In this document: one piece after another, positions 1 through 64,000 of the stretch
Numbering within the stretch: position 1 is the first letter of the stretch
Layout: each line of letters starts with the position of its first letter
From: Pseudobdellovibrionaceae bacterium
GTDB taxonomy: Bacteria; Bdellovibrionota; Bdellovibrionia; Bdellovibrionales; Bdellovibrionaceae
NCBI GenBank assembly: GCA_016785955.1
Contig: JAEUWH010000056.1
Span: forward strand, 1 to 64,000
DNA length: 64,000 nucleotides
Direction of reading: 5' to 3'
Notes under the pieces: generated by a model
What the model was told of the DNA's origin: nothing
What the model saw: only the letters and a program-made list of their open reading frames with translations
Databases searched by the model: none
Program-made: the position numbers and the translations under genes

Positions 1-97
1 ATAGGTACAGAAGGTGGGCCGCTACCAAGCTTTATTGCGATAAACGATACAGTAATAATTAAATCGTACGACTCTACCTGCAAAAAACTCTATAAAT

Positions 98-425
98 TCA
101 TTTTAACGATAAATTGACCCACGAATTGTTCAAACGAACCAGACTAGCAAAGCTCTCCCCCATGATTTTTGTGACTCTTCTCAACGTATCGAGGGCTTTC
201 TGGTTGGTTCTCCCATTTAGAGTCACAAGTGGGTTTGGCAGTTGCGGTATTCAGTCTTACTCCGCCGTTAGCTTCCAACTTTTGTCCAGGCGTTGTGGTT
301 CCGATGCCGACGTTGCCTCCCGTGATTGACATCACATTAGCCGCGCTCACTTTGACGTTTGTTTAGTCGTCCATGAAGAAACCAATCGAGCCGTTTCCAG
401 AAACAATCGGGTAGAATTTATCCAT
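98..425 (-). pseudogene. Decayed tail-fibre / surface-anchor protein remnant
   Basis: Reading leftwards from an ATG at 425, the frame encodes a short stretch ending FFMDD, meets a TAA stop at 363-365, and continues in the same frame as TNVKVSAANV, then GNVGIGTTTPGQKLEANGG and VRLNTATAKPTCDS. The GIGTTTPGQKLE signature is typical of long exported fibre-like proteins that are abundant in Bdellovibrio genomes. After PTCDS the expected continuation is lost; another frame stays open down to a TGA at 98-100. The in-frame stop, the short length and the loss of the conserved tail show a degraded remnant. Its original function (surface or phage-like fibre) is inference from family resemblance. Confidence 0.55.
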
Positions 426-465
426 CTAAACTTCGTCAGTTGAAGCAATGAGGTATAAGGGTTAA

Positions 466-1423
466 GACTGTGTTGTATTCAAGACAAAAAAAACGTCTTG
501 GTCTCCGTACTCGAAAGAAACACTGGTAAAAAATGTAAGAACAAAGTTTTGTGGCCACTCTCAAAAAAAAGAGATACTTGATACTTACCAACAACTAAAA
601 GAATTAAATCGACAGCAAGATGAGTTTATAAAAAAAGAAATTGCTTCAGTGGCTGATGAAAAAAAGATTACTACAGAAGTCTTCTTAGATGTGGCAACGT
701 TTGTCACGGGATGGTTAAGAACAATGATAAACCATTCACTTTATCTCTTCCTACTGCAGAAAGTACCACAACAGAAATCTGCGCATCAAGTGAGTTAAGA
801 ATTAATGCTGGCGACAAACCCCGCCTAGGCATCAAGGAAAGATCAGATAAAATTTGCTGTAGCCGAGTAACTCACCATAGATCAATGAGTGAGTATGAAG
901 TTGCAACACAACTCAAGGGTTCAATTGGAATTCGATTGATTGACGAAATTCAAAAATCCGTTCTTGGAAAGAAAGATACTGACCTTTCATTGAGCATACA
1001 AAAATTTAACGGTATGGGCTGCACGGGACCGATCGGCCCGTTTACGGTACACGTGTGATTGATTTATTAATCAATTCGTCTATGAATAACCCCGAAATAC
1101 AAAACTTAGTCAAAGAAGCCAGTACACGAGCTAGAAAACCAGTAAAAAGTATTTTTTGTCTGCAAAGTGGAGCTGGAAATCACCATATAGACTCCGGAAG
1201 GCTCTTCCAAATGCAGAGAGACTTTCTAATAAACAATGACAATAAACTTTATAAATTCAAAGACGACAAAGGTATATTCCGACTTCCTAGCTCCGAGCCA
1301 GAAAAAAATCGTTTTCTAAAATCTGAAACCAAACGTCGGCAACAATGCATAAAGTATTTTAAGACCGGCAACGACAAAGCCGTTCAACTAAAATCCAATG
1401 ACCCTGAATCAGCTCAAAAATGA
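466..1423 (+). pseudogene. Fragmented gene of unknown function, three frames
   Basis: Three consecutive open pieces lie in three different frames and look like one protein broken twice. Piece 1 (466-798, no clear start) has an acidic/basic helix-like stretch ending VFLDVATFVTG. Piece 2 (frame opened at 711, to 1058) begins MVKNNDKPFTLSLPTAES and joins piece 1 naturally at about 708-714. Piece 3 (1055-1423, from GTG) continues with IDLLINSSMNNPEIQNLV. Several Cys residues (CSRV, GMGCTG, FCLQSG) suggest an exported protein, but the N-terminus is not recoverable and I do not recognise the family. Two independent frame changes argue for decay; two sequencing errors are the alternative. Confidence 0.45.
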
Positions 1424-1469
1424 ATTAGCTTTAGGCGTTTAAAATAGAGTGGACCTCTTCATATTGCCC

Positions 1470-1577
1470 TCAAATAAGTTCTAAGGCTCGCCGCCCGCAC
1501 TCGTCCCATTTGCCCCGCCAATCTTCTAACTGTTTGAAACTAAAGCCAAAATCAGTTCTATAATATTTCCAAATATA
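1470..1577 (-). pseudogene. Possible 36-codon gene remnant
   Basis: Between the broken gene and the toxin-antitoxin pair the minus strand is open for 36 codons without a start. It reads YIWKYYRTDFGFSFKQ then LEDWRGKWDECGRRALELI and a stop. The composition (Trp and charged residues, amphipathic pattern) looks like the C-terminus of a real protein rather than random sequence. I cannot name the family. The rest of 1424-1580 shows nothing else apart from the promoter described separately. Confidence 0.2.
1534..1564 (+). promoter_or_regulatory. Putative higBA promoter
   Basis: TTGAAA at 1534-1539 and TATAAT at 1559-1564 with a 19-base spacer, about 50 bases before the toxin start and directly upstream of the palindromic operator. 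The -10 is a perfect sigma70-type match; the spacer is longer than ideal. Confidence 0.4.
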
Positions 1578-1584
1578 TCATTGA

Positions 1585-1610
1585 GAGGTATACCTAAACG
1601 AGGTATACTT
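1585..1610 (+). promoter_or_regulatory. HigA-type operator: repeated GAGGTATAC palindrome
   Basis: AGGTATACCT (1586-1595) is a perfect 10-base palindrome. A second near-copy, AGGTATACTT (1601-1610), follows so that the common core GAGGTATAC repeats with a 15-base period (1585 and 1600). It lies between the likely promoter and the toxin start. Antitoxin-bound palindromes in this position autoregulate HigBA-type operons; binding by the HigA encoded here is inference. Confidence 0.6.
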
Positions 1611-1615
1611 AAAAT

Positions 1616-1909
1616 GTGGCGATTCAGTCTTTCTCAGATTCAGCAACGCAAGAGTTATTTACAGAGGGTAAGATCAGAAAAGCCGTTGGCTGGCAATCTG
1701 TTATAAAAGTGGCACTAAGAAAATTAGATATGCTTCATTATGCTGCTAAACTTTCAGACCTTTTGGCTCCGCCCAATAATCGGTTGGAAGCTTTAAAGGG
1801 CAACTTAAAAGGCCGCCATAGTATTCGAATCAATGATCAGTGGCGTATTGTTTTTATATGGACGGAGAGCGGGCCTAAAGAAGTTGAAATTATAGATTAT
1901 CACAAATGA
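1616..1909 (+). CDS. higB: HigB/RelE-family toxin
   Basis: 97-aa protein of the HigB (RelE superfamily) type, which cleaves mRNA at the ribosome. Seen: the N-terminal IQSFSD stretch, the central LEALKGNLKGRHSIRI and C-terminal WRIVFIWTESG then EVEIIDYHK, the family's usual layout and length (about 90-100 aa). The start must be GTG at 1616, because the in-frame codon at 1610-1612 is TAA; an out-of-frame ATG at 1614 overlaps it. The toxin precedes the antitoxin, the typical hig order, and its stop overlaps the next possible start. Expression is probably repressed by the antitoxin through the palindromes at 1585-1610. Confidence 0.85.
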   Translation: MAIQSFSDSATQELFTEGKIRKAVGWQSVIKVALRKLDMLHYAAKLSDLLAPPNNRLEALKGNLKGRHSIRINDQWRIVFIWTESGPKEVEIIDYHK

Positions 1910-1917
1910 GGACGAAT

Positions 1918-2208
1918 ATGAGTAATCAAAGAAAACCAACTACTCCTGGTGAAATTTTAAGTGAAGAATTTTTAGCTCCTTTGGGAATGACCCAGAAAGA
2001 GCTAGCCGATCATATTCACTGTGACGTGAAAGTTATTAACCGCATCGTGAACGAGCGCACGGCTGTTACCGCCGAGATGGCATTAAAATTAGGAGCGGCT
2101 TTAAAAACGACAGCAGATTTTTGGTTAAATGCTCAAAAGGCTGTTGATTTATTCAAAGCCCGTAAAGGAGTAGGTACATTACCTAAACCTATTCATAAAG
2201 TTGGGTAA
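1918..2208 (+). CDS. higA: HigA-family antitoxin, XRE-type helix-turn-helix
   Basis: Antitoxin and autorepressor partner of the preceding toxin. Seen: TPGEILSEEFLAPLGMTQ then KELADHIHCDVKVINRIVN, the classical HTH_3 helix-turn-helix of HigA antidotes, and ADFWLNAQ near the C-terminus, also usual in the family. I place the start at the ATG at 1918 (MSNQRKPTTPGE) because GAGGA at 1909-1913 sits five bases before it. The alternative ATG at 1906 overlaps the toxin stop and would add four residues. Family length (about 95-100 aa) fits either. The 220 bases after it contain no gene. Confidence 0.85.
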   Translation: MSNQRKPTTPGEILSEEFLAPLGMTQKELADHIHCDVKVINRIVNERTAVTAEMALKLGAALKTTADFWLNAQKAVDLFKARKGVGTLPKPIHKVG

Positions 2209-2403
2209 CAATTTAGAATGGATAGATCAAATGGCAAAAATAAGGTTTAATGGCAATAAAAAAACTGCCAAGACTATTTCCGCATAGGCCCTTCCTCCCG
2301 CAAGAAATTGTCATAACGTTTAAATTTTAGTCACATTTGTGTAATCTTTTCCCATAAATTGCCTCCTGTCTGGTCACCCGGATTGCATCTCTTTAGCTCT
2401 GAT

Positions 2404-2423
2404 AAAGGTGTACCTTTAAGGAG
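2404..2423 (+). promoter_or_regulatory. Near-palindrome and strong ribosome binding site before the P450
   Basis: AAAGGTGTACCTTT (2404-2417) is a 12-of-14 palindrome immediately followed by AAGGAG (2418-2423), five bases before the ATG at 2429. The Shine-Dalgarno fixes the start. The palindrome could be a repressor site or a small hairpin next to the ribosome binding site; no function is proven. Confidence 0.35.
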
Positions 2424-2428
2424 TTTCT

Positions 2429-5269
2429 ATGAAATTGATGAGCTGGGTTCTGTCGACATCGCTGATTTTGCCTCACGTTCCCGTACACGCTGCTTCCGGT
2501 AACAGTCTTTCGATTGATACAAAGACCTTGTATCAGAACCATGCCACCAACTCGATTATGGCCAATCAATCATTAATGACTACGAAACGTCAGAGTTTTG
2601 CGAAAGATCATCCCAAATTAGGTAATGTCCGAGATCAGCTTTTTACGGATATGTCGAAAGATCACAACATGCTCAACCTACAAACAGGTATGACGTTCTG
2701 GGAAGAATTCCAAGCCCTGCAAAACGGCGATCGTAAAGTCATTACCGACAAGTATCCAGGTGAATTGTTCGTGAAACTCGCAGCACGCGTGAAACCAGAT
2801 CTTTTGCATTTCATCACTTGGCTCAATGCCAATGGCTTGGCGGCTTTAAAATCTGTCCTGCACAACGCCCCCAATGGCATACTTGAACTGGAATCACTTC
2901 GTATAAAAAATAATCCTTACAAAGCCGATGGCCCGACCTATGTCATCACAAAATATAAAGACGTTGTTCAAGCCCTCAGCAATCCCGAATTGTTCAGCGT
3001 GCGTAACTATCATCAACGGATGAAAGACTCTGTCGGCGACTTCATGCTCGGCAATGATAAAAAAGCCGTCAACCACGAACACACGTGGGCGCGTAAAATG
3101 ATTGATATGGCAGAAATGGAATCACGCGTTCGCCCCCTGATCCGTTCTATCTTCCAACAAGAAATGAAAAATCTGGAATACATTAAGAAAAATCCCAGCA
3201 CTGGCCAACTAGAAGGTAACATTGAACTTGTGAATCAAATCGCTCGTCGTATTCCCGCAATTTTGACTATTAAATATTTTGGTTTCGAAGGCTTCACTCC
3301 CGAAAAAATTATGGAGTGGTCACGCGCAACGCAAGATGATTTTTTTCATAATATCCCGAATGATCAAAACAAAGCAGCCGCTGCTGTCAAAGCAGGACAG
3401 GAAATGCAAATCCAGCTGGTTAGCCTCGTCGACCGCAAATTTAGTCAAATTGAATCTTTAGCTCGGCTCTCACCGGCGCAACGGACAGTTTTAGACCGCA
3501 TGGTTTTAAGTATCGGCGAAATCAACGAGTCGATGACTCCCGATGAACTTATCGAGAAGGCTTCGGATAAATTGTATTTAAAAAAATCTGATGACGAAAA
3601 CATAGAGACCCTGTCCTCAAAAGAACTGGTAAGCCGTATCAAATCGCGCATTCGCACCAATCTTATCGGTACGTTGGTCGGTGGAATCGAAACAACTCAA
3701 GCCGCGATTGTTCAACCTTTGAATCTATTGCTATCCAATAAAGAATTGCTTGCGCAGGCTAAAAATTTAGCGATTCAAGCGCGATCGTCTGGTCAAGCGC
3801 AGCAAACATTCAACAACTTCATCTGGGAAGTATTGCGTTTCCACCCCGTGAACAATGTGGTTTTTCGCGTGGTTGAAAAAGACACCGAGCTGTCCGGGGT
3901 AAAACTAAAAGGAAAAAGTCATGTCATGATCGCAACTCAAGCGGCCATGTTTGATCCCGAAGCTTTCCCTAATCCTGAATCCATTGTTTTGGATCGTTTT
4001 GCAAGTCTTCGTGAAGAAAAATATTTTCACTTAGGGTATGGACATCACCGCTGCCTAGGAGACTATGTTTCCATGGTTCAAGTTCCTGAAATCATTGCGG
4101 GCATCTTGGCCCTTCCCAATGTTCGTAAAATGCCGGGTGAGTTTGGAGAATTGGACTTTAATAAAATGACAAAACGAAACCTGATTGGCGGAGATGAGTT
4201 TGACCGTTCATTCCCTGAACGCATGATCATCGAATATGATTCCAGCGAAGCTCGCCCTTTGACGATGAAGCCGATCGAAGTTCCAGACTACAACACCCCA
4301 TTCGAAGCTTATCTACGCGACTATGATCGTATTCATTTCCGCGGCTGCTTATCAGGATGGAATATCGTCCAAGACCAGAATGGGCAACTGCTGTACAGCC
4401 CTAGTTCATCGACAAAGCCCATCTATTACCCCAGAGATCCTCGTTACATCACTCAGACATCTGAATTTTCATCTCATCCCGAGATGTTAAAAACGGTGAA
4501 GAGTATAACAGACAACAAAATCAAAAATGGGACAGCGCTGGCCGGTACATTTATTCGCGGTAGCCAAGAATTTGCCATGAACCTGCGCGAAGGCAATAAT
4601 GATCTCCTGTATTGCCGATTGCCTATCAAATTCCATATTTGCTTTGAAAGCGAATCGGAAAAGGTGAAGAAAGTTCTAGGGATCGCACAAATCTCTCAAG
4701 ATGCCAAGAGTGGCGACAGTTTGGTTCATGCTCCCGTAAAAGCCATCGCCGGAAACAAAGCCGTTGAAATTCGTAATCAAACAGAAAAAGCAGATCCCCG
4801 TTTAGCCGAAGCCCACCGCCATATTTTTAGTACGTGTGCTTCATTCGCAAAGCTAACGGAAACAGAAAAGGCATTTTATGAAAATCGTTATTTTGGTAAA
4901 CCCGTTGACTTGGCAAAACTAGATACGCGCCAATCCCAACGTCCCGCCATGTGGGATAAAGACTTTGGCCACGAAGACTATTTCAGTGCTCAACCTCGTT
5001 ATTACTATCGCGGAAGCTATATTAATCCAGCCGGTTGGGGTGGAATGGAAGAACCCGGAAAAATTGATTTCTACGTGCGTTTGAATTTCAAATACCGAAT
5101 GTGTTTTGGTGGTAAACTTTTGAAACGAGTGCCTCGCTGTGAAGGTTACAATGCGTGCGTAAATGGAACTTACAATACCAAAACGTTCAAGTACGAAGGT
5201 GCATTATCGCCCATGGAACGAAAAGTTTATAACGAATTGATTTTTGCGGACGGACCTTGCGAGAAATAG
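2429..5269 (+). CDS. Exported cytochrome P450 with large unknown C-terminal region
   Basis: 946 aa. The first 22 residues (MKLMSWVLSTSLILPHVPVHA) look like a Sec signal peptide. Residues about 60-600 form a P450 haem domain: C-helix-like HEHTWARKM, I-helix GGIETT (418-423), ExxR at E467-R470, and the haem loop FHLGYGHHRCLG with thiolate ligand Cys542. Residues about 610-946 contain several Cys and aromatic residues (for example RGCLSGWN and RYYYRGSY) and I recognise no family. Bacterial P450s are normally about 400 aa and cytosolic. No ferredoxin or reductase gene is adjacent; the next gene, 58 bases on, is a RoxA-like dihaem oxygenase. That favours peroxygenase or hydroperoxide-rearranging chemistry outside the cytoplasm, which is inference. 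Confidence 0.8.
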   Translation: MKLMSWVLSTSLILPHVPVHAASGNSLSIDTKTLYQNHATNSIMANQSLMTTKRQSFAKDHPKLGNVRDQLFTDMSKDHNMLNLQTGMTFWEEFQALQNGDRKVITDKYPGELFVKLAARVKPDLLHFITWLNANGLAALKSVLHNAPNGILELESLRIKNNPYKADGPTYVITKYKDVVQALSNPELFSVRNYHQRMKDSVGDFMLGNDKKAVNHEHTWARKMIDMAEMESRVRPLIRSIFQQEMKNLEYIKKNPSTGQLEGNIELVNQIARRIPAILTIKYFGFEGFTPEKIMEWSRATQDDFFHNIPNDQNKAAAAVKAGQEMQIQLVSLVDRKFSQIESLARLSPAQRTVLDRMVLSIGEINESMTPDELIEKASDKLYLKKSDDENIETLSSKELVSRIKSRIRTNLIGTLVGGIETTQAAIVQPLNLLLSNKELLAQAKNLAIQARSSGQAQQTFNNFIWEVLRFHPVNNVVFRVVEKDTELSGVKLKGKSHVMIATQAAMFDPEAFPNPESIVLDRFASLREEKYFHLGYGHHRCLGDYVSMVQVPEIIAGILALPNVRKMPGEFGELDFNKMTKRNLIGGDEFDRSFPERMIIEYDSSEARPLTMKPIEVPDYNTPFEAYLRDYDRIHFRGCLSGWNIVQDQNGQLLYSPSSSTKPIYYPRDPRYITQTSEFSSHPEMLKTVKSITDNKIKNGTALAGTFIRGSQEFAMNLREGNNDLLYCRLPIKFHICFESESEKVKKVLGIAQISQDAKSGDSLVHAPVKAIAGNKAVEIRNQTEKADPRLAEAHRHIFSTCASFAKLTETEKAFYENRYFGKPVDLAKLDTRQSQRPAMWDKDFGHEDYFSAQPRYYYRGSYINPAGWGGMEEPGKIDFYVRLNFKYRMCFGGKLLKRVPRCEGYNACVNGTYNTKTFKYEGALSPMERKVYNELIFADGPCEK

Positions 5270-5327
5270 CGAATGACGTCACAAGATTCGTTCATGTTTG
5301 ATTGAATTTGTTTTTTAAGGAGCACGT

Positions 5328-7628
5328 ATGAGAATGAGGAGCCTCTTTTTTTTCAGTCTAATTTGTTTGGGTGTCGCCGAGGCGGCTCAGGACAGCAATA
5401 ATTGCGAATCGCAAACGTACAGCTTCGGAGCCAAAGCGTTAACCAAACCCGGCTTTGATCAACGCACGCAAAAATGTTTTTTCGATACGCCTTCAGGACT
5501 AAAAGATAACGACCTTGCTGATTTCAATCATCTCAGCGAAGGGGCGGATGTTTTCCCCTACGAATGGTTCATGTCCTTGAAATCTCTAAATTTCAAAGAT
5601 GATGACAATAAATCAACTAAAGCATTTTCCTCGGAAATGGATAAACGTTTTGGTTTTATGCAGGCCCATAGTCGCGACTCGTATAAGATCCTCAATGGAA
5701 AAAAACGAAGAATCAAATACCTTATGCCCTACGTAGGACTCTCGGCTTCGTGGTCTACACAAACAGCCGACGATAAAAAAATTCTGCACTCTGGAAACGT
5801 GGGTGACTCGGCCGATGCCTATGCGGCGTACGAAAATGCAGAGGGTAAGTTTATCAAAGAAGATCAGGTGATTAAGAACGTCGTGGGGATTGACGGAAAA
5901 AACTATAAATCCATCCGCATGGTAGGTACAAACTGTGCCTTGTGCCATTCTTCCGAGATGACGTATTCGACAAATACCCACTACACCCCCGTATTCCGTG
6001 TGCAGGGTGGACCAGCCATGATGAATATCAAAGGCTTTTTCAAAGATATGATTGGCTCCACGATTGTGATGTTTGTGAAAGGAAAAAATTTAGAAAATTT
6101 TTTAGCGGACATAAAACAAAAAAATCCGATGTTAAGCCATATCAATCCTCAAAAAGATGCGGCCGAAGTAAAATCTCATTTTTGCAGAAATGTTGCCAAA
6201 CAAACACAGCAAGCCGGTCGTGGTGGTGAATTTCTAGTCGCCGCAGCCAAAGTATGCTTTCCATCCATGGTCATTTCACTGTTGAAAGCGTCGAAAGGTG
6301 ATACTGATCGCATGTTCTTGGCGCAAGATGCTTTGCGCTCGACCTACAAATTGTTGCTCAATAAAACATACGGTTTCAAACCCGAGGACAATATCGGTCA
6401 TTTAGAGCAACGTATGAATTTCCTGGCGTTCTTAAGTTCAGGTAACAATCCCACAATTTTAGAAACCGTATCGGCATTTAACCGCACCGACGCCTTTGGA
6501 CGAATTTCCAACCAAGTGCTACGAACAGATTTTCCTGTGGATCTAACGGCTCCTGTGTCATTGCCTTGGGTATGGGGCCTCAAGTACATGGCAAATTTGC
6601 ATTACAATGGAAATTCAAATTCCGTTATTCTGCGCAACGTAGGCCAGTCCCTGGGCCTGGGCGCTATGGTGACAAGTCCACAATTGGATTCTACAGTTTT
6701 GGTACACAATTTGGATCGCTTAGAAAACCTTACACACAAAATTAAAGTTCCCGAATGGAACGACATATTTGCAGACGTTTTAGATAAAAATAAACCGGAA
6801 CAATACTTGAAAGAATTTGAAATTATAACCGATAAAGCCACCCTTAACCGTGGTTTCAAAATTTACCAGCAAGAGTGTCAGTCCTGTCACGAGTCCAACC
6901 GCTTGGTGGGCCCGGCCGGAATTCTTCGAGAATATAAAATGTATCCGTTGTCTAGTTCGGATGGCCCGTATAGCCCGAACACGGATTCACGCGCCGCCTT
7001 GAATGCGATTGTTCCTGTCAAAGTCACCGCCGACAAAACTATCGCATTTGAAGAGAAAATTTTTAATGACGTCGCCGGCATCAAGGCACGCTATTACAGC
7101 AACTATGCGGTAACTGAAAAGCAAAAAAATGAAATGGAGTTTACCTCTATTCGTGGTAACGAATTTTTTAGAGACACCTATCTGGGCTCTGAAGAAAATA
7201 AAAAAGGTAATAATTATGGCAAAATCGAACCGGGCAACGGCTATAAAGCCAAACATCTTTCCGGTATGTGGGCCACGGCTCCTTTCCTGCATAACGGATC
7301 CGTTCCCAACATGATGTTGCTATTAACTCATGAAAGTAAACGCCCTAAATATTTTAACGTAAAATCTAACGAGTTTGATCCTATCCATTTAGGATTCAAG
7401 AATTGGGAACGCCCCAACAATGCCCCTTGTGATGCAAAAAATCCCGCCGATGACATCTGTTTTAACACTCAACAAAAAGATGAGCGTGGTCATTCAATGG
7501 GTAACTCGAACCAAGGTCACAACTGGGGAACCAGCCTGTCGCAAGCCGAAAAGATGGATTTGATTAACTTTTTGAAATATCTTCCGCCGGAGCCTGAATA
7601 TGCTTGGGAAAGCCAGACGGCCTACTAG
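5328..7628 (+). CDS. RoxA-like dihaem c-type cytochrome / oxygenase
   Basis: 766 aa with a signal peptide (MRMRSLFFFSLICLGVAEA). Two c-haem motifs are visible, CALCH at 203-207 and CQSCH at 517-521, about 310 residues apart. The C-terminal KAKHLSGMWATAPFLHNGS stretch is the hallmark of RoxA/RoxB rubber oxygenases and related dihaem proteins of the cytochrome c peroxidase superfamily. RoxA enzymes are periplasmic or secreted, somewhat shorter (about 680-700 aa), and cleave unsaturated carbon chains with O2. The substrate here is unknown; unsaturated lipids or isoprenoids are plausible. AAGGAG lies before the ATG. It probably shares a transcript with the P450 upstream, so the two may act in series. 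Confidence 0.8.
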   Translation: MRMRSLFFFSLICLGVAEAAQDSNNCESQTYSFGAKALTKPGFDQRTQKCFFDTPSGLKDNDLADFNHLSEGADVFPYEWFMSLKSLNFKDDDNKSTKAFSSEMDKRFGFMQAHSRDSYKILNGKKRRIKYLMPYVGLSASWSTQTADDKKILHSGNVGDSADAYAAYENAEGKFIKEDQVIKNVVGIDGKNYKSIRMVGTNCALCHSSEMTYSTNTHYTPVFRVQGGPAMMNIKGFFKDMIGSTIVMFVKGKNLENFLADIKQKNPMLSHINPQKDAAEVKSHFCRNVAKQTQQAGRGGEFLVAAAKVCFPSMVISLLKASKGDTDRMFLAQDALRSTYKLLLNKTYGFKPEDNIGHLEQRMNFLAFLSSGNNPTILETVSAFNRTDAFGRISNQVLRTDFPVDLTAPVSLPWVWGLKYMANLHYNGNSNSVILRNVGQSLGLGAMVTSPQLDSTVLVHNLDRLENLTHKIKVPEWNDIFADVLDKNKPEQYLKEFEIITDKATLNRGFKIYQQECQSCHESNRLVGPAGILREYKMYPLSSSDGPYSPNTDSRAALNAIVPVKVTADKTIAFEEKIFNDVAGIKARYYSNYAVTEKQKNEMEFTSIRGNEFFRDTYLGSEENKKGNNYGKIEPGNGYKAKHLSGMWATAPFLHNGSVPNMMLLLTHESKRPKYFNVKSNEFDPIHLGFKNWERPNNAPCDAKNPADDICFNTQQKDERGHSMGNSNQGHNWGTSLSQAEKMDLINFLKYLPPEPEYAWESQTAY

Positions 7629-7648
7629 ATAAACATCCAAGGGGCAGC

Positions 7649-7678
7649 GGCGCCACTCACACCCAAGATGGCGGCGCC
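7649..7678. terminator. Possible hairpin between convergent genes
   Basis: GGCGCC occurs at 7649-7654 and again at 7673-7678 and could form a GC stem in the 51-base gap between the RoxA-like gene and recG, which converge here. There is no U-rich tail on either side, so termination is only a suggestion. Confidence 0.25.
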
Positions 7679-7679
7679 T

Positions 7680-9812
7680 CTAGCCGATATCCGCGTTTTT
7701 CTTTTCTAGAAGATGTTGTTTTATAAAAATATTCTCTGATTTTTCCAAGCCGGGATCTTTGTTCACCACATCCGCCGCGTATTTCCGTGCTTCAAAAAGT
7801 ATATCTTGATCTTTAATCAAGTCGGCTATTTTAAAACTCACTAGCCCTGATTGCTTAGTTCCTAAAAACTCACCCGGTCCACGAATTTTTAAATCAAATT
7901 CTGCAATCTCGAAACCATCCGTGCTTTTTTCCATAAAACTAACACGCTCGCGGGACTCTTCATTAACCGCATACCCCATAATCAAAATGCAAAAACTTTT
8001 ATGTTCCCCTCGTCCCACTCGACCGCGCAGCTGGTGAAGTTGGGACAATCCAAATCTCTCGGCGTGTTCGATCATCATGATATTGGCATTGGGAACATCC
8101 ACACCGACCTCAATGACCGTGGTCGAAACAAGAACATCAAATTTCTTATCCTTGAACGCGACCATGATTTCCTCTTTTTCCACCGGCTTCATTTTTCCAT
8201 GCAGCAAAGCCCAACGCAGATCTGGAAACATTTGCTTGAGTCGATCAAATTCTTCGGTGGCGTTCTTGAGATCAATTTTTTCGCTTTCTTCGACCAAAGG
8301 AAATACGATGTAACCCTGACGGCCTTTCTGAATTTGCTGTTTTAAAAAATCCAAAGCAGGTCCCTGCTTATTTTGAAAGATCGCGCGTGTTTGTATCGGC
8401 ATTCGACCGGGCGGTAATTCTTTGATTACTGTTACATCTAAATCTCCGAACACGGTCATAGACAACGTGCGAGGTATGGGTGTTGCCGTCATGACCAAAA
8501 AATGGGGTGACGGGCCTTTGGCTTTCAGTTTTGCCCGCTGATTCACGCCGAATCGATGTTGCTCATCGATCACGACTAAACTCAAATTTTTAAAGACGAC
8601 ATCATCTTCAAGCACCGCGTGGGTACCTATGAGTAAATCGACCTGGCCCGCAGCTAGGTTTTCAAATAATTCGCGACGCTCGCTGAGCTTGGTTTTGCCC
8701 GTAAGGAGCGCGATCGAAATACCATGACCCGACAGATAATTAATGGCATTTTTATAATGTTGATCGGCTAAAATTTCTGTCGGCACCATGATGCAACTTT
8801 GATACGAGTTTTCTTTCATCATGACGGCCGCTAAAAAAGCCACCAAGGTCTTTCCACACCCCACATCACCCTGGATCAATCGGTGCATCGGATGACCGGA
8901 TAAAAAATCATTTTCAATATCCACGACGGCATTCAATTGGCCCCGGGTTAACTGAAAAGGCAAACTTGCAATCACGTGTGCTTTTAATTTTCCATCGGAT
9001 TGATAGATCGGCGAATTCTCTTTTTGCAAACGCAACTTCTTAGAGTATAAAAATGCCTCTAACAAAAAAAACTCTTCAAAAATTAAACGCTGGTGAGACG
9101 GACTGCGCGATTCGACATACTCCGTATACTTGTCCTTGGCTGGATAATGAATCGCCTGAATGGCGTCAAAGTAACCGATCAAGCCGGCTTTCTCGCGCAC
9201 GGAAACAGGAAGCGTATCAAATTTCAAATTTTCTGGATTCTTCATCAGCAGACTCAACGCAAAGCGGATTAACTTTTGCCACTTGAAACTGCTGATACCT
9301 TCCATCTCGACATACACCGGAATGACTTCATCTTGCAGTTCTTCTTCGGGATCTATATCTCTGAGGTCGGGATGATGGAATTCTAAACGCCCGCGATAAT
9401 CAATCACTTTACCGACCACGCGAATATCTTGGAACGGTTTAAACCGTTCGAAATACCCTTTATAAGGAACACGAAAAAACTTACAGTGAATGACACCCGA
9501 GGAATCTTGCAAGGTGATATCATAAATTCGTCGATGTGTGCGACCCAGGGGAATACTTTGCACCTTAATCAATTGCGCCTTCATACTGACTAATTGATCT
9601 AATTTTAAATCACGAATTTTTATTCCGCTACGGCGGTCTTCGTAGGTGCGAGGAAAAACTTCAATCAAATCCCTAACCGTCTTCACCCCATGTTTTGCCA
9701 GGGCCTCACCTAATGTTGGCCCAACGCCCTTTACGTACTGGACCGGAGTCTTAAGCTCTAAGAGCGGGGTTTTGTTCTTGTTAAACGGTGGTTTGGGCCG
9801 AGTGGAATTCAT
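7680..9812 (-). CDS. recG: ATP-dependent DNA helicase RecG
   Basis: 710 aa, the normal length for RecG, a superfamily 2 helicase that remodels stalled forks and branched recombination intermediates. N-terminal wedge/OB region with VQYVKGVGPTLGEALAKHG and later HCKFFRVPYKGYF; Walker A GDVGCGKT with Lys321; DEQHRFGVNQRAKL (motif II); TATPIPRTLSMTVFGD (motif III); VIEVGVDVPNANIMMIEHAE and RFGLSQLHQLRGRVGRGEH (motifs V/VI). All motifs look intact. It stands alone on the minus strand, convergent with the RoxA-like gene and divergent from the HD-GYP gene. Confidence 0.97.
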   Translation of the reverse strand: MNSTRPKPPFNKNKTPLLELKTPVQYVKGVGPTLGEALAKHGVKTVRDLIEVFPRTYEDRRSGIKIRDLKLDQLVSMKAQLIKVQSIPLGRTHRRIYDITLQDSSGVIHCKFFRVPYKGYFERFKPFQDIRVVGKVIDYRGRLEFHHPDLRDIDPEEELQDEVIPVYVEMEGISSFKWQKLIRFALSLLMKNPENLKFDTLPVSVREKAGLIGYFDAIQAIHYPAKDKYTEYVESRSPSHQRLIFEEFFLLEAFLYSKKLRLQKENSPIYQSDGKLKAHVIASLPFQLTRGQLNAVVDIENDFLSGHPMHRLIQGDVGCGKTLVAFLAAVMMKENSYQSCIMVPTEILADQHYKNAINYLSGHGISIALLTGKTKLSERRELFENLAAGQVDLLIGTHAVLEDDVVFKNLSLVVIDEQHRFGVNQRAKLKAKGPSPHFLVMTATPIPRTLSMTVFGDLDVTVIKELPPGRMPIQTRAIFQNKQGPALDFLKQQIQKGRQGYIVFPLVEESEKIDLKNATEEFDRLKQMFPDLRWALLHGKMKPVEKEEIMVAFKDKKFDVLVSTTVIEVGVDVPNANIMMIEHAERFGLSQLHQLRGRVGRGEHKSFCILIMGYAVNEESRERVSFMEKSTDGFEIAEFDLKIRGPGEFLGTKQSGLVSFKIADLIKDQDILFEARKYAADVVNKDPGLEKSENIFIKQHLLEKKNADIG

Positions 9813-9885
9813 TATAAAAATTATTTTAAAGGAACTCTGGTCCTTTGTCTCTAGTTTTTAAAAATCAATAATGCTTAAATAGGAT

Positions 9886-10836
9886 ATGGATATCAATCAA
9901 TTTTTTCGCATTCGTTTAAGTACACTCAGACCCGAAAAGATCACGTCATTTGACATCTATGTATTTATCGATGGCCGCATGGTTTTGTACCGAAAAGCCG
10001 GCGAAGCTTTGCAATTGGAAAAAATCGAAACCCTGCACGCCAAAGACACCGGAAATTCATTTTTCGTAAAAATTTCTGATCGGGACACCTATCGCACTTG
10101 GGTAAAAGAAGAAATTAATTCTGCGAGTCTTGAAAATAAACAGAAGGCTCTTATTTTGCGCGAGTCCTCGATTGCCATCATGGAAGATCTTTTTGAAAAC
10201 CCGGATGTTAATAAAGCACTTGATGAGTCTAAACCCATTATTACGGATTTTATTAATTTCATGGATCAAGCACCCGAAAGCGTAGGTTACTTGCTAAGCC
10301 TTTCTGGCCATGACTTTTACACCTACAATCATTCCCTTGATGTCAGCATTTACTCGTTGGGATTAGGTAAAGTGCTAGGCTTTAACGCTAAAGAATTAGA
10401 AGAGCTAGGTGTCGGTTGCCTATTTCACGACATCGGCAAACGAAATGTGGCGCTCGAAATTCTTTGCAAAAAAGGTCCTCTGGATGATGCCGAGTGGGAA
10501 CAAATGAAACGTCATCCCCAGTATGGACTTATCATCTTGAATCAAAACCCAAATATCTCGGATGGCGTGAAAGCCGCGTGCTTTGAACACCATGAATCGT
10601 GGGCAGGAAATGGATACCCACAACAAATCACCGGCCCCGAGATTCATCCGTTCGCTCGTATTGTGGCCATCTGTGACACCTATGATGCAATGACAACCCA
10701 GCGGTCTTATAATGTGCCGCTCAAGCCTCATGATGCATTGGCGATGATGAGAGACAAACTGGCAGGTCGCTATGACCCTGACATGTTGAAAGCTATGTAT
10801 TCTGTTCTTTTCAAAATACAATCGGCGGCTTCTTGA
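9886..10836 (+). CDS. HD-GYP domain protein, probable cyclic-di-GMP phosphodiesterase
   Basis: 316 aa. The first 130 residues are an unrecognised N-terminal sensor or adaptor region without transmembrane segments, so the protein is probably cytoplasmic. Residues about 135-300 are an HD-GYP domain: H149, the HD pair in LFHDIGK (H181, D182), H210, the HH pair in FEHHES (235-236), GNGYP (241-245) and D264 in ICDTYDAMT. All metal ligands and the GYP motif are present, so c-di-GMP hydrolysis is expected; such proteins are numerous and control predation and motility in Bdellovibrio. AGGA lies only two bases before the ATG, an unusually short spacing. Divergent from recG. Confidence 0.9.
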   Translation: MDINQFFRIRLSTLRPEKITSFDIYVFIDGRMVLYRKAGEALQLEKIETLHAKDTGNSFFVKISDRDTYRTWVKEEINSASLENKQKALILRESSIAIMEDLFENPDVNKALDESKPIITDFINFMDQAPESVGYLLSLSGHDFYTYNHSLDVSIYSLGLGKVLGFNAKELEELGVGCLFHDIGKRNVALEILCKKGPLDDAEWEQMKRHPQYGLIILNQNPNISDGVKAACFEHHESWAGNGYPQQITGPEIHPFARIVAICDTYDAMTTQRSYNVPLKPHDALAMMRDKLAGRYDPDMLKAMYSVLFKIQSAAS

Positions 10837-10849
10837 TCCTGGTGTCCAA

Positions 10850-10894
10850 TCAGCTTAAGACGATAAGCTCCTGACTTGAACCCACGAAGGTGGG
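10850..10894. terminator. Two hairpins between convergent genes
   Basis: TCAGCTTA (10850-10857) pairs with TAAGCTCCTGA (10864-10874) with a two-base bulge, and CCCAC (10881-10885) with GTGGG (10890-10894). They fill the gap between the HD-GYP gene and the convergent exported-protein gene. Neither has a clear U tract. Confidence 0.3.
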
Positions 10895-10897
10895 ACA

Positions 10898-11599
10898 TTA
10901 CTTAACAAAAAGCTGATGTTCTTGTTCACCGTCTTTAAATGTAGCAGATTGACAGTCATTGGACCATACCGGGTATTCAAAGAATCCCGGAAAATCTGTA
11001 GCAATCAAACGTGTAGGAAGCTCTTTTTTAGTCATGACCGTATGACTATCTAAGGTAAAGATATTTATAAATACCTGACTTTCGCCAGTGTCTAGACTTT
11101 GCACGCCCCAGTATGCTAAAGAACTCCCGCAAAATACTCCACTAGAAATAAATGACCAACCTTCAGGCTCTAGCTTGTCGATATCGCCTGTCTTAAGGTC
11201 AATGACGGAATAGTCTGCTTCGGCGTAGCCAAAAAAATCTGTATCTGGGAATGGTTTCATTTCATGATCAATTTCACAGAACTGCCCGTACAATTTACCA
11301 TTCCATAAATGAAGTTTAGCATAGTAACTTGGTTGAAGATTTCCAATGGTCACGTCCACACAGGCACTTTCATTTTCACCGACAATATCACTGGCGATCA
11401 CAATCGGTTTGCCAATAGTTACCGAATCAAACTCTTTTATTTTCTTGTATAAATCCGCGTAGTCCTTCTGGACAGACGCCACAATTTCTTCTTTAGTCAT
11501 CAAATCGGCGTTTGGATTTGGTGTACGCACAATAAAAAAACCGATCGCACTGATCAGCAGTAAAACTAATATAACACCAATCGCAATTCTTAATTTCAT
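10898..11599 (-). CDS. Membrane-anchored periplasmic protein, function unknown
   Basis: 233 aa. One N-terminal hydrophobic helix (residues 5-24, RIAIGVILVLLLISAIGFFI) anchors or exports the protein; the rest is soluble, rich in Asp, Tyr and Trp, with four Cys (in ACVDV, QFCEID, VFCGSS and NDCQSA) that could form disulfides. The repeated beta-strand-like pattern suggests a beta-propeller fragment or lipocalin-like fold, but I do not recognise the family. Its ATG overlaps the stop of the upstream rhodanese-like gene by four bases, so the two are translationally coupled and probably follow the aldolase gene on one transcript. Confidence 0.75.
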   Translation of the reverse strand: MKLRIAIGVILVLLLISAIGFFIVRTPNPNADLMTKEEIVASVQKDYADLYKKIKEFDSVTIGKPIVIASDIVGENESACVDVTIGNLQPSYYAKLHLWNGKLYGQFCEIDHEMKPFPDTDFFGYAEADYSVIDLKTGDIDKLEPEGWSFISSGVFCGSSLAYWGVQSLDTGESQVFINIFTLDSHTVMTKKELPTRLIATDFPGFFEYPVWSNDCQSATFKDGEQEHQLFVK

Positions 11600-12612
11600 T
11601 TTTTTCTTCGAACCTTTTTACGTCGATTTTGTTTTTCTTTTTCAAAGAAAGCCGAATTAATCTGTTTTTCTAAATTCATCGAATTATCAAGATAGTTATA
11701 ACCACCAGAAAAGTTTCGGGCCTCCGTATAACCCATTTCTCGCAACGCGAACGTCACAGCCCCAGAACGCACACCATGAGTCGAAATCAGAATAATAACA
11801 TCACCCTCTTCGATCCCACGAGATTTTAAGGTCTTCTTCAAATCAAAATTCACAATGCCTTCAGGAGTGTAAAACTGCTCCCACGAAATATTTTCTAGCG
11901 GAAAGTTCTCATCCAAAGATTTCAAACTGACATCTTTGAATTCCTTTTCAGAGCGAACGTCAATAAAATGGATTTTAGAATTTTTAAAACGCCCCACCCT
12001 TAAACCAGCTTTTTCATCTAGCCGAGACAGCGTATAAAACTTAAATTGGTAATTGAATGGATAAATAATTCTTTGAAACTCATCAAATTTGATTTCTGAT
12101 CGCGTATCCACCACCGGCATCCAAAAATCTTTATTTTCGGGCAGCGCTTCATTAAGACCAAAGACCTCGCGCTTAAATAAATCATAGTTGAATGTCTTTA
12201 CATTCGTGACACCCATTTCTTTCAACATCCACGCCACTCGGCCAAATTTCCCTGGCTGAGTTTGATCTTTCTCAAAAACTTTTCCCAGAACGATGACTTC
12301 ACTTTCTGGGCTAATACCCCATAAAGCAAGACGACGAGTGATGTTCAATGGATCATTATCTAAAACACCTTCGGCACTTGGGATATTCATGGAAAAATCT
12401 TTCCATTCAACCAAAATAGAACCAGGAACTTTACTCACATAAAACTCCACGGCGTCCCGGGTATCCAAGATCACCGTGTTTTTATTTAACTTCGTTCGAA
12501 GCTCCTGAATATTCGCCTGCACAGCTTTCTTTTCCGTAACGTGCGTAGGCTTGACCTGGCAAGCATTGAAAATAACAACAGCTAAAATCAGAAAGACACT
12601 TTTAAGTACCAT
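11596..12612 (-). CDS. Lipoprotein with two rhodanese-like domains, catalytic Cys absent
   Basis: From the ATG at 12612 the protein starts MVLKSVFLILAVVIFNAC, a canonical lipoprotein signal with its Cys in a FNAC lipobox; an upstream ATG at 12648 would add 12 residues and overlap the aldolase gene. Two rhodanese modules follow: TVILDTRDAVEFY...KVPGS, and IHFIDVRSEKEF with a C-terminal RNFSGGYNYLDN. In the second, the active loop reads STHGVRSG, so Ser replaces the catalytic Cys of the usual CxxGxR loop; no Cys is seen in the first either. It is therefore probably a binding protein rather than a sulfurtransferase. The C-terminus is very basic (NRRKKVRRKK). Confidence 0.8.
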   Translation of the reverse strand: MVLKSVFLILAVVIFNACQVKPTHVTEKKAVQANIQELRTKLNKNTVILDTRDAVEFYVSKVPGSILVEWKDFSMNIPSAEGVLDNDPLNITRRLALWGISPESEVIVLGKVFEKDQTQPGKFGRVAWMLKEMGVTNVKTFNYDLFKREVFGLNEALPENKDFWMPVVDTRSEIKFDEFQRIIYPFNYQFKFYTLSRLDEKAGLRVGRFKNSKIHFIDVRSEKEFKDVSLKSLDENFPLENISWEQFYTPEGIVNFDLKKTLKSRGIEEGDVIILISTHGVRSGAVTFALREMGYTEARNFSGGYNYLDNSMNLEKQINSAFFEKEKQNRRKKVRRKK

Positions 12613-12622
12613 TCGCAACCAA

Positions 12623-13546
12623 CTATAAATTTTTACCAGCAAATGCATCCATCACTTGGCCAAGCAACTGAATCGCTTCTTTTTTAGGGCGCTGGAATGC
12701 ATTTCGCCCCATGATACTTCCAAAAGCACCACCTTGAGCCAATTGCTTCACTTCTTCTAACAAAGCTTCGGTTCCCTTCGCCTCACCACCAGAGAAAATC
12801 ACAATACGGCGTCCGTTAAAACAACTTTGAACAACATGGCGAGTTCTATCCGCTAATGATGAAATTTTAATGCCCTGAGCTTCGTATACTTTTTTGGCTG
12901 CTTCCTGCTCAAGATGAGCCGTCGGCGGTTTAACTTTGATGATATGAGCACCCATTTGAGCAGCCAAGTGAGCCGCATACGCAACCACATCCATCGCCGT
13001 TTCGCCGTCCTTAGACAACTGCTCGCCGCGAGGGTATGACCAGATCACCACCGCTAACCCTGCTTTTTTAGCTTCCCGAGAGGCTATCGCGATCTCTTCG
13101 TACATATTTTTCCGTTCCGAAGAACCCGGATAAATCGTAAAACCAATACCTGCACAGCCCAATCTTAAAGCATCTTCTACATTGGATGTCAGAGCCGATA
13201 TAGGCGACTTATTCGAGAATAAAGTTTCAGAGTTATTGATTTTCAAAATCAAAGGAATTTCACCTGCGTAATCACGAGCACAGGCCTCTAAGGCGCCTAA
13301 TGGTGCCGCATAAGCATTACAACCAGCTTCGATTGCCAATTCAAAATGAAACGCAGGATCGTAACCGTCTGGATTTTTTGCAAAGCTACGAGCAGGACCA
13401 TGTTCAAAACCTTGATCCACAGGCAGGATCACCATCTTTCCAGTTCCTTTGAGTCGGCCTGTATTCATCATACGCGCCAAATTAGTTAATACACCTGGGT
13501 TGTCAGCTCCATACCAATTTAAAATCTCACGAACTCTTGGGGTCAT
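12623..13546 (-). CDS. fbaB: Class I (DhnA-type) fructose-bisphosphate aldolase
   Basis: 307 aa. Cleaves fructose 1,6-bisphosphate to two triose phosphates in glycolysis and gluconeogenesis through a lysine Schiff base. Seen: MVILPVDQGFEHGP near the N-terminus, the strand HIIKVKPP (Lys204 or Lys206 as the Schiff-base lysine), and the phosphate-binding VIFSGGEAKG and IMGRNAFQRP loops near the C-terminus, all typical of archaeal-type FbaB/DhnA enzymes. The length is normal for the family. GAGGAGAG precedes the ATG. It is the first gene of an apparent three-gene minus-strand operon with two exported proteins of unknown role, which is an odd partnership for a glycolytic enzyme. Confidence 0.95.
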   Translation of the reverse strand: MTPRVREILNWYGADNPGVLTNLARMMNTGRLKGTGKMVILPVDQGFEHGPARSFAKNPDGYDPAFHFELAIEAGCNAYAAPLGALEACARDYAGEIPLILKINNSETLFSNKSPISALTSNVEDALRLGCAGIGFTIYPGSSERKNMYEEIAIASREAKKAGLAVVIWSYPRGEQLSKDGETAMDVVAYAAHLAAQMGAHIIKVKPPTAHLEQEAAKKVYEAQGIKISSLADRTRHVVQSCFNGRRIVIFSGGEAKGTEALLEEVKQLAQGGAFGSIMGRNAFQRPKKEAIQLLGQVMDAFAGKNL

Positions 13547-13646
13547 AAGTCTCTCTCCTCATTATTTTATTGAATGGACGAGAGCCTATTCAGAATATCG
13601 ATTTTAATCAATATTTTAGGCATTTAACACAGCGGATATATTTGCC

Positions 13647-13676
13647 TTGAAATTGGCTTTACGTCGGGTGTATAGA
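13647..13676 (+). promoter_or_regulatory. Putative promoter of the Nfu gene
   Basis: TTGAAA (13647-13652), an 18-base spacer and TATAGA (13671-13676), about 48 bases before the ATG at 13725. This is a partial sigma70-type match in the divergent intergenic region. Confidence 0.35.
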
Positions 13677-13724
13677 CTAAAAATCAGATCAGCAACCACA
13701 TCAATTCAAAGGACTTAGCGAATT

Positions 13725-14297
13725 ATGAATCAAAACTCAGCAACAACTGCGCGCGTTCGATATGAAGCCACACCAAATCCGTCGACTTACAAATTTATTT
13801 TCCCAGAGGACATGGTCATCGAATCACGTGAATTTAGTACGCCCCAAGAAGCTGAAATTTCGCCGTTGGCTGCTAAACTTTTCGGTTTTCCTTGGACATC
13901 CAAAGTATTTATCGGAAAAGATTTCGTATCGATCACCAAACAAGATTGGGTGGACTGGACTGTTCTGGCAGAGCCATTAAATGGTTTAATCCAAGAGCAC
14001 CTAGACAAAGGCGAGAAAGTGCTCCACGATTTTGATCCCACGCTGACACAAAATAATGAACACGACGCCGACCCGATAGTTCGTCAGCTGAAGCAAATTA
14101 TCAAAAATGAAATCCAGCCCATCGTGGCCTTAGACGGAGGCGAAATTGTTTTTCATTCCTACAAAGACAATGTCGTATTCATTCAAATGAAAGGTTCATG
14201 TGCTGGCTGCCCCAGTTCCACAGCCACTTTGAAAGAAGGTATCGAGGTTCGCATAAAAGAGCTGATCCCTGAGGTCAAAGAAGTCGTTGCGATTTAG
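13725..14297 (+). CDS. nfu: Nfu-type Fe-S cluster scaffold/carrier
   Basis: 190 aa with the full two-domain Nfu layout. Residues about 12-105 are an Nfu_N domain (RYEATPNPSTYKFIFPED at the start; PLAAKLFGFPWTSKVFIGKD). Residues about 117-190 are the NifU C-terminal domain with IVALDGGEIVFHSY and the cluster-binding CAGC at C159-C162. Two such proteins share one Fe-S cluster through the CxxC motifs and pass it to apo-proteins in the cytoplasm. The gene stands alone between the divergent aldolase gene and a convergent outer-membrane protein gene. Confidence 0.93.
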   Translation: MNQNSATTARVRYEATPNPSTYKFIFPEDMVIESREFSTPQEAEISPLAAKLFGFPWTSKVFIGKDFVSITKQDWVDWTVLAEPLNGLIQEHLDKGEKVLHDFDPTLTQNNEHDADPIVRQLKQIIKNEIQPIVALDGGEIVFHSYKDNVVFIQMKGSCAGCPSSTATLKEGIEVRIKELIPEVKEVVAI

Positions 14298-14326
14298 CCT
14301 CATGGACTTGCCGAGGCCGTTGGCAC

Positions 14327-14986
14327 TTAGAACAGATAGACTAACTGTGACTCAAGGCCACGGATCGACACAAGCGAATTGATACTTTCGGAGCCGTAAC
14401 TAAAGTCACCTGAAAATTTGGAAAAAGAAAATCCAAATTTAATATTTATTTTTTTATTGGCTTTATATCCGACAAAATACTCCTGGCCAATATAGCTTTG
14501 GAAATTCTTAAGGTTTTGACCTTGCTGATAATAATTGAAAACACCACCCGTAACATAGAGTGATTTCGAGACCGAATACAATGCACTGACCGCCGGTTTA
14601 AGCAAAATAAAATCTGGCAATGAACGATCCGTTTTAGAGTTTTGCAAAACCCCCAGACTTGTTTGCACTCCCAAGCCGGCTTGGGGACAATAAGAATATC
14701 CAATGGCCGCAGACAAACCCAAACTTTCCTGATTTTGGGATTTCAAAATATCGGCATCAAACGTCGGAGAAAACAGGCTATAGGAAACCGAAGCAAAAAA
14801 GCCCTTTTGATTTAAAGTCACGTCAGAAGCCTGCCATAAATCAGCGTCCACTTTTTGAATAGCATCTTCCATACTTTTAAAGGGCGTGGTTGGTGTTTCA
14901 CTCAGGGGCTTGCGCGAGATTTTTGAAAAACCCACAACTGGCAAACATAAAACTAAGATCAAAGCCAACTTAAGACCTGAACTCAT
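14327..14986 (-). CDS. Predicted small outer-membrane beta-barrel protein
   Basis: 219 aa with a signal peptide (MSSGLKLALILVLCLPVVGFS) and a chain of alternating strands ending in aromatic SQLVYLF, the terminal-Phe signature recognised by the BAM machinery. Strand-like segments include GFFASVSYSLF, LGLSAAIGYSY, SLYVTGGVFNYY and KINIKFGFSFSKF, enough for an eight-stranded barrel. No family is recognised. An inverted repeat at 15011-15031 lies between this gene and the upstream nuclease-like gene. Confidence 0.75.
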   Translation of the reverse strand: MSSGLKLALILVLCLPVVGFSKISRKPLSETPTTPFKSMEDAIQKVDADLWQASDVTLNQKGFFASVSYSLFSPTFDADILKSQNQESLGLSAAIGYSYCPQAGLGVQTSLGVLQNSKTDRSLPDFILLKPAVSALYSVSKSLYVTGGVFNYYQQGQNLKNFQSYIGQEYFVGYKANKKINIKFGFSFSKFSGDFSYGSESINSLVSIRGLESQLVYLF

Positions 14987-15010
14987 ATGATACTATGATA
15001 GTTCACTCCA

Positions 15011-15031
15011 GATTACTGTTTAAGAGTAATC
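15011..15031 (-). repeat. Inverted repeat GATTACT/AGTAATC
   Basis: A perfect seven-base stem (15011-15017 with 15025-15031) and seven-base loop between the nuclease-like gene and the outer-membrane barrel gene, both on the minus strand. It could be a weak terminator or a leader hairpin; no U tract follows. Confidence 0.35.
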
Positions 15032-15043
15032 ACTCTGTTTAAA

Positions 15044-16066
15044 TTATTTCTCCACTTTCAACCGAGCATAGAGGGGAAAGTGGTCAGAAGTTCCTTGACC
15101 TTTATCGGGACTAAATCTCTTAGGTTTAGCTCCTTTGCCAACCACATCGACCGAAGATGCCTCTAACGACAGTCCCTTTTTTGAAAAATATAACATATCC
15201 AAAAACGACCACTTCCCCTTGTAGAAATGAGTGCCTTGACACCCCTCGCATCCCGTTCGATGCGCCAGATCCCCGCCATTATTTGACAGATATTTATCCA
15301 GCAGCCTCTCGTAGGCATCCTCTTCACGAGAAATATTGAAGTCACCGCCGACTATCCAGGGATCTGATTCCTTTTTTAATAATTGATTTAGCTGTTCTAG
15401 CGCCTGTATTCGAACGTTGGTTGGACTCGCTTGCGACGGCAAATGAACAGCAAAAACACTGAACGTCTTATCTTTCATAATTCGTAAGGAAACTTTTAAA
15501 ATACCGCGGGTTTTTATTTTTCGGTCATGTTCTGGATCCACAATATCCAGAGGAAACAGGACTTCTGACGACGCACTGGGGAAGCGACTCAGAATCGCAA
15601 CATCAATTCCTCGAGGATCTGGGCCCTCTACCAATGCAATGGTCTTATAACCTGCCGACTTTAGGTAATCATGATTGAGCTGATTCAAAATAGCTCTATT
15701 TTCAACTTCGGCTAAAATCAGAATGTCGGGCCCTTTGCCTTGATCAACAGATAAAATTACGTGCGAGATATTTTTAAGTTTTCGTTGTACGGTTTTACTA
15801 TTCCAATCCAATTGATAGCAATCCTTGCGGAATTTAAAATTTTTAATTTTTTTACATTTGGCTTTATGAACCGGCGAGTTTTTACGATCTCGAGGTAAAT
15901 AAGTTTCGTCGTCCGTATCAGGATCATCTTTGCTATCAAATAAATTTTCTACGTTGTAGGTCATAATACTGATTGCAGTGCGTGACTGCCCATCGAAATA
16001 GACATGCAACAAACAAAAAAATATCAGGTAAAATCTAGTTCCAAAATGGGTCGCAATTAAATTCAT
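15044..16066 (-). CDS. Exported endonuclease/exonuclease/phosphatase-family protein
   Basis: From the ATG at 16066 the protein begins MNLIATHFGTRFYLIFFC, a signal peptide; starting further upstream would add 29 residues before it. The EEP (DNase I-like) fold is clear: MTYNVENLFD (metal and substrate Asn), ILAEVEN (catalytic Glu), FAVHLPS, IVGGDFN (Asp/Asn pair) and the terminal TSDHFPL (Asp-His). All catalytic positions are intact. Exported members hydrolyse nucleic acids or phosphodiesters; in a predator this could serve digestion of prey DNA, which is inference. Its 5' end overlaps the pseudouridine synthase gene by 32 bases, so the two are probably co-transcribed. Confidence 0.85.
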   Translation of the reverse strand: MNLIATHFGTRFYLIFFCLLHVYFDGQSRTAISIMTYNVENLFDSKDDPDTDDETYLPRDRKNSPVHKAKCKKIKNFKFRKDCYQLDWNSKTVQRKLKNISHVILSVDQGKGPDILILAEVENRAILNQLNHDYLKSAGYKTIALVEGPDPRGIDVAILSRFPSASSEVLFPLDIVDPEHDRKIKTRGILKVSLRIMKDKTFSVFAVHLPSQASPTNVRIQALEQLNQLLKKESDPWIVGGDFNISREEDAYERLLDKYLSNNGGDLAHRTGCEGCQGTHFYKGKWSFLDMLYFSKKGLSLEASSVDVVGKGAKPKRFSPDKGQGTSDHFPLYARLKVEK

Positions 16067-17009
16067 ATATCTGTCCTTGCTGATCGATGAAATGCAATCG
16101 ATAGGAATGCAAATGAAAAGTCGTTGAAAGGTTTGGGCCTCCGTACAAAACATCTGATACCAATGGAAATCCTAAGTGCGCCATTTGCGCACGAATTTGA
16201 TGTGTTCGTCCCGTGTGCAATTCAATATCCACAATCGCGACAGGACGATTTTGCCATTGAATGCCTTTCCTATTTTGAACCGTAAGTTCTATGCTCGCGG
16301 CGTCCGTTCGGTCAGGATCAATGATATCAACAACTTTTTTCGGAGTCCCTTGACCAGGCAGCATCCAATGTTGATAAAAACCTTCCTCCGGACCGGTTCC
16401 ATCGACCATAGCTTTATAAAATTTGCGCAGACCTTTCCGCGAAGAGAATAGTCTTTGAAAATAGCCCATAGCCTTTGCGCCCTTGGCATAAATCATAAGT
16501 CCGGTCGTTTCCAAGTCCAGCCGATGGACGCAATAAATTGTTTCCGTTTGCTTCTGTTGAATTATCTTCAGTATATTTTCTGTGCAGTTGTCAAGTGTCG
16601 GATGCACCGGCAAAAATGCCGGCTTATTAACAATTAAAAATTCAGAATTTTCGAAAACAACATGTTCGCCCCATTGAAATAGCCTTGTATCATATCGTTT
16701 AGGCATCAGGTGAATCCGTACAACATTATGTGAATCCAAATCAAATACCGCAGTTTGACGTTTTTGATCCAGGTACACCGAGCCTAATAATATCAAGATT
16801 TTAAGACATTCGTCCCAGCTACCACCCCCTCTAATGGCTCTTACGCCCGCATCAGAAAATTGTTCTTCGATTAAAGGCACCAGATACCTAGACCACAATT
16901 GTGTTACAGAAATTTTATGCTCAGTTCGAACAAATAGATTCGAGTTTAAATACCCGGAAAATTTATATGATACCATTGTTTTATTCACTGCGCCTGATTG
17001 GGAAAACAC
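16035..17009 (-). CDS. RluA-family pseudouridine synthase
   Basis: 324 aa. Isomerises uridine to pseudouridine in rRNA or tRNA. Seen: a weak S4-like region (residues about 20-105), EFLIVNKPAFLPVHPT, the catalytic HRLDLETTGLM with Asp165, the TGRTHQIRAQMAHLGFPLV stretch and DVLYGG, i.e. all RluA motifs. The start is uncertain: a GTG at 17009 or the ATG at 16976, neither with a strong ribosome binding site; either leaves the S4-like part. Which of RluA, RluC or RluD activity it has cannot be told from sequence alone. It overlaps the downstream EEP gene by 32 bases. Confidence 0.9.
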   Translation of the reverse strand: MFSQSGAVNKTMVSYKFSGYLNSNLFVRTEHKISVTQLWSRYLVPLIEEQFSDAGVRAIRGGGSWDECLKILILLGSVYLDQKRQTAVFDLDSHNVVRIHLMPKRYDTRLFQWGEHVVFENSEFLIVNKPAFLPVHPTLDNCTENILKIIQQKQTETIYCVHRLDLETTGLMIYAKGAKAMGYFQRLFSSRKGLRKFYKAMVDGTGPEEGFYQHWMLPGQGTPKKVVDIIDPDRTDAASIELTVQNRKGIQWQNRPVAIVDIELHTGRTHQIRAQMAHLGFPLVSDVLYGGPNLSTTFHLHSYRLHFIDQQGQIYEFNCDPFWN

Positions 17010-17072
17010 CCATTTTATGCATATACTAACGAAAAAATATATATTATATTTTAAGAACCGCGAGGGTTATTT

Positions 17073-17741
17073 TTGGAAAATATTTTTGATCACCAGATTT
17101 TTCAGTGGTTTTCGCAATTCGCTTATCAGCCGAATATGGTCTATGCCGGCGTCGTTGTCATGATGGTGGCCTCGGCGTTGGGTTTACCACTCCCCGAGGA
17201 AGTGACTCTTGTTTCTGTTGGCTTTTTGGCGTTCATGGGCTCTCGGCCAGATTTATTTCCCCCTCCATTTCCAGGCGCCCCTGTCGTCAATGTCCACGAA
17301 GCCGCACTGCTTTCATTTTTAGCCGTATTTGGCAGTGATTTTCTAATATATGGAATCGGTCGCAAATGGGGGCGGAAGATTTTATACCATCCACGTATGC
17401 GTCGATTAATCTCGGAAGAAAGTATTACAAAAGTTGAAAATTGGACGAAAAAATATGGCAACTTCGCTGTATTCGTTTTTCGTTTTACGCCAGGCGTTCG
17501 CTTCCCAGGACATCTGGCCTCGGGTATGCTGAAATTTCCGGCGTGGAAATTTGCGTTAATTGACGGGCTCGCGGCGCTCGTCAGCGTTCCCACTCAAATT
17601 TATCTTTTAGCTTTCTATGGTAAAGAAATTTTAGTTTATTTTTCGCGATTTAAAATTGTCGTCGCCGGCATCCTTGGTATTGCTCTTATCATTTTCTTAT
17701 TTAAAAAATTCTACAATCGCAGCCGGAATCAAACTGTGTGA
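17073..17741 (+). CDS. DedA/VTT-domain membrane protein
   Basis: 222 aa. DedA proteins are inner-membrane flippase-like proteins implicated in recycling lipid carriers or phospholipids and in membrane homeostasis. Seen: the re-entrant SALGLPLPEEVTLVSVGFLA, then GSDFLIYGIGRKWGRKI, and FRFTPGVRFPGHLASGML, the diagnostic DedA arginine/glycine motifs, followed by transmembrane segments to the C-terminus. The start is the TTG at 17073 with GAGGG about seven bases upstream. The next gene starts inside its last codons. Confidence 0.9.
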   Translation: MENIFDHQIFQWFSQFAYQPNMVYAGVVVMMVASALGLPLPEEVTLVSVGFLAFMGSRPDLFPPPFPGAPVVNVHEAALLSFLAVFGSDFLIYGIGRKWGRKILYHPRMRRLISEESITKVENWTKKYGNFAVFVFRFTPGVRFPGHLASGMLKFPAWKFALIDGLAALVSVPTQIYLLAFYGKEILVYFSRFKIVVAGILGIALIIFLFKKFYNRSRNQTV

Positions 17742-18385
17742 GTGTTGTTCGCGAAGAAGACTATTTAATTCTGCTGATAGATTCTTTCATCGATTTCAAA
17801 AATGGTATTTTAATGTTAGGATATGATTTACGCATCGACGCCTATACTTACTTTCACTTATCCCCACCGCTAAAAGCTATTCAACTTCTACCAAGAAAAA
17901 TCTATCAAGTAAAACGTAAGCTCACCTTGGATCCATCAGCCCCTTCTAGTCCCGATTTGGAAGAAACGCAGGTGGAACAAAAAATTAAAAGTATTGATCC
18001 CTCTAAATTAAATCCGATTGAAAAAATATATTATACCAACTATTGGCATCACAAAACGAAAGCTCCTGGTCCATCGATTAATGAAAATGTTATTCTTGCA
18101 ATTGGGCAAATTCGCGCCATCGACCAGCGGGTTTCCGTACTTGGCGCCGTGATTGACCTTACCGTCACCTGCCCCGAAGCCCCTACCCAGCTTGTTATTC
18201 GCGTACACACGAATACGTTTGAAATAAATGATACAATTTGTTTTCTTCTAAGAAAAATTCCGTCCACACAAGGATGGAGCTACCGTATTCTGGGGTATAA
18301 AAACAAACAGCAAACTGAAGAATACCTAAATCCTGATTTTCGCAATCTGCGTAATTTAGAAATCAACCCGATTGACTTTAGATAG
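17738..18385 (+). CDS. Conserved-looking protein of unknown function
   Basis: 215 aa, no signal peptide or transmembrane helix. GTG at 17738 overlaps the stop of the DedA gene by four bases, so it is translationally coupled and likely works with or is made alongside DedA. The N-terminal half (LILLIDSFIDFKNGILMLGY) and C-terminal half (VIRVHTNTFEINDTICFLLR) are beta-rich, separated by a charged linker at residues about 70-110. A PilZ-like role is conceivable but the RxxxR and DxSxxG motifs are not seen. I do not recognise the family. Confidence 0.7.
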   Translation: MSVVREEDYLILLIDSFIDFKNGILMLGYDLRIDAYTYFHLSPPLKAIQLLPRKIYQVKRKLTLDPSAPSSPDLEETQVEQKIKSIDPSKLNPIEKIYYTNYWHHKTKAPGPSINENVILAIGQIRAIDQRVSVLGAVIDLTVTCPEAPTQLVIRVHTNTFEINDTICFLLRKIPSTQGWSYRILGYKNKQQTEEYLNPDFRNLRNLEINPIDFR

Positions 18386-18428
18386 CAGATAAATTCATAC
18401 CATCCATACAGCCTAGCATCACAAAAAG

Positions 18429-19466
18429 CTAAGCTACTTTTTTACCAGACTCAAAGTGTGCGTGACAACATACATGCAAGCGCGTGCTATGCTTGTGTCC
18501 CCGAAAATCATATTCTGGCCAGAATACTTTTTCGTAGCCTTCTTGCAATCCAAATAACTCTTCACGAATTTTGAAAATTAAACCAGCCTCTGAACCCAAC
18601 AACCAATCCATTTGTACCAAATACAACGCCTGTTCTAGCTCGATTGGATTTAGTTGAGTTAGAAACTCGCTGGGCACATTGTCGATCAATTGGCAGGCAT
18701 TATGCGAAAATTTTTGAAAATGGCTATCAAGCGGTCGATACAATAGTTTATCGATTTTCACATCACTTGAACGCCCAGAAACAAAAGGTGTGAATAGTTT
18801 TTTGAAATGAAAATACAGTAAAGCATCATTCACTACATATTCGGGCTTAGCCAAATAATCTGTGATTGAATCCATTTTGATCGCCTCGTGACTGGCGTCT
18901 TCAACGAATGAATTATGATCTAGCGCTACTAATCCCCGAACGTTTGATAAAAATGAAAACAGCAACAACAATCGCTGTTGAAACTCGGGTGTAAATCCCA
19001 GTGAAAAGTTATAAAGCAACGCTTTTTGCATATGATCTTCGAGGTAATCAATCAATGGAATCAACTGCTGCAATTCTTGCATATTTACTTTATTTTTAGA
19101 GAACACATCTGCTAAAATCGCATTCCACTTGTGTTCGATTTTATCTGTCAACTGACTTGATACGGCATCGGTCTGCTCGGTAATCGCGACCACGCGCTTT
19201 CTTGAGCGCCCATATAATTCATAGTGTGGCTCCATCGCGCGCCAGAAATCCATCGCGGTATCTAGTGAATATAGACAATCACTTTTCATCGTTTTATGGA
19301 TATTAACAAAACTGAGCGCAACCAAGACATCACTGTGATACTTAAAAGGCTTGTGAGGTTTATGATCGGGATCCTCATGCTTGAAAAACTCTACCTGCGT
19401 AGGTTTAAGAATTGGCCCATGTTCCATATTAATCTCATAATCAAATGACTTGCTTTTTGACTTCAT
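18429..19466 (-). CDS. Cytoplasmic protein of unknown function
   Basis: 345 aa, no signal peptide, predicted mostly alpha-helical. Seen: a charged N-terminus (MKSKSKSFDYEINMEHGP), PDHKPHKPFKYHSDVLVALS, a central stretch rich in Leu and Phe (FQQRLLLLFSFLSNVRGLV) and a His/Cys-rich C-terminus (RGHKHSTRLHVCCHAHF) that might bind metal. It stands alone between the DedA pair and the divergent TatD gene. The family is not recognised. Confidence 0.7.
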   Translation of the reverse strand: MKSKSKSFDYEINMEHGPILKPTQVEFFKHEDPDHKPHKPFKYHSDVLVALSFVNIHKTMKSDCLYSLDTAMDFWRAMEPHYELYGRSRKRVVAITEQTDAVSSQLTDKIEHKWNAILADVFSKNKVNMQELQQLIPLIDYLEDHMQKALLYNFSLGFTPEFQQRLLLLFSFLSNVRGLVALDHNSFVEDASHEAIKMDSITDYLAKPEYVVNDALLYFHFKKLFTPFVSGRSSDVKIDKLLYRPLDSHFQKFSHNACQLIDNVPSEFLTQLNPIELEQALYLVQMDWLLGSEAGLIFKIREELFGLQEGYEKVFWPEYDFRGHKHSTRLHVCCHAHFESGKKVA

Positions 19467-19526
19467 AAATCCCTCAATATACTTATACCTTTCGACGCTT
19501 AATCCCTAAACATGTAGACTAGTTTT

Positions 19527-20357
19527 ATGAAAATTAACGGACACATCGACAGCCATAATCACCTAGCCAAAGTCCTGCACACTCATCCCGACCGGATCAA
19601 TGTTTGGATTCAAGATGCACTCGACTCGGGTATTGGTTTTTTCATGCAAGGAGGAATCGATCCGCAGAATTGGCAACACCAAATCCAACTCCAAGAACGA
19701 CTTCCGGGGCAGATTGGTCTATGCTTTGGTATTCATCCCTATTTTGCCAGCGAACGATCGATCACCGAGCTTGATCCCATTTTAGATCAACTAGCCCAAT
19801 GTATTGGCCAGCATAGTGGCAACAGCGAACTTTTAGCTATTGGAGAATTGGGCCTAGATTTTCGACCAGACTATGTCAAAAATGGCACCGAGTCCCAAAT
19901 TCATGCGCTAGAAATCCAAATCGAGCTGGCCGATTGGACCGGCCTACCGATGGTTTTTCATATTGTCCAAGCCCACCTCGAATGTGAACGTATTTTTTCA
20001 CTCTGGAACCCGAAAAATAAGCGTGGATTGATGCATTCTTTTAGTGGCTCCTTAGAGCAAGCTGAGTACTGGATGCAACACGGGCTGCTGATCTCACTGG
20101 GCGGCCCTGTTTGCCATGAAAAGAATAAAAAGGCCCGTCGATTGGCCACCCATATTCCTCTTGAGTTTCTGACACTTGAAACGGACTCACCAGATCAGCC
20201 TCCCCCCGAATACGCCCGGGGTGAAAATCCGCCAAAAACTTTATGGCAGGTTGCAAAAACTATAGGCGAACTAAGAAATCTAGACGCCGAAGAAATTCTT
20301 GATATAAGTAATTCAAACTTCCTGCGTGTTTTTAGAAAGGATCGAAAAAATGTCTGA
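19527..20357 (+). CDS. TatD-family metal-dependent hydrolase
   Basis: 276 aa, the usual TatD length. TatD enzymes are TIM-barrel, metal-dependent nucleases (3'-5' exonuclease activity in E. coli TatD). Seen: the N-terminal metal motif DSHNHL (H10 and H12), CFGIHPYF, AIGELGLDF (metal Glu), PMVFHIVQAH and LTLETDSPDQPPP (final metal Asp). GLMHSFSGSLEQA is the usual substrate loop. Cytoplasmic. The stop overlaps the start of tcdA by eight bases, so the pair is an operon. Confidence 0.93.
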   Translation: MKINGHIDSHNHLAKVLHTHPDRINVWIQDALDSGIGFFMQGGIDPQNWQHQIQLQERLPGQIGLCFGIHPYFASERSITELDPILDQLAQCIGQHSGNSELLAIGELGLDFRPDYVKNGTESQIHALEIQIELADWTGLPMVFHIVQAHLECERIFSLWNPKNKRGLMHSFSGSLEQAEYWMQHGLLISLGGPVCHEKNKKARRLATHIPLEFLTLETDSPDQPPPEYARGENPPKTLWQVAKTIGELRNLDAEEILDISNSNFLRVFRKDRKNV

Positions 20358-21246
20358 ATCATCTGAACAGATACACTCAACTGCGACTACGCCCTCACCA
20401 GTAGCTCCCCAAACTCCGCAACTACAAGAGACTAAATACGTCCTTCATCGTCGTTTTGATCGCATGGGTCGCCTGATTGGAGATACCAACATGGAAAAAC
20501 TGTTGCGATCTCATGTCATGGTGATCGGTTTAGGCGGCGTAGGCTCATGGGCCGCCGAAGCGCTGGCACGTTCTGGGGTCGGCAAACTGACCTTGGTGGA
20601 CTATGATGAAATTTGTATTACAAATACAAATCGCCAAATCCACACGATTTCAGGATTGATTGGTAAAAAGAAAGCCCAGATCATGGCCGAAAGAATTCAA
20701 AAAATTAATCCACAGATCAAAGTGGAATTCATGCCTTTATTTTACAACAAAGATACAAGCGAAGAAATTCTAGCCAAGAATCCAGACTATATTTTCGATG
20801 CAATCGATAATATGACAGCGAAATGTCACCTTCTTTCCACCTCCGTGAACCGCAAAATTAAAATCGTCACGACGGGGGGTTCGGCTTCGAAAATGGATCC
20901 CACACGTATTCAAATTTCTGATTTGGCACGCACCGAAGTTGATCCGATGTGTGCGATTATGCGCAAAGTCCTTCGCCATGAATACAACTTTCCCAAAAAA
21001 GAAGACTTCGGTATCACGTGCGTTTGGTCTCCGGAAGAACCGATGACACCCGTTGATTTACACTACGATAACGGTCAGGGGTTCAAGTGTGTATGCCCCC
21101 AAGGGCAAAACGATTTCAATTCGTGCGAGCATCGTCTCGTTATCAATGGATCGGCCGCATTTGTAACAGGTTCCTTTGGACTAGCCGCCTCATCATGGAT
21201 TGTGCGTGACATTATCGGTCACCTCAGCAACAAGGCCAACTCATGA
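20350..21246 (+). CDS. tcdA: tRNA threonylcarbamoyladenosine dehydratase
   Basis: 298 aa from the ATG at 20350, chosen because AAAGGA lies eight bases upstream; another in-frame ATG at 20326 would overlap TatD further. A ThiF/E1-like enzyme that uses ATP to cyclise t6A37 of tRNA to ct6A. Seen: FDRMGRLIGDTNMEKLLRSH, the nucleotide-binding GLGGVGSWAAEALARSG, the VDYDEICITNTNRQ loop, and IFDAIDNMTAKC. Cys residues in CVCPQG and NSCEH near the C-terminus match the family. The next small gene overlaps its stop. Confidence 0.93.
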   Translation: MSESSEQIHSTATTPSPVAPQTPQLQETKYVLHRRFDRMGRLIGDTNMEKLLRSHVMVIGLGGVGSWAAEALARSGVGKLTLVDYDEICITNTNRQIHTISGLIGKKKAQIMAERIQKINPQIKVEFMPLFYNKDTSEEILAKNPDYIFDAIDNMTAKCHLLSTSVNRKIKIVTTGGSASKMDPTRIQISDLARTEVDPMCAIMRKVLRHEYNFPKKEDFGITCVWSPEEPMTPVDLHYDNGQGFKCVCPQGQNDFNSCEHRLVINGSAAFVTGSFGLAASSWIVRDIIGHLSNKANS

Positions 21247-21371
21247 TTGGTGTAGTATTATTCTTCTCGATCGCTTTTGGCGCCGTTTTCCTGGGCCTTG
21301 TTATTTTAGGCCTAACATTTCGTCAATGGCTACGCCTGAGAATTGACAAAAAAACACAAAAACTGGTTTGA
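21243..21371 (+). CDS. Small single-pass membrane protein (42 aa)
   Basis: The ATG at 21243 overlaps the TGA of tcdA in the arrangement ATGA, so translation is coupled. The 42-residue product has one long hydrophobic helix, MIGVVLFFSIAFGAVFLGLV then ILGLTFRQW, and a basic cytoplasmic tail ending RIDKKTQKLV, the inside-positive orientation expected of an N-out, single-pass peptide. No family is recognised. Coupling, the clean hydrophobic segment and the basic tail together support a real gene. Confidence 0.6.
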   Translation: MIGVVLFFSIAFGAVFLGLVILGLTFRQWLRLRIDKKTQKLV

Positions 21372-21490
21372 GTCTTTAGTTTCCAAGCAAACTCTATTAC
21401 ACTCACAGAGGAACTCTTCACGCCTTATAAAATATGCATGAAGGGTTTCTTGTCGCACATTTGTCATAAAAATCAAAATCGAGGTGGGTT

Positions 21491-22594
21491 ATGGACACAG
21501 CGAAACTCATTAAAAAAAGAATCACGGAGCAGCTTCCTGAAGTAAAGAAAAACGCAGCCCTTCTGTATTCGTTAGGTCGCTCTTTAAGCTATGTCTCCGA
21601 GCAATGGGCTCTTCCTTGGATCGATTTTCTTGTGACTCGCCATCGCGTGCCTTACACGAATGTTCAAAAAGGCAAGATTCCAGTAGCTTATGCAAAACTG
21701 TACGACATCCTCCGCCAAGATGCTGAAAATATGGCAAATGGAGTTTACCCCTACTCGGTCTTGAAAATTGAAAACCCATATCGCCACATGAAATCGCTTA
21801 TGAACGTTTTTTCAGATGCGATCAAGATTTCCAAACGACGACAACAACACCAATCTCATGACTTTGACCACACCCGAGACAACGAAGACTTTGCCAGTGC
21901 CCCTGATTATTCAAAACGCAATTTTCACTACCAAACCAATGGCTACTTTTCCGATGAATCAGCGGAACTATACGATCATCAAGTAGAGATTCTCTTCGCG
22001 GGTTCGTCACACGCCATGCGCCGGATGTTAGTGGGGTTAATCAAAAAAGAAATTCCCAATCAAGGTGAAGGACTGCATTTTTTAGAGCTTGGCTGTGGAA
22101 CTGGAATTCTTACCCGTTTTATGAAACTGGCTTTCCCCAAAGCTAAAATTACCGCTTCAGACATGAGTTCATCTTACTTAAAAAAAGCACAACGAGATTT
22201 AGCCGATTTGTCAGGAATTAGCTATGTGCAATCACATGCCGAAAGCTTGCCCTTTAAGGACAATACATTCGATCTTGTGTATTCGTGCTACTTATTTCAT
22301 GAATTGCCTCTGCCCACAAGAAAAGCGACATTGGACGAAAGCCAACGTGTATTAAAGCAAAGCGGACTTTGGGGTTTTGTCGATTCACTTCAAAACAACG
22401 ATGACAAAGACATGCAGTGGGCACTGGATCAGTTCCCGGTCGACTTTCATGAACCTTTCTATAAAAACTATATTCAAAATTCGATCGAAACGATGCTTGA
22501 AAATACTGAAATGTCCATTATCGGAACGACGATTGGTTTTCTTTCGAAGGCTATTCTGGCAAAGAAAATTCTAGAATCACCAAAAATAGTGTGA
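21491..22594 (+). CDS. SAM-dependent methyltransferase (class I)
   Basis: 367 aa. Residues about 192-320 form a Methyltransf_11/25-type domain: motif I FLELGCGTGILT (197-208), the acidic loop ITASDMSSSYL, LPFKDNTFDLVYSCYLFHEL (motif IV region) and ESQRVLKQSGLWGFVDSL. The first 190 residues are helical and unfamiliar, with a charged stretch at about 115-145. The substrate is unknown; the following gene belongs to the deoxyhypusine synthase family, so polyamine-related small molecules are one possibility. The preceding 119 bases contain nothing recognisable besides a ribosome binding site. Confidence 0.85.
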   Translation: MDTAKLIKKRITEQLPEVKKNAALLYSLGRSLSYVSEQWALPWIDFLVTRHRVPYTNVQKGKIPVAYAKLYDILRQDAENMANGVYPYSVLKIENPYRHMKSLMNVFSDAIKISKRRQQHQSHDFDHTRDNEDFASAPDYSKRNFHYQTNGYFSDESAELYDHQVEILFAGSSHAMRRMLVGLIKKEIPNQGEGLHFLELGCGTGILTRFMKLAFPKAKITASDMSSSYLKKAQRDLADLSGISYVQSHAESLPFKDNTFDLVYSCYLFHELPLPTRKATLDESQRVLKQSGLWGFVDSLQNNDDKDMQWALDQFPVDFHEPFYKNYIQNSIETMLENTEMSIIGTTIGFLSKAILAKKILESPKIV

Positions 22595-22630
22595 TATCAG
22601 ACTCTCTCTACGACATTTGAGGGAGTTTTC

Positions 22631-23599
22631 ATGTCTATTACGAAATTCATAGATCACCATTACCGTCATTTTAATGCTCGCGCTTTAAAAGATGCGGCCC
22701 AAGGTTATAAAACTTTGATCGACAATAACGGTAAAGTTCTTCTTACAATGGCTGGAGCAATGAGTTCGGCCGAACTTGGCATCAGCGTCGCCGAAATGAT
22801 TCGCCAAGGTAAAATTCACGCGATTTCATGTACCGGAGCGAACCTTGAAGAAGACGTATTTAACTTAGTGGCTCATGATCATTACGAAGTCATTCCAAAT
22901 TATCGCGATTTAACTCCACAAGACGAGCAAGCTCTTTTAGAGCGACATCTTAATCGCGTAACTGACACGTGCATTCCTGAAGAGGAAGCAATCCGTCGTA
23001 TTGAAAAGGCCGTCCTCGAAGAATGGGTGGCCGCAGAAAAAGCAGGGCAACGATTTTTCCCTCATGAATTCATGTATAAAATTTTATTGTCTGGAAAATT
23101 GAAACAGTATTACCAAATTGATCCAAAAGACTCTTGGCTGCTGGCTGCCGCGGAAAAAAATCTTCCAATGGTTGTTCCTGGATGGGAAGATTCAACGGTC
23201 GGCAATATTTTTACGGGCCACATCTTGAAAGGCGATTTAAAAAATCCTACTTTAGTCAAAGGTGGGATCGAATATATGATGTCATTTTCGGAATGGTATA
23301 TGGCAACGGCGACTAAATATCCTGTTGGGTTTTTCCAAATTGGCGGCGGCATTGCGGGGGACTTTCCTATTTGTGTTGTGCCAATGCTGGCTCAAGATCT
23401 TCAATACAATGACGTTCCTTTATGGAGCTATTTTGCACAAATCAGTGATTCTACAACTTCTTACGGTTCCTACAGTGGTGCTATTCCTAATGAAAAGATC
23501 ACTTGGGGCAAACTTGCGATCGACACACCTAAATTTGTCATCGAGTCTGATGCCTCGATCGTAGCGCCATTGATTTTTGCTTACGTATTAGGTCAATAG
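22631..23599 (+). CDS. Deoxyhypusine synthase family protein
   Basis: 322 aa, similar in length to eukaryotic and archaeal deoxyhypusine synthases (about 310-370 aa). Seen: LLTMAGAMSSAELG and ISCTGANLEEDVF near the NAD-binding region, FFQIGGGIAGDFPI, SYGSYSGAIPNEKITWGK with the catalytic lysine (K294), and SDASIVAPLIFAYVL. Bacteria lack eIF5A; bacterial members of this family act as homospermidine synthases or have unknown acceptors, using NAD+ and spermidine or putrescine. GAGGGAG lies before the ATG, 36 bases after the methyltransferase stop, and a strong terminator follows. Confidence 0.9.
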   Translation: MSITKFIDHHYRHFNARALKDAAQGYKTLIDNNGKVLLTMAGAMSSAELGISVAEMIRQGKIHAISCTGANLEEDVFNLVAHDHYEVIPNYRDLTPQDEQALLERHLNRVTDTCIPEEEAIRRIEKAVLEEWVAAEKAGQRFFPHEFMYKILLSGKLKQYYQIDPKDSWLLAAAEKNLPMVVPGWEDSTVGNIFTGHILKGDLKNPTLVKGGIEYMMSFSEWYMATATKYPVGFFQIGGGIAGDFPICVVPMLAQDLQYNDVPLWSYFAQISDSTTSYGSYSGAIPNEKITWGKLAIDTPKFVIESDASIVAPLIFAYVLGQ

Positions 23600-23609
23600 G
23601 TTGTTTAAT

Positions 23610-23659
23610 TTCAGAATTCAGAATACCGAACACGTATTTTGAATTCTGAATCTCTTTTT
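23610..23659 (+). terminator. Rho-independent terminator
   Basis: A 17-base stem with one mismatch: TTCAGAATTCAGAATAC (23610-23626) pairs with GTATTTTGAATTCTGAA (23634-23650), followed by TCTCTTTTT. It ends the methyltransferase and deoxyhypusine-synthase-like transcript. Confidence 0.85.
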
Positions 23660-23799
23660 GCAAATTCTTCATGATTCCACTGTCTACATCTTTGCAGTAA
23701 TTACTTTGCGTTTCAGAAACTGTTTCAATACACTTCTTTTTTTAAGAAATTTTACGATGAGTATGCTAAACCACTGATAATTTTATTGGGGATTAATTT

Positions 23800-25272
23800 A
23801 TGAAGACTTGGGGATTTACACGATCGATCTGCATCATTTCATTTGCTTTAATAACGAATATAGCTTGCCAAAAATCAGACGATACCAAGTATCCATTTCC
23901 GACATATGATTCGTCTCTTTTGTTAAATAAGGAATTAGAACAAACGACGTTGAATTGTGAAAACACGGAATGCGAGTCTAACAAAAAAGATTTTGAGTCC
24001 ATCGGTTTGGTAGGCATGGTCGTCGAGGGTGAACCCGAAGATTACAATCACCGCGCCGGACAATGCACAGGTTTTCTATTTGGTTCTCAGTCTATTGTCG
24101 CTCTCAATTCTCATTGTGTGACGGACTCTATTTGGTCCAAACGTCGCTCCTGCGGAAAATACCTAGCCATTAAATTTCCTGAGACACCAGGACACCCATC
24201 AGAAATTCGCGAATGCCAAGAGATCATCTATCGCAGTGATCTTGAAGGAGAATCTGGCTTAAATATCAAATCAGATTACGCGTTCTTCAGGATCAAGCCA
24301 GTATCACGTGCCTACCTACCGATTACAACAACCCCTACCGGAAACCAACAAACAATATCGGTACGCAAAGTGAATCCTCTTAAAAATGTCGCTAGAATTG
24401 GCGGAACACTTGATTATGCCAATTGCACGACTCAAACGAACAGCTTATTAAACATAAATTATACCGACGAATGGGCTAAGACAGGATTGGGTGTAAAAAG
24501 TAAAAATTCCTATAAGCCATGCAAAATTATTCAAGGCAATTCAGGAAGCCCTGTCCTTAACAGCCGTAATGAAATTATTGGCTTTGCTCAGTCTTATGTA
24601 ACTTCGGCGTTCATCGATATTATTCAATCGTCACATTTCAAAAAACTTTTAAGTGCCGAGGCCAAGATCAATATTGATCTCCAAGTTCCCTCAACGTTGC
24701 CAGAGCATTTTCATTACACTCAGGCGATCTGTGCCTTTTCGCCAGGAAATCTGACGACTATAAATTCAGCGTGTAAATCAGGTGAAGACTCGTCATCTGT
24801 ATTATCTGCGCAAATGTCTCGCAACGGTTTTGAAAATGCGACGTCCATTGATGAGTACGTAAATAAATTAAAAAACGATGCGAATGCACGACCGACAATG
24901 TTCCAATATGAAGTAAAAAAAGATGCTCCAGATCGCTACGTCTATTCATTAAACCCAAAATGCGTATTGAGCGAAAATAAATGGGATACGACCGCTTTAG
25001 ATAAGAGTAGTCTAGGCATGATCACTGGTGGCGGAGCCAGAAATATTCGCGTGAGCGAGAAACCCTTGATTTATGAACTCGGCGTCTATGCCTCCTATGA
25101 CGAAAACTTTACGATTCGTACGCGGCGCCTAAGCCACACAACACAAAATGTGCGCTTCACGACGTCGATTCAAAACAATTCAATCTCGGTTTCAAAGGGT
25201 GTCATGCACCGATTATACAGCTTCGAAGAATCCTCGACCAGACTTGAAAATATCGGTTGGTGCCGAAACTGA
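23800..25272 (+). CDS. Trypsin-like serine protease lipoprotein
   Basis: 490 aa. The N-terminal signal ends in a NIAC lipobox (Cys23). Residues about 70-290 form a chymotrypsin-fold protease: His105 in ALNSHCVTD, Asp159 in SDYAFFRI and the nucleophile Ser248 in GNSGSPVL, so the triad looks intact, with the V8/glutamyl-endopeptidase-like GNSGSP rather than GDSGGP. Residues about 300-490 form a separate beta-rich region with several Cys that I do not recognise; it may bind substrate or the cell surface. Protease lipoproteins of this kind fit prey digestion or remodelling, which is inference. Monocistronic: a terminator precedes it. Confidence 0.85.
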   Translation: MKTWGFTRSICIISFALITNIACQKSDDTKYPFPTYDSSLLLNKELEQTTLNCENTECESNKKDFESIGLVGMVVEGEPEDYNHRAGQCTGFLFGSQSIVALNSHCVTDSIWSKRRSCGKYLAIKFPETPGHPSEIRECQEIIYRSDLEGESGLNIKSDYAFFRIKPVSRAYLPITTTPTGNQQTISVRKVNPLKNVARIGGTLDYANCTTQTNSLLNINYTDEWAKTGLGVKSKNSYKPCKIIQGNSGSPVLNSRNEIIGFAQSYVTSAFIDIIQSSHFKKLLSAEAKINIDLQVPSTLPEHFHYTQAICAFSPGNLTTINSACKSGEDSSSVLSAQMSRNGFENATSIDEYVNKLKNDANARPTMFQYEVKKDAPDRYVYSLNPKCVLSENKWDTTALDKSSLGMITGGGARNIRVSEKPLIYELGVYASYDENFTIRTRRLSHTTQNVRFTTSIQNNSISVSKGVMHRLYSFEESSTRLENIGWCRN

Positions 25273-25303
25273 TTTTTTTCCAAAGTTAAGCTCTTGAACG
25301 ATT

Positions 25304-25325
25304 GGGTGGCTACTCGTGGCCACCC
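25304..25325. terminator. GC-rich hairpin between convergent genes
   Basis: GGGTGGC (25304-25310) pairs perfectly with GCCACCC (25319-25325), with an eight-base loop, between the protease gene and the convergent hydrolase gene. No U tract follows, so termination is only probable. Confidence 0.4.
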
Positions 25326-25350
25326 ATATGAGGCTCATGATTTTTGAGAT

Positions 25351-26181
25351 TTAGGTGCTAAAAGCTAAATCGAAGATTTTTTTTCCGTTTTCCCCACTCG
25401 TCACGAGTCCAATATGGGATAACGCTGGGATTTCAAAAAACTTTATTTTATTTTGGTTTGCCAAGTGCCTACGATATTTTTCGATATCCAAAATTAAATC
25501 GCTGTCACTGGCAATGACGGTAATGCCCGAACATCGCTGAAGACAGCTGTCCCAGCTTAAGGGCTCCGGTAAACATGAACGGATGTAAGAAGCTTCGTAC
25601 TCTTCCACCTCGGACCCCCATTTGGCCTGTTCGGGAAATTTTAACTTCATTCGACCATCATCGGTTCGCTTGATCCACAACGGGAAATTCTTTGATTCAA
25701 CACTGTAGGGTTGCGGTAAATACGGCGAAATCATGACTACTTTTTGAAAAACATTTGGTGGCTGGCTCAATAACCACTTTAAAACTACGGCTCCGCCTAA
25801 TGAGTGTCCAACTAGCATCACTTTAGAAAAGCCCCTTCGCTGCAGCAAATTGTCTTTTAAAAAATTTAAATCTAGTACGACGTCCTCGTGTGGTCCAAGC
25901 TTAGCAGATTTCTCGTTGTTCATTTCACCGTGATGTTTCAGGTCTGGCAAAATAACATGAAATTTTGTACGACTGGCTAACTGAATTCCTAGCTGAGTCA
26001 AATAGCGAGAGTCCCCGCCCATACCATGAACTAGAACCAACAGAGTATCACTTGGGTTTTCAAACTCGCGATAATAAATGGCTTCACCATAAGGATTACG
26101 TATGGATTGAATCGGAGGAATTTTAAGAATTGGGATTTTAAAGTCACTAAACCCAATAAGATCATTGGACTGTGTTTTCAT
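25351..26181 (-). CDS. Alpha/beta hydrolase
   Basis: Cytoplasmic alpha/beta-hydrolase of the serine-hydrolase type. Seen: the oxyanion strand LVLVHGMGGDSRYL, the nucleophile elbow VGHSLGGAVVL (Ser of GHSLG), DLKHHGEM, the acid strand ITVIASDSDLILD and the catalytic His in IPALSHIGLV. The start is uncertain. I choose the ATG at 26181 (MKTQSND); an in-frame ATG at 26217 would add 12 residues but lies in the U-tract of the upstream terminator, so a start there would need read-through. The substrate is not predictable; esterase or lysophospholipase activity is plausible. Confidence 0.85.
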   Translation of the reverse strand: MKTQSNDLIGFSDFKIPILKIPPIQSIRNPYGEAIYYREFENPSDTLLVLVHGMGGDSRYLTQLGIQLASRTKFHVILPDLKHHGEMNNEKSAKLGPHEDVVLDLNFLKDNLLQRRGFSKVMLVGHSLGGAVVLKWLLSQPPNVFQKVVMISPYLPQPYSVESKNFPLWIKRTDDGRMKLKFPEQAKWGSEVEEYEASYIRSCLPEPLSWDSCLQRCSGITVIASDSDLILDIEKYRRHLANQNKIKFFEIPALSHIGLVTSGENGKKIFDLAFST

Positions 26182-26220
26182 ACTCAAAGTATAAAATACA
26201 AACTCAATGATAACCATAAA

Positions 26221-26252
26221 AAAGAAAAAGACGATCGTGCCAGATCGTCTTT
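26221..26252 (-). terminator. Rho-independent terminator of the 300-aa lipoprotein gene
   Basis: Read on the minus strand: AAAGACGATC pairs with GATCGTCTTT (26227-26236 with 26243-26252), a perfect ten-base stem with a six-base loop, followed by a U-rich tail. Confidence 0.85.
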
Positions 26253-26273
26253 CCTCTCTATTTTTTGTAGTCT

Positions 26274-27176
26274 CTAAACATTGCAGGCAATAATGCTAAT
26301 TTTATGTTCTTTTTGAGCGTCCGTTCCATATTGATTTAATTTCTTATCACCAATTTTTTGTTCAATAGCACGATAAACCATAACGGCCGAGCCATTTTTC
26401 AAGCGAATACGATTCACCACTCGCGAGCCAAGCTTCTTCACGTCCTCTTTCAAAATATCGTCATCGGAACCACATTCGAATGATGTCAAAATACCAGAAT
26501 CTTTCTTGCCACTTAGGATAATGGACTCAAATGCTTGCTGGCCCGTCACCAAACCACGAAAGTTGACGGATTTATCCGTTTCTTTTGATTTGTACTGACT
26601 CGCCTTAATTGTAGATTTGCTTTTGCAGGACAACATATACAATTTTGTGTTTTCCGTTTTATTTTCACCTTTATTAACTTTCAAATCGGCCACAAAAACC
26701 GAACCGTTAAATAAAAGAATATTAGCACTGGCTTGCAAGTCATCGGGATTGGCCTCACTGACATCCTTGACCGAATTTAAATCTTCTGGACAAATAACTT
26801 TGAATGGTATCAACGTATCGTTTTCAGCACCCACTTTAAGTTCAGCGACTAATGCTGTTTGATTATTCAATTGAATTGAAACGCGTGAACGCGCTTTTAA
26901 ATCTTTATCCTTAGTATTAGGAATTGTCTTCATTTCAGAGATATTTTCCTCTGTCCCAGACTCTTTCCTTGGCGTACTGTTGTCTGTCGTACCGGCATTT
27001 TGTGCTGCTTGTTCCGCGCTCAATTGATCTTTACATTTTTTCTCTTGTTCATCTTTACCTTTGCAATCCAACTGAGTTCCTGGGGCCGTTTTACCGACCT
27101 GCTGCTTTTTATCTTTTTTTCCACATGACACAGCAAATGCAAACATGGCTATAGAAATTAAAAATGCGTACTTCAT
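26274..27176 (-). CDS. Lipoprotein of unknown function
   Basis: 300 aa. Signal peptide with an AVSC lipobox (Cys18), then a low-complexity charged linker (residues about 20-95, rich in Lys, Glu, Gln, Asn). Two similar beta-rich segments follow: SVSIQLNNQTALVAELKV-like strands near residue 100 and VNRIRLKNGSAVMVYRAI near 260, with short Cys-containing strands (FKVICPE, YMLSCKS, TSFECGS, SIIACNV) at regular intervals, which suggests a small repeated fold closed by disulfides. The family is not recognised. Divergent from the protease gene at 27339. Confidence 0.75.
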   Translation of the reverse strand: MKYAFLISIAMFAFAVSCGKKDKKQQVGKTAPGTQLDCKGKDEQEKKCKDQLSAEQAAQNAGTTDNSTPRKESGTEENISEMKTIPNTKDKDLKARSRVSIQLNNQTALVAELKVGAENDTLIPFKVICPEDLNSVKDVSEANPDDLQASANILLFNGSVFVADLKVNKGENKTENTKLYMLSCKSKSTIKASQYKSKETDKSVNFRGLVTGQQAFESIILSGKKDSGILTSFECGSDDDILKEDVKKLGSRVVNRIRLKNGSAVMVYRAIEQKIGDKKLNQYGTDAQKEHKISIIACNV

Positions 27177-27301
27177 AAGTGCTCCCTATTTGTCTCAAAA
27201 TTACCTATTGCGGGTTTCATGCCACTAGGGAACAACCTGAAAATCCATTTAAAGCAAAGACCTAGACCTTTTAAATATAGCGCTGACATCTGTCTAATAT
27301 T

Positions 27302-27331
27302 TTGACAGTCCCAGAACTGTTTAGATAGGCT
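27302..27331 (+). promoter_or_regulatory. Putative promoter with very short leader
   Basis: TTGACA (27302-27307) is a perfect -35; TAGGCT at 27326-27331 with an 18-base spacer is a weak -10. A start point about seven bases on would fall at the ATG (27339), leaving no leader, and no Shine-Dalgarno is visible. Confidence 0.3.
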
Positions 27332-27338
27332 TCTATAT

Positions 27339-28262
27339 ATGAGTGTAAAGCATGGATGTCTTTATATTTTAGTCGGTCTTGCAAGCCTCTTGGTCAGTTG
27401 TCAGGAGCCGAGTGCTCGTCGAGCCAGTGACGAACAAAGATCCACTCCCAAAGGGCCCGAGCGAAAAGTATTTCCCTATGATAGCGCGCGTGGCTGTTAT
27501 ATGGATGCTATTGTCAATGGTTCGATTGCAGATCAAAATACGCCATTGAAGAACCATATTGTGATGCTCATCACATCATTCAAGCGCAACGATGAGACGC
27601 TTTCGACTTTGTGTACCGGAACATTGATCGATAACAATACCGTACTCACGGCGGCTCATTGTTTTCCTAAAAATCGGGTGTCGACTCAGGTCATCGCCTC
27701 CATAAACTTGTTTTGTTCGAGTGGCTTTAACCATCAACTGGCTTACACGGCATCAAATGTAATGATTCATCCTAAGTATATCCACAAAGACACACCTTCT
27801 GGAGTCTCGCCAGATTTTGACATTGCCTTGGTTAAATTTGAAGGTATTCTACCTCACGAATATATGCCTTTAGCCATTCAAAAAATAGACATTCAATCGG
27901 AAATGAAAAATTCCTCTAGTCATATGGTCATGACTGGATTTGGCCGCACATCAACTAGTGACAGCTCACTACCCGAGCTTCGTTATCTGAGCAAACCTTG
28001 GGACCGTTTGATTTTATTTAAAGACTCGGTGAATTTGGTCGATCGACTGAATCTTGTCAGTGTTAATCAAACCGATGCGCGCGGTGGCTGCAGTGGTGAT
28101 TCTGGCGGACCTTTACTGATTGAGGACAATGGTACATATAAAATTCTAGGTGTCGCCTCGTACATAGAAAGCTCTTCGGAAAGCCGCCTTTGCGAGCAAG
28201 GTCAAATTTTTTATTCTTATATCACATCCTATTTGGAATGGATTAACGAATCAATGCTATGA
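27339..28262 (+). CDS. S1-family (trypsin-like) serine protease lipoprotein
   Basis: 307 aa. Lipobox LVSC (Cys21), then a 40-residue linker and a full trypsin domain: propeptide-like AIVNGSIADQ, His107 in LTAAHCF, Asp161 in DFDIALVKF and Ser255 in GDSGGPLL, with the usual disulfide Cys residues (GGCSGD and the LCEQG near the end). The catalytic triad is intact. It differs from the protease at 23800, which has a GNSGSP loop and an extra domain. It overlaps the next gene by four bases, an odd pairing with a glycosyltransferase. A role in prey digestion is inference. Confidence 0.9.
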   Translation: MSVKHGCLYILVGLASLLVSCQEPSARRASDEQRSTPKGPERKVFPYDSARGCYMDAIVNGSIADQNTPLKNHIVMLITSFKRNDETLSTLCTGTLIDNNTVLTAAHCFPKNRVSTQVIASINLFCSSGFNHQLAYTASNVMIHPKYIHKDTPSGVSPDFDIALVKFEGILPHEYMPLAIQKIDIQSEMKNSSSHMVMTGFGRTSTSDSSLPELRYLSKPWDRLILFKDSVNLVDRLNLVSVNQTDARGGCSGDSGGPLLIEDNGTYKILGVASYIESSSESRLCEQGQIFYSYITSYLEWINESML

Positions 28263-29743
28263 TGGATCTTAAAAAATCAAACCCGACCCTATTATTTCTT
28301 GGTTTCTTTTTATTAGTCGCTTTTCTTAATGATGGTTTTATGGGAACAGACGAGTACTGGAACGCGATGGTCAAATACCTTCCCGCGCAAACAGCAACGT
28401 ACACAGATCTCGTCGACCAAACAGATGTAAAGTCTCCTTTGCAAGTCATGCCGATGCACTTTGGATCTCAGTTGGCGCTTAAATTGGGTGTTTTTCACCC
28501 CTATGATCAATATCGCTTTACAATCTTATTTATTACGATCTTGAATCTCTTGATTTATATTTGGTCGTTTCACATTATTCAGTCCGTAAAGCTGTGGAAT
28601 ATGGGCAACGAGTACTCATCGGAACGTTGGCAAAATCTCTCTCACACTGTTTTTATCTATTTGTTTACATTTTATTTCGCCTCATCATTTGCACTGACTC
28701 GCCCGATGTTCGAGTCCCTTGCTGCTCCATGGATTTTACTGTCTATGGCACTGTTTTATCGCTACACGCAAGACGGTAAATTAAATGACATCGTAAATGC
28801 GACCGTTGCCGTCAGTTTGGCCTTTGTTCTTCGTCAACAGGCTGGCATTGGCGCATTGACTATTCCTGTTTTACTGATACTCGGCAAAGACAAACGAGGA
28901 TTTTTAGTCAGTTCTGCTGTAGGCGTGATTTGCTTTCTATTGGCAGGTATTCCAGATATCTACCTACGTGGGTCTTTCCATCATTCGCTTTGGGCTGTGT
29001 TGACCTATAACGTAGACCACGGCCATGAATATGGAAACGGATCCATTTTGTTTTATCCTTTGCTACTAATGGGACTTTCATTTTTTCCGTTTCTTTGGTT
29101 CAACAACGGTGGAAAATCATTCGCCCGTATAGTGTTTAAAAAACTGAACTATGCCTGGGTATTCATCGCCCTTTTTGTGGCCTTGCATTCCTACTTTCCA
29201 CAAAAATTTGAACGATTTATGGTTTCGATTATTCCTTTGTTAATTGTGTTGATGACCCCCTTCTTCACTCGTTTGGTCAGTTTGTGGCCTCAGAAAAAAG
29301 CGGCCCTTATAACGATGGGCGTTTTAAATATTTTTATTTTAATTAATGCCAGCTTTTTCCCCTCTCAGAAAAATATTATCAACATGGCCCTCTTTATCGA
29401 TCGCCATAGTGAAATCAAAACAATCTACAATTTAGAAAAAACACTAGAGTGGATTCCCGAGAAATTTATTTTTAGAAATCATGACTACTCTATCGTCGAT
29501 CTATCGCTAGCAGCCGTCAAAGACCAAGCAGAAAAAAATTGTCAAGCAGCCATCATCGTAAATGATTTCATTTTTCAAGAACAAAGAGACGTATTGAAAA
29601 ACTTTCGAGTAGTCGATACTTTTGAGGTTAACTGGATCGAACGCCTGGCTTATCGATTTAACAAAAAAAATAATATCCGTCGAGCCCCTCTACATGTTCT
29701 GTCCAACTGTCCTCGACTTTCAAGTCGGTACATTCGAGAGTAA
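28259..29743 (+). CDS. GT22-type mannosyltransferase-like membrane protein
   Basis: 494 aa, about ten hydrophobic segments from residue 10 to 370. The N-terminal loop FMGTDEYWNAMVKYLP carries the Asp-Glu pair of the GT22/GT-C glycosyltransferases (ALG9/PIG-B type), and ALTRPMFESLAAPW matches the family's conserved second motif. GT-C enzymes use polyprenyl-phosphate sugars and act on the outer face of the inner membrane. The acceptor here is unknown. The C-terminal 120 residues are soluble. Its ATG overlaps the stop of the protease gene in an ATGA arrangement, so it is translationally coupled. Confidence 0.8.
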   Translation: MMDLKKSNPTLLFLGFFLLVAFLNDGFMGTDEYWNAMVKYLPAQTATYTDLVDQTDVKSPLQVMPMHFGSQLALKLGVFHPYDQYRFTILFITILNLLIYIWSFHIIQSVKLWNMGNEYSSERWQNLSHTVFIYLFTFYFASSFALTRPMFESLAAPWILLSMALFYRYTQDGKLNDIVNATVAVSLAFVLRQQAGIGALTIPVLLILGKDKRGFLVSSAVGVICFLLAGIPDIYLRGSFHHSLWAVLTYNVDHGHEYGNGSILFYPLLLMGLSFFPFLWFNNGGKSFARIVFKKLNYAWVFIALFVALHSYFPQKFERFMVSIIPLLIVLMTPFFTRLVSLWPQKKAALITMGVLNIFILINASFFPSQKNIINMALFIDRHSEIKTIYNLEKTLEWIPEKFIFRNHDYSIVDLSLAAVKDQAEKNCQAAIIVNDFIFQEQRDVLKNFRVVDTFEVNWIERLAYRFNKKNNIRRAPLHVLSNCPRLSSRYIRE

Positions 29744-29791
29744 GTTTACAGACTTGAATCAACTTGAAATTCACGTATCATACATACCAAG

Positions 29792-30613
29792 ATGAAAAAA
29801 ATTTTATTTTCTATTGCAGCCAGTTTGTTTTTAAGTGGCTGTTCGTCGCTGCTGTACTATCCAACGCAAATGGAGTACTACCAAATAAAGGATTTACCTT
29901 ATCAAATCGAGGAAATGAAATTTCCAGATTCCTCTGGTCATCAAATTCACGCATGGTATTTCCATGCCCAAAACCCGAAAGCCAAGATTTTGTTTTTTCA
30001 TGGTAATGCTCAAAATTTGACGGCTCATTTCCTGATGCTGGCTTGGCTGGTTGACAACAATTACGACTTGATGATTTTCGATTACCCTGGCTATGGAAAA
30101 TCCACAGGGTCGCCAACACCCGAGTCTACGGTCAAGTCTGGCGTCAGTACATTAGAAAAAATGAGTACGATTAAACCAGATTTACCGCTATTCGTTTATG
30201 GTCAAAGCCTGGGGGGGCAAATCATGCAGAAAAGCCTACATCTGTATGATAAAAAAAACTATAGAGCCGTCTTTATCGAAGCCTCGTTTACATCTTATCG
30301 CAGCGTCGCCCGCAGTGTTGCTGCCAAAAACTGGGCTACCTGGATTTTACAACCTATAGCTTGGCTGTTAATGAATGATTCATGGGCCAGCGACCCTGGA
30401 TTTATCTCTCCCACTCCGGTTTATGTTATGCACGGAGATCGGGACGAGGTCGTCGGTATCGAGCAAGGCCAACATGTTTTTCAAAAAGCCAATGAGCCCA
30501 AACACTGGAAGGTTTTCGCAGGAGGGGCTCATTCAAATTCTTATTTTATCAAAAACAATTTTTATCGACAGTACTTACTTGAATCTTTAGATGCGGAACT
30601 GAAAAAAAAATAA
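29792..30613 (+). CDS. Alpha/beta hydrolase lipoprotein (BEM46/ABHD13-like)
   Basis: 273 aa. Lipobox LSGC (Cys17). The hydrolase fold follows: LFFHGNAQNL (oxyanion loop), FDYPGYGKS, the nucleophile elbow VYGQSLGG (Ser139), the acid in MHGDRDEVV and the catalytic His in GGAHSNSYF. Similar proteins (BEM46, YfhR) are membrane-attached hydrolases of unknown substrate. The tail ends DAELKKK. The start lacks a strong Shine-Dalgarno. Separated by 48 bases from the glycosyltransferase gene; co-transcription is possible. Confidence 0.85.
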   Translation: MKKILFSIAASLFLSGCSSLLYYPTQMEYYQIKDLPYQIEEMKFPDSSGHQIHAWYFHAQNPKAKILFFHGNAQNLTAHFLMLAWLVDNNYDLMIFDYPGYGKSTGSPTPESTVKSGVSTLEKMSTIKPDLPLFVYGQSLGGQIMQKSLHLYDKKNYRAVFIEASFTSYRSVARSVAAKNWATWILQPIAWLLMNDSWASDPGFISPTPVYVMHGDRDEVVGIEQGQHVFQKANEPKHWKVFAGGAHSNSYFIKNNFYRQYLLESLDAELKKK

Positions 30614-30711
30614 AACATCCGTACCTCAATTCCTCTTCTCGCAACGTTCAAATAGTTTGCTAAGAACAATGAGTGAAGACAATGGATTGGACAGATAACC
30701 CTGATAAAATA

Positions 30712-30891
30712 CTACTTTCTATTATTCCTGATACATTTTTTCAATTCTTTGCCCGAAAGCCCTGGAAATTCTTGCATGCATTTTGCTTTAGCTTCCTTGA
30801 CTGACGTTTTCTTTTTTGATGCCGCTAACGCGAAGCTAGAGCAACCGATACCCAGCGCTAAAACTAATTTTGCTACTACAGATATGTTCAT
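30712..30891 (-). CDS. Small secreted protein, PsiF-repeat-like (59 aa)
   Basis: The ATG at 30891 is preceded by GAAGGAGA four bases upstream. The product has a Sec signal (MNISVVAKLVLALGIGCSSF then ALAAS) and a mature part of about 34 residues, SKKKTSVKEAKAKCMQEF then PGLSGKELKKCIRNNRK, with two Cys 13 residues apart. The K-C-(12)-C-I pattern resembles PsiF repeat peptides, which is an impression rather than a search result. It shares the minus strand with the lysine-rich lipoprotein upstream. The remainder of 30614-30711 shows nothing. Confidence 0.65.
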   Translation of the reverse strand: MNISVVAKLVLALGIGCSSFALAASKKKTSVKEAKAKCMQEFPGLSGKELKKCIRNNRK

Positions 30892-30933
30892 TTTGTCTCC
30901 TTCATATGCCTATATATTTTTGTACTTCTATAA

Positions 30934-31185
30934 CTATTGAGTTACTTTTTTCTTTTTCTTAGATGCTACTTTTTTTCTATACTTTTTTTTGTTCTTCTTT
31001 TCAGTGTCCGTCGACTCTTTGTTCTCTTCTACTTTCGATGTCTCCGACTGGGTTGATTCAGCTGGCTCAACAGATTGCACGACCGCAGGCGCGTCTCCCG
31101 CGACTGTGGCGGTATCGACTTCTTTTTGTTTAGATGAACAGGCCGCTAATAGGACAAAGGTCGCGATAACTAACATAGATTTCAT
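30934..31185 (-). CDS. Small lipoprotein with lysine-rich tail
   Basis: 83 aa. A clear lipobox LAAC (Cys16) is followed by an acidic, Ser/Thr/Glu-rich linker (residues about 17-60) and a strongly basic C-terminus with KKNKKKYRKKVASKKKKK. GGAGA precedes the ATG. The design (acyl anchor, flexible linker, polycation) would let it bind anionic surfaces such as LPS, nucleic acid or peptidoglycan. The family is not recognised. The next gene on the same strand is the 59-aa secreted protein. Confidence 0.75.
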   Translation of the reverse strand: MKSMLVIATFVLLAACSSKQKEVDTATVAGDAPAVVQSVEPAESTQSETSKVEENKESTDTEKKNKKKYRKKVASKKKKKVTQ

Positions 31186-31310
31186 ATTTTATTCTCCGAA
31201 TAAACAGTTTGTGTGAAATAGAATACGTGATTTTAACTCAAAAGACCTTTTGCGAAGATAAAAATTCTTTGAGAAAACGCACTTAGGCGGCGTGTCAACC
31301 AGACTCCAGA

Positions 31311-31322
31311 TGAAAATTTTCA
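31311..31322 (+). repeat. Perfect palindrome TGAAAATTTTCA before a response-regulator gene
   Basis: A 12-base perfect palindrome ends 25 bases before the ATG of the response regulator at 31348. It could be an autoregulatory binding site; AT-rich palindromes of this size also occur by chance. Confidence 0.3.
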
Positions 31323-31347
31323 CTTAATTCAGTATGGTTTCAAAACG

Positions 31348-32019
31348 ATGAAGTTACTTCTCATTGAAGACGACAAGCGTTTATCTGAACACCTCACCCA
31401 GAACCTAAAAGATCACGGTTTTTTAGCCCTGAATCTCTATACCAACGACGAAATCTCGAACATTTTGAAATCCAACTTGGTTTTCGACTTTATTTTAATG
31501 GATCGACTTTTGAATAATTTTGATACAAAAACAATTCTTCCACTATTACGTCAAAAGTGGCCATCCGCACCCATCATTGTTTTGTCAGCTATCAACTCGC
31601 CGAATGAACGTACCGATGTCATTAATCTTGGTGCTGACGATTATATCGGCAAGCCGTTTTCCAGCCAAGAACTGATCGCGCGCATGAAAGCACTACTACG
31701 CCGTAGCGCCAATCCCGTTGGCAACTATATTCATGTTGGCAATGTCGTAATTGATTTTATGGGACGCGTGATTTCGGTGGGCAGTAAAACTGAAAACTTA
31801 CCATCTCGTGAATTCACCGTCCTTCGCACATTGGCCATCGATCCTAACCGTATATGGAGTAAAGACGATTTGCTAGACTATGTTTGGGGACATACCGCAC
31901 ATGTCGAAACCAACGTGGTCGAATCTACGATTGCCAACATCCGAAAAAAATTGGAAGAATTGGGCGCGACCATCACAATAAAAAATTTAAGAAATGCTGG
32001 TTACTGGATTGCGAAGTAG
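31348..32019 (+). CDS. OmpR-family response regulator
   Basis: 223 aa. Receiver domain (1-120) with the acidic pocket LLIEDDKRL, phosphoacceptor Asp52 in FILMDRLL, IVLSAIN and Lys102 in GADDYIGKPFSSQELI. The C-terminal winged helix (about 128-222) has LPSREFTVLRTLA and VWGHTAHVETNVVESTIANI, so it binds DNA. Phosphorylation would come from a partner kinase; the adjacent kinase gene is frameshifted, so signalling through it may be lost. It starts 162 bases after a divergent lipoprotein gene. The target genes are not predictable. Confidence 0.93.
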   Translation: MKLLLIEDDKRLSEHLTQNLKDHGFLALNLYTNDEISNILKSNLVFDFILMDRLLNNFDTKTILPLLRQKWPSAPIIVLSAINSPNERTDVINLGADDYIGKPFSSQELIARMKALLRRSANPVGNYIHVGNVVIDFMGRVISVGSKTENLPSREFTVLRTLAIDPNRIWSKDDLLDYVWGHTAHVETNVVESTIANIRKKLEELGATITIKNLRNAGYWIAK

Positions 32020-33425
32020 ATTTTTTATCACTATTACGATCGTGCTGTTTGCATTAACCATCAGTTCGGCATTTCTGTATTCTTTATTTTTAAAGCAAGA
32101 ACGCCTAGCCCTGATCGATCATCAAGTACGCGAAACGGCCGCGGCCTTGGTTGATTCCGAACTAGGCGACCTTCGCAAAATCGACTTTGAACTGGCCGAT
32201 GAAATTATTTCCGATGAGCTTGGGGAATCGCGTATCGGCAAGTTCTTTATTATTCGCAGTTCTAGTGGAAAAATTATTTTTGAATCTACGGGGGCCCAGT
32301 TACTGCCTATTAACGATGTTCCTAGTGATAAACAATGGTTCGAAATAATCGTGAAAGAAAAATATATTCGCGGTTTAAATTTACAGCTACCCCGCATCCC
32401 TGATCGCACATTGCAGGTGGGATTGGTGCTTGACGAACAACTGGTGATGCCGAATTATTTTTCTAAAGCGACTTTAACATTTGCAGTGATTCTTTTTATT
32501 GTCGGCCTGGGCATTTCGTTTTTTTTCACCTCATTTCTTCTATATCCGATCGCACGTTTGGATAAATTTCTTGGTCAGGTGATCGCGGCTTCGAAAGCCA
32601 AAAATATTTTACCGACTGTTCCCGACGCAATCGCAGATCACCCCAGCGATACGGCATCCGATGAATTTAAGCGACTCGTCGCAAATTTGAACTCGTTGAT
32701 TCTTAAGGTGAACAAAAATTACGAATTATCACGCCTCTGGAGCTACCAAATGGCCCATGAGCTAAAGACGCCGTTAACGATGGTACAAATTGAAATTGAA
32801 AAACTGCAAACAAAACTGGGTTGCAGCAAAGACGACTTCAGCGATCTTACTAAAGAAACTAAAAAAGTCTCGGAAACTATCGATTCATTTTTAGGCTGGG
32901 CAGAACTCGAGAACTCATCCAATCAAAAACATCTTTTTATGAACAATTTGAATTCTATTATTTCAGATAATGTTAAATCCTTAAGTAATTTAAATGGTCA
33001 GTTTATTTTTGAGCCCAAACACGACATTGCTGTTGCCGCAAATCCAAATCATCTGAATCAATTGGTTAAGAATTTACTGATAAATTCGATTCGCCATACT
33101 CCAGAAAACAAGCCCATTGTGGTTTCTATATCTGCCCATGCTGAACTGATGATTGCTGACAGCGGCCCCGAGTATTCCACACTCTGTTTTAGACCGTCTC
33201 GGTGAACCTTTTAATAAAGGCACACAAAGTCGTAAGGGTCACGGCCTGGGGCTAGCCTGGGTGATATCAATTTGCAAACACTATTCATGGCCACTAGATA
33301 TTAAATCCACGTTAAATGGAACATCCATCACCATCAAGTTCTCGACCTTCGAGAGTTTAGAAAATGCAATCACGTTAACCGATGAATCATGTGTAAATGA
33401 TCTTGTTCGCAACCATGTTTTGTAG
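31994..33425 (+). pseudogene. Sensor histidine kinase broken by a +1 frameshift
   Basis: It overlaps the response-regulator gene by 26 bases. Two transmembrane helices (residues about 10-33 and 158-187) flank a periplasmic sensor region. The H-box MAHELKTPLT carries His255, and the N-box region has NHLNQLVKNLLINSIRHTPE. The first frame stops at 33205 right after DSGPE, whereas the second frame, to 33425, continues with IPHSVLDRLGEPFNKG and the G2 box GHGLGLAWVIS. Removing the A at 33171 restores GPGIPHS exactly. The catalytic ATP-binding domain is therefore split. Either the kinase is inactivated or the base is a sequencing error. Confidence 0.85.
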
Positions 33426-33457
33426 TCAAATAAATATACCATTTTTGAGGACTGAAC

Positions 33458-34051
33458 ATGAAAACAGATGTCGAAAATTTTATAGAAAAATCCAACCAAT
33501 GGAAAACAGAGATGACGAAACTTCGTTCGATTATCTTGTCGACAAAACTCGATGAGAGTATCAAGTGGGGCCAACCTTGCTTTAGTCATAACGAAAGCAA
33601 CATCGTTATCATTCAGCCTTTTAAAGCATTTGTGGCACTCATGTATTTCAAAGGAATTCTTTTAAAGGATGCCAAGAATATACTTAAAGAGGTCGGCCCA
33701 AACTCGCAATCAGCCAAACGACTGGAATTCACTTCCCCTACTGACGTTGTTAAACATACCTCACTTATTAAATCCTATATCAAAGAAGCCATTGGCCTTG
33801 AAGAGGCCGGTCGAAAAGTCGAATTCAAGAAAAAGCCTAACCATGTTCCCGCAGAACTAAAAGCAGCATTTTCTAGACAACCGGCATTGAAAAAAGCATT
33901 CATGTCCTTAACACCAGGACGCCAACGTGCCTACTTGTTGCTTATTAACGGAGCTAAACAGTCCGCGACCCGTGAAACTAGAATTAAAAAATATACGCCT
34001 CAGATTCTTCAAGGAAAAGGTCTTAACGAACCCCTGAAACCAAAAAAATAA
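33458..34051 (+). CDS. YdeI/DUF1801 family protein
   Basis: 197 aa. The N-terminal two thirds match the DUF1801 fold (MTKLRSIILSTKLDESIKWG, then GQPCFSHNESNIVII and FVALMYFKGILLKD). The C-terminal part (about 130-197) resembles the OmdA-type helical tail (VPAELKAAFSRQPALKKAF, SLTPGRQRAYLLLINGAK), so this is a YdeI-type two-domain protein. The biochemical function is not known; some members are linked to stress tolerance. Cytoplasmic. It follows the kinase remnant by 32 bases and ends at a strong terminator. Confidence 0.85.
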   Translation: MKTDVENFIEKSNQWKTEMTKLRSIILSTKLDESIKWGQPCFSHNESNIVIIQPFKAFVALMYFKGILLKDAKNILKEVGPNSQSAKRLEFTSPTDVVKHTSLIKSYIKEAIGLEEAGRKVEFKKKPNHVPAELKAAFSRQPALKKAFMSLTPGRQRAYLLLINGAKQSATRETRIKKYTPQILQGKGLNEPLKPKK

Positions 34052-34052
34052 A

Positions 34053-34083
34053 AAGGCCGCACAGTTTTAATCTGTGCGGCCTT
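34053..34083. terminator. Strong bidirectional terminator
   Basis: AAGGCCGCACAG (34053-34064) pairs perfectly with CTGTGCGGCCTT (34072-34083), a 12-base GC-rich stem with a seven-base loop. A-rich sequence on one side and TTAAAAATTTT on the other make it work in both directions for the convergent YdeI and lipoprotein genes. Confidence 0.92.
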
Positions 34084-34111
34084 AAAAATTTTCAATCAAT
34101 AGAAACACAAT

Positions 34112-36535
34112 CTATTCAAGAATAGGATTCAAAACTCCAGGAAATTCTTGATTTAGATACATATCACCCTCATTTTTAAGATTTTGAACTTCTGTGATTA
34201 ACTGATCCGCCGGAAATTTATCAAACTTCATTTCCATATTACCTTTAGCTAATAAGTTTTTGAATACAGAGTAACCCATTGGGCCCCGGAAATACATTCT
34301 TAAAGGCGCTTCACTGCTCGCTAAAGAATCCGTCAGTGGCGAGTTCGCAATACCTGTCACAGAGTTAATTAACACAAACATTTCTTTACGCTTACCTTCT
34401 TCTATTTTCTCTGCACATGCGTATAAGCCGTTCGGCAAACCGAGTTGATCAAAATCTTTACCCGCTTGTTTCGCTAATTTTTCTTTTAAAGGTGTACTCA
34501 AATTAGCTAACCAGCATTTTCGGAATTTACCATTAAAACCAAATACTTTCATTTCGGCATTGGCGGCAAATTTAACCGATGTTGTGACCGATCCCGTATC
34601 CCGACGAATATCATTTAACGCCCACGTGTATAGGTCGTGATTGTAAGTCGCTACCCCACCAAGACTACCGCCAAACTTCGCACCAAATCCACTTTTTGGA
34701 GCTACCGTTTCATCCGGCCCAGGAATTTTTGGCCCTGTTTTATTCGATGGATCTTCAATAGGCGACCCCGGTCTGGTATTTTTCAACAAACCGGAAACTA
34801 AAGACAGCAACTTGAATCCCGGCACTTTTCCACCAATAACATCCAGTAAATCTAAATCCAAACCAGCATTTAACCCGGCATTTAATCCCGCGTTCCAGCC
34901 TAATTTAAAGTTCTTCGCATTCCCTTGATTTCGCTCGTTAGAAAGCATGTAATTCATATTGATCGTTAGATCTTCATTGAACGTAATACCTTCCCGTGTA
35001 GGTGTCTGCGCGTAAATATCCTCGATCACTTCACGCTGACGAATATTCACAAGCTCCACATTCTTAGCGTCACACACCCGAACACCACGTGAACGTTCTT
35101 GTGTCAGGTGCGAGCATATCGCGTATTTAGTCGCTTGCGACAATTTATGATCATTCGTCGCTAATGCTTTCATTAACTCGGGGTAATGACTCGTCACCAC
35201 AGTCGATCTAAGCAGACCGAATGATGTATCGATCGATTTAGGCATTTCAACAAACTTAGTGACTTGTTTGAAGTATTCAAAATTTGAAATCGTTTTCGCA
35301 CGAGCTGCATTATCCGCAATGAATTTGACATTGTTTTCATGTAAAGTTTCTGCGCTCCATTGCGTGGGCACCAAAGAAATTGTAGAAACCGCAACCAGAG
35401 GCCCCACTGGAGAAATATAACTGCCATCACGAAATTGGATATAACCTGGTAAAGACGACGACGACAAAACCAAAATTGTACGACCAGTTAATGGCGCCAA
35501 ATCTTGAAACTTCAAAGTCACGTCGGCAACCATGACACCATCAAGCATTTCACCTGTAAATTCCGCTGTCGACAAAACCTGATCAAGTTTGTACTTCATT
35601 CCAGATTTTGTATCGACGGTGTCTTTCAAAATTGCGACATGAAATTTTACGCTACCACTCGCTATTGTTTCAAATATTTGTTTTCCGTTAAAGTTTTCAC
35701 GAATGAATTGTGGGTTGATGCGAATTCTATATTTATGAGCCACTTTTAAATTCAATGTTGGTGTCATTTCGTAAGCATCATAGTCATGACCCAAAAATTG
35801 TATTTGGATCGCATCTAAACGCATACGAGTATCCGAGATGCTCGCACCATTTTTATTTCTTTGAGTCGCAATAGATTCTGCCACACGTGTCTTGTTAACT
35901 TCCATCGAGAAAACAGGACGCGATTTACTATCCGGAGTCGACTGGAACTGATTCATCGAGTAGGTAACAGCATCAGATGTTGTCTTAGCTTTTAAAGCCG
36001 AGTCAAAGCGCAGATCTGTAACCGTGAGTGAATCTTCTGACGACCAAGGATTCAACGCGATCTCGACAAGCACACTACCGAAATGACCCCGCACCGCTTC
36101 GATTTTTCTCACCACCAACAATTCCGCTTCATTGGCCAACGCATCGTAACGGATTTGTTCATCCCAAATGATACATCCCTTAATGTCTGTTTGTTTCACG
36201 ATTTCATTTTCACCCGCCTTGACGCGAAAATCTTGAAACTGCACAGCTCCCATAAGAGCCTTATCTTTTAAGCACGCTTGCATTTTAAAATCTTTTTGAT
36301 TTGGCTTTTGCTGGGCATCCCGAGTCACAATGACTTTAGTTCCATACATCGAGATATCACCACGATCGATATAGAACGACGAATCTGGCGCAAAGTAATT
36401 ATCTTCCGAACCGACTTCAGAATCTGAAGTCACCTGTGGATGTGTCACACTATGGTCATCACGTTTTCCACAACTGGCAATAAAAACCTGTGCCAGAGTT
36501 AATATAAGAACCAAAGTGTTTTTAGAAAATATCAT
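34112..36535 (-). CDS. Large lipoprotein of unknown function
   Basis: 807 aa. Lipobox IASC (Cys22) and a long extracytoplasmic chain with no recognised domain. Residues about 40-400 are beta-rich (ISMYGTKVIVTRDAQ; VLVEIALNPWSSEDSLTVTD). Around residue 550 lies a short tandem, NAGLNAGLNAGLDLDL, and a Gly-rich stretch GFGAKFGGSLGGVATYNH follows. Only a few Cys are present. The 5' end overlaps the stop of the upstream outer-membrane barrel gene by 14 bases, so the two are coupled and probably form an outer-membrane unit. The family is not recognised. Confidence 0.8.
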   Translation of the reverse strand: MIFSKNTLVLILTLAQVFIASCGKRDDHSVTHPQVTSDSEVGSEDNYFAPDSSFYIDRGDISMYGTKVIVTRDAQQKPNQKDFKMQACLKDKALMGAVQFQDFRVKAGENEIVKQTDIKGCIIWDEQIRYDALANEAELLVVRKIEAVRGHFGSVLVEIALNPWSSEDSLTVTDLRFDSALKAKTTSDAVTYSMNQFQSTPDSKSRPVFSMEVNKTRVAESIATQRNKNGASISDTRMRLDAIQIQFLGHDYDAYEMTPTLNLKVAHKYRIRINPQFIRENFNGKQIFETIASGSVKFHVAILKDTVDTKSGMKYKLDQVLSTAEFTGEMLDGVMVADVTLKFQDLAPLTGRTILVLSSSSLPGYIQFRDGSYISPVGPLVAVSTISLVPTQWSAETLHENNVKFIADNAARAKTISNFEYFKQVTKFVEMPKSIDTSFGLLRSTVVTSHYPELMKALATNDHKLSQATKYAICSHLTQERSRGVRVCDAKNVELVNIRQREVIEDIYAQTPTREGITFNEDLTINMNYMLSNERNQGNAKNFKLGWNAGLNAGLNAGLDLDLLDVIGGKVPGFKLLSLVSGLLKNTRPGSPIEDPSNKTGPKIPGPDETVAPKSGFGAKFGGSLGGVATYNHDLYTWALNDIRRDTGSVTTSVKFAANAEMKVFGFNGKFRKCWLANLSTPLKEKLAKQAGKDFDQLGLPNGLYACAEKIEEGKRKEMFVLINSVTGIANSPLTDSLASSEAPLRMYFRGPMGYSVFKNLLAKGNMEMKFDKFPADQLITEVQNLKNEGDMYLNQEFPGVLNPILE

Positions 36536-37691
36536 ACTTAGCCTCCACAGCTAGATTGTAGATTTCGCGATCTGCTAAATAAGGGTTGGCCTCTTTAACA
36601 TCCATCTTTGTGTAATAACTTTTTAACGCCAATTTTTCTTTCTTCAGCTCGACATCTATTCCGACACGATAACCTTCACGATTGTGATAACGACCAGTTA
36701 ATGTCGTATATGCCGCGGGTGTCACATCCGCATCATAGTCAAAGACCGAGTATGTAGGGCGCACTAAAACATTACCAAACGCAACCTTCAAACAAGCACC
36801 CACAATATTGCCTTTATTCTTGCCCGCGGGAGCCTGATCATTGGTTATCGTCGATGCAAATACACAGGCTTCGTGCTTCCCAATTTCTTGTTTCAAATTG
36901 AAGGCCGCTTCTGTCCCCATAAAGCCATGTCGAAAGCGGGACAATTTACCAAAACCCTCAAACGCGCTTAACGAGTTCCCCGATAAATAGGAATCTCCGG
37001 CCACGTTGTTAGACAAATTTTCAAACTGAAAGCGCGTCGCCGCCACCCTGAACTCTGTACCAAATGCTTCGGATTTAAGTTTTCCCCCCAGCGTTTGAGT
37101 CAAGTAATAGGCCTGGGTACCATCATCGTATATTCGACGAGATACCGTCCCCGAAGAGGGAATCGCTTGAAACGCAGACAGGGTAATATTCGAGTTATCA
37201 GAACCAATTTGCCATTCTTGTTGTGTACCCATAAATGCGCCAGGGCTCATGATCGAAAAAACAGGATTCAAAGGAGTTTTAATCACGCCTGCTTTAATAA
37301 ATACACCTTCAAACACATTCACCTTCACGTAGGCTTCATTTAAAAGAATTGAATTAGGCGCTTTACCATCATCATTCCAAAAATTGCTGGCATTACCAGA
37401 CCCGAAAATACCGGCAAGGTCTAATCCCAACGTGAGGTATTGACCATATCGAGCCGTAAATTCTGGAGAAATTGTTGTCACCCCTTGATGACTGCGTGCG
37501 AACGCATCTTCAGTTTGACGACTGTATATAGAAAACGTCACCTTACCGGTCGACTTATGTGGTTTTTCTTCGGCAACTTCTGGCGTCGGCAACGTGGTCA
37601 TCAACGAGCTTTGAGCCAAAACATTTTTCGTAGAAATTAAAACCAGGGTCAAAGTAAGAATGAGCTTTGAAAGCTCGCGAGTAAAATGCAT
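36522..37691 (-). CDS. Predicted outer-membrane porin-like beta-barrel
   Basis: 389 aa with a signal peptide ending VLAQSS (residue about 27). Alternating strands run to a C-terminal aromatic YNLAVEAKYDIF, the BAM recognition signature. Seen: VTFSIYSRQTEDAFA, YLTLGLDLAGIFGSGNASN, FIKAGVIKTPLNPVFSIMSP and YRVGIDVELKKEKLALKSYY. The size fits a 14-16-strand porin. The substrate is unknown. The gene is first in a two-gene operon and overlaps the large lipoprotein gene by 14 bases. Confidence 0.8.
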   Translation of the reverse strand: MHFTRELSKLILTLTLVLISTKNVLAQSSLMTTLPTPEVAEEKPHKSTGKVTFSIYSRQTEDAFARSHQGVTTISPEFTARYGQYLTLGLDLAGIFGSGNASNFWNDDGKAPNSILLNEAYVKVNVFEGVFIKAGVIKTPLNPVFSIMSPGAFMGTQQEWQIGSDNSNITLSAFQAIPSSGTVSRRIYDDGTQAYYLTQTLGGKLKSEAFGTEFRVAATRFQFENLSNNVAGDSYLSGNSLSAFEGFGKLSRFRHGFMGTEAAFNLKQEIGKHEACVFASTITNDQAPAGKNKGNIVGACLKVAFGNVLVRPTYSVFDYDADVTPAAYTTLTGRYHNREGYRVGIDVELKKEKLALKSYYTKMDVKEANPYLADREIYNLAVEAKYDIF

Positions 37692-37750
37692 CCGTTTCCC
37701 CCCATGTATGTTGATTCAAAAAGACAACATGGTTATACCCAAAAGATTTC

Positions 37751-37774
37751 AAAAGAAAACGAAATTAATTTTCG
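37751..37774 (-). terminator. AT-rich terminator after the lysozyme-like operon
   Basis: On the minus strand CGAAA and TTTCG pair around ATTAA (37760-37774) and are followed by TTTTCTTTT. It lies downstream of the lysozyme-like lipoprotein gene. The stem is short, so the call is tentative. Confidence 0.4.
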
Positions 37775-37807
37775 AGCTGAAAAAAATCTAGATGTAGTGT
37801 CGCAATG

Positions 37808-38986
37808 TCATGGCCGAGTCAAAACCCGCAACGAAGGATCGTAGCAGTATTCGGTTTTCAGATTCCTTTTGACCCCATGAACAGTCCCTTCGGAAAAAAT
37901 TATCGTTTTTTTCCTAGAACTGACGTCATTTTGCCACCGAGGGATAACATCTTTTAACCGTAATTCCAAAATAAGCAATGCTTTTTCTTGCTCCGTCATA
38001 TGAGGCTTCGCCTTAACTTTCAATGCATATTCATTTATAACTTTTTGCTTGAATCCACCGTTCTGGACGACGAAATCGAACATAAGCAGAAAATGACTTT
38101 GTGTACTCAAATTAAACGCGTTGAAATAGCGAAACGCCTGCGTATACAGCTTCATGGCATACTTAAGTTGTAAGCTAATATAAGGCTTAGATTTAGCCAT
38201 CTTGTTTAAATTATCGGCCCATGGCTGCTTGAAGGTCTTACCGTTATCTGAATACACTGTCTTAAAGGCCCATGATATCGACGTAGCATTAGCCGAAGCG
38301 ACGCTTTTTGCGCTGACCATTCCATCGGCGTTATCAGCAGCCTTATCAGCAGCCCCAGAATCGCCTAAATCTGGCGCATCAACATCGTAAGCAGATATAT
38401 TTTTTTCATCCGAAAAAAACAGTTCTTGCGACGAGGACGATGAGGTAAAAACAGTCTTGCTGCTCAGTTTTTTATTCCACTGACTCACCATTGATTTTAA
38501 CGACTGAAAGTATGAATCTGTCATGTCGAACGTGCGGCCATCGTTACTCATCGCCACCATGTCGTTTATAATAGGCTGTAAAGACCCCATGCCTAAGTTT
38601 TGTTGAAGCAAGCCAATACTAAACCCCATTCCATCAAAATTATTACTGAGATTGGCCCAACCGCTGCGTCCTTCGAAACTGCCCGTAATATTTAACGCCA
38701 ATCCTAAATGTGCCTGCCCGCTATCCGCTAGCTCGACCGGCCACGTAACATCCAACAAGTCCAGCTCTGAACAAAAATTGGGGGTAGGGCTAATCACCAC
38801 CGGAACGGGCTGAGGAACATCTTCATCTTCAGGTGGAGGATGAAACTCGGAGCTATCGCCATCGCCAGGGGCAAGTTTTGAAGCGTCCACATCCAGAGCC
38901 TGCATCGAATTAAAGCCGTCGTTCGAACACGAAACACAGCACAAAACAGTAAATAAAATTAAAACACGTACTACCTTTCTTTGCAT
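37808..38986 (-). CDS. Lysozyme-like (peptidoglycan-cleaving) lipoprotein
   Basis: 392 aa. Lipobox CVSC (Cys20), an acidic Pro-rich linker (residues 30-70), then a muramidase/chitosanase-like core: ITGSFEGRSGWANLSNNFDG then MGFSIGLLQQNLGMGSLQP. The Glu105 of SFEG and Asp118 of NFDG would be catalytic; GxSxGxLQxNLGxGxLQP is a pattern I associate with uncharacterised bacterial lysozyme-like proteins. The rest is helical. The start overlaps the stop of the 129-aa gene by 16 bases. With the lytic-transglycosylase-like protein of the same operon it probably acts on the cell's own or the prey's wall. The enzyme class is inference. Confidence 0.65.
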   Translation of the reverse strand: MQRKVVRVLILFTVLCCVSCSNDGFNSMQALDVDASKLAPGDGDSSEFHPPPEDEDVPQPVPVVISPTPNFCSELDLLDVTWPVELADSGQAHLGLALNITGSFEGRSGWANLSNNFDGMGFSIGLLQQNLGMGSLQPIINDMVAMSNDGRTFDMTDSYFQSLKSMVSQWNKKLSSKTVFTSSSSSQELFFSDEKNISAYDVDAPDLGDSGAADKAADNADGMVSAKSVASANATSISWAFKTVYSDNGKTFKQPWADNLNKMAKSKPYISLQLKYAMKLYTQAFRYFNAFNLSTQSHFLLMFDFVVQNGGFKQKVINEYALKVKAKPHMTEQEKALLILELRLKDVIPRWQNDVSSRKKTIIFSEGTVHGVKRNLKTEYCYDPSLRVLTRP

Positions 38987-39360
38987 AGTCTATCCAAAAT
39001 CATTTTTAATGGTTGATTGAGGCTCGGGCGGCTGGAAATCAACGTGGCCGTATGAAAAAACTGATCACACTGGTCCCGCGTAGGCCCATCCGGATTTTCC
39101 CTGAATACATCGGCCACTTCATTAATATCGAAAAATAACGAGCATAATCCGCGTGTGTGATTGTGAGTGGTGCTGCTTGCAGCCGCGGTCGCACATCGCC
39201 TTTCTAAATCATCAACGTATTCAATCCACTCGGATACTTTCAGAGTTGAACGCCTCGCTAACTGCTCAATTTTTTTTATCTCTGCGCTGACTTCCGGTGA
39301 TTCTTTAGGAACAGAGAACGCAAGTATTGAAAATAAAATTCCTACTATAGCAATCGGCAT
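38971..39360 (-). CDS. Small exported protein of the cell-wall operon
   Basis: 129 aa. An N-terminal hydrophobic segment (MPIAIVGILFSILAFSV) serves as signal or anchor; the mature part is helical with four Cys (RRCATAA, GLCSLFF, DQCDQFF and RLCKER) at spacing that suggests two disulfides. It overlaps the genes on both sides (16 bases each), between a lytic-transglycosylase-like and a lysozyme-like gene, so it may assist or inhibit them, as lysozyme inhibitors do. That is inference; I do not recognise the family. Confidence 0.65.
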   Translation of the reverse strand: MPIAIVGILFSILAFSVPKESPEVSAEIKKIEQLARRSTLKVSEWIEYVDDLERRCATAAASSTTHNHTRGLCSLFFDINEVADVFRENPDGPTRDQCDQFFHTATLISSRPSLNQPLKMILDRLCKER

Positions 39361-40445
39361 GAATCTCCCGATGTTTGTTTAAGTTCGGCCAATTTATTCA
39401 TCGTAGCTTTTACATATTTTTCTTTTCTCAGCTGATTTTTTACATAATCGAGCGATGTCGCCCGGACGTGCATTTTTAATTCGTAGATTAATTCAAGTGC
39501 GCGATTAGCTCCGTTAGGTCCATATCCCACCATTGTTAGTAAATTCAAAATATCGGGATCATTGTATGCATGCGGAGCGATTCGCCTTAACTGCTTGCCA
39601 ATAATTTCATTTTTTAAAAAAGAGAAAAAACCAAGCGAATAAATCAAGCCCCTGGCCAATCCTGTTTCCATCGAGACCCATTCGCACGTCCTGATTGTCT
39701 CGCGAGGCTTTTGATATCGGAATCGCATATCATCAGCAATCACATGTCTAAGATCCTGGCATTCAGGTTTTGTAGAGTTCAAAATGGCATCTAAAATAAA
39801 CCGACCCCGCCCCGGCGTTCCTTTAGAATTGATCACATTCATTTCACGTACGGCCGATGAGGTTAACTGACCGATCCCGGTGCCCCCTCTATAGCTGTAC
39901 GAAAAATTGAAAGCACTTTCATTGTTAATTTTTGCATAAAACATTTTTACGTCTACGGACGCTTTCACTCCATTCTTTAGACTGAGCCCCTGAAAGCATG
40001 AAAGAACTTTATTCGTCACGAAATGCACGTAGTCAGCAGTGCTGCTGTCCATACACGGTCTATTTTTGGAACGGGCCGAGTGCCTGACAAAATTCCAGTT
40101 ACCATCACTTTGACGGCGACATTCAATACTGGTCTGCGCCACTTTTCTTTTCATAGACGTGACGATGCACTCTTTTGGAATTTCATTCAAATTACGAGGC
40201 AATCTGTATAACTCGGATGTATACTCTGAACACAATCCATTTAAACACCCGTTGAGTTGACCTTCTTGCGATTTAAACGCACTGACACCTCGAAATTGGG
40301 TCATGAGCGGAGTCGTAGAATTTTGAATAGCTTTAGTAAACGTTTGATTTTTAGGCGAACCAACCAGGCATCGCGTTCCTGCCGCAAACAACACCTCGCC
40401 CCAAAATAATATGCATAGTAATGTCACTGAACGCATCGATCTCAT
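39345..40445 (-). CDS. Lytic-transglycosylase-like exported protein
   Basis: 366 aa with a signal peptide (MRSMRSVTLLCILFWGEVLFA). The core carries the SLT-type signature: MFYAKINNESAFNFSYS with Glu176 in the position of the catalytic Glu, then GGTGIGQLTSSAVREMN, matching the ES...G.GLxQ pattern of lytic transglycosylases. At least ten Cys suggest a disulfide-stabilised extracellular protein. The N-terminal 150 residues are unfamiliar. First gene of a three-gene overlapping operon with the small Cys protein and the lysozyme-like lipoprotein. Divergent from a DUF2799-type lipoprotein gene. Confidence 0.7.
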   Translation of the reverse strand: MRSMRSVTLLCILFWGEVLFAAGTRCLVGSPKNQTFTKAIQNSTTPLMTQFRGVSAFKSQEGQLNGCLNGLCSEYTSELYRLPRNLNEIPKECIVTSMKRKVAQTSIECRRQSDGNWNFVRHSARSKNRPCMDSSTADYVHFVTNKVLSCFQGLSLKNGVKASVDVKMFYAKINNESAFNFSYSYRGGTGIGQLTSSAVREMNVINSKGTPGRGRFILDAILNSTKPECQDLRHVIADDMRFRYQKPRETIRTCEWVSMETGLARGLIYSLGFFSFLKNEIIGKQLRRIAPHAYNDPDILNLLTMVGYGPNGANRALELIYELKMHVRATSLDYVKNQLRKEKYVKATMNKLAELKQTSGDSCRLL

Positions 40446-40622
40446 TATCGGTCGAGCTCACGCGTAGATCCAGTCCAATAGGCAATATTTCCGAAAATTA
40501 AGACCGAGACCAAAGGTTAGACACAATGACATAATGCCTGAAGTTAATCGTGTTCCTCGTCAACATTTCTGGAATACACTTAAAAAAAAGAAAACCATTT
40601 TTAAAACAAAGAAATCATACCT

Positions 40623-41399
40623 ATGCAATATCTACGTTTTTTACTCGTTTTTTTCTCGCTATCACTTAGCTCATGCACTTCTTATTTTACTCGCAAAAAC
40701 TGCGAAAGTAACAACTGGTTTGAATATGGCTACAAAATCGCTATGACAGGAAAGCGTCTGAGTGGCGACACCTATTTGAATGAATGTCGCAAAGCTGACT
40801 CAGAAATCGATGAATCACAACTGGACTTAGGTTTTAAAGCAGGCATGTTGAACTATTGCAAACCCGAAGTTGTCTTTGCCAATGGAAAAAAAGGCGAGTT
40901 TTTTAATGCCGATCTGTGCGATCCCGGACTGTTTAAAACTCTGAACGCCCGCCATGCCGAAGGCGTCAATATTTTTTGCGAACCGAGCAATGGATATACC
41001 TTTGGCAGCAGCGGTGGCACGTACAATCAAATCTGTCCAAAGCATAAAGAAGAAGGGTTTTTGAAGGACTATCGTCGCGGTCGAAAAAAGTATCTGGCAG
41101 CCTCTATCAACGAAAATCATAGCCGTATAAATAAATTAAATTCTGAAATGAATGTAGCCTCTTTTCAAAAATCCAGCTTAGAAAGTGAACTTAGAATTGT
41201 AGAAGCCGCGCAAGCGATTCGCCCACAAAATGAAAATGCCAACAATGCAAATCAAGTTGACCCCCGCGAAGAAAAGAAACGAGATCTGCGAAGTAAGATT
41301 AGTCAATCCGACACAGAACTTAGAGCGATGAATGCAAATCGAAACAGACTACAGGAAGCGATTTACTCCATGGAAAAAGAACTCTTAACTTTGGACTAA
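40623..41399 (+). CDS. DUF2799-like lipoprotein with coiled-coil tail
   Basis: 258 aa. Lipobox LSSC (Cys18). Residues about 25-155 fit the DUF2799 pattern (NWFEYGYKIAMTGKRLSG, YLNECRKADSEIDESQLDLG, GYTFGSSGGTYNQICPKH), a small Cys-containing periplasmic fold. Residues about 165-255 form a coiled coil (SRINKLNSEMNVASFQKSSL, then a second segment near the end). The preceding 177 bases contain only the divergent promoter region, with no strong motif. Function unknown. Confidence 0.75.
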   Translation: MQYLRFLLVFFSLSLSSCTSYFTRKNCESNNWFEYGYKIAMTGKRLSGDTYLNECRKADSEIDESQLDLGFKAGMLNYCKPEVVFANGKKGEFFNADLCDPGLFKTLNARHAEGVNIFCEPSNGYTFGSSGGTYNQICPKHKEEGFLKDYRRGRKKYLAASINENHSRINKLNSEMNVASFQKSSLESELRIVEAAQAIRPQNENANNANQVDPREEKKRDLRSKISQSDTELRAMNANRNRLQEAIYSMEKELLTLD

Positions 41400-41573
41400 A
41401 ATTCAGGAACTGTCTCTCTTGAGTGGATAGGGATCATCTTCAAGCGCTTAACCAGAAAATCATTTCCAAAGCTCTATATTCAAAATAAGTTCAGGTGGCC
41501 GGAACTCAAATATACAAAACATGGGAACGAGCCTCTATACTTTGAATCACTCAATAGATGCAGTTTCATCTGC

Positions 41574-42842
41574 TTATAAAAACCAAAATATAACGGCCGC
41601 CGTCAGGGTCGGTATTATCGCACCAATAAATAACCCACGCGCCTGAATCCCCTTTTCGCCAAATTCAGAATTAAGTATTCCATAACCAGCAGGGTTCGGC
41701 GCATTGGCGATAACAGTCAGTCCACCACCGATAACAGCTCCTGAAACTAGCGCGAATTTGGATTCTTCTGACAGAGGATTCACCAATGTTCCTAAATAGG
41801 TAATGGCCGCATTATCTGTAATAGCCGTCAAGGCTATCGAACTTAAGTATAGCCACTTGGCACTTATGCCTCCAACAATTGGCTTCAGCCACCAGTTTTG
41901 CAAGCTCGCCAAAACAACAAGACCCGTCAAGAAAATCCCAACCAGCAGTGATTCCTTAATCTTCAATTCTTCTTGAAATTTTTTAGTTACTTTGACAAAT
42001 CCTAAATAAAAAATAAATAAACCAATGAAGAACAAAGGTGTTGTGTGCGTAACAATGATAAGTGCAACAAATAAAAGTGAAATTATTTGTACCCATATTG
42101 GTGACGTCTTTAGATTATTCGTCGAAATACACAAAGCTAGGATCTGTCTTTTATATATTATGAAATAAATCAATGTCGAAACAAAACAAGACAGCATGGC
42201 CTTCCAAGCAAAATGACCCAGCATATAGGACAGGTCCCAACCCCACTTATCAGCAACCATTAACACCGGCGGAGCCGCATAGGGTGTCAGCGTTCCACCA
42301 ATCGAAATGTTCACAAACAACAATCCTAGACATGCATACTTCAAATCTTCTGATATCTTATTTTTTTGAAACAACACATTTAACACCAACGTTGCCACCA
42401 TTGTCATGGCTGCCGGTTCAGTGATAAAACTTCCCATCAATGGAGCCACGGAAAACACGGTAAAGAAAAATATAATTTGTGGATTTAAAATTGGCAATTT
42501 AACGAAACGGCCAATCAGAGCAGCCGTAAAGTCTTTAATCGGCTTTGAAGAGCATACGACCATAATTACAAAAACAAACAAAGGTTCTTTATACGCACGG
42601 GTATTTAAATACTCGATGGCTGATTCTTTTCCTTCTAAAAAAATATAACCTAAAATAAAACAAATAGACCAAAAGCCAAAAACAATCTCGACTTCACCCA
42701 GTAAATGAAATAGACGTTGGCGCACACTTCCTGATGGCGCATACGCCGCAATCCGATTAAAAAATGATACCGAAAAAGTATGAAGAATAGCGACCATGAA
42801 AAAAAAGGTCGCTAAATACTGCACGTGACTAGTGGCTTCCAT
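41574..42842 (-). CDS. Putative Na+/H+ antiporter, membrane protein
   Basis: 422 aa, about eleven hydrophobic segments. Seen: FSVAPLMGSFITEPAAMTMV, FVNISIGGTLTPYAAPPVLM and IALTAITDNAAITYLGTLVN, patterns typical of the Na_H_antiport_3 type and arsenite/NhaD-like ion transporters with conserved polar residues in broken helices. It would exchange Na+ for H+ across the inner membrane; the exact ion is inference. It stands alone on the minus strand, and the 173 bases upstream of the DUF2799 gene end hold no gene. Confidence 0.8.
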   Translation of the reverse strand: MEATSHVQYLATFFFMVAILHTFSVSFFNRIAAYAPSGSVRQRLFHLLGEVEIVFGFWSICFILGYIFLEGKESAIEYLNTRAYKEPLFVFVIMVVCSSKPIKDFTAALIGRFVKLPILNPQIIFFFTVFSVAPLMGSFITEPAAMTMVATLVLNVLFQKNKISEDLKYACLGLLFVNISIGGTLTPYAAPPVLMVADKWGWDLSYMLGHFAWKAMLSCFVSTLIYFIIYKRQILALCISTNNLKTSPIWVQIISLLFVALIIVTHTTPLFFIGLFIFYLGFVKVTKKFQEELKIKESLLVGIFLTGLVVLASLQNWWLKPIVGGISAKWLYLSSIALTAITDNAAITYLGTLVNPLSEESKFALVSGAVIGGGLTVIANAPNPAGYGILNSEFGEKGIQARGLFIGAIIPTLTAAVIFWFL

Positions 42843-42912
42843 GGGTTAGACTCTAGCACAGCAAATGATCTTTTCAAATGAAACAGCCTCACTTGTGAGT
42901 GCTGCTAAGTAA

Positions 42913-43584
42913 TCAAGAGATGCCGCTGCTTAGAATTCGGTCAAAAGATTTTCTAAACTCGGTACCTTTTGGCATGAATTGGTCTATACAATTTTTGGCG
43001 CAATTGATCTCTAAGTTCAAAACGTCTAACCAAAGATCTTCATAAATATGCTGAGTCGCTCCAACCGCCAAAGACGGAAAGGCACCATCATCAACCTCAC
43101 CAAAACCCACAATCAACAATCGCGAAAACAGTTCTTTCATCCCACGATTATAAAGCCCTACATTTATTTTTCCCTGTAGGCCCGTCCGTTTTTTCAATTC
43201 CTTCGTTGATAGTGGCGAATCACTTTCCAACTCTGCCAACAGCGCTCGGGCTTCGCTTGACAAACGAGCCTGCCAAACACCAGCATGTTTTAAAACGACC
43301 ATCATCGCGACAAATATCTCTCGAGAAAAAAACGTGGCGCGCCCCGCATGCCACTTCGAATAGACAACGTCTTTGCTGGTCGACAACTCTTTCATTAGTT
43401 GCCACATTTTAAAAACTTTTTGATCACCATTGTCATCCCATTCCCATTTAAGTTTGGTACGAGGATAAAATTGAGACCACAGTGATTTCGGCGTAACCTT
43501 GTTATTGACCGGAAAAACTAAAAGCAAACCATGATCATTGATGAATTGAACGGCCATGCGGATTGTGGATAAATTTACAGACAT
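42913..43584 (-). CDS. AlkZ-related / winged-helix-like protein
   Basis: 223 aa, no signal peptide or transmembrane helix. The pattern VWQARLSSEARALLAELESD then SPLSTKELKKRTGLQGKINV resembles the winged-helix repeats of AlkZ/YcaQ-like DNA-repair proteins, but the QxQ active motif of AlkZ is not seen, so I would not assign glycosylase activity. The N-terminal part has VTPKSLWSQFYPRTKLKWEW. It lies 18 bases upstream of the MarC gene end on the same strand, so co-transcription is possible. Confidence 0.5.
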   Translation of the reverse strand: MSVNLSTIRMAVQFINDHGLLLVFPVNNKVTPKSLWSQFYPRTKLKWEWDDNGDQKVFKMWQLMKELSTSKDVVYSKWHAGRATFFSREIFVAMMVVLKHAGVWQARLSSEARALLAELESDSPLSTKELKKRTGLQGKINVGLYNRGMKELFSRLLIVGFGEVDDGAFPSLAVGATQHIYEDLWLDVLNLEINCAKNCIDQFMPKGTEFRKSFDRILSSGIS

Positions 43585-43602
43585 ATCATACCTTCCAAGA
43601 CG

Positions 43603-44196
43603 CTACTTCGCAGGCAGGGAGGAAATCATTTCAATGATTCCAGAACGTACGAACATAACACCAATGGCTGCCATCAACAAAGAAAACACTTTATTAAAAG
43701 CATCGCTGGCATCTTCACCTAACCATTTAGAAATAACGTTGGCTTTTAAAAACAGAACCAACACAATCGCCAGATTTAACACCAAACTTGCAACGATCGT
43801 CATTACACCAAACTGATCCGACCCCACCATCAACGTTGTCAAGGCCGCTGGCCCCATCATTAAGGGAATGGCGATCGGCACAAGACCTACTTTGGTGGGG
43901 GTCGGAGCGCCTTGATGGCTTGCGGTAACCAATAAATCACGAATCGCAAATACGATCAGCAACAACCCGCCCGCTACTTTGAAATCACTTTCTGTAATTC
44001 CCAAAAAACCAAAAATTTGCCGACCCGCAAATATAAAAACAATTCCAATCAGCAACGCGGACAACGTGGCTCGATAGATTAAATTACGTCGCTCCTCTTC
44101 GGAAAGATGCTTTGTGAGCCCAACCAAAAAAGGTAATGCACCCACAACATCAATAGCGACAAACAACGCGATAAAAGATTTTAAAAATAATTGCAT
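43603..44196 (-). CDS. MarC-family inner-membrane protein
   Basis: 197 aa, six hydrophobic segments, the standard size for MarC/YhgN proteins (about 200 aa). Seen: FIALFVAIDVVGALPFLVGL, the conserved polar-Gly segment near ESDFKVAGGLLLIVFAIRDL and VPIAIPLMMGPAALTTLMVG. MarC proteins were once linked to multiple antibiotic resistance; the transported substrate is unknown. Co-directional with the AlkZ-like gene downstream. The 101-base gap to the next gene upstream includes a terminator. Confidence 0.9.
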   Translation of the reverse strand: MQLFLKSFIALFVAIDVVGALPFLVGLTKHLSEEERRNLIYRATLSALLIGIVFIFAGRQIFGFLGITESDFKVAGGLLLIVFAIRDLLVTASHQGAPTPTKVGLVPIAIPLMMGPAALTTLMVGSDQFGVMTIVASLVLNLAIVLVLFLKANVISKWLGEDASDAFNKVFSLLMAAIGVMFVRSGIIEMISSLPAK

Positions 44197-44284
44197 CTTA
44201 CTACCAGGCTCCGGCCAATTTTATTTATTGTCAAGCTGGACACGGTAGAGGTTGAGCCAGCACACCCTATGCTTAATTTGTCAC

Positions 44285-44325
44285 AAAAAGACGAGTTTCA
44301 TTTTATTTGAAGGTCCCGTCTTTTT
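44285..44325 (-). terminator. Terminator overlapping a small membrane protein gene
   Basis: AAAAAGACG (44285-44293) pairs with CGTCTTTTT (44317-44325), a nine-base stem with a 23-base loop, read on the minus strand toward a U-rich end. The stem includes the last codons and stop of the 96-aa gene. Confidence 0.65.
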
Positions 44326-44588
44326 GCTTGAATAGCTATATTATGTACCCTTTTAACTCTTAGTAAAAATAGAAAGTAAAGTAGTGGCACAGCTAGAACT
44401 AAGATCTTACGAATCAAAATGAATTTTGCAGTGACGACAAAAAATAAAAATGCCAGTGCCGCACCAACAATCGTGGCTAAAAAAAGCTGCTTTCTGAGTT
44501 TCTTTTTAAATAAATTTAATTCGACAATATCCAAAGCACGTGGATCTTGAGAGTTTACTGGGTCCAGATCATAAATTTTATTCAGCAT
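44298..44588 (-). CDS. Small membrane protein, two transmembrane segments
   Basis: 96 aa. Two hydrophobic helices, at residues about 33-53 (FLATIVGAALAFLFFVVTAK) and 57-75 (ILVLAVPLLYFLFLLRV), flanked by basic residues; the N-terminal 30 residues are soluble. The family is not recognised. It is ten bases downstream of the DUF455 gene on the same strand, so the two are probably one transcript, ended by the terminator overlapping its stop. Confidence 0.65.
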   Translation of the reverse strand: MLNKIYDLDPVNSQDPRALDIVELNLFKKKLRKQLFLATIVGAALAFLFFVVTAKFILIRKILVLAVPLLYFLFLLRVKRVHNIAIQAKRRDLQIK

Positions 44589-44597
44589 AATCCATAT

Positions 44598-45329
44598 TTA
44601 TAATAAAGACTGCCTTAAGTCGATCAATGTTTGAATTTCACTTTCGTTAAAATGAGCGCTACGCCGCAAGTCTTTGTTTACCGGCTCCATCCGTCGAGGT
44701 AATCGAGGTAACAAATTCTGGATTAGCCCCTTAAACGTGTGATCCGCATCCAACCGTTCCAATTGACAAAAGTGCCTATACCAGAGAGAGCCAAATTGAA
44801 CATGCCCCAATTCTTCACGCGCAATGAGACCAATAATATCCGATGTTTGTTGTCGTACGTTTACACCCTTTAGTCGCTCAAGCAAACTAGCTCCTGCATC
44901 AAGCCCACTCCCCTCTAAGTACCTGTGAACAATAAAAAGGCGTTCAATCAAACTATCATTTCGCTCCACCGCGTTCCACAATACCATATGTATCGGCCAC
45001 TGCCCCCACTCATACCCCAGCTCACGCAATCCACGGAGACACAGGTTAAGATGACGACCTTCTGACAATGTAAGCTCTGCCAATTGCTGGCGAAATATTG
45101 GATCTACATCAGGAAATTCGCACAAAGTACGAAGGGCCAGCTCCATCGCCTGCAATTCAATATTGGCCATATCATGAAGCAGACGCGCTTGCCCTTCAGC
45201 ATAACTCAAGCCTTTTTTGGCGGGATGGCGACCGCGCTCCCATATCTCTATATCTCGCTGAGGGCGATCTGGTATCACCATCTCTTGACCCGATAAAGCC
45301 AAGTGAACATGGGTTTCAAGAATCTTCAT
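44598..45329 (-). CDS. DUF455 ferritin-like protein
   Basis: 243 aa from the ATG at 45329; an upstream ATG would add 18 residues of poor match. The ferritin-like four-helix fold is visible: MANIELQAMELALRTLCE with its metal Glu, LSEGRHLNLCLRGLRELGY (Glu-xx-His), and IAREELGHVQFGSLWY (Glu-xx-His). DUF455 proteins are related to MiaE-type diiron oxygenases and rubrerythrin-like proteins; the substrate is unknown. Its downstream neighbour is a small membrane protein. The region 45330-45492 contains an inverted repeat (ATTTTCAA/TTGAAAAT) but no gene. Confidence 0.8.
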   Translation of the reverse strand: MKILETHVHLALSGQEMVIPDRPQRDIEIWERGRHPAKKGLSYAEGQARLLHDMANIELQAMELALRTLCEFPDVDPIFRQQLAELTLSEGRHLNLCLRGLRELGYEWGQWPIHMVLWNAVERNDSLIERLFIVHRYLEGSGLDAGASLLERLKGVNVRQQTSDIIGLIAREELGHVQFGSLWYRHFCQLERLDADHTFKGLIQNLLPRLPRRMEPVNKDLRRSAHFNESEIQTLIDLRQSLL

Positions 45330-45393
45330 TTTCTCGTCAATATGTGAAGTATGAAAAACATTATTATTTTGTGTCACGCACAATCTTTAGCAT

Positions 45394-45412
45394 ATTTTCA
45401 ACATTTGAAAAT
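45394..45412. repeat. Inverted repeat ATTTTCAA-CAT-TTGAAAAT
   Basis: A perfect eight-base stem with a three-base loop in the gap between the YaeQ-like and DUF455 genes. It has no U tract for either strand and could be an operator of the downstream DUF455 gene or a hairpin; function is open. Confidence 0.35.
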
Positions 45413-45492
45413 AGCGACGTTCACATTTTTACGCTAGGCCCTATCTTTTTTACCACGAAAGCTCTTGAGGGATATTTAACCTGCTCGAAAGC

Positions 45493-46020
45493 TTATTTCA
45501 GTCGATATTTTTTCACTTCAGTTGAAACCGTCTGAGAACGAATCCCAACATACAGTTGCCCTTGCTGAACAAGCACGGACCAATGATTATTCGACTTTAC
45601 CAACGTTTCTAGCAGGTTAAGAAAATTCATGTCCAGCGAATAGATCTCAATTTCGTCCGCGCGATGAACAGAATTTTTACTGATTTCGTCAATCAAAACA
45701 TCGGCACTCTTATAAGTATACACCACCACTCGGCGAGCCGCTTTGGTCGCTTTGTGAAGTTTGCGTGTTGATGGATTGCCAATTTCGATCCATACATCCG
45801 TCGCGCCATGCAATCCCATTGCTCGCATCGCCGGCATTTCAGGATCGCTCAATCCCTCGTCTGAAAACTGAAGCCCATCCGTGTAACTCAAGGCATAGGC
45901 CAACGCACGCGTCAGCAAGTAGGCCATAATTTCAGATGGATGTTGGTACAGACGAAAATCCAAGCTTTCGTATATACCGCGATCAACATCTGATAAGTCG
46001 AATTGAAAATGATAAAGCAT
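45493..46020 (-). CDS. YaeQ-family protein
   Basis: 175 aa, the usual YaeQ length. YaeQ has a PD-(D/E)XK nuclease-like fold; a role in transcription or nucleic-acid metabolism has been proposed but not settled. Seen: HPSEIMAYLLTRALAYALSY, then GLSDPEMPAMRAMGLHGATD, DVWIEIGNPSTRKLHKATKA and RVVVYTYKSADVL, the conserved stretches that include the Glu and Lys positions of the fold. Cytoplasmic. Separated by 40 bases from the kinase-like ATPase gene. Confidence 0.92.
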   Translation of the reverse strand: MLYHFQFDLSDVDRGIYESLDFRLYQHPSEIMAYLLTRALAYALSYTDGLQFSDEGLSDPEMPAMRAMGLHGATDVWIEIGNPSTRKLHKATKAARRVVVYTYKSADVLIDEISKNSVHRADEIEIYSLDMNFLNLLETLVKSNNHWSVLVQQGQLYVGIRSQTVSTEVKKYRLK

Positions 46021-46060
46021 CGAGTCTGTTTATAGTGTAGATTTTCGCACACCTCAACAT

Positions 46061-46636
46061 TTAAAAAGACTTGGACACACTAGTCGCTAGCACCTGCTGG
46101 CTAATCTTAGCCCAATCTCTTGACGTTCGAACATGAATTAATTTTTTTTTGTTTTCTGGTTTTTGTAAAATTCGTAAAAGCTCTGGATTCATCAGACGAT
46201 GCTGCTTTCGCAACGTCTGATACATTTTCTTAAAGTGACCTCGCTGCCACTCATTCGCCCCTCGAGGCATTTCTGATCGCGGTTTAAACAACACACCCAA
46301 TTGTCGCCAGCACAAGCGAAAAATATTCAACCAAAGTGGAAAATCTAAGTAAATAACCAAGTGTACACGCTCTAAATGTTGAGGCAATATATCCAATGGT
46401 CCATGGCCATCTAAAATCCATTCTGAAGCGGACACCGCGGTCTGCACATCAATTCTAATATCTTGAATTTTTCTTTTAGAAAGATCAGGATTAAACTCTA
46501 GTTGATCGACGTGAATAACCGGCAACGAAAGCAACAGACCCAGCTGACGCGCCAGTCGAGTTTTTCCAGAAGCAATAGAGCCTAAAATTAATATCTTTCT
46601 AATCGAAATACATCCCACCTGTTCATATAGACACAC
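46061..46636 (-). CDS. P-loop adenylate-kinase-like ATPase
   Basis: 191 aa. The Walker A motif GSIASGKTRLARQLGL sits at residues about 18-33, followed by LPVIHVDQLEF (a nucleoside-binding Asp-Gln pair) and the LVIYLDFPLWLNIFRLCWRQ strand with the Walker B-like Asp. This matches the AAA_17/FlaR-like adenylate kinase family, whose substrate is uncertain. The start is a GTG at 46636; translation of the upstream 85-aa gene ends at the same base. Cytoplasmic. Confidence 0.8.
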   Translation of the reverse strand: MCLYEQVGCISIRKILILGSIASGKTRLARQLGLLLSLPVIHVDQLEFNPDLSKRKIQDIRIDVQTAVSASEWILDGHGPLDILPQHLERVHLVIYLDFPLWLNIFRLCWRQLGVLFKPRSEMPRGANEWQRGHFKKMYQTLRKQHRLMNPELLRILQKPENKKKLIHVRTSRDWAKISQQVLATSVSKSF

Positions 46637-46893
46637 TACACGTAGGGTACATGGATACCATTTTGCAATCCAAGTAAATAAATCGACCTAGATAGGTTGG
46701 TAATGACAGTAATGACACTGATTCCCCAAAAAATGTGACAATTTTTTCTGGACAAAATACCGGCCTTCTTTTCTCCAAAACACCAACCGTCTCTGCATGC
46801 TCCCAAAATGAAAGCTAGACGGGCTAATAAGGACAGGCCGAACAAGGCGCTTATAGTGATGTTGTCATTGTCAATAGATTCAAAATTGGACAT
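46636..46893 (-). CDS. Small membrane protein (85 aa)
   Basis: Two hydrophobic stretches (TISALFGLSLLARLAFILGA, CHIFWGISVITVITNLSRS) with Cys residues at ACRDGWC between them. Its last base is shared with the start of the kinase-like gene. It diverges from the secreted-protein gene at 46903 with only nine bases between the two starts, which is unusually tight. I do not recognise the family; the evidence is composition and gene overlap, so it is less certain than its neighbours. Confidence 0.45.
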   Translation of the reverse strand: MSNFESIDNDNITISALFGLSLLARLAFILGACRDGWCFGEKKAGILSRKNCHIFWGISVITVITNLSRSIYLLGLQNGIHVPYV

Positions 46894-46902
46894 AATTTAT
46901 CT

Positions 46903-47160
46903 ATGAAGACCTGCGCACTGATCCTATTTTTGTTTTTTTCCCTTAAAGCCGTATCCCAAATTCCCAATCAGCTGAATCTGGATGATGTGCAAATAAAAGG
47001 CGAGTCCTCATCTTCAAAACTGCTTAATCTCTCTACTCGAAAAAAAAATAGCATCTCGGATCGAATTTCTATTAAATCAAGCTTAACATCTGATATCTTA
47101 GAACACCTTCCTGAAGGCTTCACAACTGACAAGTCGCTTTTACTTAAAAAGAAAAAATAA
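46903..47160 (+). CDS. Small secreted protein with poly-lysine end
   Basis: 85 aa. A Sec signal (MKTCALILFLFFSLKAVSQ) and a mature part of about 66 residues with DDVQIKGESSSSKLLNLS and a basic C-terminus SLLLKKKK. It is the only plus-strand gene between the small membrane protein and the motor cluster; it converges on the second TolR-like gene. The DDVQIKGE stretch resembles the region before a TonB-dependent plug, but it is too short to claim this. Confidence 0.6.
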   Translation: MKTCALILFLFFSLKAVSQIPNQLNLDDVQIKGESSSSKLLNLSTRKKNSISDRISIKSSLTSDILEHLPEGFTTDKSLLLKKKK

Positions 47161-47177
47161 TACTTTAAAAATCTATA

Positions 47178-47744
47178 TTATTTATCAGGCTGAACCAAAA
47201 AGTTAATCCCTGTCCAACCTTCCTCAATAAGGACTCTCATAATTTTTTTTACGTTTTCGACGGACGTTTTTTCATCGGCTTGAAGATTAATCTGACCTTT
47301 AAAATTTTTCTCACCAGCGATTTCAACTTCAATGGTTCTAATTTTTTTCAAAACATTCCTTAATTGCGGAACTTTTTGATCATTAGGCTCTTCAACATAT
47401 ACGGGACGACCCTCGACATTTTCCGCATCGAACGAAACCTTATCACCAATAATAGAAATTATCGGAAAACTTTGCATAGGAAGCCCTTTTGCGGCTTTTG
47501 GCATCGTCACGTCTTTGGAGATAAAAAAAACCTCTCCCGAACTTGAAAAATTCATAATCAAATAAATAACCAAAATTGAAAACATGTCCACCATTGGAGC
47601 CAAGTTCAAATGAAAGGATTTCTTTTTATGACGTCGTTCATGAAGTAAATGACGAGTGTGGACTAAATCCCATTGAGGATGAATATGATAACCCGGTGGC
47701 CGAATAACTCGGCTTGCATATCCCTTAATTTTTTCACTATCCAT
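47178..47744 (-). CDS. TolR/ExbD-like protein, second of two (AglQ/AglS-like)
   Basis: 188 aa from the ATG at 47744, chosen because AAGGAAAG lies five bases upstream; starting at 47789 would overlap the neighbour. Cytoplasmic N-terminus (about 44 residues, rich in His and Arg), one transmembrane helix LAPMVDMFSILVIYLIMNF with the proton-path Asp53, and a periplasmic domain ending GWTGINFLVQPDK. ExbD/TolR proteins pair with a TolQ-type protein to convert proton flow into force. It is the last gene of the cluster; the N-terminal extension is longer than in typical TolR. Confidence 0.88.
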   Translation of the reverse strand: MDSEKIKGYASRVIRPPGYHIHPQWDLVHTRHLLHERRHKKKSFHLNLAPMVDMFSILVIYLIMNFSSSGEVFFISKDVTMPKAAKGLPMQSFPIISIIGDKVSFDAENVEGRPVYVEEPNDQKVPQLRNVLKKIRTIEVEIAGEKNFKGQINLQADEKTSVENVKKIMRVLIEEGWTGINFLVQPDK

Positions 47745-47758
47745 AGGACTTTCCTTGG

Positions 47759-48205
47759 CTATTGCGGATTGATCCCAACATCTGGCCAATCCGAAGCAAC
47801 GAGTAGGTCATACATCTTGATTAGATCTCCATATGTGACTAACGCGTCTGTATTCAAAACCACGTCTTTTTTATCTTGATAAGCCATGCGCCATCTTTCA
47901 AATTCCAATTTCAGTTTTTCTTTATCAAACTGACTTCCAATATTCTGAACGAATAACTCTCGATCATTTTCCTTTAGCAAAATTTTATCGCTATAGACCG
48001 TGACCGAAAGTGAAATTTTTTTTTCATCATTAGGTGGCGTTACCATATCCACAGGCGGTGTAGGGCCAGCCGTGGCCTTTTCAATAGAACTTGGCATCGA
48101 ATCAAGTTGAATCCAAGCGGCCGTCATCAGTAGAAAACAAATTAAAACCGAGAAAAGATCTATAAATGGCGTTAAATTAGGTTCGCTTCCCCCACCACCC
48201 GCCAT
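47759..48205 (-). CDS. TolR/ExbD-like protein, first of two (AglQ/AglS-like)
   Basis: 148 aa. Short N-terminus (MAGGGGSEPN), transmembrane helix TPFIDLFSVLICFLLMTAAW with the conserved Asp16 that carries protons in TolR, ExbD and AglQ/S, and a periplasmic domain of about 110 residues. Together with the TolQ-like protein three bases upstream and the second TolR-like protein downstream it gives the 1 + 2 stoichiometry of the AglR-AglQ-AglS gliding motor of Myxococcus xanthus. Homology to that motor is inferred from architecture and context. Confidence 0.9.
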   Translation of the reverse strand: MAGGGGSEPNLTPFIDLFSVLICFLLMTAAWIQLDSMPSSIEKATAGPTPPVDMVTPPNDEKKISLSVTVYSDKILLKENDRELFVQNIGSQFDKEKLKLEFERWRMAYQDKKDVVLNTDALVTYGDLIKMYDLLVASDWPDVGINPQ

Positions 48206-48208
48206 GAA

Positions 48209-48856
48209 CTAACCTTTAAAAATTTTTGATTTGTTTGATAAAATAAAATTTAAAGTGGCTACGCTGGCTTCATGAACATCATCAATGACTTTATTTGACC
48301 AGCTTCCCAGCCAACCCCAAGCTGCAAACAGTACAATCGAAATTAATAAACCAAACCCAGTGGCATTCAGCGCTTCCGCGATAGAACTTGCCAATACTTT
48401 TGCCTTATCGGCCGGAGGTAAATTAGCAACCGCACCAAAAGCCGCAATCATTCCTGAGACTGTTCCCAGCAATCCCAAAAGAACCGCAACGTTTGCCAGA
48501 GCTGACAAAGTATCAATTCGTCTACCTAACCTTGGAATTTCCCGCAAAGCCACTGCATCCATCGCTGTTTGTACCTCTTCCGGAGTTTGCCCATTAGCAA
48601 CAGAGATCAATCCCGCCCTAACAATATTGGGCAATGGTCCTTTAGATTGAGAAACCACCGCAATAGCCTTTTGTAGTTGACCATGCATGCAGTAACTCTG
48701 AATAAAACCCAAAAGCTCATCTTTATCAACAGCAGAAGCCGCCTTCAAGGTTAACGCTCTCTCGACAACAATAGCCACACCAGCAGCCGAACAGGCAGCA
48801 ATCGGAAACATGATATACCAGTGATCTAAGAAAATTCTTCCAAACTCACGCATCAT
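48209..48856 (-). CDS. TolQ/ExbB/MotA-like proton channel protein (AglR-like)
   Basis: 215 aa. Three transmembrane helices: one near residues 12-30 (WYIMFPIAACSAAGVAIVVE), one at about 118-140 (NVAVLLGLLGTVSGMIAAFG), and one at about 165-190 (ATGFGLLISIVLFAAWGWLG), with the GTVSGM and ATGxGL motifs of the TolQ/MotA family. With TolR-like subunits it forms an inner-membrane proton-driven motor. It is preceded by GAGGG before the ATG and by an 81-base gap after the FHA gene, and directly followed by the two TolR-like genes. Confidence 0.93.
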   Translation of the reverse strand: MMREFGRIFLDHWYIMFPIAACSAAGVAIVVERALTLKAASAVDKDELLGFIQSYCMHGQLQKAIAVVSQSKGPLPNIVRAGLISVANGQTPEEVQTAMDAVALREIPRLGRRIDTLSALANVAVLLGLLGTVSGMIAAFGAVANLPPADKAKVLASSIAEALNATGFGLLISIVLFAAWGWLGSWSNKVIDDVHEASVATLNFILSNKSKIFKG

Positions 48857-48937
48857 AAAAAAGCCCTCAAGAAAGATATACTTATTAACTCAAATTTTAA
48901 GAGGCTTGTCTATGAGTGTATATTTTAAAACTAGACG

Positions 48938-50776
48938 TCACAGCTTTCCAAATGGAAAGCCTATATTTGCGAGGGTTGATTGACCATTTTTAGCGGCAGG
49001 AAATTTCATTTTGTCGAAAATCGCCAAAACACATTTATTCAAAGAATCTGCATTGGACATTTCAGAACGTTTAACTTTACTGGACGTGACGCTACCACTG
49101 GCGCTGATTTTCCATTCGTATTCCACACGCCCCGTTAAATTGCTATTTTCCATCAGGGCTCGTTCATAGCAGCGATGGATGTCATTTAAATATTTGTTCA
49201 CAACAAGCATGACTTGATCTTGAGAAATACCTTGAGGAATTGTTGGTTGCTCAAGCTTTGGTGTTCCCAAAACACCACTCACGACTTTACGCTTTCCCGT
49301 TTTTCCACTACCAGAAGTTTGATATCCTACATTTCCTACTTGCTGTCCGACACTGGGAGAATTACCCTCGTTAACCTGCATTTTCCCAACTTGGCTTTTT
49401 AGAACGCCGGCAACTCCGGCAATACTGACTCCCTTTGCGGACACTCCGGGCTTACTATTTTTATCCAACTTGATCGGAGCATTCTTGGCACCTATTGGTG
49501 CGGCCGTCTCTGTCTCTGAAAACATATCACTGAAACTGTCCGCCATTTGCTGTGCCGACGTTTTCACCGGCTCGACCTTGGTTGGCATTTTCTCGGCCTT
49601 TGCCGTTCGTTCAGGTTTTGGTTGATCCTTTGGTGCAGGTTTTGGCTTAGCCACGGGTTTCAAATCAGGCTTTGGCGGCGGAGGCTCTTCTTTGTCCGGC
49701 GTCGGTGGTTTCGTTTCTGCCACGGGTAATGGCTCTGGTGGTTTTACATCTTCTACTTTTGGCAAAACTGGTGGTGGCGCTAATATCATTTTTGGTGGCT
49801 CTAAAATAAGTTTTGCAAAGCGAGGCGGAATATTTTCAACTTCCGGCGCGATGATTTTTTCAGCTGAAAAAACGGATACCAATGAAAATAGTAAATGAAC
49901 CCCGAGAGAGATCAGAATAGCTTTCTTAAAAACCTCTTTGTTTTCAATCCACGTTTTGGGAATAAACGGCCGCGGGACTTCCACATAACGTAAATGCAAT
50001 GACGTCTCGTTACCAAGGTCTATCGTGCAAACATCGTCTAATGACAACCCAAATCGGATGGACTTTTTAGAGGACTTAACAAAATTATTAACAATCGCCT
50101 GTTCTGAATCATAGCTTATACCGCCACGCTCTAGGCGCCATTTCAATCCGAAAGGAATGGACAGCTCTCCGCGGTTATTGACGTATTTACCCAGTTTGAT
50201 CTTATTCCTCAAAGAAGGGATCGAAATAGGATCAAAAGGACTAGCTCCCGCAACCACAAAATCAAATGACTGAAATTGCCTCACATCAAATATATCTTTT
50301 CCCCAAGTGACAACCGCCTGCAAGGTAATGTCCGTAGGATCCAAATCCGCAAGACTATCTTCAACTTCAAACTTCAGTCTTTTGGCAATACCAATTAGTC
50401 TTTTTGATATATTTGTTAACTCTGACGTATCGGTATTTATACTCGGCGAACTGGTTCTATTTTTTTCGACTAGTTCCCCGGCAACTTCCTCGAGTTCAAA
50501 AACATAGGTTCCTGCTGAAAAAACACCTTTTTTTGAAAAGGTCACACTGGGAACTTGAGCGTTATCAACAAAAATTCCATTTGTTGAATTCAAATCTACG
50601 ACCACAATTTTATCCTGCAAAAATCCGATACTGCCGTGAGTTCGCGACAAATAAGATGTATCAGGAAAAGCAATGTGATTCTGTTTACCGCGACCAAAAA
50701 CAATAGGAAATTTTGATATTTTACGGGAAAAAACAACTTTTCTATCTTCTTTGATGGTGATTTTTAAGGTCGGCAT
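48938..50776 (-). CDS. FHA - transmembrane - Pro-rich - AgmX/PglI C-terminal protein (GltG-like)
   Basis: 612 aa. Residues 1-95 are a cytoplasmic FHA domain (FGRGKQNHIAFPDTSYLSRT with the phospho-Thr-binding SRTHG and then DLNSTNGIFVD). A central beta-rich region follows, a transmembrane helix at about 291-310 (ILISLGVHLLFSLVSVFS), a long Pro/Lys-rich periplasmic linker (about 330-430) and a C-terminal TonB-like domain of the AgmX/PglI type (NKYLNDIHRCYERALMENSN, then GRVEYEWKIS and FPFGKL). This layout matches GltG of the Myxococcus gliding machinery, which links a cytoplasmic signal to the periplasm and the motor. It is four bases downstream of the TPR gene. Confidence 0.88.
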   Translation of the reverse strand: MPTLKITIKEDRKVVFSRKISKFPIVFGRGKQNHIAFPDTSYLSRTHGSIGFLQDKIVVVDLNSTNGIFVDNAQVPSVTFSKKGVFSAGTYVFELEEVAGELVEKNRTSSPSINTDTSELTNISKRLIGIAKRLKFEVEDSLADLDPTDITLQAVVTWGKDIFDVRQFQSFDFVVAGASPFDPISIPSLRNKIKLGKYVNNRGELSIPFGLKWRLERGGISYDSEQAIVNNFVKSSKKSIRFGLSLDDVCTIDLGNETSLHLRYVEVPRPFIPKTWIENKEVFKKAILISLGVHLLFSLVSVFSAEKIIAPEVENIPPRFAKLILEPPKMILAPPPVLPKVEDVKPPEPLPVAETKPPTPDKEEPPPPKPDLKPVAKPKPAPKDQPKPERTAKAEKMPTKVEPVKTSAQQMADSFSDMFSETETAAPIGAKNAPIKLDKNSKPGVSAKGVSIAGVAGVLKSQVGKMQVNEGNSPSVGQQVGNVGYQTSGSGKTGKRKVVSGVLGTPKLEQPTIPQGISQDQVMLVVNKYLNDIHRCYERALMENSNLTGRVEYEWKISASGSVTSSKVKRSEMSNADSLNKCVLAIFDKMKFPAAKNGQSTLANIGFPFGKL

Positions 50777-50780
50777 CTAT

Positions 50781-53700
50781 CTAGTTCTCCAACATCCATG
50801 GATGCATGAATCCGTCTGGTCTACCAACACTTTTAGACTTCGCGGCGACGATCGCCAATTTCTTGGTATAGTTGAATTTCTTATATAAAGCTTTAAGTCC
50901 CCATATAGCTGTCTTATTTGCCGAATCCGCCGCATAAGCATCTTGAAAAAAATTATAAGCTTCATCCAAATTATTCATAAACAGAGACACCACCCCCATC
51001 TCGGCTTTCAGCGTCTGATTAGTGGGCTCAAGCTCCTGAAGCCTAGCCAATGTGGCAAATGCCGAAGAGTAGTCACCTTGTTGTATATAGATTTTAACTA
51101 ACGGATAAATAACTTTTACATTTCTTGGTTCCCTATATATTTGCCTTCGAATTTGAGTGTAGGCTTCTGACGCCAGAGTTCGGGACGAGGATTTAAAATT
51201 CCTTTTAATATCTTTATCTTCCGTAATTAAGCTCGCGCCTTGACTGCGACACCCCTGAACAAAGGAGGTGAAAATATTGTTTTCTTCGGCCGTAACCAAG
51301 CACTGAGAAAAAATACTGTTCGTGTTATCACGATATTTTTTAATTTGTGGGTCTAACACCTTACGAATTTGCTCCGATGTCATCCCCGAAGGAGTTTTAA
51401 CATTCGACAGATAATGCACCATTTGTTGATTCAATTTGCCTTCCAAATACAAGGCCGCCAGCGCCCATCGGCCAATTCCTAACTTGATAACTTCTTGAAT
51501 TTGTTTATCGACCTCTTGAAAAACCTGAATTTTTTGTTTCAAAACTTGGGGCGTAAAGTCGCTGGCAGAGCCTACGGATTCAAAAGAAATCGAATCTTCA
51601 TAGGATATGATATAGCCAGCGTGAGCAATTTCACTTTTAGCTTCAAAATCATTTGACGAAAAATTTTGTAGACGTCTAAGCAGATTGAGTCCCTCTTGCT
51701 TTTTACCCTGCCGATACATGGACAACCCAGAATAATATATACCCTTGGAACCAGATATACGGGAGGCCACTTTCTGAAGTTCCAACCAATTTGCATCTAA
51801 AAACAACATCTGCGCTTGTTTTTCGACATTCCCGGTTCGAGCAAACAAATTGGCGGCCTCTTCCAAATCGCCCCTTTGCTCGGCGATAAGTGCCGCTTGT
51901 TGTAAATATACGCTGGACTTCTCGTCGTCTGGAAATTTCTGACTAAATGCCGTCAAGAACCGCTGAGCCCTTTTTAAATCCATTGATACCAATGCCATTT
52001 GAGTCATCGTCAGAAGAATCTCTTTGGCCTTAGCGCTCTTAGGAAAACTAGCTATAAAATCTTCCCCAATCTCGAATGCCTTCTCATCATTCTGCGCTTT
52101 TAAAGCCGTAAAAGCTTCGAATAGAGCATTTTCACCCAGTGTTGAGTTCTTATTTGACCTAGCAAATTTTACTATATTTTCGGCATATTTTTTTGAGCCA
52201 AAATCTCCGGCTAAACTCTTCACATTTTTAAGTTGAGCCTGTTGAAGAATATCTTGAATTTTAGTTTTCGTTGATTGAGTGAACTGGATCCGGCTCAGCA
52301 AAGCATTTCCTTCGTTAACTAAGCCTTTTAAATCATCTCTTATGTAGTAGGTATCCAATAATAGTAATACAGCTTCTGTCGATTGCGGGCCATTCGGAGT
52401 ATTACTGACAAACTGCCTTAACGATTTAACAGCCTGCTCGAAATTTTTTTCGTCATAAAATGACTTTGCAATATTAAAAGAAATTTTTTCATTTTCTTTG
52501 CTGTTTTTGAATCTTTTTAAAAATGCCTTGGCAATATCTCGATACTTAATCCTAGATTGAAACCTTTCTAGCACGGTCAAGGCATCCGAACTCACAAAAG
52601 ATTTCTCAAGTGCCTCTAAAGCGGATAAATAGAATTCTTTGGCCTTATTTTGATTTTTTATAGTCCTCGCAATGTCCGAATATAAAATACTGGCCTCTAT
52701 ATATTTTTCCGCTTTAAAATAGGATTCTGCCAAATTTATTTTCATATTAGCAGAATGTTTTTCTCTCGGGAAAAACTGAAGATAATTTTCATAAATATCA
52801 GCTGCCATTTTAAAATCTTCAATCCTATTTGCAGCATTACTATTTGTGTGAAATCGAGTCACTATATCGCGATAAGCCGGTTCATATTTTTTATATTCAA
52901 TCCGATTTAACTTCATAAGACTAAATGTTTCAAAAATGTCTTCTGCCAAATTTTCAGGAAAATAGTCTTTCTTGGATGTCTTCATCGCTAAATAGTAACT
53001 TTCAAAAGATTCCCGCCGCCCCTCTGGATCTGTAGAAAGTCGCATAAGTTCATAGTTCACCTTTGCCGCTTCATAATGACGATTTTTAACGCTCAATCGT
53101 CGTCCCAGACGTTGCAAAACACGCCTGTAAACGGCTTTATCAAAAGATAACTCGCGATAATAGTCCAGGGGATTCAAGAATCTTGGGTACACAGACAAAT
53201 CTTGATCAGATAAATCCGAAAGAGGCATTACACTGGCGATGAGAACTTCCTCTCTGACATCTTTTATACTTGATGCGACAACGGCCTCTGCTGGTCTTTC
53301 AACAGCCAAGGATTTTTCATAAGCCAGCATTGCATTCAAATATTTATCCATGAAAAATTCACATTGCCCAATTTTATAATAGGCCTGTGCGATGAAAGGA
53401 CTGTTCACCTTCGCTACAATTTTATCAAACTGTTGCTTAGCGAATTCATAATCTTTCTTATCATAAAAAATCATTCCCAAAGCAAATTGACTTTCCGACC
53501 AAAAGGAACTGTCGGGAAACTTATCGGTTATTTCTTTGTAGTATTTCATTGCACGGTTGCTGTCGTTAATTTCCCGATATTCATGAGCAATGGAAAAAAG
53601 AACTTTATCCCGGCTATTGTACTTTGCATATCTATCCAGCAGGGATTGGAGCGTATCAATCGCTTCTTGTTTAATTCTCTTCTCTGCGGTGAAATCAATT

Positions 53701-53960
53701 TCATCCACAGGAGTTCCCGCTTTAAGTTCCAATTTCAAAGCGTACATGTACCTTGCTTTTTCAATATACAATTCTGCCAATGACAAATAGATATCCGGAA
53801 GAAACTCGACCTCTTTCGGAGATCTAACTTTTTCCTTTGTGATATTTATAGACTGATCTAGACGTTCGATATTTTGCCTTAATTTTTGCACAACTTCCGA
53901 GGTCGCGGCCCCGGCGCAGGAAAAGACACCAGATAAGATAAAGACAAAAATAGCTTTCAT
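50781..53960 (-). CDS. Large periplasmic TPR-repeat protein
   Basis: 1059 aa. N-terminal signal (MKAIFVFILSGVFSCAGA); whether Cys is lipidated is unclear since Phe sits at -2. The rest is almost entirely TPR-type helical repeats, for example REINDSNRAMKYYKEITDK, FALGMIFYDKKDYEFAKQQF and QAYYKIGQCEFFMDKYLNAM, and again near the C-terminus (LEPTNQTLKAEMGVVSLFMN). TPR proteins of this size (AgmU/GltD, AgmK) are scaffolds of the gliding complex. It overlaps the second TPR gene by one base and is followed four bases later by the FHA gene. Assignment to a particular Glt subunit is inference. Confidence 0.85.
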   Translation of the reverse strand: MKAIFVFILSGVFSCAGAATSEVVQKLRQNIERLDQSINITKEKVRSPKEVEFLPDIYLSLAELYIEKARYMYALKLELKAGTPVDEIDFTAEKRIKQEAIDTLQSLLDRYAKYNSRDKVLFSIAHEYREINDSNRAMKYYKEITDKFPDSSFWSESQFALGMIFYDKKDYEFAKQQFDKIVAKVNSPFIAQAYYKIGQCEFFMDKYLNAMLAYEKSLAVERPAEAVVASSIKDVREEVLIASVMPLSDLSDQDLSVYPRFLNPLDYYRELSFDKAVYRRVLQRLGRRLSVKNRHYEAAKVNYELMRLSTDPEGRRESFESYYLAMKTSKKDYFPENLAEDIFETFSLMKLNRIEYKKYEPAYRDIVTRFHTNSNAANRIEDFKMAADIYENYLQFFPREKHSANMKINLAESYFKAEKYIEASILYSDIARTIKNQNKAKEFYLSALEALEKSFVSSDALTVLERFQSRIKYRDIAKAFLKRFKNSKENEKISFNIAKSFYDEKNFEQAVKSLRQFVSNTPNGPQSTEAVLLLLDTYYIRDDLKGLVNEGNALLSRIQFTQSTKTKIQDILQQAQLKNVKSLAGDFGSKKYAENIVKFARSNKNSTLGENALFEAFTALKAQNDEKAFEIGEDFIASFPKSAKAKEILLTMTQMALVSMDLKRAQRFLTAFSQKFPDDEKSSVYLQQAALIAEQRGDLEEAANLFARTGNVEKQAQMLFLDANWLELQKVASRISGSKGIYYSGLSMYRQGKKQEGLNLLRRLQNFSSNDFEAKSEIAHAGYIISYEDSISFESVGSASDFTPQVLKQKIQVFQEVDKQIQEVIKLGIGRWALAALYLEGKLNQQMVHYLSNVKTPSGMTSEQIRKVLDPQIKKYRDNTNSIFSQCLVTAEENNIFTSFVQGCRSQGASLITEDKDIKRNFKSSSRTLASEAYTQIRRQIYREPRNVKVIYPLVKIYIQQGDYSSAFATLARLQELEPTNQTLKAEMGVVSLFMNNLDEAYNFFQDAYAADSANKTAIWGLKALYKKFNYTKKLAIVAAKSKSVGRPDGFMHPWMLEN

Positions 53961-55441
53961 TACTTACCACCTTCTTTACCTGTTGAAACTCCAGCGCATC
54001 GATCTACAAGTAAAACTTGATAGTTTTTGTATTCTCCCCACCAGTATTCCTTTCCTACTGGCCAGTATAGAACGTTATAGTTTTGGTTTCTTTCTGAATT
54101 TTGTGATTTATACTCTCTACTTTCAAATAAGTTCTTTATTCTAAATTCATCGAGCCCAGAAACATACTCCAACAATCTTATTTCTTCCGCCTTGTTCACG
54201 AAATTAATAGCAGTCGGTTTAAGTAACGGCTTAATTTCTCTTTCAATGTTTTCTCTATAATTTTTTTCGAATACTTCTAAATCAGTTATCATTTTTTTTC
54301 GAGTCGAAGAGTCCAACGAAGAATGCCTGGTCTTTAAGTCTTTCATTTCGACTCTCATTCTATTTATTAGATCTGCGGACTCTTTGATTCTGATGTTTTG
54401 AAATATAATTCTTTTAACAATTTGGCTTTTACTAAAGTCTTGACCGGACTTAAAATAGGATAATAGAAATCTGTACTTTGATTCAAACTCACTCGCGATT
54501 CTTTTCACGGTGGGGTAATGACATAACTCTCGGTATATCATCATTTCCAAAATTACCTGCTCGGGGTTAAAGGCCGTTTTGAAATTTTCTGATTTCAGGC
54601 TCTCTAGCAAACCCAGCGCATGGGCATATTTTTTTTGATAGAAACTGACTAAGGCTCGTTCATACAAAACCCGTCCTGTGTCCCGTCCTTGAGAGTCATA
54701 TTTCAAATAGTCTTGTTCTGCTTTATCAAAAGATTTCGTTTCAAAATAGATTCGGGCTCTTTGTAAAATCGATTTTCTTTTGATAACGGCATGTATACCA
54801 TCGCTTTCGATCAATCTCGACAAAACCTCTTCTGCGCTTTTAAAGTCACTTTTTTTAACAAACTCAATGGCGCGAAAAAACTCTAAGTTTTGCCCCCAGT
54901 AACTATTGGGCTCAACGTATTTAATACTGTCAAAGGCCCATTTGATTTCGCCTTTGCTGAAATTATCCAGCGCCACAAAATATTGGATCATTGAAGACGC
55001 GGGCGCCGGAACCTCTTTAAATGCTCCTCTGTTGAGTAAATATCTGATGTCTTTTTCATAGGTGGGAACTTCGGGAAGAATATTGCTCAACTGAAGCAAA
55101 GCCTTTTGTGACATGAATGTTCCGGGATACCCTTTGATGATTTCCTTAAAGTACTCAACCGCCAAGGACTTTAAATCAATTTCAATAAGCGCTTCGGCCA
55201 TAAATAGTTTGGCTTCGACTCTGCTTAAGTCGTCTTCCTTCTTATCATTGATGATTTTATAAAGTAAATTAATGGCATCATATATGTTTTTTTGACTGAT
55301 TAAATCGTTAACCGTCTCAAATACTTTACGATTTTGTGGAATATATTTCCACCCGCCGACAACGGTCGTCTCTTGCGCATTCGCAACCGAAACGAAAAAA
55401 AATAAAAAATGAAGTAAAATGCGGTTACAACGTTTTGCCAT
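53960..55441 (-). CDS. Periplasmic TPR-repeat protein
   Basis: 493 aa from the ATG at 55441, supported by AGGTG about nine bases upstream and a signal peptide MAKRCNRILLHFLFFFVSVA ending ANAQE. Helical repeats include KIINDKKEDDLSRVEAKLF, ALIEIDLKSLAVEYFKEII and FETKSFDKAEQDYLKYDSQ. Mostly helical to the end, with the C-terminal WPVGKEYWWGEYKNYQVLLV region being beta-like. A start at 55486 would add 15 residues and overlap the barrel gene by more. It overlaps both neighbours (barrel gene by 17 bases, large TPR gene by one). Confidence 0.82.
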   Translation of the reverse strand: MAKRCNRILLHFLFFFVSVANAQETTVVGGWKYIPQNRKVFETVNDLISQKNIYDAINLLYKIINDKKEDDLSRVEAKLFMAEALIEIDLKSLAVEYFKEIIKGYPGTFMSQKALLQLSNILPEVPTYEKDIRYLLNRGAFKEVPAPASSMIQYFVALDNFSKGEIKWAFDSIKYVEPNSYWGQNLEFFRAIEFVKKSDFKSAEEVLSRLIESDGIHAVIKRKSILQRARIYFETKSFDKAEQDYLKYDSQGRDTGRVLYERALVSFYQKKYAHALGLLESLKSENFKTAFNPEQVILEMMIYRELCHYPTVKRIASEFESKYRFLLSYFKSGQDFSKSQIVKRIIFQNIRIKESADLINRMRVEMKDLKTRHSSLDSSTRKKMITDLEVFEKNYRENIEREIKPLLKPTAINFVNKAEEIRLLEYVSGLDEFRIKNLFESREYKSQNSERNQNYNVLYWPVGKEYWWGEYKNYQVLLVDRCAGVSTGKEGGK

Positions 55442-56090
55442 CAACTTTTGCACCTGGATTATCAAAGGAGAACGTAAATCCCACATCCATTAAAAAATTT
55501 GAACTTTTATTGCTAGCCGTATGGAAGTATATCCTGGAATCAAACTTAACTGAAAAAGTTTGGCTTTTAAAAAAACGCAGTTGTGCGCCCGTACCAATAA
55601 TAGGGGCACTATCTCCCGAGTTAAAATTGATAACCCCAGCACCTAAAATAAAACCCAGTTCGGAATGAACAATATTTTTGTTAAAAAAAAGATTTTTACC
55701 ATAAATGGGAGTATAAACCACAGAGGTGGTTCCATAATTTCTTACAAAGTCTAAAATACCGGTCGGCTTCACCGAAAAATTGTTAATAAGATCTGATTTC
55801 AAACCAGTATCCTGTTTAAAAGCAGCCTGAAAATTTACAATCTCCCACGACCACGCGCTATCGATAACTTTATTGTAGTTCAGCCCAACAGAAAGAGCTT
55901 TATAAAAAGCATCAATTGGTAACAATCCGATATGCACACCAAAATCGCTCACTGGTTGAAACTGCCTGTTTTCGACAACCACCACCTCGGGCAGATCATA
56001 CGCATCTGTTTTATTAAGGACTTGTTGGGCATACACAAAACGCATGGAAATAGAAAAAATGATTATGAAATAGAAATTCAATTTATACAC
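55425..56090 (-). CDS. Small outer-membrane beta-barrel protein of the motor cluster
   Basis: 221 aa from a GTG at 56090; signal peptide MYKLNFYFIIIFSISMRFVY ending VYAQQ. The mature part alternates strands (FGVHIGLLPIDAFYKALSVG, SWEIVNFQAAFKQ, TSVVYTPIYGKNLFFNK, LMDVGFTFSF) in the manner of the OMP_myx_plus-type barrels found in myxobacterial and Bdellovibrio motility clusters, comparable to GltA/GltB. The last residues are not the classic Phe but GKTL after a strand FTFSFDNPG. It opens the downstream seven-gene block; 142 bases separate it from the RCC1 gene. Confidence 0.75.
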   Translation of the reverse strand: MYKLNFYFIIIFSISMRFVYAQQVLNKTDAYDLPEVVVVENRQFQPVSDFGVHIGLLPIDAFYKALSVGLNYNKVIDSAWSWEIVNFQAAFKQDTGLKSDLINNFSVKPTGILDFVRNYGTTSVVYTPIYGKNLFFNKNIVHSELGFILGAGVINFNSGDSAPIIGTGAQLRFFKSQTFSVKFDSRIYFHTASNKSSNFLMDVGFTFSFDNPGAKVDGKTL

Positions 56091-56229
56091 ACTCTAAATG
56101 TATCATTACTAAAAGACGTCGCACAAGATCCTGAAGTTTGTAGAGCTTCGCTATCAAACACGAGAAAAAAAATGTACCTTGGTCCTGAATCTTTGGTCTG
56201 TATTATTTCGATTATGACTGTATCAACCA
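56078..56229 (-). CDS. Possible short reading frame after the RCC1 gene
   Basis: In the 142-base gap between the RCC1 gene and the barrel gene the minus strand is open from a TTG at about 56229 to a TGA at 56078-56080, giving about 49 residues: TKDSGPRYIFFLVFDSEA then LQTSGSCATSFSNDTFRVC. The composition looks protein-like, with two Cys, but no ribosome binding site is seen and the end overlaps the barrel start. It may be a small gene, a remnant or chance. Confidence 0.2.
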
Positions 56230-56232
56230 AAG

Positions 56233-58263
56233 TTATTGATTAAAAACAAGTTCTGGAGTTAATTTCTCACCATAACTAGCACTGCCAGTTTGTCCTTGAG
56301 AATTCATTCCCCAACACCAAATTTTACTATTGCCATCGATACTACACGTGTGGCCGCCAGACACTGAAACCGAAACAGGATTACTTACGGCAAACACTGT
56401 GGACACTTGTGGGTTATTGACCTTGGTTTCATAGTCATAGCCCCAGCACTTCAGTTGTGTTTGCGTGGGCGAGTTCTGCTCTATGGCGCATCCTCGAGAA
56501 CTACTAACACTTAAAGCCCTGACTACAGTTAACCCATAGGTAGCATATGGAAAGTCGCTGTTAGTCTGCCCTTCTTCATCGTATCGCGTGGGGCAGGCAT
56601 TATCCTTATTTGTAACCAGCTTCAAAGACTTGCCCCAGCAGGCCACCATATTATTAGCCGCAGCCGATATTTGTGTACCATAGGTGGCTATGACGACTTT
56701 CCCATTTGTTGAAATCGTTTGAAATTTATTTCTGTTAAACAAATTTCTAATATACGAATCCGTCACTGCGTCCTCTGGAAATTTAAAAGTTGTTGATCCT
56801 AAAACGGTATTCACTGGCAGCATCAAAGGTTGCTCCATCGTCGTTCCGTTCATGCTTCCCCAGCAATAAAGACGACCATACTTATCCGCTATACAGTTAA
56901 AATCACTCCCTGATGTCATCTGCAAAAGCGGAAACTCTGGGTTCGCACCATTTGAAGCGGCATTAAAAATAATTTTTTGTGGTTGAGCCGTATAAGACAA
57001 ACTGGATGAACTGATCCCCAGCTGGGAAAAACGATTTCGTCCCCAACAAAAAATACTCGCATTAGCCGCCTCTGCGCAACTATGTTCCTTACCCAAAGAA
57101 ATAGTAAGTGGCTTAGCCTCTATGGGTACCTTTGCCGGAATATTCAAATCTTGAAATAACATATCACCGGCTTGACCATAATTGCTGGCTCCCCAACAAT
57201 AAAGCTCATCAGATTTCAAAATAGCACAACCATGAAAAGCCCCGACCGCGATATCTTTTGCAGGTAATGGCAATTTCACCAACACGGGCCCCAAAGAACT
57301 TTTAAAAGAACCGTCCCCCAATTGACCATACTGATTATTTCCCCAACACAAAACTTTGCCCGTCTTTTCCAAAGCGCAACTATGAAGCTCTCCCGTCACG
57401 ACTTTGGAATAAAGAAAATTCAAGGCGCTGTTTTGGCATGTTCCACACGTGGATGAGCTGGCCACCGGGAGCAACTGAAAATCTTGAGGAGAGAGTTTTA
57501 CATTGGGTTGCTCATCCACTTTAATTTTTATACTTTTGGCAAAGTAGTAGTCAGAAAGTTGCGAATTCTGGGTTTTCATTCGAAGCAACAATAGAATCAC
57601 ATTTTCATCTTTGGAATGAGATAAACTAAATGGACCATGTGAATTCAAAGTATCGTTAAATTCCGCGACGACACCCGTAGCGATGTTAGTAACATTAAAA
57701 CGGTAGGCAGATTGTCCTTCACCGCAATTCAGTCGCCCAGGTACATCGTCGCCAAGAAGATCAACGTCTACCTCAGTAAAATCGCCATTTTTATCATGAA
57801 ACTCAGGATCTAGACCACGCTGAATCTCTTGCTTGTTTACGATGCCATCGTGGTCGGCATCGTTATTTAAGTCATTTATCTGAGGATTCAAACCTTTCAA
57901 AACTTCGACAAAATCGGGCAACCCATCAAGGTCTCTATCGGCATCACTAACAACCACTCCGGGCGCATCGTCACCATCAGAACCGTCTAGAACACCGTTG
58001 ACGTTGCTATCACTTTTTAATGCACCTTGCGAATTTCTGATGGTCAAGTTTAATGCGTAAAAGTCTCCCAGTTGATATTTGGAAAATTCTTTGCTGGAAT
58101 AAGGGAAACAAAAAGTCCCCTCAAAAGAATTGACTTGTTTCTTTTGAACCAATTCTTCAGTTAACTGAACGTTACTACATTGCTGAAATGTAAGCGTTAT
58201 ACCCAGTAAAAGACTGGATAAAAAGATCAGGTAGTAGTGAAATTTCATCACTTGGAAACGCAT
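56233..58263 (-). CDS. RCC1 beta-propeller lipoprotein with Asp-rich Ca-type stalk
   Basis: 676 aa; ATG at 58263 or 58248 (MKFHYYLIF), both giving lipobox TFQQC (Cys29 in the longer form). Residues 60-78 carry KYQLGDFYALN; 108-165 have TSP3-like calcium repeats (DADRDLDGLPDFVEVLKGLN, DADHDGIVNKQEIQRGLDP); 185-255 hold a beta-rich module (LSHSKDENVILLL). Residues about 285-676 contain seven CWG-type RCC1 propeller repeats (LCWGNNQYGQLGDGS, YCWGASNYGQAGD and so on) that should close one propeller. The stalk and module are shared with the two vWA lipoproteins upstream, so it is probably a surface-facing partner. Six bases separate it from the Cys-rich gene. Confidence 0.85.
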   Translation of the reverse strand: MRFQVMKFHYYLIFLSSLLLGITLTFQQCSNVQLTEELVQKKQVNSFEGTFCFPYSSKEFSKYQLGDFYALNLTIRNSQGALKSDSNVNGVLDGSDGDDAPGVVVSDADRDLDGLPDFVEVLKGLNPQINDLNNDADHDGIVNKQEIQRGLDPEFHDKNGDFTEVDVDLLGDDVPGRLNCGEGQSAYRFNVTNIATGVVAEFNDTLNSHGPFSLSHSKDENVILLLLRMKTQNSQLSDYYFAKSIKIKVDEQPNVKLSPQDFQLLPVASSSTCGTCQNSALNFLYSKVVTGELHSCALEKTGKVLCWGNNQYGQLGDGSFKSSLGPVLVKLPLPAKDIAVGAFHGCAILKSDELYCWGASNYGQAGDMLFQDLNIPAKVPIEAKPLTISLGKEHSCAEAANASIFCWGRNRFSQLGISSSSLSYTAQPQKIIFNAASNGANPEFPLLQMTSGSDFNCIADKYGRLYCWGSMNGTTMEQPLMLPVNTVLGSTTFKFPEDAVTDSYIRNLFNRNKFQTISTNGKVVIATYGTQISAAANNMVACWGKSLKLVTNKDNACPTRYDEEGQTNSDFPYATYGLTVVRALSVSSSRGCAIEQNSPTQTQLKCWGYDYETKVNNPQVSTVFAVSNPVSVSVSGGHTCSIDGNSKIWCWGMNSQGQTGSASYGEKLTPELVFNQ

Positions 58264-58269
58264 AGTCTG

Positions 58270-59088
58270 TTATCTATCCTCGCATGGAGTATCTTTTGTA
58301 TTTGGGTAATTACTGTTTTTGCACGCGATTTTTCGGGCGCAGTTACTTCGGTTATTCTCGGGCTCTCCCTCGATATCCGCGCCTCGTTCATCTTCTTTCC
58401 AAAGACAAAGTTTGGGCTTCTTCAAATTTTCTTCTTCTGGGTATTTTGGCATTTTTGGTTTTTCACAACTGCCCTTTACTATTTTAACGTCCATGGTTTG
58501 CCCCTTCTTGGGGCCGCTGGGAACAACGGCCGTCGTTGGACAGCGTTGCATATTTGAACACTCTGTTGGGCTCACCAATGTTAATCGTTTTTCTGGGTCG
58601 GGATTAGAATCCAAATAAAAGGGACATGTTTTCCCCGATAAAAATGGCTTTTCATCATCACAAGGTTTACGATTACATATCAAGCATCCTGCATTAAAGC
58701 CAACATCAGCGGTCACGACCTTTTCAAAACAGGGCAGGCACTCTTCTTTACAAATAGGCTCGCCCCAATCAAAGCATTCTGAGTGAGTCGTACACGTTTC
58801 ACCCGCCTGGTCGCCGTTTCCCGAATTTTTTTCACACACTTTCACTTGTTGAAAAGACTTACAATAAAAGGCAACTGGTCCCTCGGCCCGAAAAGCCGTA
58901 CTGGGATATGCCCCGTAATCACATTTCACCTGCTCTAGTTTTTTTGCCACGTTTCGAAAGCATGAGTGGTCAAAAGCAGCAACACAGCCCAACTTCAAGC
59001 CCTCAATTTCCAGACAGTTTTTATCGGCCTGACTTATGGAAATCCACAAGCCGACTAAGAAAAACAAATTTATCCCCAAAAATTTCAC
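58270..59088 (-). CDS. Cys-rich exported protein
   Basis: 272 aa with a signal peptide (MKFLGINLFFLVGLWISISQA) and more than 20 Cys in the mature part, in short spacings such as CTTHSECFDWGEPICKEEC, CLICNRKPC and RKIACKN. Such spacing indicates a disulfide-rich extracellular domain resembling EGF- or TIL-type modules, but no family is recognised. It sits between the second vWA lipoprotein gene and the RCC1 gene (19 and 6 bases), so it belongs to the same surface operon. The mature chain is acidic to mixed in charge, and it ends CEDR. Confidence 0.75.
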   Translation of the reverse strand: MKFLGINLFFLVGLWISISQADKNCLEIEGLKLGCVAAFDHSCFRNVAKKLEQVKCDYGAYPSTAFRAEGPVAFYCKSFQQVKVCEKNSGNGDQAGETCTTHSECFDWGEPICKEECLPCFEKVVTADVGFNAGCLICNRKPCDDEKPFLSGKTCPFYLDSNPDPEKRLTLVSPTECSNMQRCPTTAVVPSGPKKGQTMDVKIVKGSCEKPKMPKYPEEENLKKPKLCLWKEDERGADIEGEPENNRSNCARKIACKNSNYPNTKDTPCEDR

Positions 59089-59107
59089 TTAACCGCCCCC
59101 AATTAAA

Positions 59108-60781
59108 CTATTGTTCCCCAATGTATTTATAGTCATCAAGCTCATAATCCGATTGATTTTTCTTAACTCTAATTTTTTGCACATACATTTTTGTCGGTAA
59201 ATCTATACCGCCCATAGATTTCCAATACGAGAAAACCAAAAGAACGTTTTCATTTTCGGCGTGAGAAAGATCAAGATTTTTACTTTCGTCCTCGTAGGCG
59301 AGGGTGTCAACAAATGGAATATTCCCTATTTGATAGTCATATCTTTTGGCCGATCCAGAACAACTCAGAGGGCTTTCAAAAAGTCTAAAATCAAGGATAT
59401 TTCTATCCTCGACTGGATACAATTTGAAATTGCTTAAAATGTCTAAGCCCTTGCTTAATTTTATAAAGTTATACAACCCATCGGCAAACGGAGACTCAAA
59501 TGTGTCCACCCGCAACGGATTCATATTTCGAACTAACTCGAGCCAATCAGGAACGGCATCTTTATCCGAGTCTACCGAAGAAATTTTCTTTCCAAATAAT
59601 TTAATACTTATTTGTTCATCACACGGAGATAGTCCAAAAAAATTAAGGGGCTCACGTTCACAGATCAAATCATTTTTTTGCTGATCACACTCCGCTAATG
59701 ACAAACCTAATCTTAAACAAAGAGCATCATGAAACACACCCGAGTGTGACTTTGTCGGATTGTATCCAAGTCTCATTTCATCCGCATCAGAAAAACCATC
59801 GCCATCAGTGTCTACAAGAAAGACATTCTTCTTCATGACGGCCGATATATTAATCGCATAAAATTGACTTAGCTCGTAATTCACAGGCACCGAAGGTTGG
59901 ATGTATTGGCATAAACTATCTTTCTTAGAGGTTATATCCGTCAAAAGAATAGTCTTTTGATTTGGATCAACTTCGTGGGCGATTTCGTCCATCAAGGATT
60001 GGGCACTGGCCAATTGTTGACCCTGATTTTTAGCGCCAGGACTGGTGTAAAACACCGGGAAGAAACTCATCCCCCCCGCTTTCGTTGCTGTTTGACTTTT
60101 TAATTCGTTTAGAATTTGCTTATAGTTTTTATTGGCCGCCAAATCGGTAGTCATTCCATCCGTAATAAAAAATACTTTATAGATTGGCTTTTCTTGCAGC
60201 AGCTGAGCTAGCTCGCTTGTGATCTTGTTTTTTGCGCAATTAAGGCCGACAGAGTAATAGGTTTGACCTTGCAAATAATATGGATTTTGTCGCTCGCGAC
60301 TGGATATGGAAAGATCATGCGTTTGCCTTCCCTTAAGAGCATCAATAGATTTGATGGCATTCTCTTTATTTTCAAACTCACTGAAACAACTTTGGTTATT
60401 CTCAATAAGCGTCGTTTCTGAAAACCCTATGACGGCATACTTAGAATTTGCCGAACTTCCACAATTAGCAATAAAATTTCGGACTTGAGTAAAACGATGG
60501 CCTTGAAGATCGGATGGGCCATCTGACGTATCCAATGAATACGTAGTTTTACCATCATTCGTTACAGTTTTCAAAGTTCCCACATTGGACATCGACATAT
60601 CCACGATAAAAACAAAACGCATTGGAGCCGTGAAACTTGTTCCCTCTGGAGCACAGCTAAAACTCTCGGGCTTTGCTGAACTCATGGCTGTTTCCAGCGG
60701 CAAAGGCTCAAGGTTCACCCTAGAACAATTTTGAAAAAAGAATAGTATAACTAAGAAAAGTACACTTATTTTAAACTTCAC
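59108..60781 (-). CDS. vWA-domain lipoprotein, second of two
   Basis: 557 aa. Lipobox FFQNC (Cys19) followed by SRVNLEPL, almost the same as in its neighbours. Residues about 54-285 form a von Willebrand A fold: RFVFIVDMSMSNVG with MIDAS Asp61-Ser63-Ser65, a candidate Thr near 154 (GRQTHDLS) and VFFITDGMTTD for the fifth ligand. Then NYELSQFYAIN (301-311), calcium-type repeats VDTDGDGFSDADEMRLGYNP (323-342) and SVDSDKDAVPDWLELVRNMN, and a C-terminal beta module with LSHAENENVLLVFS. vWA proteins bind metal-dependent ligands; the likely role is surface adhesion. It overlaps the first vWA gene by four bases. Confidence 0.85.
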   Translation of the reverse strand: MKFKISVLFLVILFFFQNCSRVNLEPLPLETAMSSAKPESFSCAPEGTSFTAPMRFVFIVDMSMSNVGTLKTVTNDGKTTYSLDTSDGPSDLQGHRFTQVRNFIANCGSSANSKYAVIGFSETTLIENNQSCFSEFENKENAIKSIDALKGRQTHDLSISSRERQNPYYLQGQTYYSVGLNCAKNKITSELAQLLQEKPIYKVFFITDGMTTDLAANKNYKQILNELKSQTATKAGGMSFFPVFYTSPGAKNQGQQLASAQSLMDEIAHEVDPNQKTILLTDITSKKDSLCQYIQPSVPVNYELSQFYAINISAVMKKNVFLVDTDGDGFSDADEMRLGYNPTKSHSGVFHDALCLRLGLSLAECDQQKNDLICEREPLNFFGLSPCDEQISIKLFGKKISSVDSDKDAVPDWLELVRNMNPLRVDTFESPFADGLYNFIKLSKGLDILSNFKLYPVEDRNILDFRLFESPLSCSGSAKRYDYQIGNIPFVDTLAYEDESKNLDLSHAENENVLLVFSYWKSMGGIDLPTKMYVQKIRVKKNQSDYELDDYKYIGEQ

Positions 60782-63108
60782 TCGCGTGTCCCCTCCTTAT
60801 CAACTTTTTTTAAAGGGGCAAACTCGGACAAATCAATCGTTAGGATTTTATTCTGATTATTAATAAAATAGGACTTTGTATACCAATACGAGCTCATGCT
60901 GTTTTTTACATTATCAATTCTAAGCCGAACGACGATTTCATTATCTTTTTTATTCTCGTTCACAATAAACGGCAATTGAGAGATACCTATTTTATAAACT
61001 GGTAAATCATATTCTATGCCCTGGGAACTTTTAGACTTAACTTGTGATTTGTAATCGACATTAAGTTTTATTTGTTTGGATTCATCAATAGAACGTAAGT
61101 TTGTTCGAAATGAAAATCCTCTTAAAAAATGTTCAAAATTAGTCATTCCATCATTACTGAAATATAGTTTTTGATCGTTATCCATAGGGTTAAAACCCAT
61201 AAGGACCTCATCCCAGTCCAAGAGTGAATCTTTATCGCTATCCTCCGAGAAGTCATCTGTACCTAACGTCTTTTCTTCGCATTCATTCAACCCGTCACTA
61301 TCCCGATCAACACTGGGATCACAGCCCAAGTTCAAGCATTGTCCAAAGCGTTTTTTTATTGAGTCCAAGCATATCCCATCGGTCCTAATCAGCGCCGGAT
61401 TAGAACCGGCTTCTAAGCTGTCAATAACGCCATCGCCATCCACATCCAAGTGGAAATGACCTTTGTCATCGGAATATACATTTCGATTAAATGCATATAC
61501 AACCCCAAGACGATATTTTTGCACTTCTGAAAATTCAGGAAATATCTCTGGGGTACTATTAAGGGTTTTGAATTCGCTGAAGGCGTATTTTTTTCCAAAA
61601 TGAGCATACGCTTTAACAATCCAATTAAGATCTTGAGATAATTCTCCCGGAGACGTTTCATAGGCTAGAACGTTTGAATTGACTCGTAAAAAATTGAGAT
61701 GAAATTTACTTTCCGTAAACTTGTTTATAAAAATATTTTCCATTTCTTTCAGACTTTGAAGAATATAAACATGGTTATTAAAAATCCAATCTCCCCATAC
61801 CGATACAATATCGGTTTTAAAGGTATCCGCAGAATAGATACTCGAACATGAGGATTGGGGACAAGAGATTGTATTGTACTTATACTGTTTTAAAACTTCA
61901 AAGCATTGAGTACAGGTCATATTTTTACCAAGCCAACGACTATCAGGTAAAATCGAGACTTTTGATTCAGGTATGCTATAGCTGAGGCACTTATTATTAC
62001 TCGCTCGACTGGTGCAAATAGAGTTTTCGCCTTCGGGGATAACAACTCCTCCTTCGTCAACATATCGCTGAAGGTAATTTGAACATTTTTGCGAACACAG
62101 CGTAGCATCCACATTTTTCCATCCTGTAGAAACTGAGGTATCATCAGCGCACGATCTGAAGGCGGGTCCGTATTCCGTTACGTCACAAACTTCTTTCTTT
62201 TGCTGCCAAACATATTCGATCACTTTTTTCATATGAATCGGATGAGGTTTCGGGACTCCATCAGACAAAAGAACAATCTCGAAATAACTTTTGTTAGACA
62301 CATTTGCTTTTCTCAATTCGTCTAGCTCATTGTAAATGACCGAATTGACCTTCACAATCGCCGGTTGAACCATAGAGGTTCCCGTAGAGTGACCTTGAGC
62401 ATTTGCCATATTTGTTGATGTCAATACGGGCAGAACATTTACAACGTCGTTTGGAATATCCCGAGGATAGGGCTCGGATTGAAGATTGTTAAAGACTCCC
62501 CATAAAAGATAGATATAGTATTTCGCCGCTTTTAAAGATATAAAGCCTGGCTGAATTTTTTCAGCTATAGTCAGTTTTTGAATATACGAATTCATTCTAC
62601 TTAATGACGTTAATGTACCTCTAGAATTATAAGTATTTTCTAAGGTCCAATTTTTTTCCATTAATGCATTTGAAAAAGGTTGAACTAATACCTTCAAATC
62701 TTCGTATTTCAAAATACCAAGTTTAACCTTGTCCTCCAGGGCTTCAATCCACTTAATTGCTAATCGAAAGCGCTTACCTTCTGGATCAACACCTGTAGGA
62801 CTTATGCAGCTAAGAGGATTAACATCATCGATAAGCGTATCAATCGAATCTTGGCACGGCCCTGAATACATGGACTGTGACATATCTAAGATTAGAGTTA
62901 ATCGTAATCGATCCCTATTTTCTGGAAAAATCTTTAAAGCACTTTCGGCCGACAGCGATGACTGAGAACGGGATGCCTCGTCCACTTTCTCCAATCTGAC
63001 TTGCCCGCAATTTTGCCACAGCAGCACCAGAACAAATGCCACCGCCGTTGGAAAAAACATTTTTTTCCAACGAGTATTGACTAAATATTTTTTCGTAATA
63101 TTCCCCAC
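60778..63108 (-). CDS. vWA-domain lipoprotein, first of two
   Basis: 776 aa from 63108; an in-frame ATG at 63060, with GGA six bases before it, would begin the lipoprotein signal more typically. Lipobox LLWQNC (Cys34) then GQVRLEKV. The vWA domain carries MIDAS Asp75-Ser77-Ser79 in LTLILDMSQSMYSGP and is interrupted by a long Cys-rich insert (about residues 290-400, e.g. CSQKCSNYLQ and CTQCFEVL). Calcium-type repeats follow (LDVDGDGVIDSLEAGSNP, DRDSDGLNECEEKTLGTDDF, DSDKDSLLDWDEVLMGFNP), preceded by KYRLGVVYAFN, with a C-terminal beta module. It is first in the surface operon, and by analogy with CglB an adhesin; that analogy is inference. Confidence 0.85.
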   Translation of the reverse strand: MGNITKKYLVNTRWKKMFFPTAVAFVLVLLWQNCGQVRLEKVDEASRSQSSLSAESALKIFPENRDRLRLTLILDMSQSMYSGPCQDSIDTLIDDVNPLSCISPTGVDPEGKRFRLAIKWIEALEDKVKLGILKYEDLKVLVQPFSNALMEKNWTLENTYNSRGTLTSLSRMNSYIQKLTIAEKIQPGFISLKAAKYYIYLLWGVFNNLQSEPYPRDIPNDVVNVLPVLTSTNMANAQGHSTGTSMVQPAIVKVNSVIYNELDELRKANVSNKSYFEIVLLSDGVPKPHPIHMKKVIEYVWQQKKEVCDVTEYGPAFRSCADDTSVSTGWKNVDATLCSQKCSNYLQRYVDEGGVVIPEGENSICTSRASNNKCLSYSIPESKVSILPDSRWLGKNMTCTQCFEVLKQYKYNTISCPQSSCSSIYSADTFKTDIVSVWGDWIFNNHVYILQSLKEMENIFINKFTESKFHLNFLRVNSNVLAYETSPGELSQDLNWIVKAYAHFGKKYAFSEFKTLNSTPEIFPEFSEVQKYRLGVVYAFNRNVYSDDKGHFHLDVDGDGVIDSLEAGSNPALIRTDGICLDSIKKRFGQCLNLGCDPSVDRDSDGLNECEEKTLGTDDFSEDSDKDSLLDWDEVLMGFNPMDNDQKLYFSNDGMTNFEHFLRGFSFRTNLRSIDESKQIKLNVDYKSQVKSKSSQGIEYDLPVYKIGISQLPFIVNENKKDNEIVVRLRIDNVKNSMSSYWYTKSYFINNQNKILTIDLSEFAPLKKVDKEGTRE

Positions 63109-63231
63109 TTAGTTTAGTTTACTGGTAGAGCTTATTTTTGACAATACGAACCAAAAGAAACTCAAAATGAGACACTCCATGAATCATTGTGGAGCAAGCC
63201 ACTAGGCTAGATATTCACACATCAAACCTCG

Positions 63232-63237
63232 TATAAT
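63232..63237 (+). promoter_or_regulatory. Possible -10 box of the prepilin gene
   Basis: TATAAT at 63232-63237 about 55 bases upstream of the prepilin ATG, in the divergent gap to the vWA operon. No good -35 is visible, so the call rests on the -10 alone. The rest of 63109-63291 shows no other clear motif. Confidence 0.3.
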
Positions 63238-63291
63238 CTCACGTCTCATTTTCAACATTAAGAAATCGTATTTTGTACCGAACCGGTCAGA

Positions 63292-64000
63292 ATGAAGAGA
63301 GAGACTAAATCAAGAATACAGCCTAGATTAAAATCCAGTACAGTCGGCGCCTCATTAGTTGAAGTTCTTATTAGTTTCGGTCTGCTTACAACCATAATGT
63401 TTGCCGTAGGTGTCATGCTTATCAACCAACAAAAAGAAGTTCAGTCATTAAGCGAGTCCTTAGCCCGTTTAGAGGTGGAAAAATTACTTATCGGAGTTTT
63501 AGCAGATGGAAAAGTATGCACGAAACTTCTTGCGAGTAAAACATTCTCTTCGAATACTTTAAATTGGCAGCCCAGTCTTGCTCTGACTGGATTGCCGGCC
63601 AATGAATTGTCAGGGGCGTCGAATATACTTTCCGTCAACAGCTTGGCGTCTTCGCTGTCTTCATCTTTGAAAATCGACACTATAGATTTTGTTGATATTC
63701 TTAACAATAATGCAACGCCTGCATCTAATAGTTGGCGCGCATCTTTGGTTGTCAGTTTTACGGGTAGCGTTCGAGCACTCAAACCAATTAAAATTCAAAC
63801 CATACTTATGACCGATTCAGATCCAGTAACAAAAACAGTTATTAATTGCTCGAGCGTAGCAAATTTACCTACCCCGACATGGGTCTTCTCATCGGGCATA
63901 CAATGGAACAGTAGTCCCAATGGAGGAGCTTTTATCTCGGGGACGGCTCCACATCCCCCGGGTATACAACCCTCGGGAGATGCTCAAGGTGACTTCTACT
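63292..64000 (+). CDS. Type IV prepilin-like protein (partial, runs off the window)
   Basis: At least 236 residues, no in-frame stop to the right edge. After a basic leader (MKRETKSRIQPRLKSST) the stretch VGASLVEVLISFGLLTTIMF and AVGVMLINQQKEV is a class III prepilin signal: cleavage after Gly, methylated first residue, Glu at position +5 and a hydrophobic helix. The helix is followed by a periplasmic beta-rich domain, with Cys in VCTKLL and INCSSV, and then NSSPNGGAFISG. Minor pilins of type II secretion or type IV pili have this layout. It is divergent from the vWA lipoprotein operon with 183 bases between. The total length is unknown. Confidence 0.75.
   Translation, partial: MKRETKSRIQPRLKSSTVGASLVEVLISFGLLTTIMFAVGVMLINQQKEVQSLSESLARLEVEKLLIGVLADGKVCTKLLASKTFSSNTLNWQPSLALTGLPANELSGASNILSVNSLASSLSSSLKIDTIDFVDILNNNATPASNSWRASLVVSFTGSVRALKPIKIQTILMTDSDPVTKTVINCSSVANLPTPTWVFSSGIQWNSSPNGGAFISGTAPHPPGIQPSGDAQGDFY

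Follow-up and report, generated by a model that had tools for sequence, protein, structure and literature searches.

Three lipoproteins sharing one scaffold are encoded beside an Agl/Glt-type gene cluster in a Pseudobdellovibrionaceae bacterium

Introduction

In Myxococcus xanthus, the Glt complex recruits the vWA surface protein CglB (PMC13104615), an outer-membrane lipoprotein that acts as an adhesin of the Glt/Agl machine (PMC13104615, PMC4488436), and a gliding requirement has been described for CglD, a predicted vWA lipoprotein (PMC4488436). The Mts locus of the same organism contains MtsD (NF047639), which NCBIfam labels a cell-cell cohesion protein, and neighboring TSP3 lipoproteins. 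PMC11980579 cites a protein of an Mts-type locus, spelled MstC, in connection with cohesion, S-motility and development; we infer that it corresponds to a gene in locus L062. In Bdellovibrio, the vWA gene for Bd3099 lies in a gliding cluster and is up on surfaces (PMC9140294), and Bd0875, a MIDAS protein with a lipobox, is needed for normal prey invasion (PMC11003981). In both Bd0875 and Bd1483, the N- and C-terminal parts of the protein form a small beta domain, into which the MIDAS domain is inserted (PMC11003981).

The DNA analyzed here, referred to as the window, is a stretch of 64,000 nucleotides from a Pseudobdellovibrionaceae bacterium (assembly GCA_016785955.1, contig JAEUWH010000056.1, positions 1 to 64,000). 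It encodes three neighboring lipoproteins, A, B and C, that were compared with these systems.

Results

A scaffold common to three lipoproteins

All three genes are on the minus strand. Lipoprotein A (60778..63108; 776 aa, GTG start) consists of a lipobox, WQNC (Cys34), a vWA head with the MIDAS sequence DMSQS and a Cys-rich insert, and a stalk (60781..61539) containing the strand YRLGVVYAFN, TSP3-like repeats and a divergent C-terminal module. Lipoprotein B (59108..60781; 557 aa, GTG start), whose gene overlaps that of A by 4 bp, contains the lipobox FQNC (Cys19), a vWA head and the shared stalk (59111..59878), with the strand YELSQFYAIN, TSP3 repeats (Pfam TSP3_bac, 2.9e-6) and a C-terminal beta module carrying LSHAENENVLL. 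Lipoprotein C (56233..58263; 676 aa) contains the lipobox FQQC (Cys29), a stalk without a vWA domain (57469..58122; strand YQLGDFYALN, Asp-rich repeats and a C-terminal beta module carrying LSHSKDENVILL) and a C-terminal RCC1 propeller. TSP3-type spacer repeats, which are probably calcium-binding, and a homologous C-terminal beta module are common to the three proteins, and their motifs were all located where a preliminary description of this DNA had placed them.

Pairwise BLASTP gave E values of 5e-11 (A-B), 3e-10 (A-C) and 8e-9 (B-C), placing the shared part above chance. For the C-terminal module alone, the BLASTP values were 1e-5 (A-C), 1e-4 (B-C) and 0.03 (A-B, weak). The modules were also compared profile to profile, using 12-13 relatives per family and starting past the last TSP3-like repeat, which gave 99.2% for B-C (E 1e-19), 85.6% for A-C (6e-6) and 81.6% for A-B (1e-5). 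Similarity is therefore present outside the TSP3-like repeats, and A is the divergent member, in keeping with the earlier remark that the module was clear in two proteins and weaker in the third. Within this genome, the stalk profile matched A, B and C only.

The common lipobox style, previously taken as a tie among the three genes, was discarded as a sign of kinship, as FQNC recurs throughout the genome. The FQNC/QNC pattern was found at 51 sites, compared with 19 for the reversed control pattern, and at least eight other, unrelated proteins carry FQNC N-terminally (e.g., L188, L191, L194, L196 and L199). The usual lipobox consensus is L-A/S-G/A-C, and the deviation of the A, B and C lipoboxes from it was counted against reading these proteins as outer-membrane adhesins. 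The Gln-Asn before Cys in FQNC could represent a lipoprotein sorting signal specific to this lineage.

Between B and C, separated from them by 19 bp and 6 bp, respectively, lies a gene absent from the preliminary description (58270..59088, minus strand), which encodes a Cys-rich secreted protein of 272 aa with 22 Cys and a signal peptide without a lipobox. No Pfam match near the cut-off and no PHROG was obtained for this protein, which was assigned to no known family; relatives were clear only in loci L046 and L054 and weak in L160, each beside a trio of A, B and C genes. Promoter and terminator scans gave signal near the shuffled level. A prepilin-like gene (GASLVEVLISFGLL) at 63292-63999 on the plus strand is divergent from the adhesin genes and runs past the window end.

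vWA heads apparently inserted in the scaffold

The vWA heads are encoded at 61549..62907 in A (minus strand; approximately residues 68-520, including the Cys-rich insert, with the MIDAS residues conserved in 13 relatives) and at 59885..60634 in B (minus strand; residues 50-299, MIDAS DMSMS / T174 / D208). Because the Pfam VWA model matched neither A nor B, the assignment was checked by fold and by profiles. An AF2 model of B was built from 10 sequences (mean pLDDT 65), in which the stalk part was of low confidence and its fold was left unassigned; the head, residues 49-299, gave a VIA Z of 18.1 to vWA/I domains, with complement C2a reaching Z ~18 and the integrin I and vWF A1 domains ~17. The B head profile matched the pilus vWA adhesin 3tw0 at 1.3e-5, and the heads of A and B matched each other at 98.6% in profile-profile comparison. 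DxSxS, Thr and Asp of the MIDAS are all invariant in the B family; in the A family, DxSxS and the loop-3 Asp are invariant and the loop-2 Thr nearly so. A and B thus have the vWA fold with a full MIDAS triad, the fold being based on the model for B and on the profile-profile match to B for A. Surface exposure and ligand binding are predicted for both heads.

In the B family, the vWA domain is preceded by an invariant Cys (C43) and followed by the YxLxxxYAxN strand, whereas the corresponding Cys (C52) and strand of the C family are ~10 residues apart. From this spacing, the vWA domains of A and B appear to be inserted within an N-terminal scaffold part that is kept whole in C, with the flanking strands presumably packing together. 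Such an insertion would explain the module order, which in A and B is lipobox, beta element with the vWA inside, TSP3 repeats and beta module, and in C is the same without the vWA, followed by the C-terminal RCC1 propeller. In combining a lipobox with an inserted MIDAS domain, A and B are arranged much as Bd0875 and Bd1483 have been described. The Bdellovibrio proteins differ from the window set in that Bd0875 has ~378 aa and in that a TSP3 stalk, a trio and RCC1 repeats are absent from the descriptions of Bd0875, Bd1483 and Bd3099.

An RCC1 propeller on a normally headless subunit

The RCC1 propeller of C (56236..57408, minus strand; residues 286-676) was matched by Pfam WD40_RLD (1.9e-42) and RCC1_2 (1.1e-34) and by UVR8 (1.9e-32), with the RCC1_2 and RCC1 models over their cut-offs. 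These Pfam and UVR8 matches put beyond doubt the RCC1 head, which had been described as following the stalk in C, and together with the profiles and the fold of B they confirm that the heads differ, being vWA in A and B (with the Cys-rich insert in A) and RCC1 in C. An AF2 model of C (pLDDT 43) was left out of the analysis.

Region maps of 44 stretches showed A proteins of ~590-780 aa, B proteins of ~520-700 aa and C proteins of ~305-340 aa. The trio genes usually run A-B-C, with other arrangements in distant families, and in most relatives they overlap by short stretches. The complete C proteins on these maps are headless except for those of the window and of L046 (680 aa), which are sister loci in both the A and the B trees (support 100/100 and 100/99). 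A search of the phylum with the RCC1-type C, which scored few candidates per genome, found it in only 2/369 genomes, those of the window and L046. As judged from these sequences, C is normally a headless protein of ~320 aa and the RCC1 propeller a lineage-specific addition.

Many other proteins of this genome also carry RCC1 repeats (43 RCC1_2 repeat matches in all), several of them behind a lipobox, and these proteins are a plausible source of the C head. Lipoproteins such as L188 and L191 resemble C in carrying RCC1 repeats behind a lipobox but lie outside the stalk-profile matches, and the RCC1 part of C is closest to that of L046. Among the other RCC1 proteins, one (L185:2565-4910; G000:C91) has an N-terminus resembling a Ser/Thr protein kinase (KLGKYTLLEQMAVGGMAEIH) and would be a kinase-RCC1 propeller fusion; L186, L187 and L189 (G000:C78, C111 and C46) are very long, 1173-1649 aa, with lipobox-like signal peptides.

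An Agl/Glt-type cluster downstream

Downstream of A-B-C and on the same strand is a complete Agl/Glt-type cluster that the preliminary description missed. Its first gene, 142 bp from C, encodes an outer-membrane beta-barrel of the OMP_myx_plus family (55425..56090; NCBIfam TIGR04565, 7.7e-19, over cut-off). It is followed by a GltC-like TPR protein (53960..55486), which matched NCBIfam gliding_GltC at 1.1e-11 but fell short of the equivalog cut-off, and by a GltD-like TPR protein of 1059 aa (50781..53960), assigned by position and architecture, which is homologous to the TPR protein of the M. xanthus Mts locus and serves here as the marker of the cluster subtype. The GltG-like protein (48938..50776) contains an FHA domain, a transmembrane segment, a Pro-rich region and an AgmX/PglI C-terminal domain; the C-terminal domain scored over its cut-off (myxo_SS_tail, 3.5e-20) and the equivalog model below (gliding_GltG, 6.4e-24). 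An AglR-like MotA/TolQ/ExbB proton channel (48209..48856; Pfam 2.8e-24) and two AglQ/S-like ExbD subunits, each with a transmembrane Asp (47759..48205, LTPFIDLF, TolR/ExbD models; 47178..47789, LAPMVDMF, Pfam 5.5e-12), complete the set. With a predicted AglR-type channel, two ExbD-type subunits, GltG-, GltC- and GltD-like proteins and an OMP barrel, the cluster is classed as Agl/Glt-type, and this neighborhood shifts the likely function of the lipoproteins from passive to motor-coupled adhesin.

Glt homologues have been reused for non-motility tasks. The cluster could accordingly resemble the M. xanthus Nfs spore-coat system, with the lipoproteins holding or remodeling a surface glycan, to which RCC1 and beta modules could bind. 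We regard such a surface-polymer machine as improbable, given that no polysaccharide genes were recognized among the scanned genes next to the cluster and that the MIDAS residues of A and B are kept, as in adhesins.

Distribution of the trio and its link to the GltD subtype

The stalk was found in 13/66 genomes of the family. From this patchy distribution, the trio is one variant and not a general Bdellovibrio gliding adhesin. A, B and C are each recognizable across several families of the order, which argues against the local duplication implied by the earlier term "duplicated modular adhesin set"; what holds of that term is that the lipoproteins are modular and combine a homologous scaffold with different adhesive-type heads. 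As far as sequence comparison reaches, A-B-C is an ancient three-subunit module conserved across the order.

Close GltD homologues (E<1e-100) were present in 11 of the 66 family genomes, this genome having one, and all 11 also encode the stalk, sometimes on another contig (Fisher's exact p 7e-11). As the genomes are related, co-occurrence was also tested within genera, where the probabilities of five genera multiply to 4e-7. As counterexamples, genomes G043 and G058 encode a stalk protein but lack a close GltD homologue. In eleven loci, no more than 20 kb separates trio genes from Agl/Glt genes (the window, L049, L050, L051, L053, L060, L153, L154, L157, L159 and L166), and in several genomes the trio is away from glt genes on the sequenced contig. 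The search for co-occurrence in other Bdellovibrionota that had been suggested thus finds the trio across the order and tracking the GltD subtype in the family. In a scan of genome contigs, most matches were proteins of unrelated phyla that share only the TSP3 repeats, and the loci used from it were L061, L082, L134 and the Myxococcus-type loci. In the same genus, the flanking gene is not syntenic, which left no empty site for comparison.

The placement of trio and Glt genes on different contigs in several relatives might be read to mean that the lipoproteins are independent duplicated adhesins, neighbors of the Glt cluster by chance and with no functional link to it. Against this stand their joint presence or absence inside five genera and the eleven loci, spread over several families, in which they lie close together, and we consider chance neighborhood very unlikely, even less probable than the surface-polymer machine. 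For the reading in which trio and Glt machine belong together, the loci on different contigs indicate that the link is not mere proximity. Two genomes with incomplete assemblies contain several trios, or parts of trios, with a single close GltD: two trios in G052 (C91, C138) and three A genes in G055 (C157, C142, C144).

Comparison with Mts, CglB and CglD of M. xanthus

In the M. xanthus genome, clear matches to the B profile were limited to the Mts-locus lipoproteins. A frame of 1182 aa, perhaps CglD, was matched weakly; 5/12 relatives of B match the CglD model weakly, in the TSP3-type part, and CglD is approximately twice as long as B. CglB, which differs from the window set in being one protein and not a trio, was not recovered by the B profile, and this profile search found no further vWA gene.

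Like the window, the Mts locus encodes three lipoproteins that combine TSP3 repeats with a C-terminal module, two of them with vWA heads containing a MIDAS, and adjoins GltC, GltD, GltG and OMP paralogues. In profile comparisons with the Mts lipoproteins, the heads matched at 98.1% (B) and 97.0% (A) and the C-terminal module of B at 87.6%; the C-terminal module of A gave no match and that of C only 32%. Sequence identity is ~20%, the third Mts lipoprotein is without DxSxS near its N-terminus and without RCC1, and the Mts locus includes a TSP3 protein with a MYXO-CTERM-like tail, a type of protein not seen, by eye, among the ORFs listed for ~41-64 kb of the window. Since B scored 21.7 bits on the MtsD equivalog model, far below the cut-off of 800 bits, it is Mts-like and not MtsD. 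By sequence, the window set resembles a Glt-coupled vWA adhesin and is related to Mts without being an MtsD equivalog.

This kinship raises the alternative that the lipoproteins bind sister cells or matrix in a largely static way, with the Glt-like proteins used for assembly or display and not for propulsion. It draws on the Mts lipoproteins, set beside Glt paralogues, as the nearest M. xanthus relatives, on the cohesion label of MtsD and on the finding that the M. xanthus Mts stretch examined contains no AglR or ExbD genes. Here, however, the cluster includes AglR and two ExbD subunits that retain the transmembrane Asp, and the distribution of the trio follows that of the GltD subtype. Static cohesion thus seems unlikely, though it ranks ahead of the other alternatives.

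Discussion

The explanation we favor, and think fairly probable, assigns A, B and C to a proton-driven Agl/Glt-type machine that spans the envelope, as its outer-membrane adhesins; in this reading, their surface location, complex formation, coupling to the motor and adhesion are all predicted. The lipid-anchored scaffold would comprise the N-terminal beta element, the TSP3-type spacer repeats and the C-terminal beta module, with a vWA/MIDAS head inserted in the N-terminal element of A and B and the scaffold of C left whole. Together, the AglR/ExbD motor and a transducer made up of the GltG/GltD/GltC-like proteins would shift or strain the assembly of OMP and lipoproteins at the surface, and the MIDAS heads would grip a surface, a sister cell or prey, producing traction or a stronger contact. 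In this genome and one relative, the RCC1 propeller would equip the otherwise headless subunit with a third binding face, one of non-MIDAS type.

The output of this machine may be gliding, cohesion or prey contact, and motor-coupled adhesion is ranked first with static cohesion next. Gliding may be the wrong output, as the Mts locus is tied to cohesion and S-motility and not to gliding. A broader model, offered tentatively and held less firmly than motor-coupled adhesion itself, is a platform with swappable heads, in which three lipoprotein subunits built on one scaffold form a complex driven by one proton motor, the headless subunit can gain a new head such as RCC1, and several adhesin trios may serve one Agl/Glt machine.

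A 2026 review describes the gliding machinery of Bdellovibrio as unidentified and its motor, adhesins and force transmission as a major open challenge (PMC13104615). In the locus described here, a predicted motor, transducer and barrel adjoin three candidate adhesins, and a link emerges between the clusters of Bdellovibrionota and the Mts cohesion locus in Myxococcus. How such a machine may gain new binding specificity is suggested by the third subunit, in its headless form and in the form crowned with RCC1.
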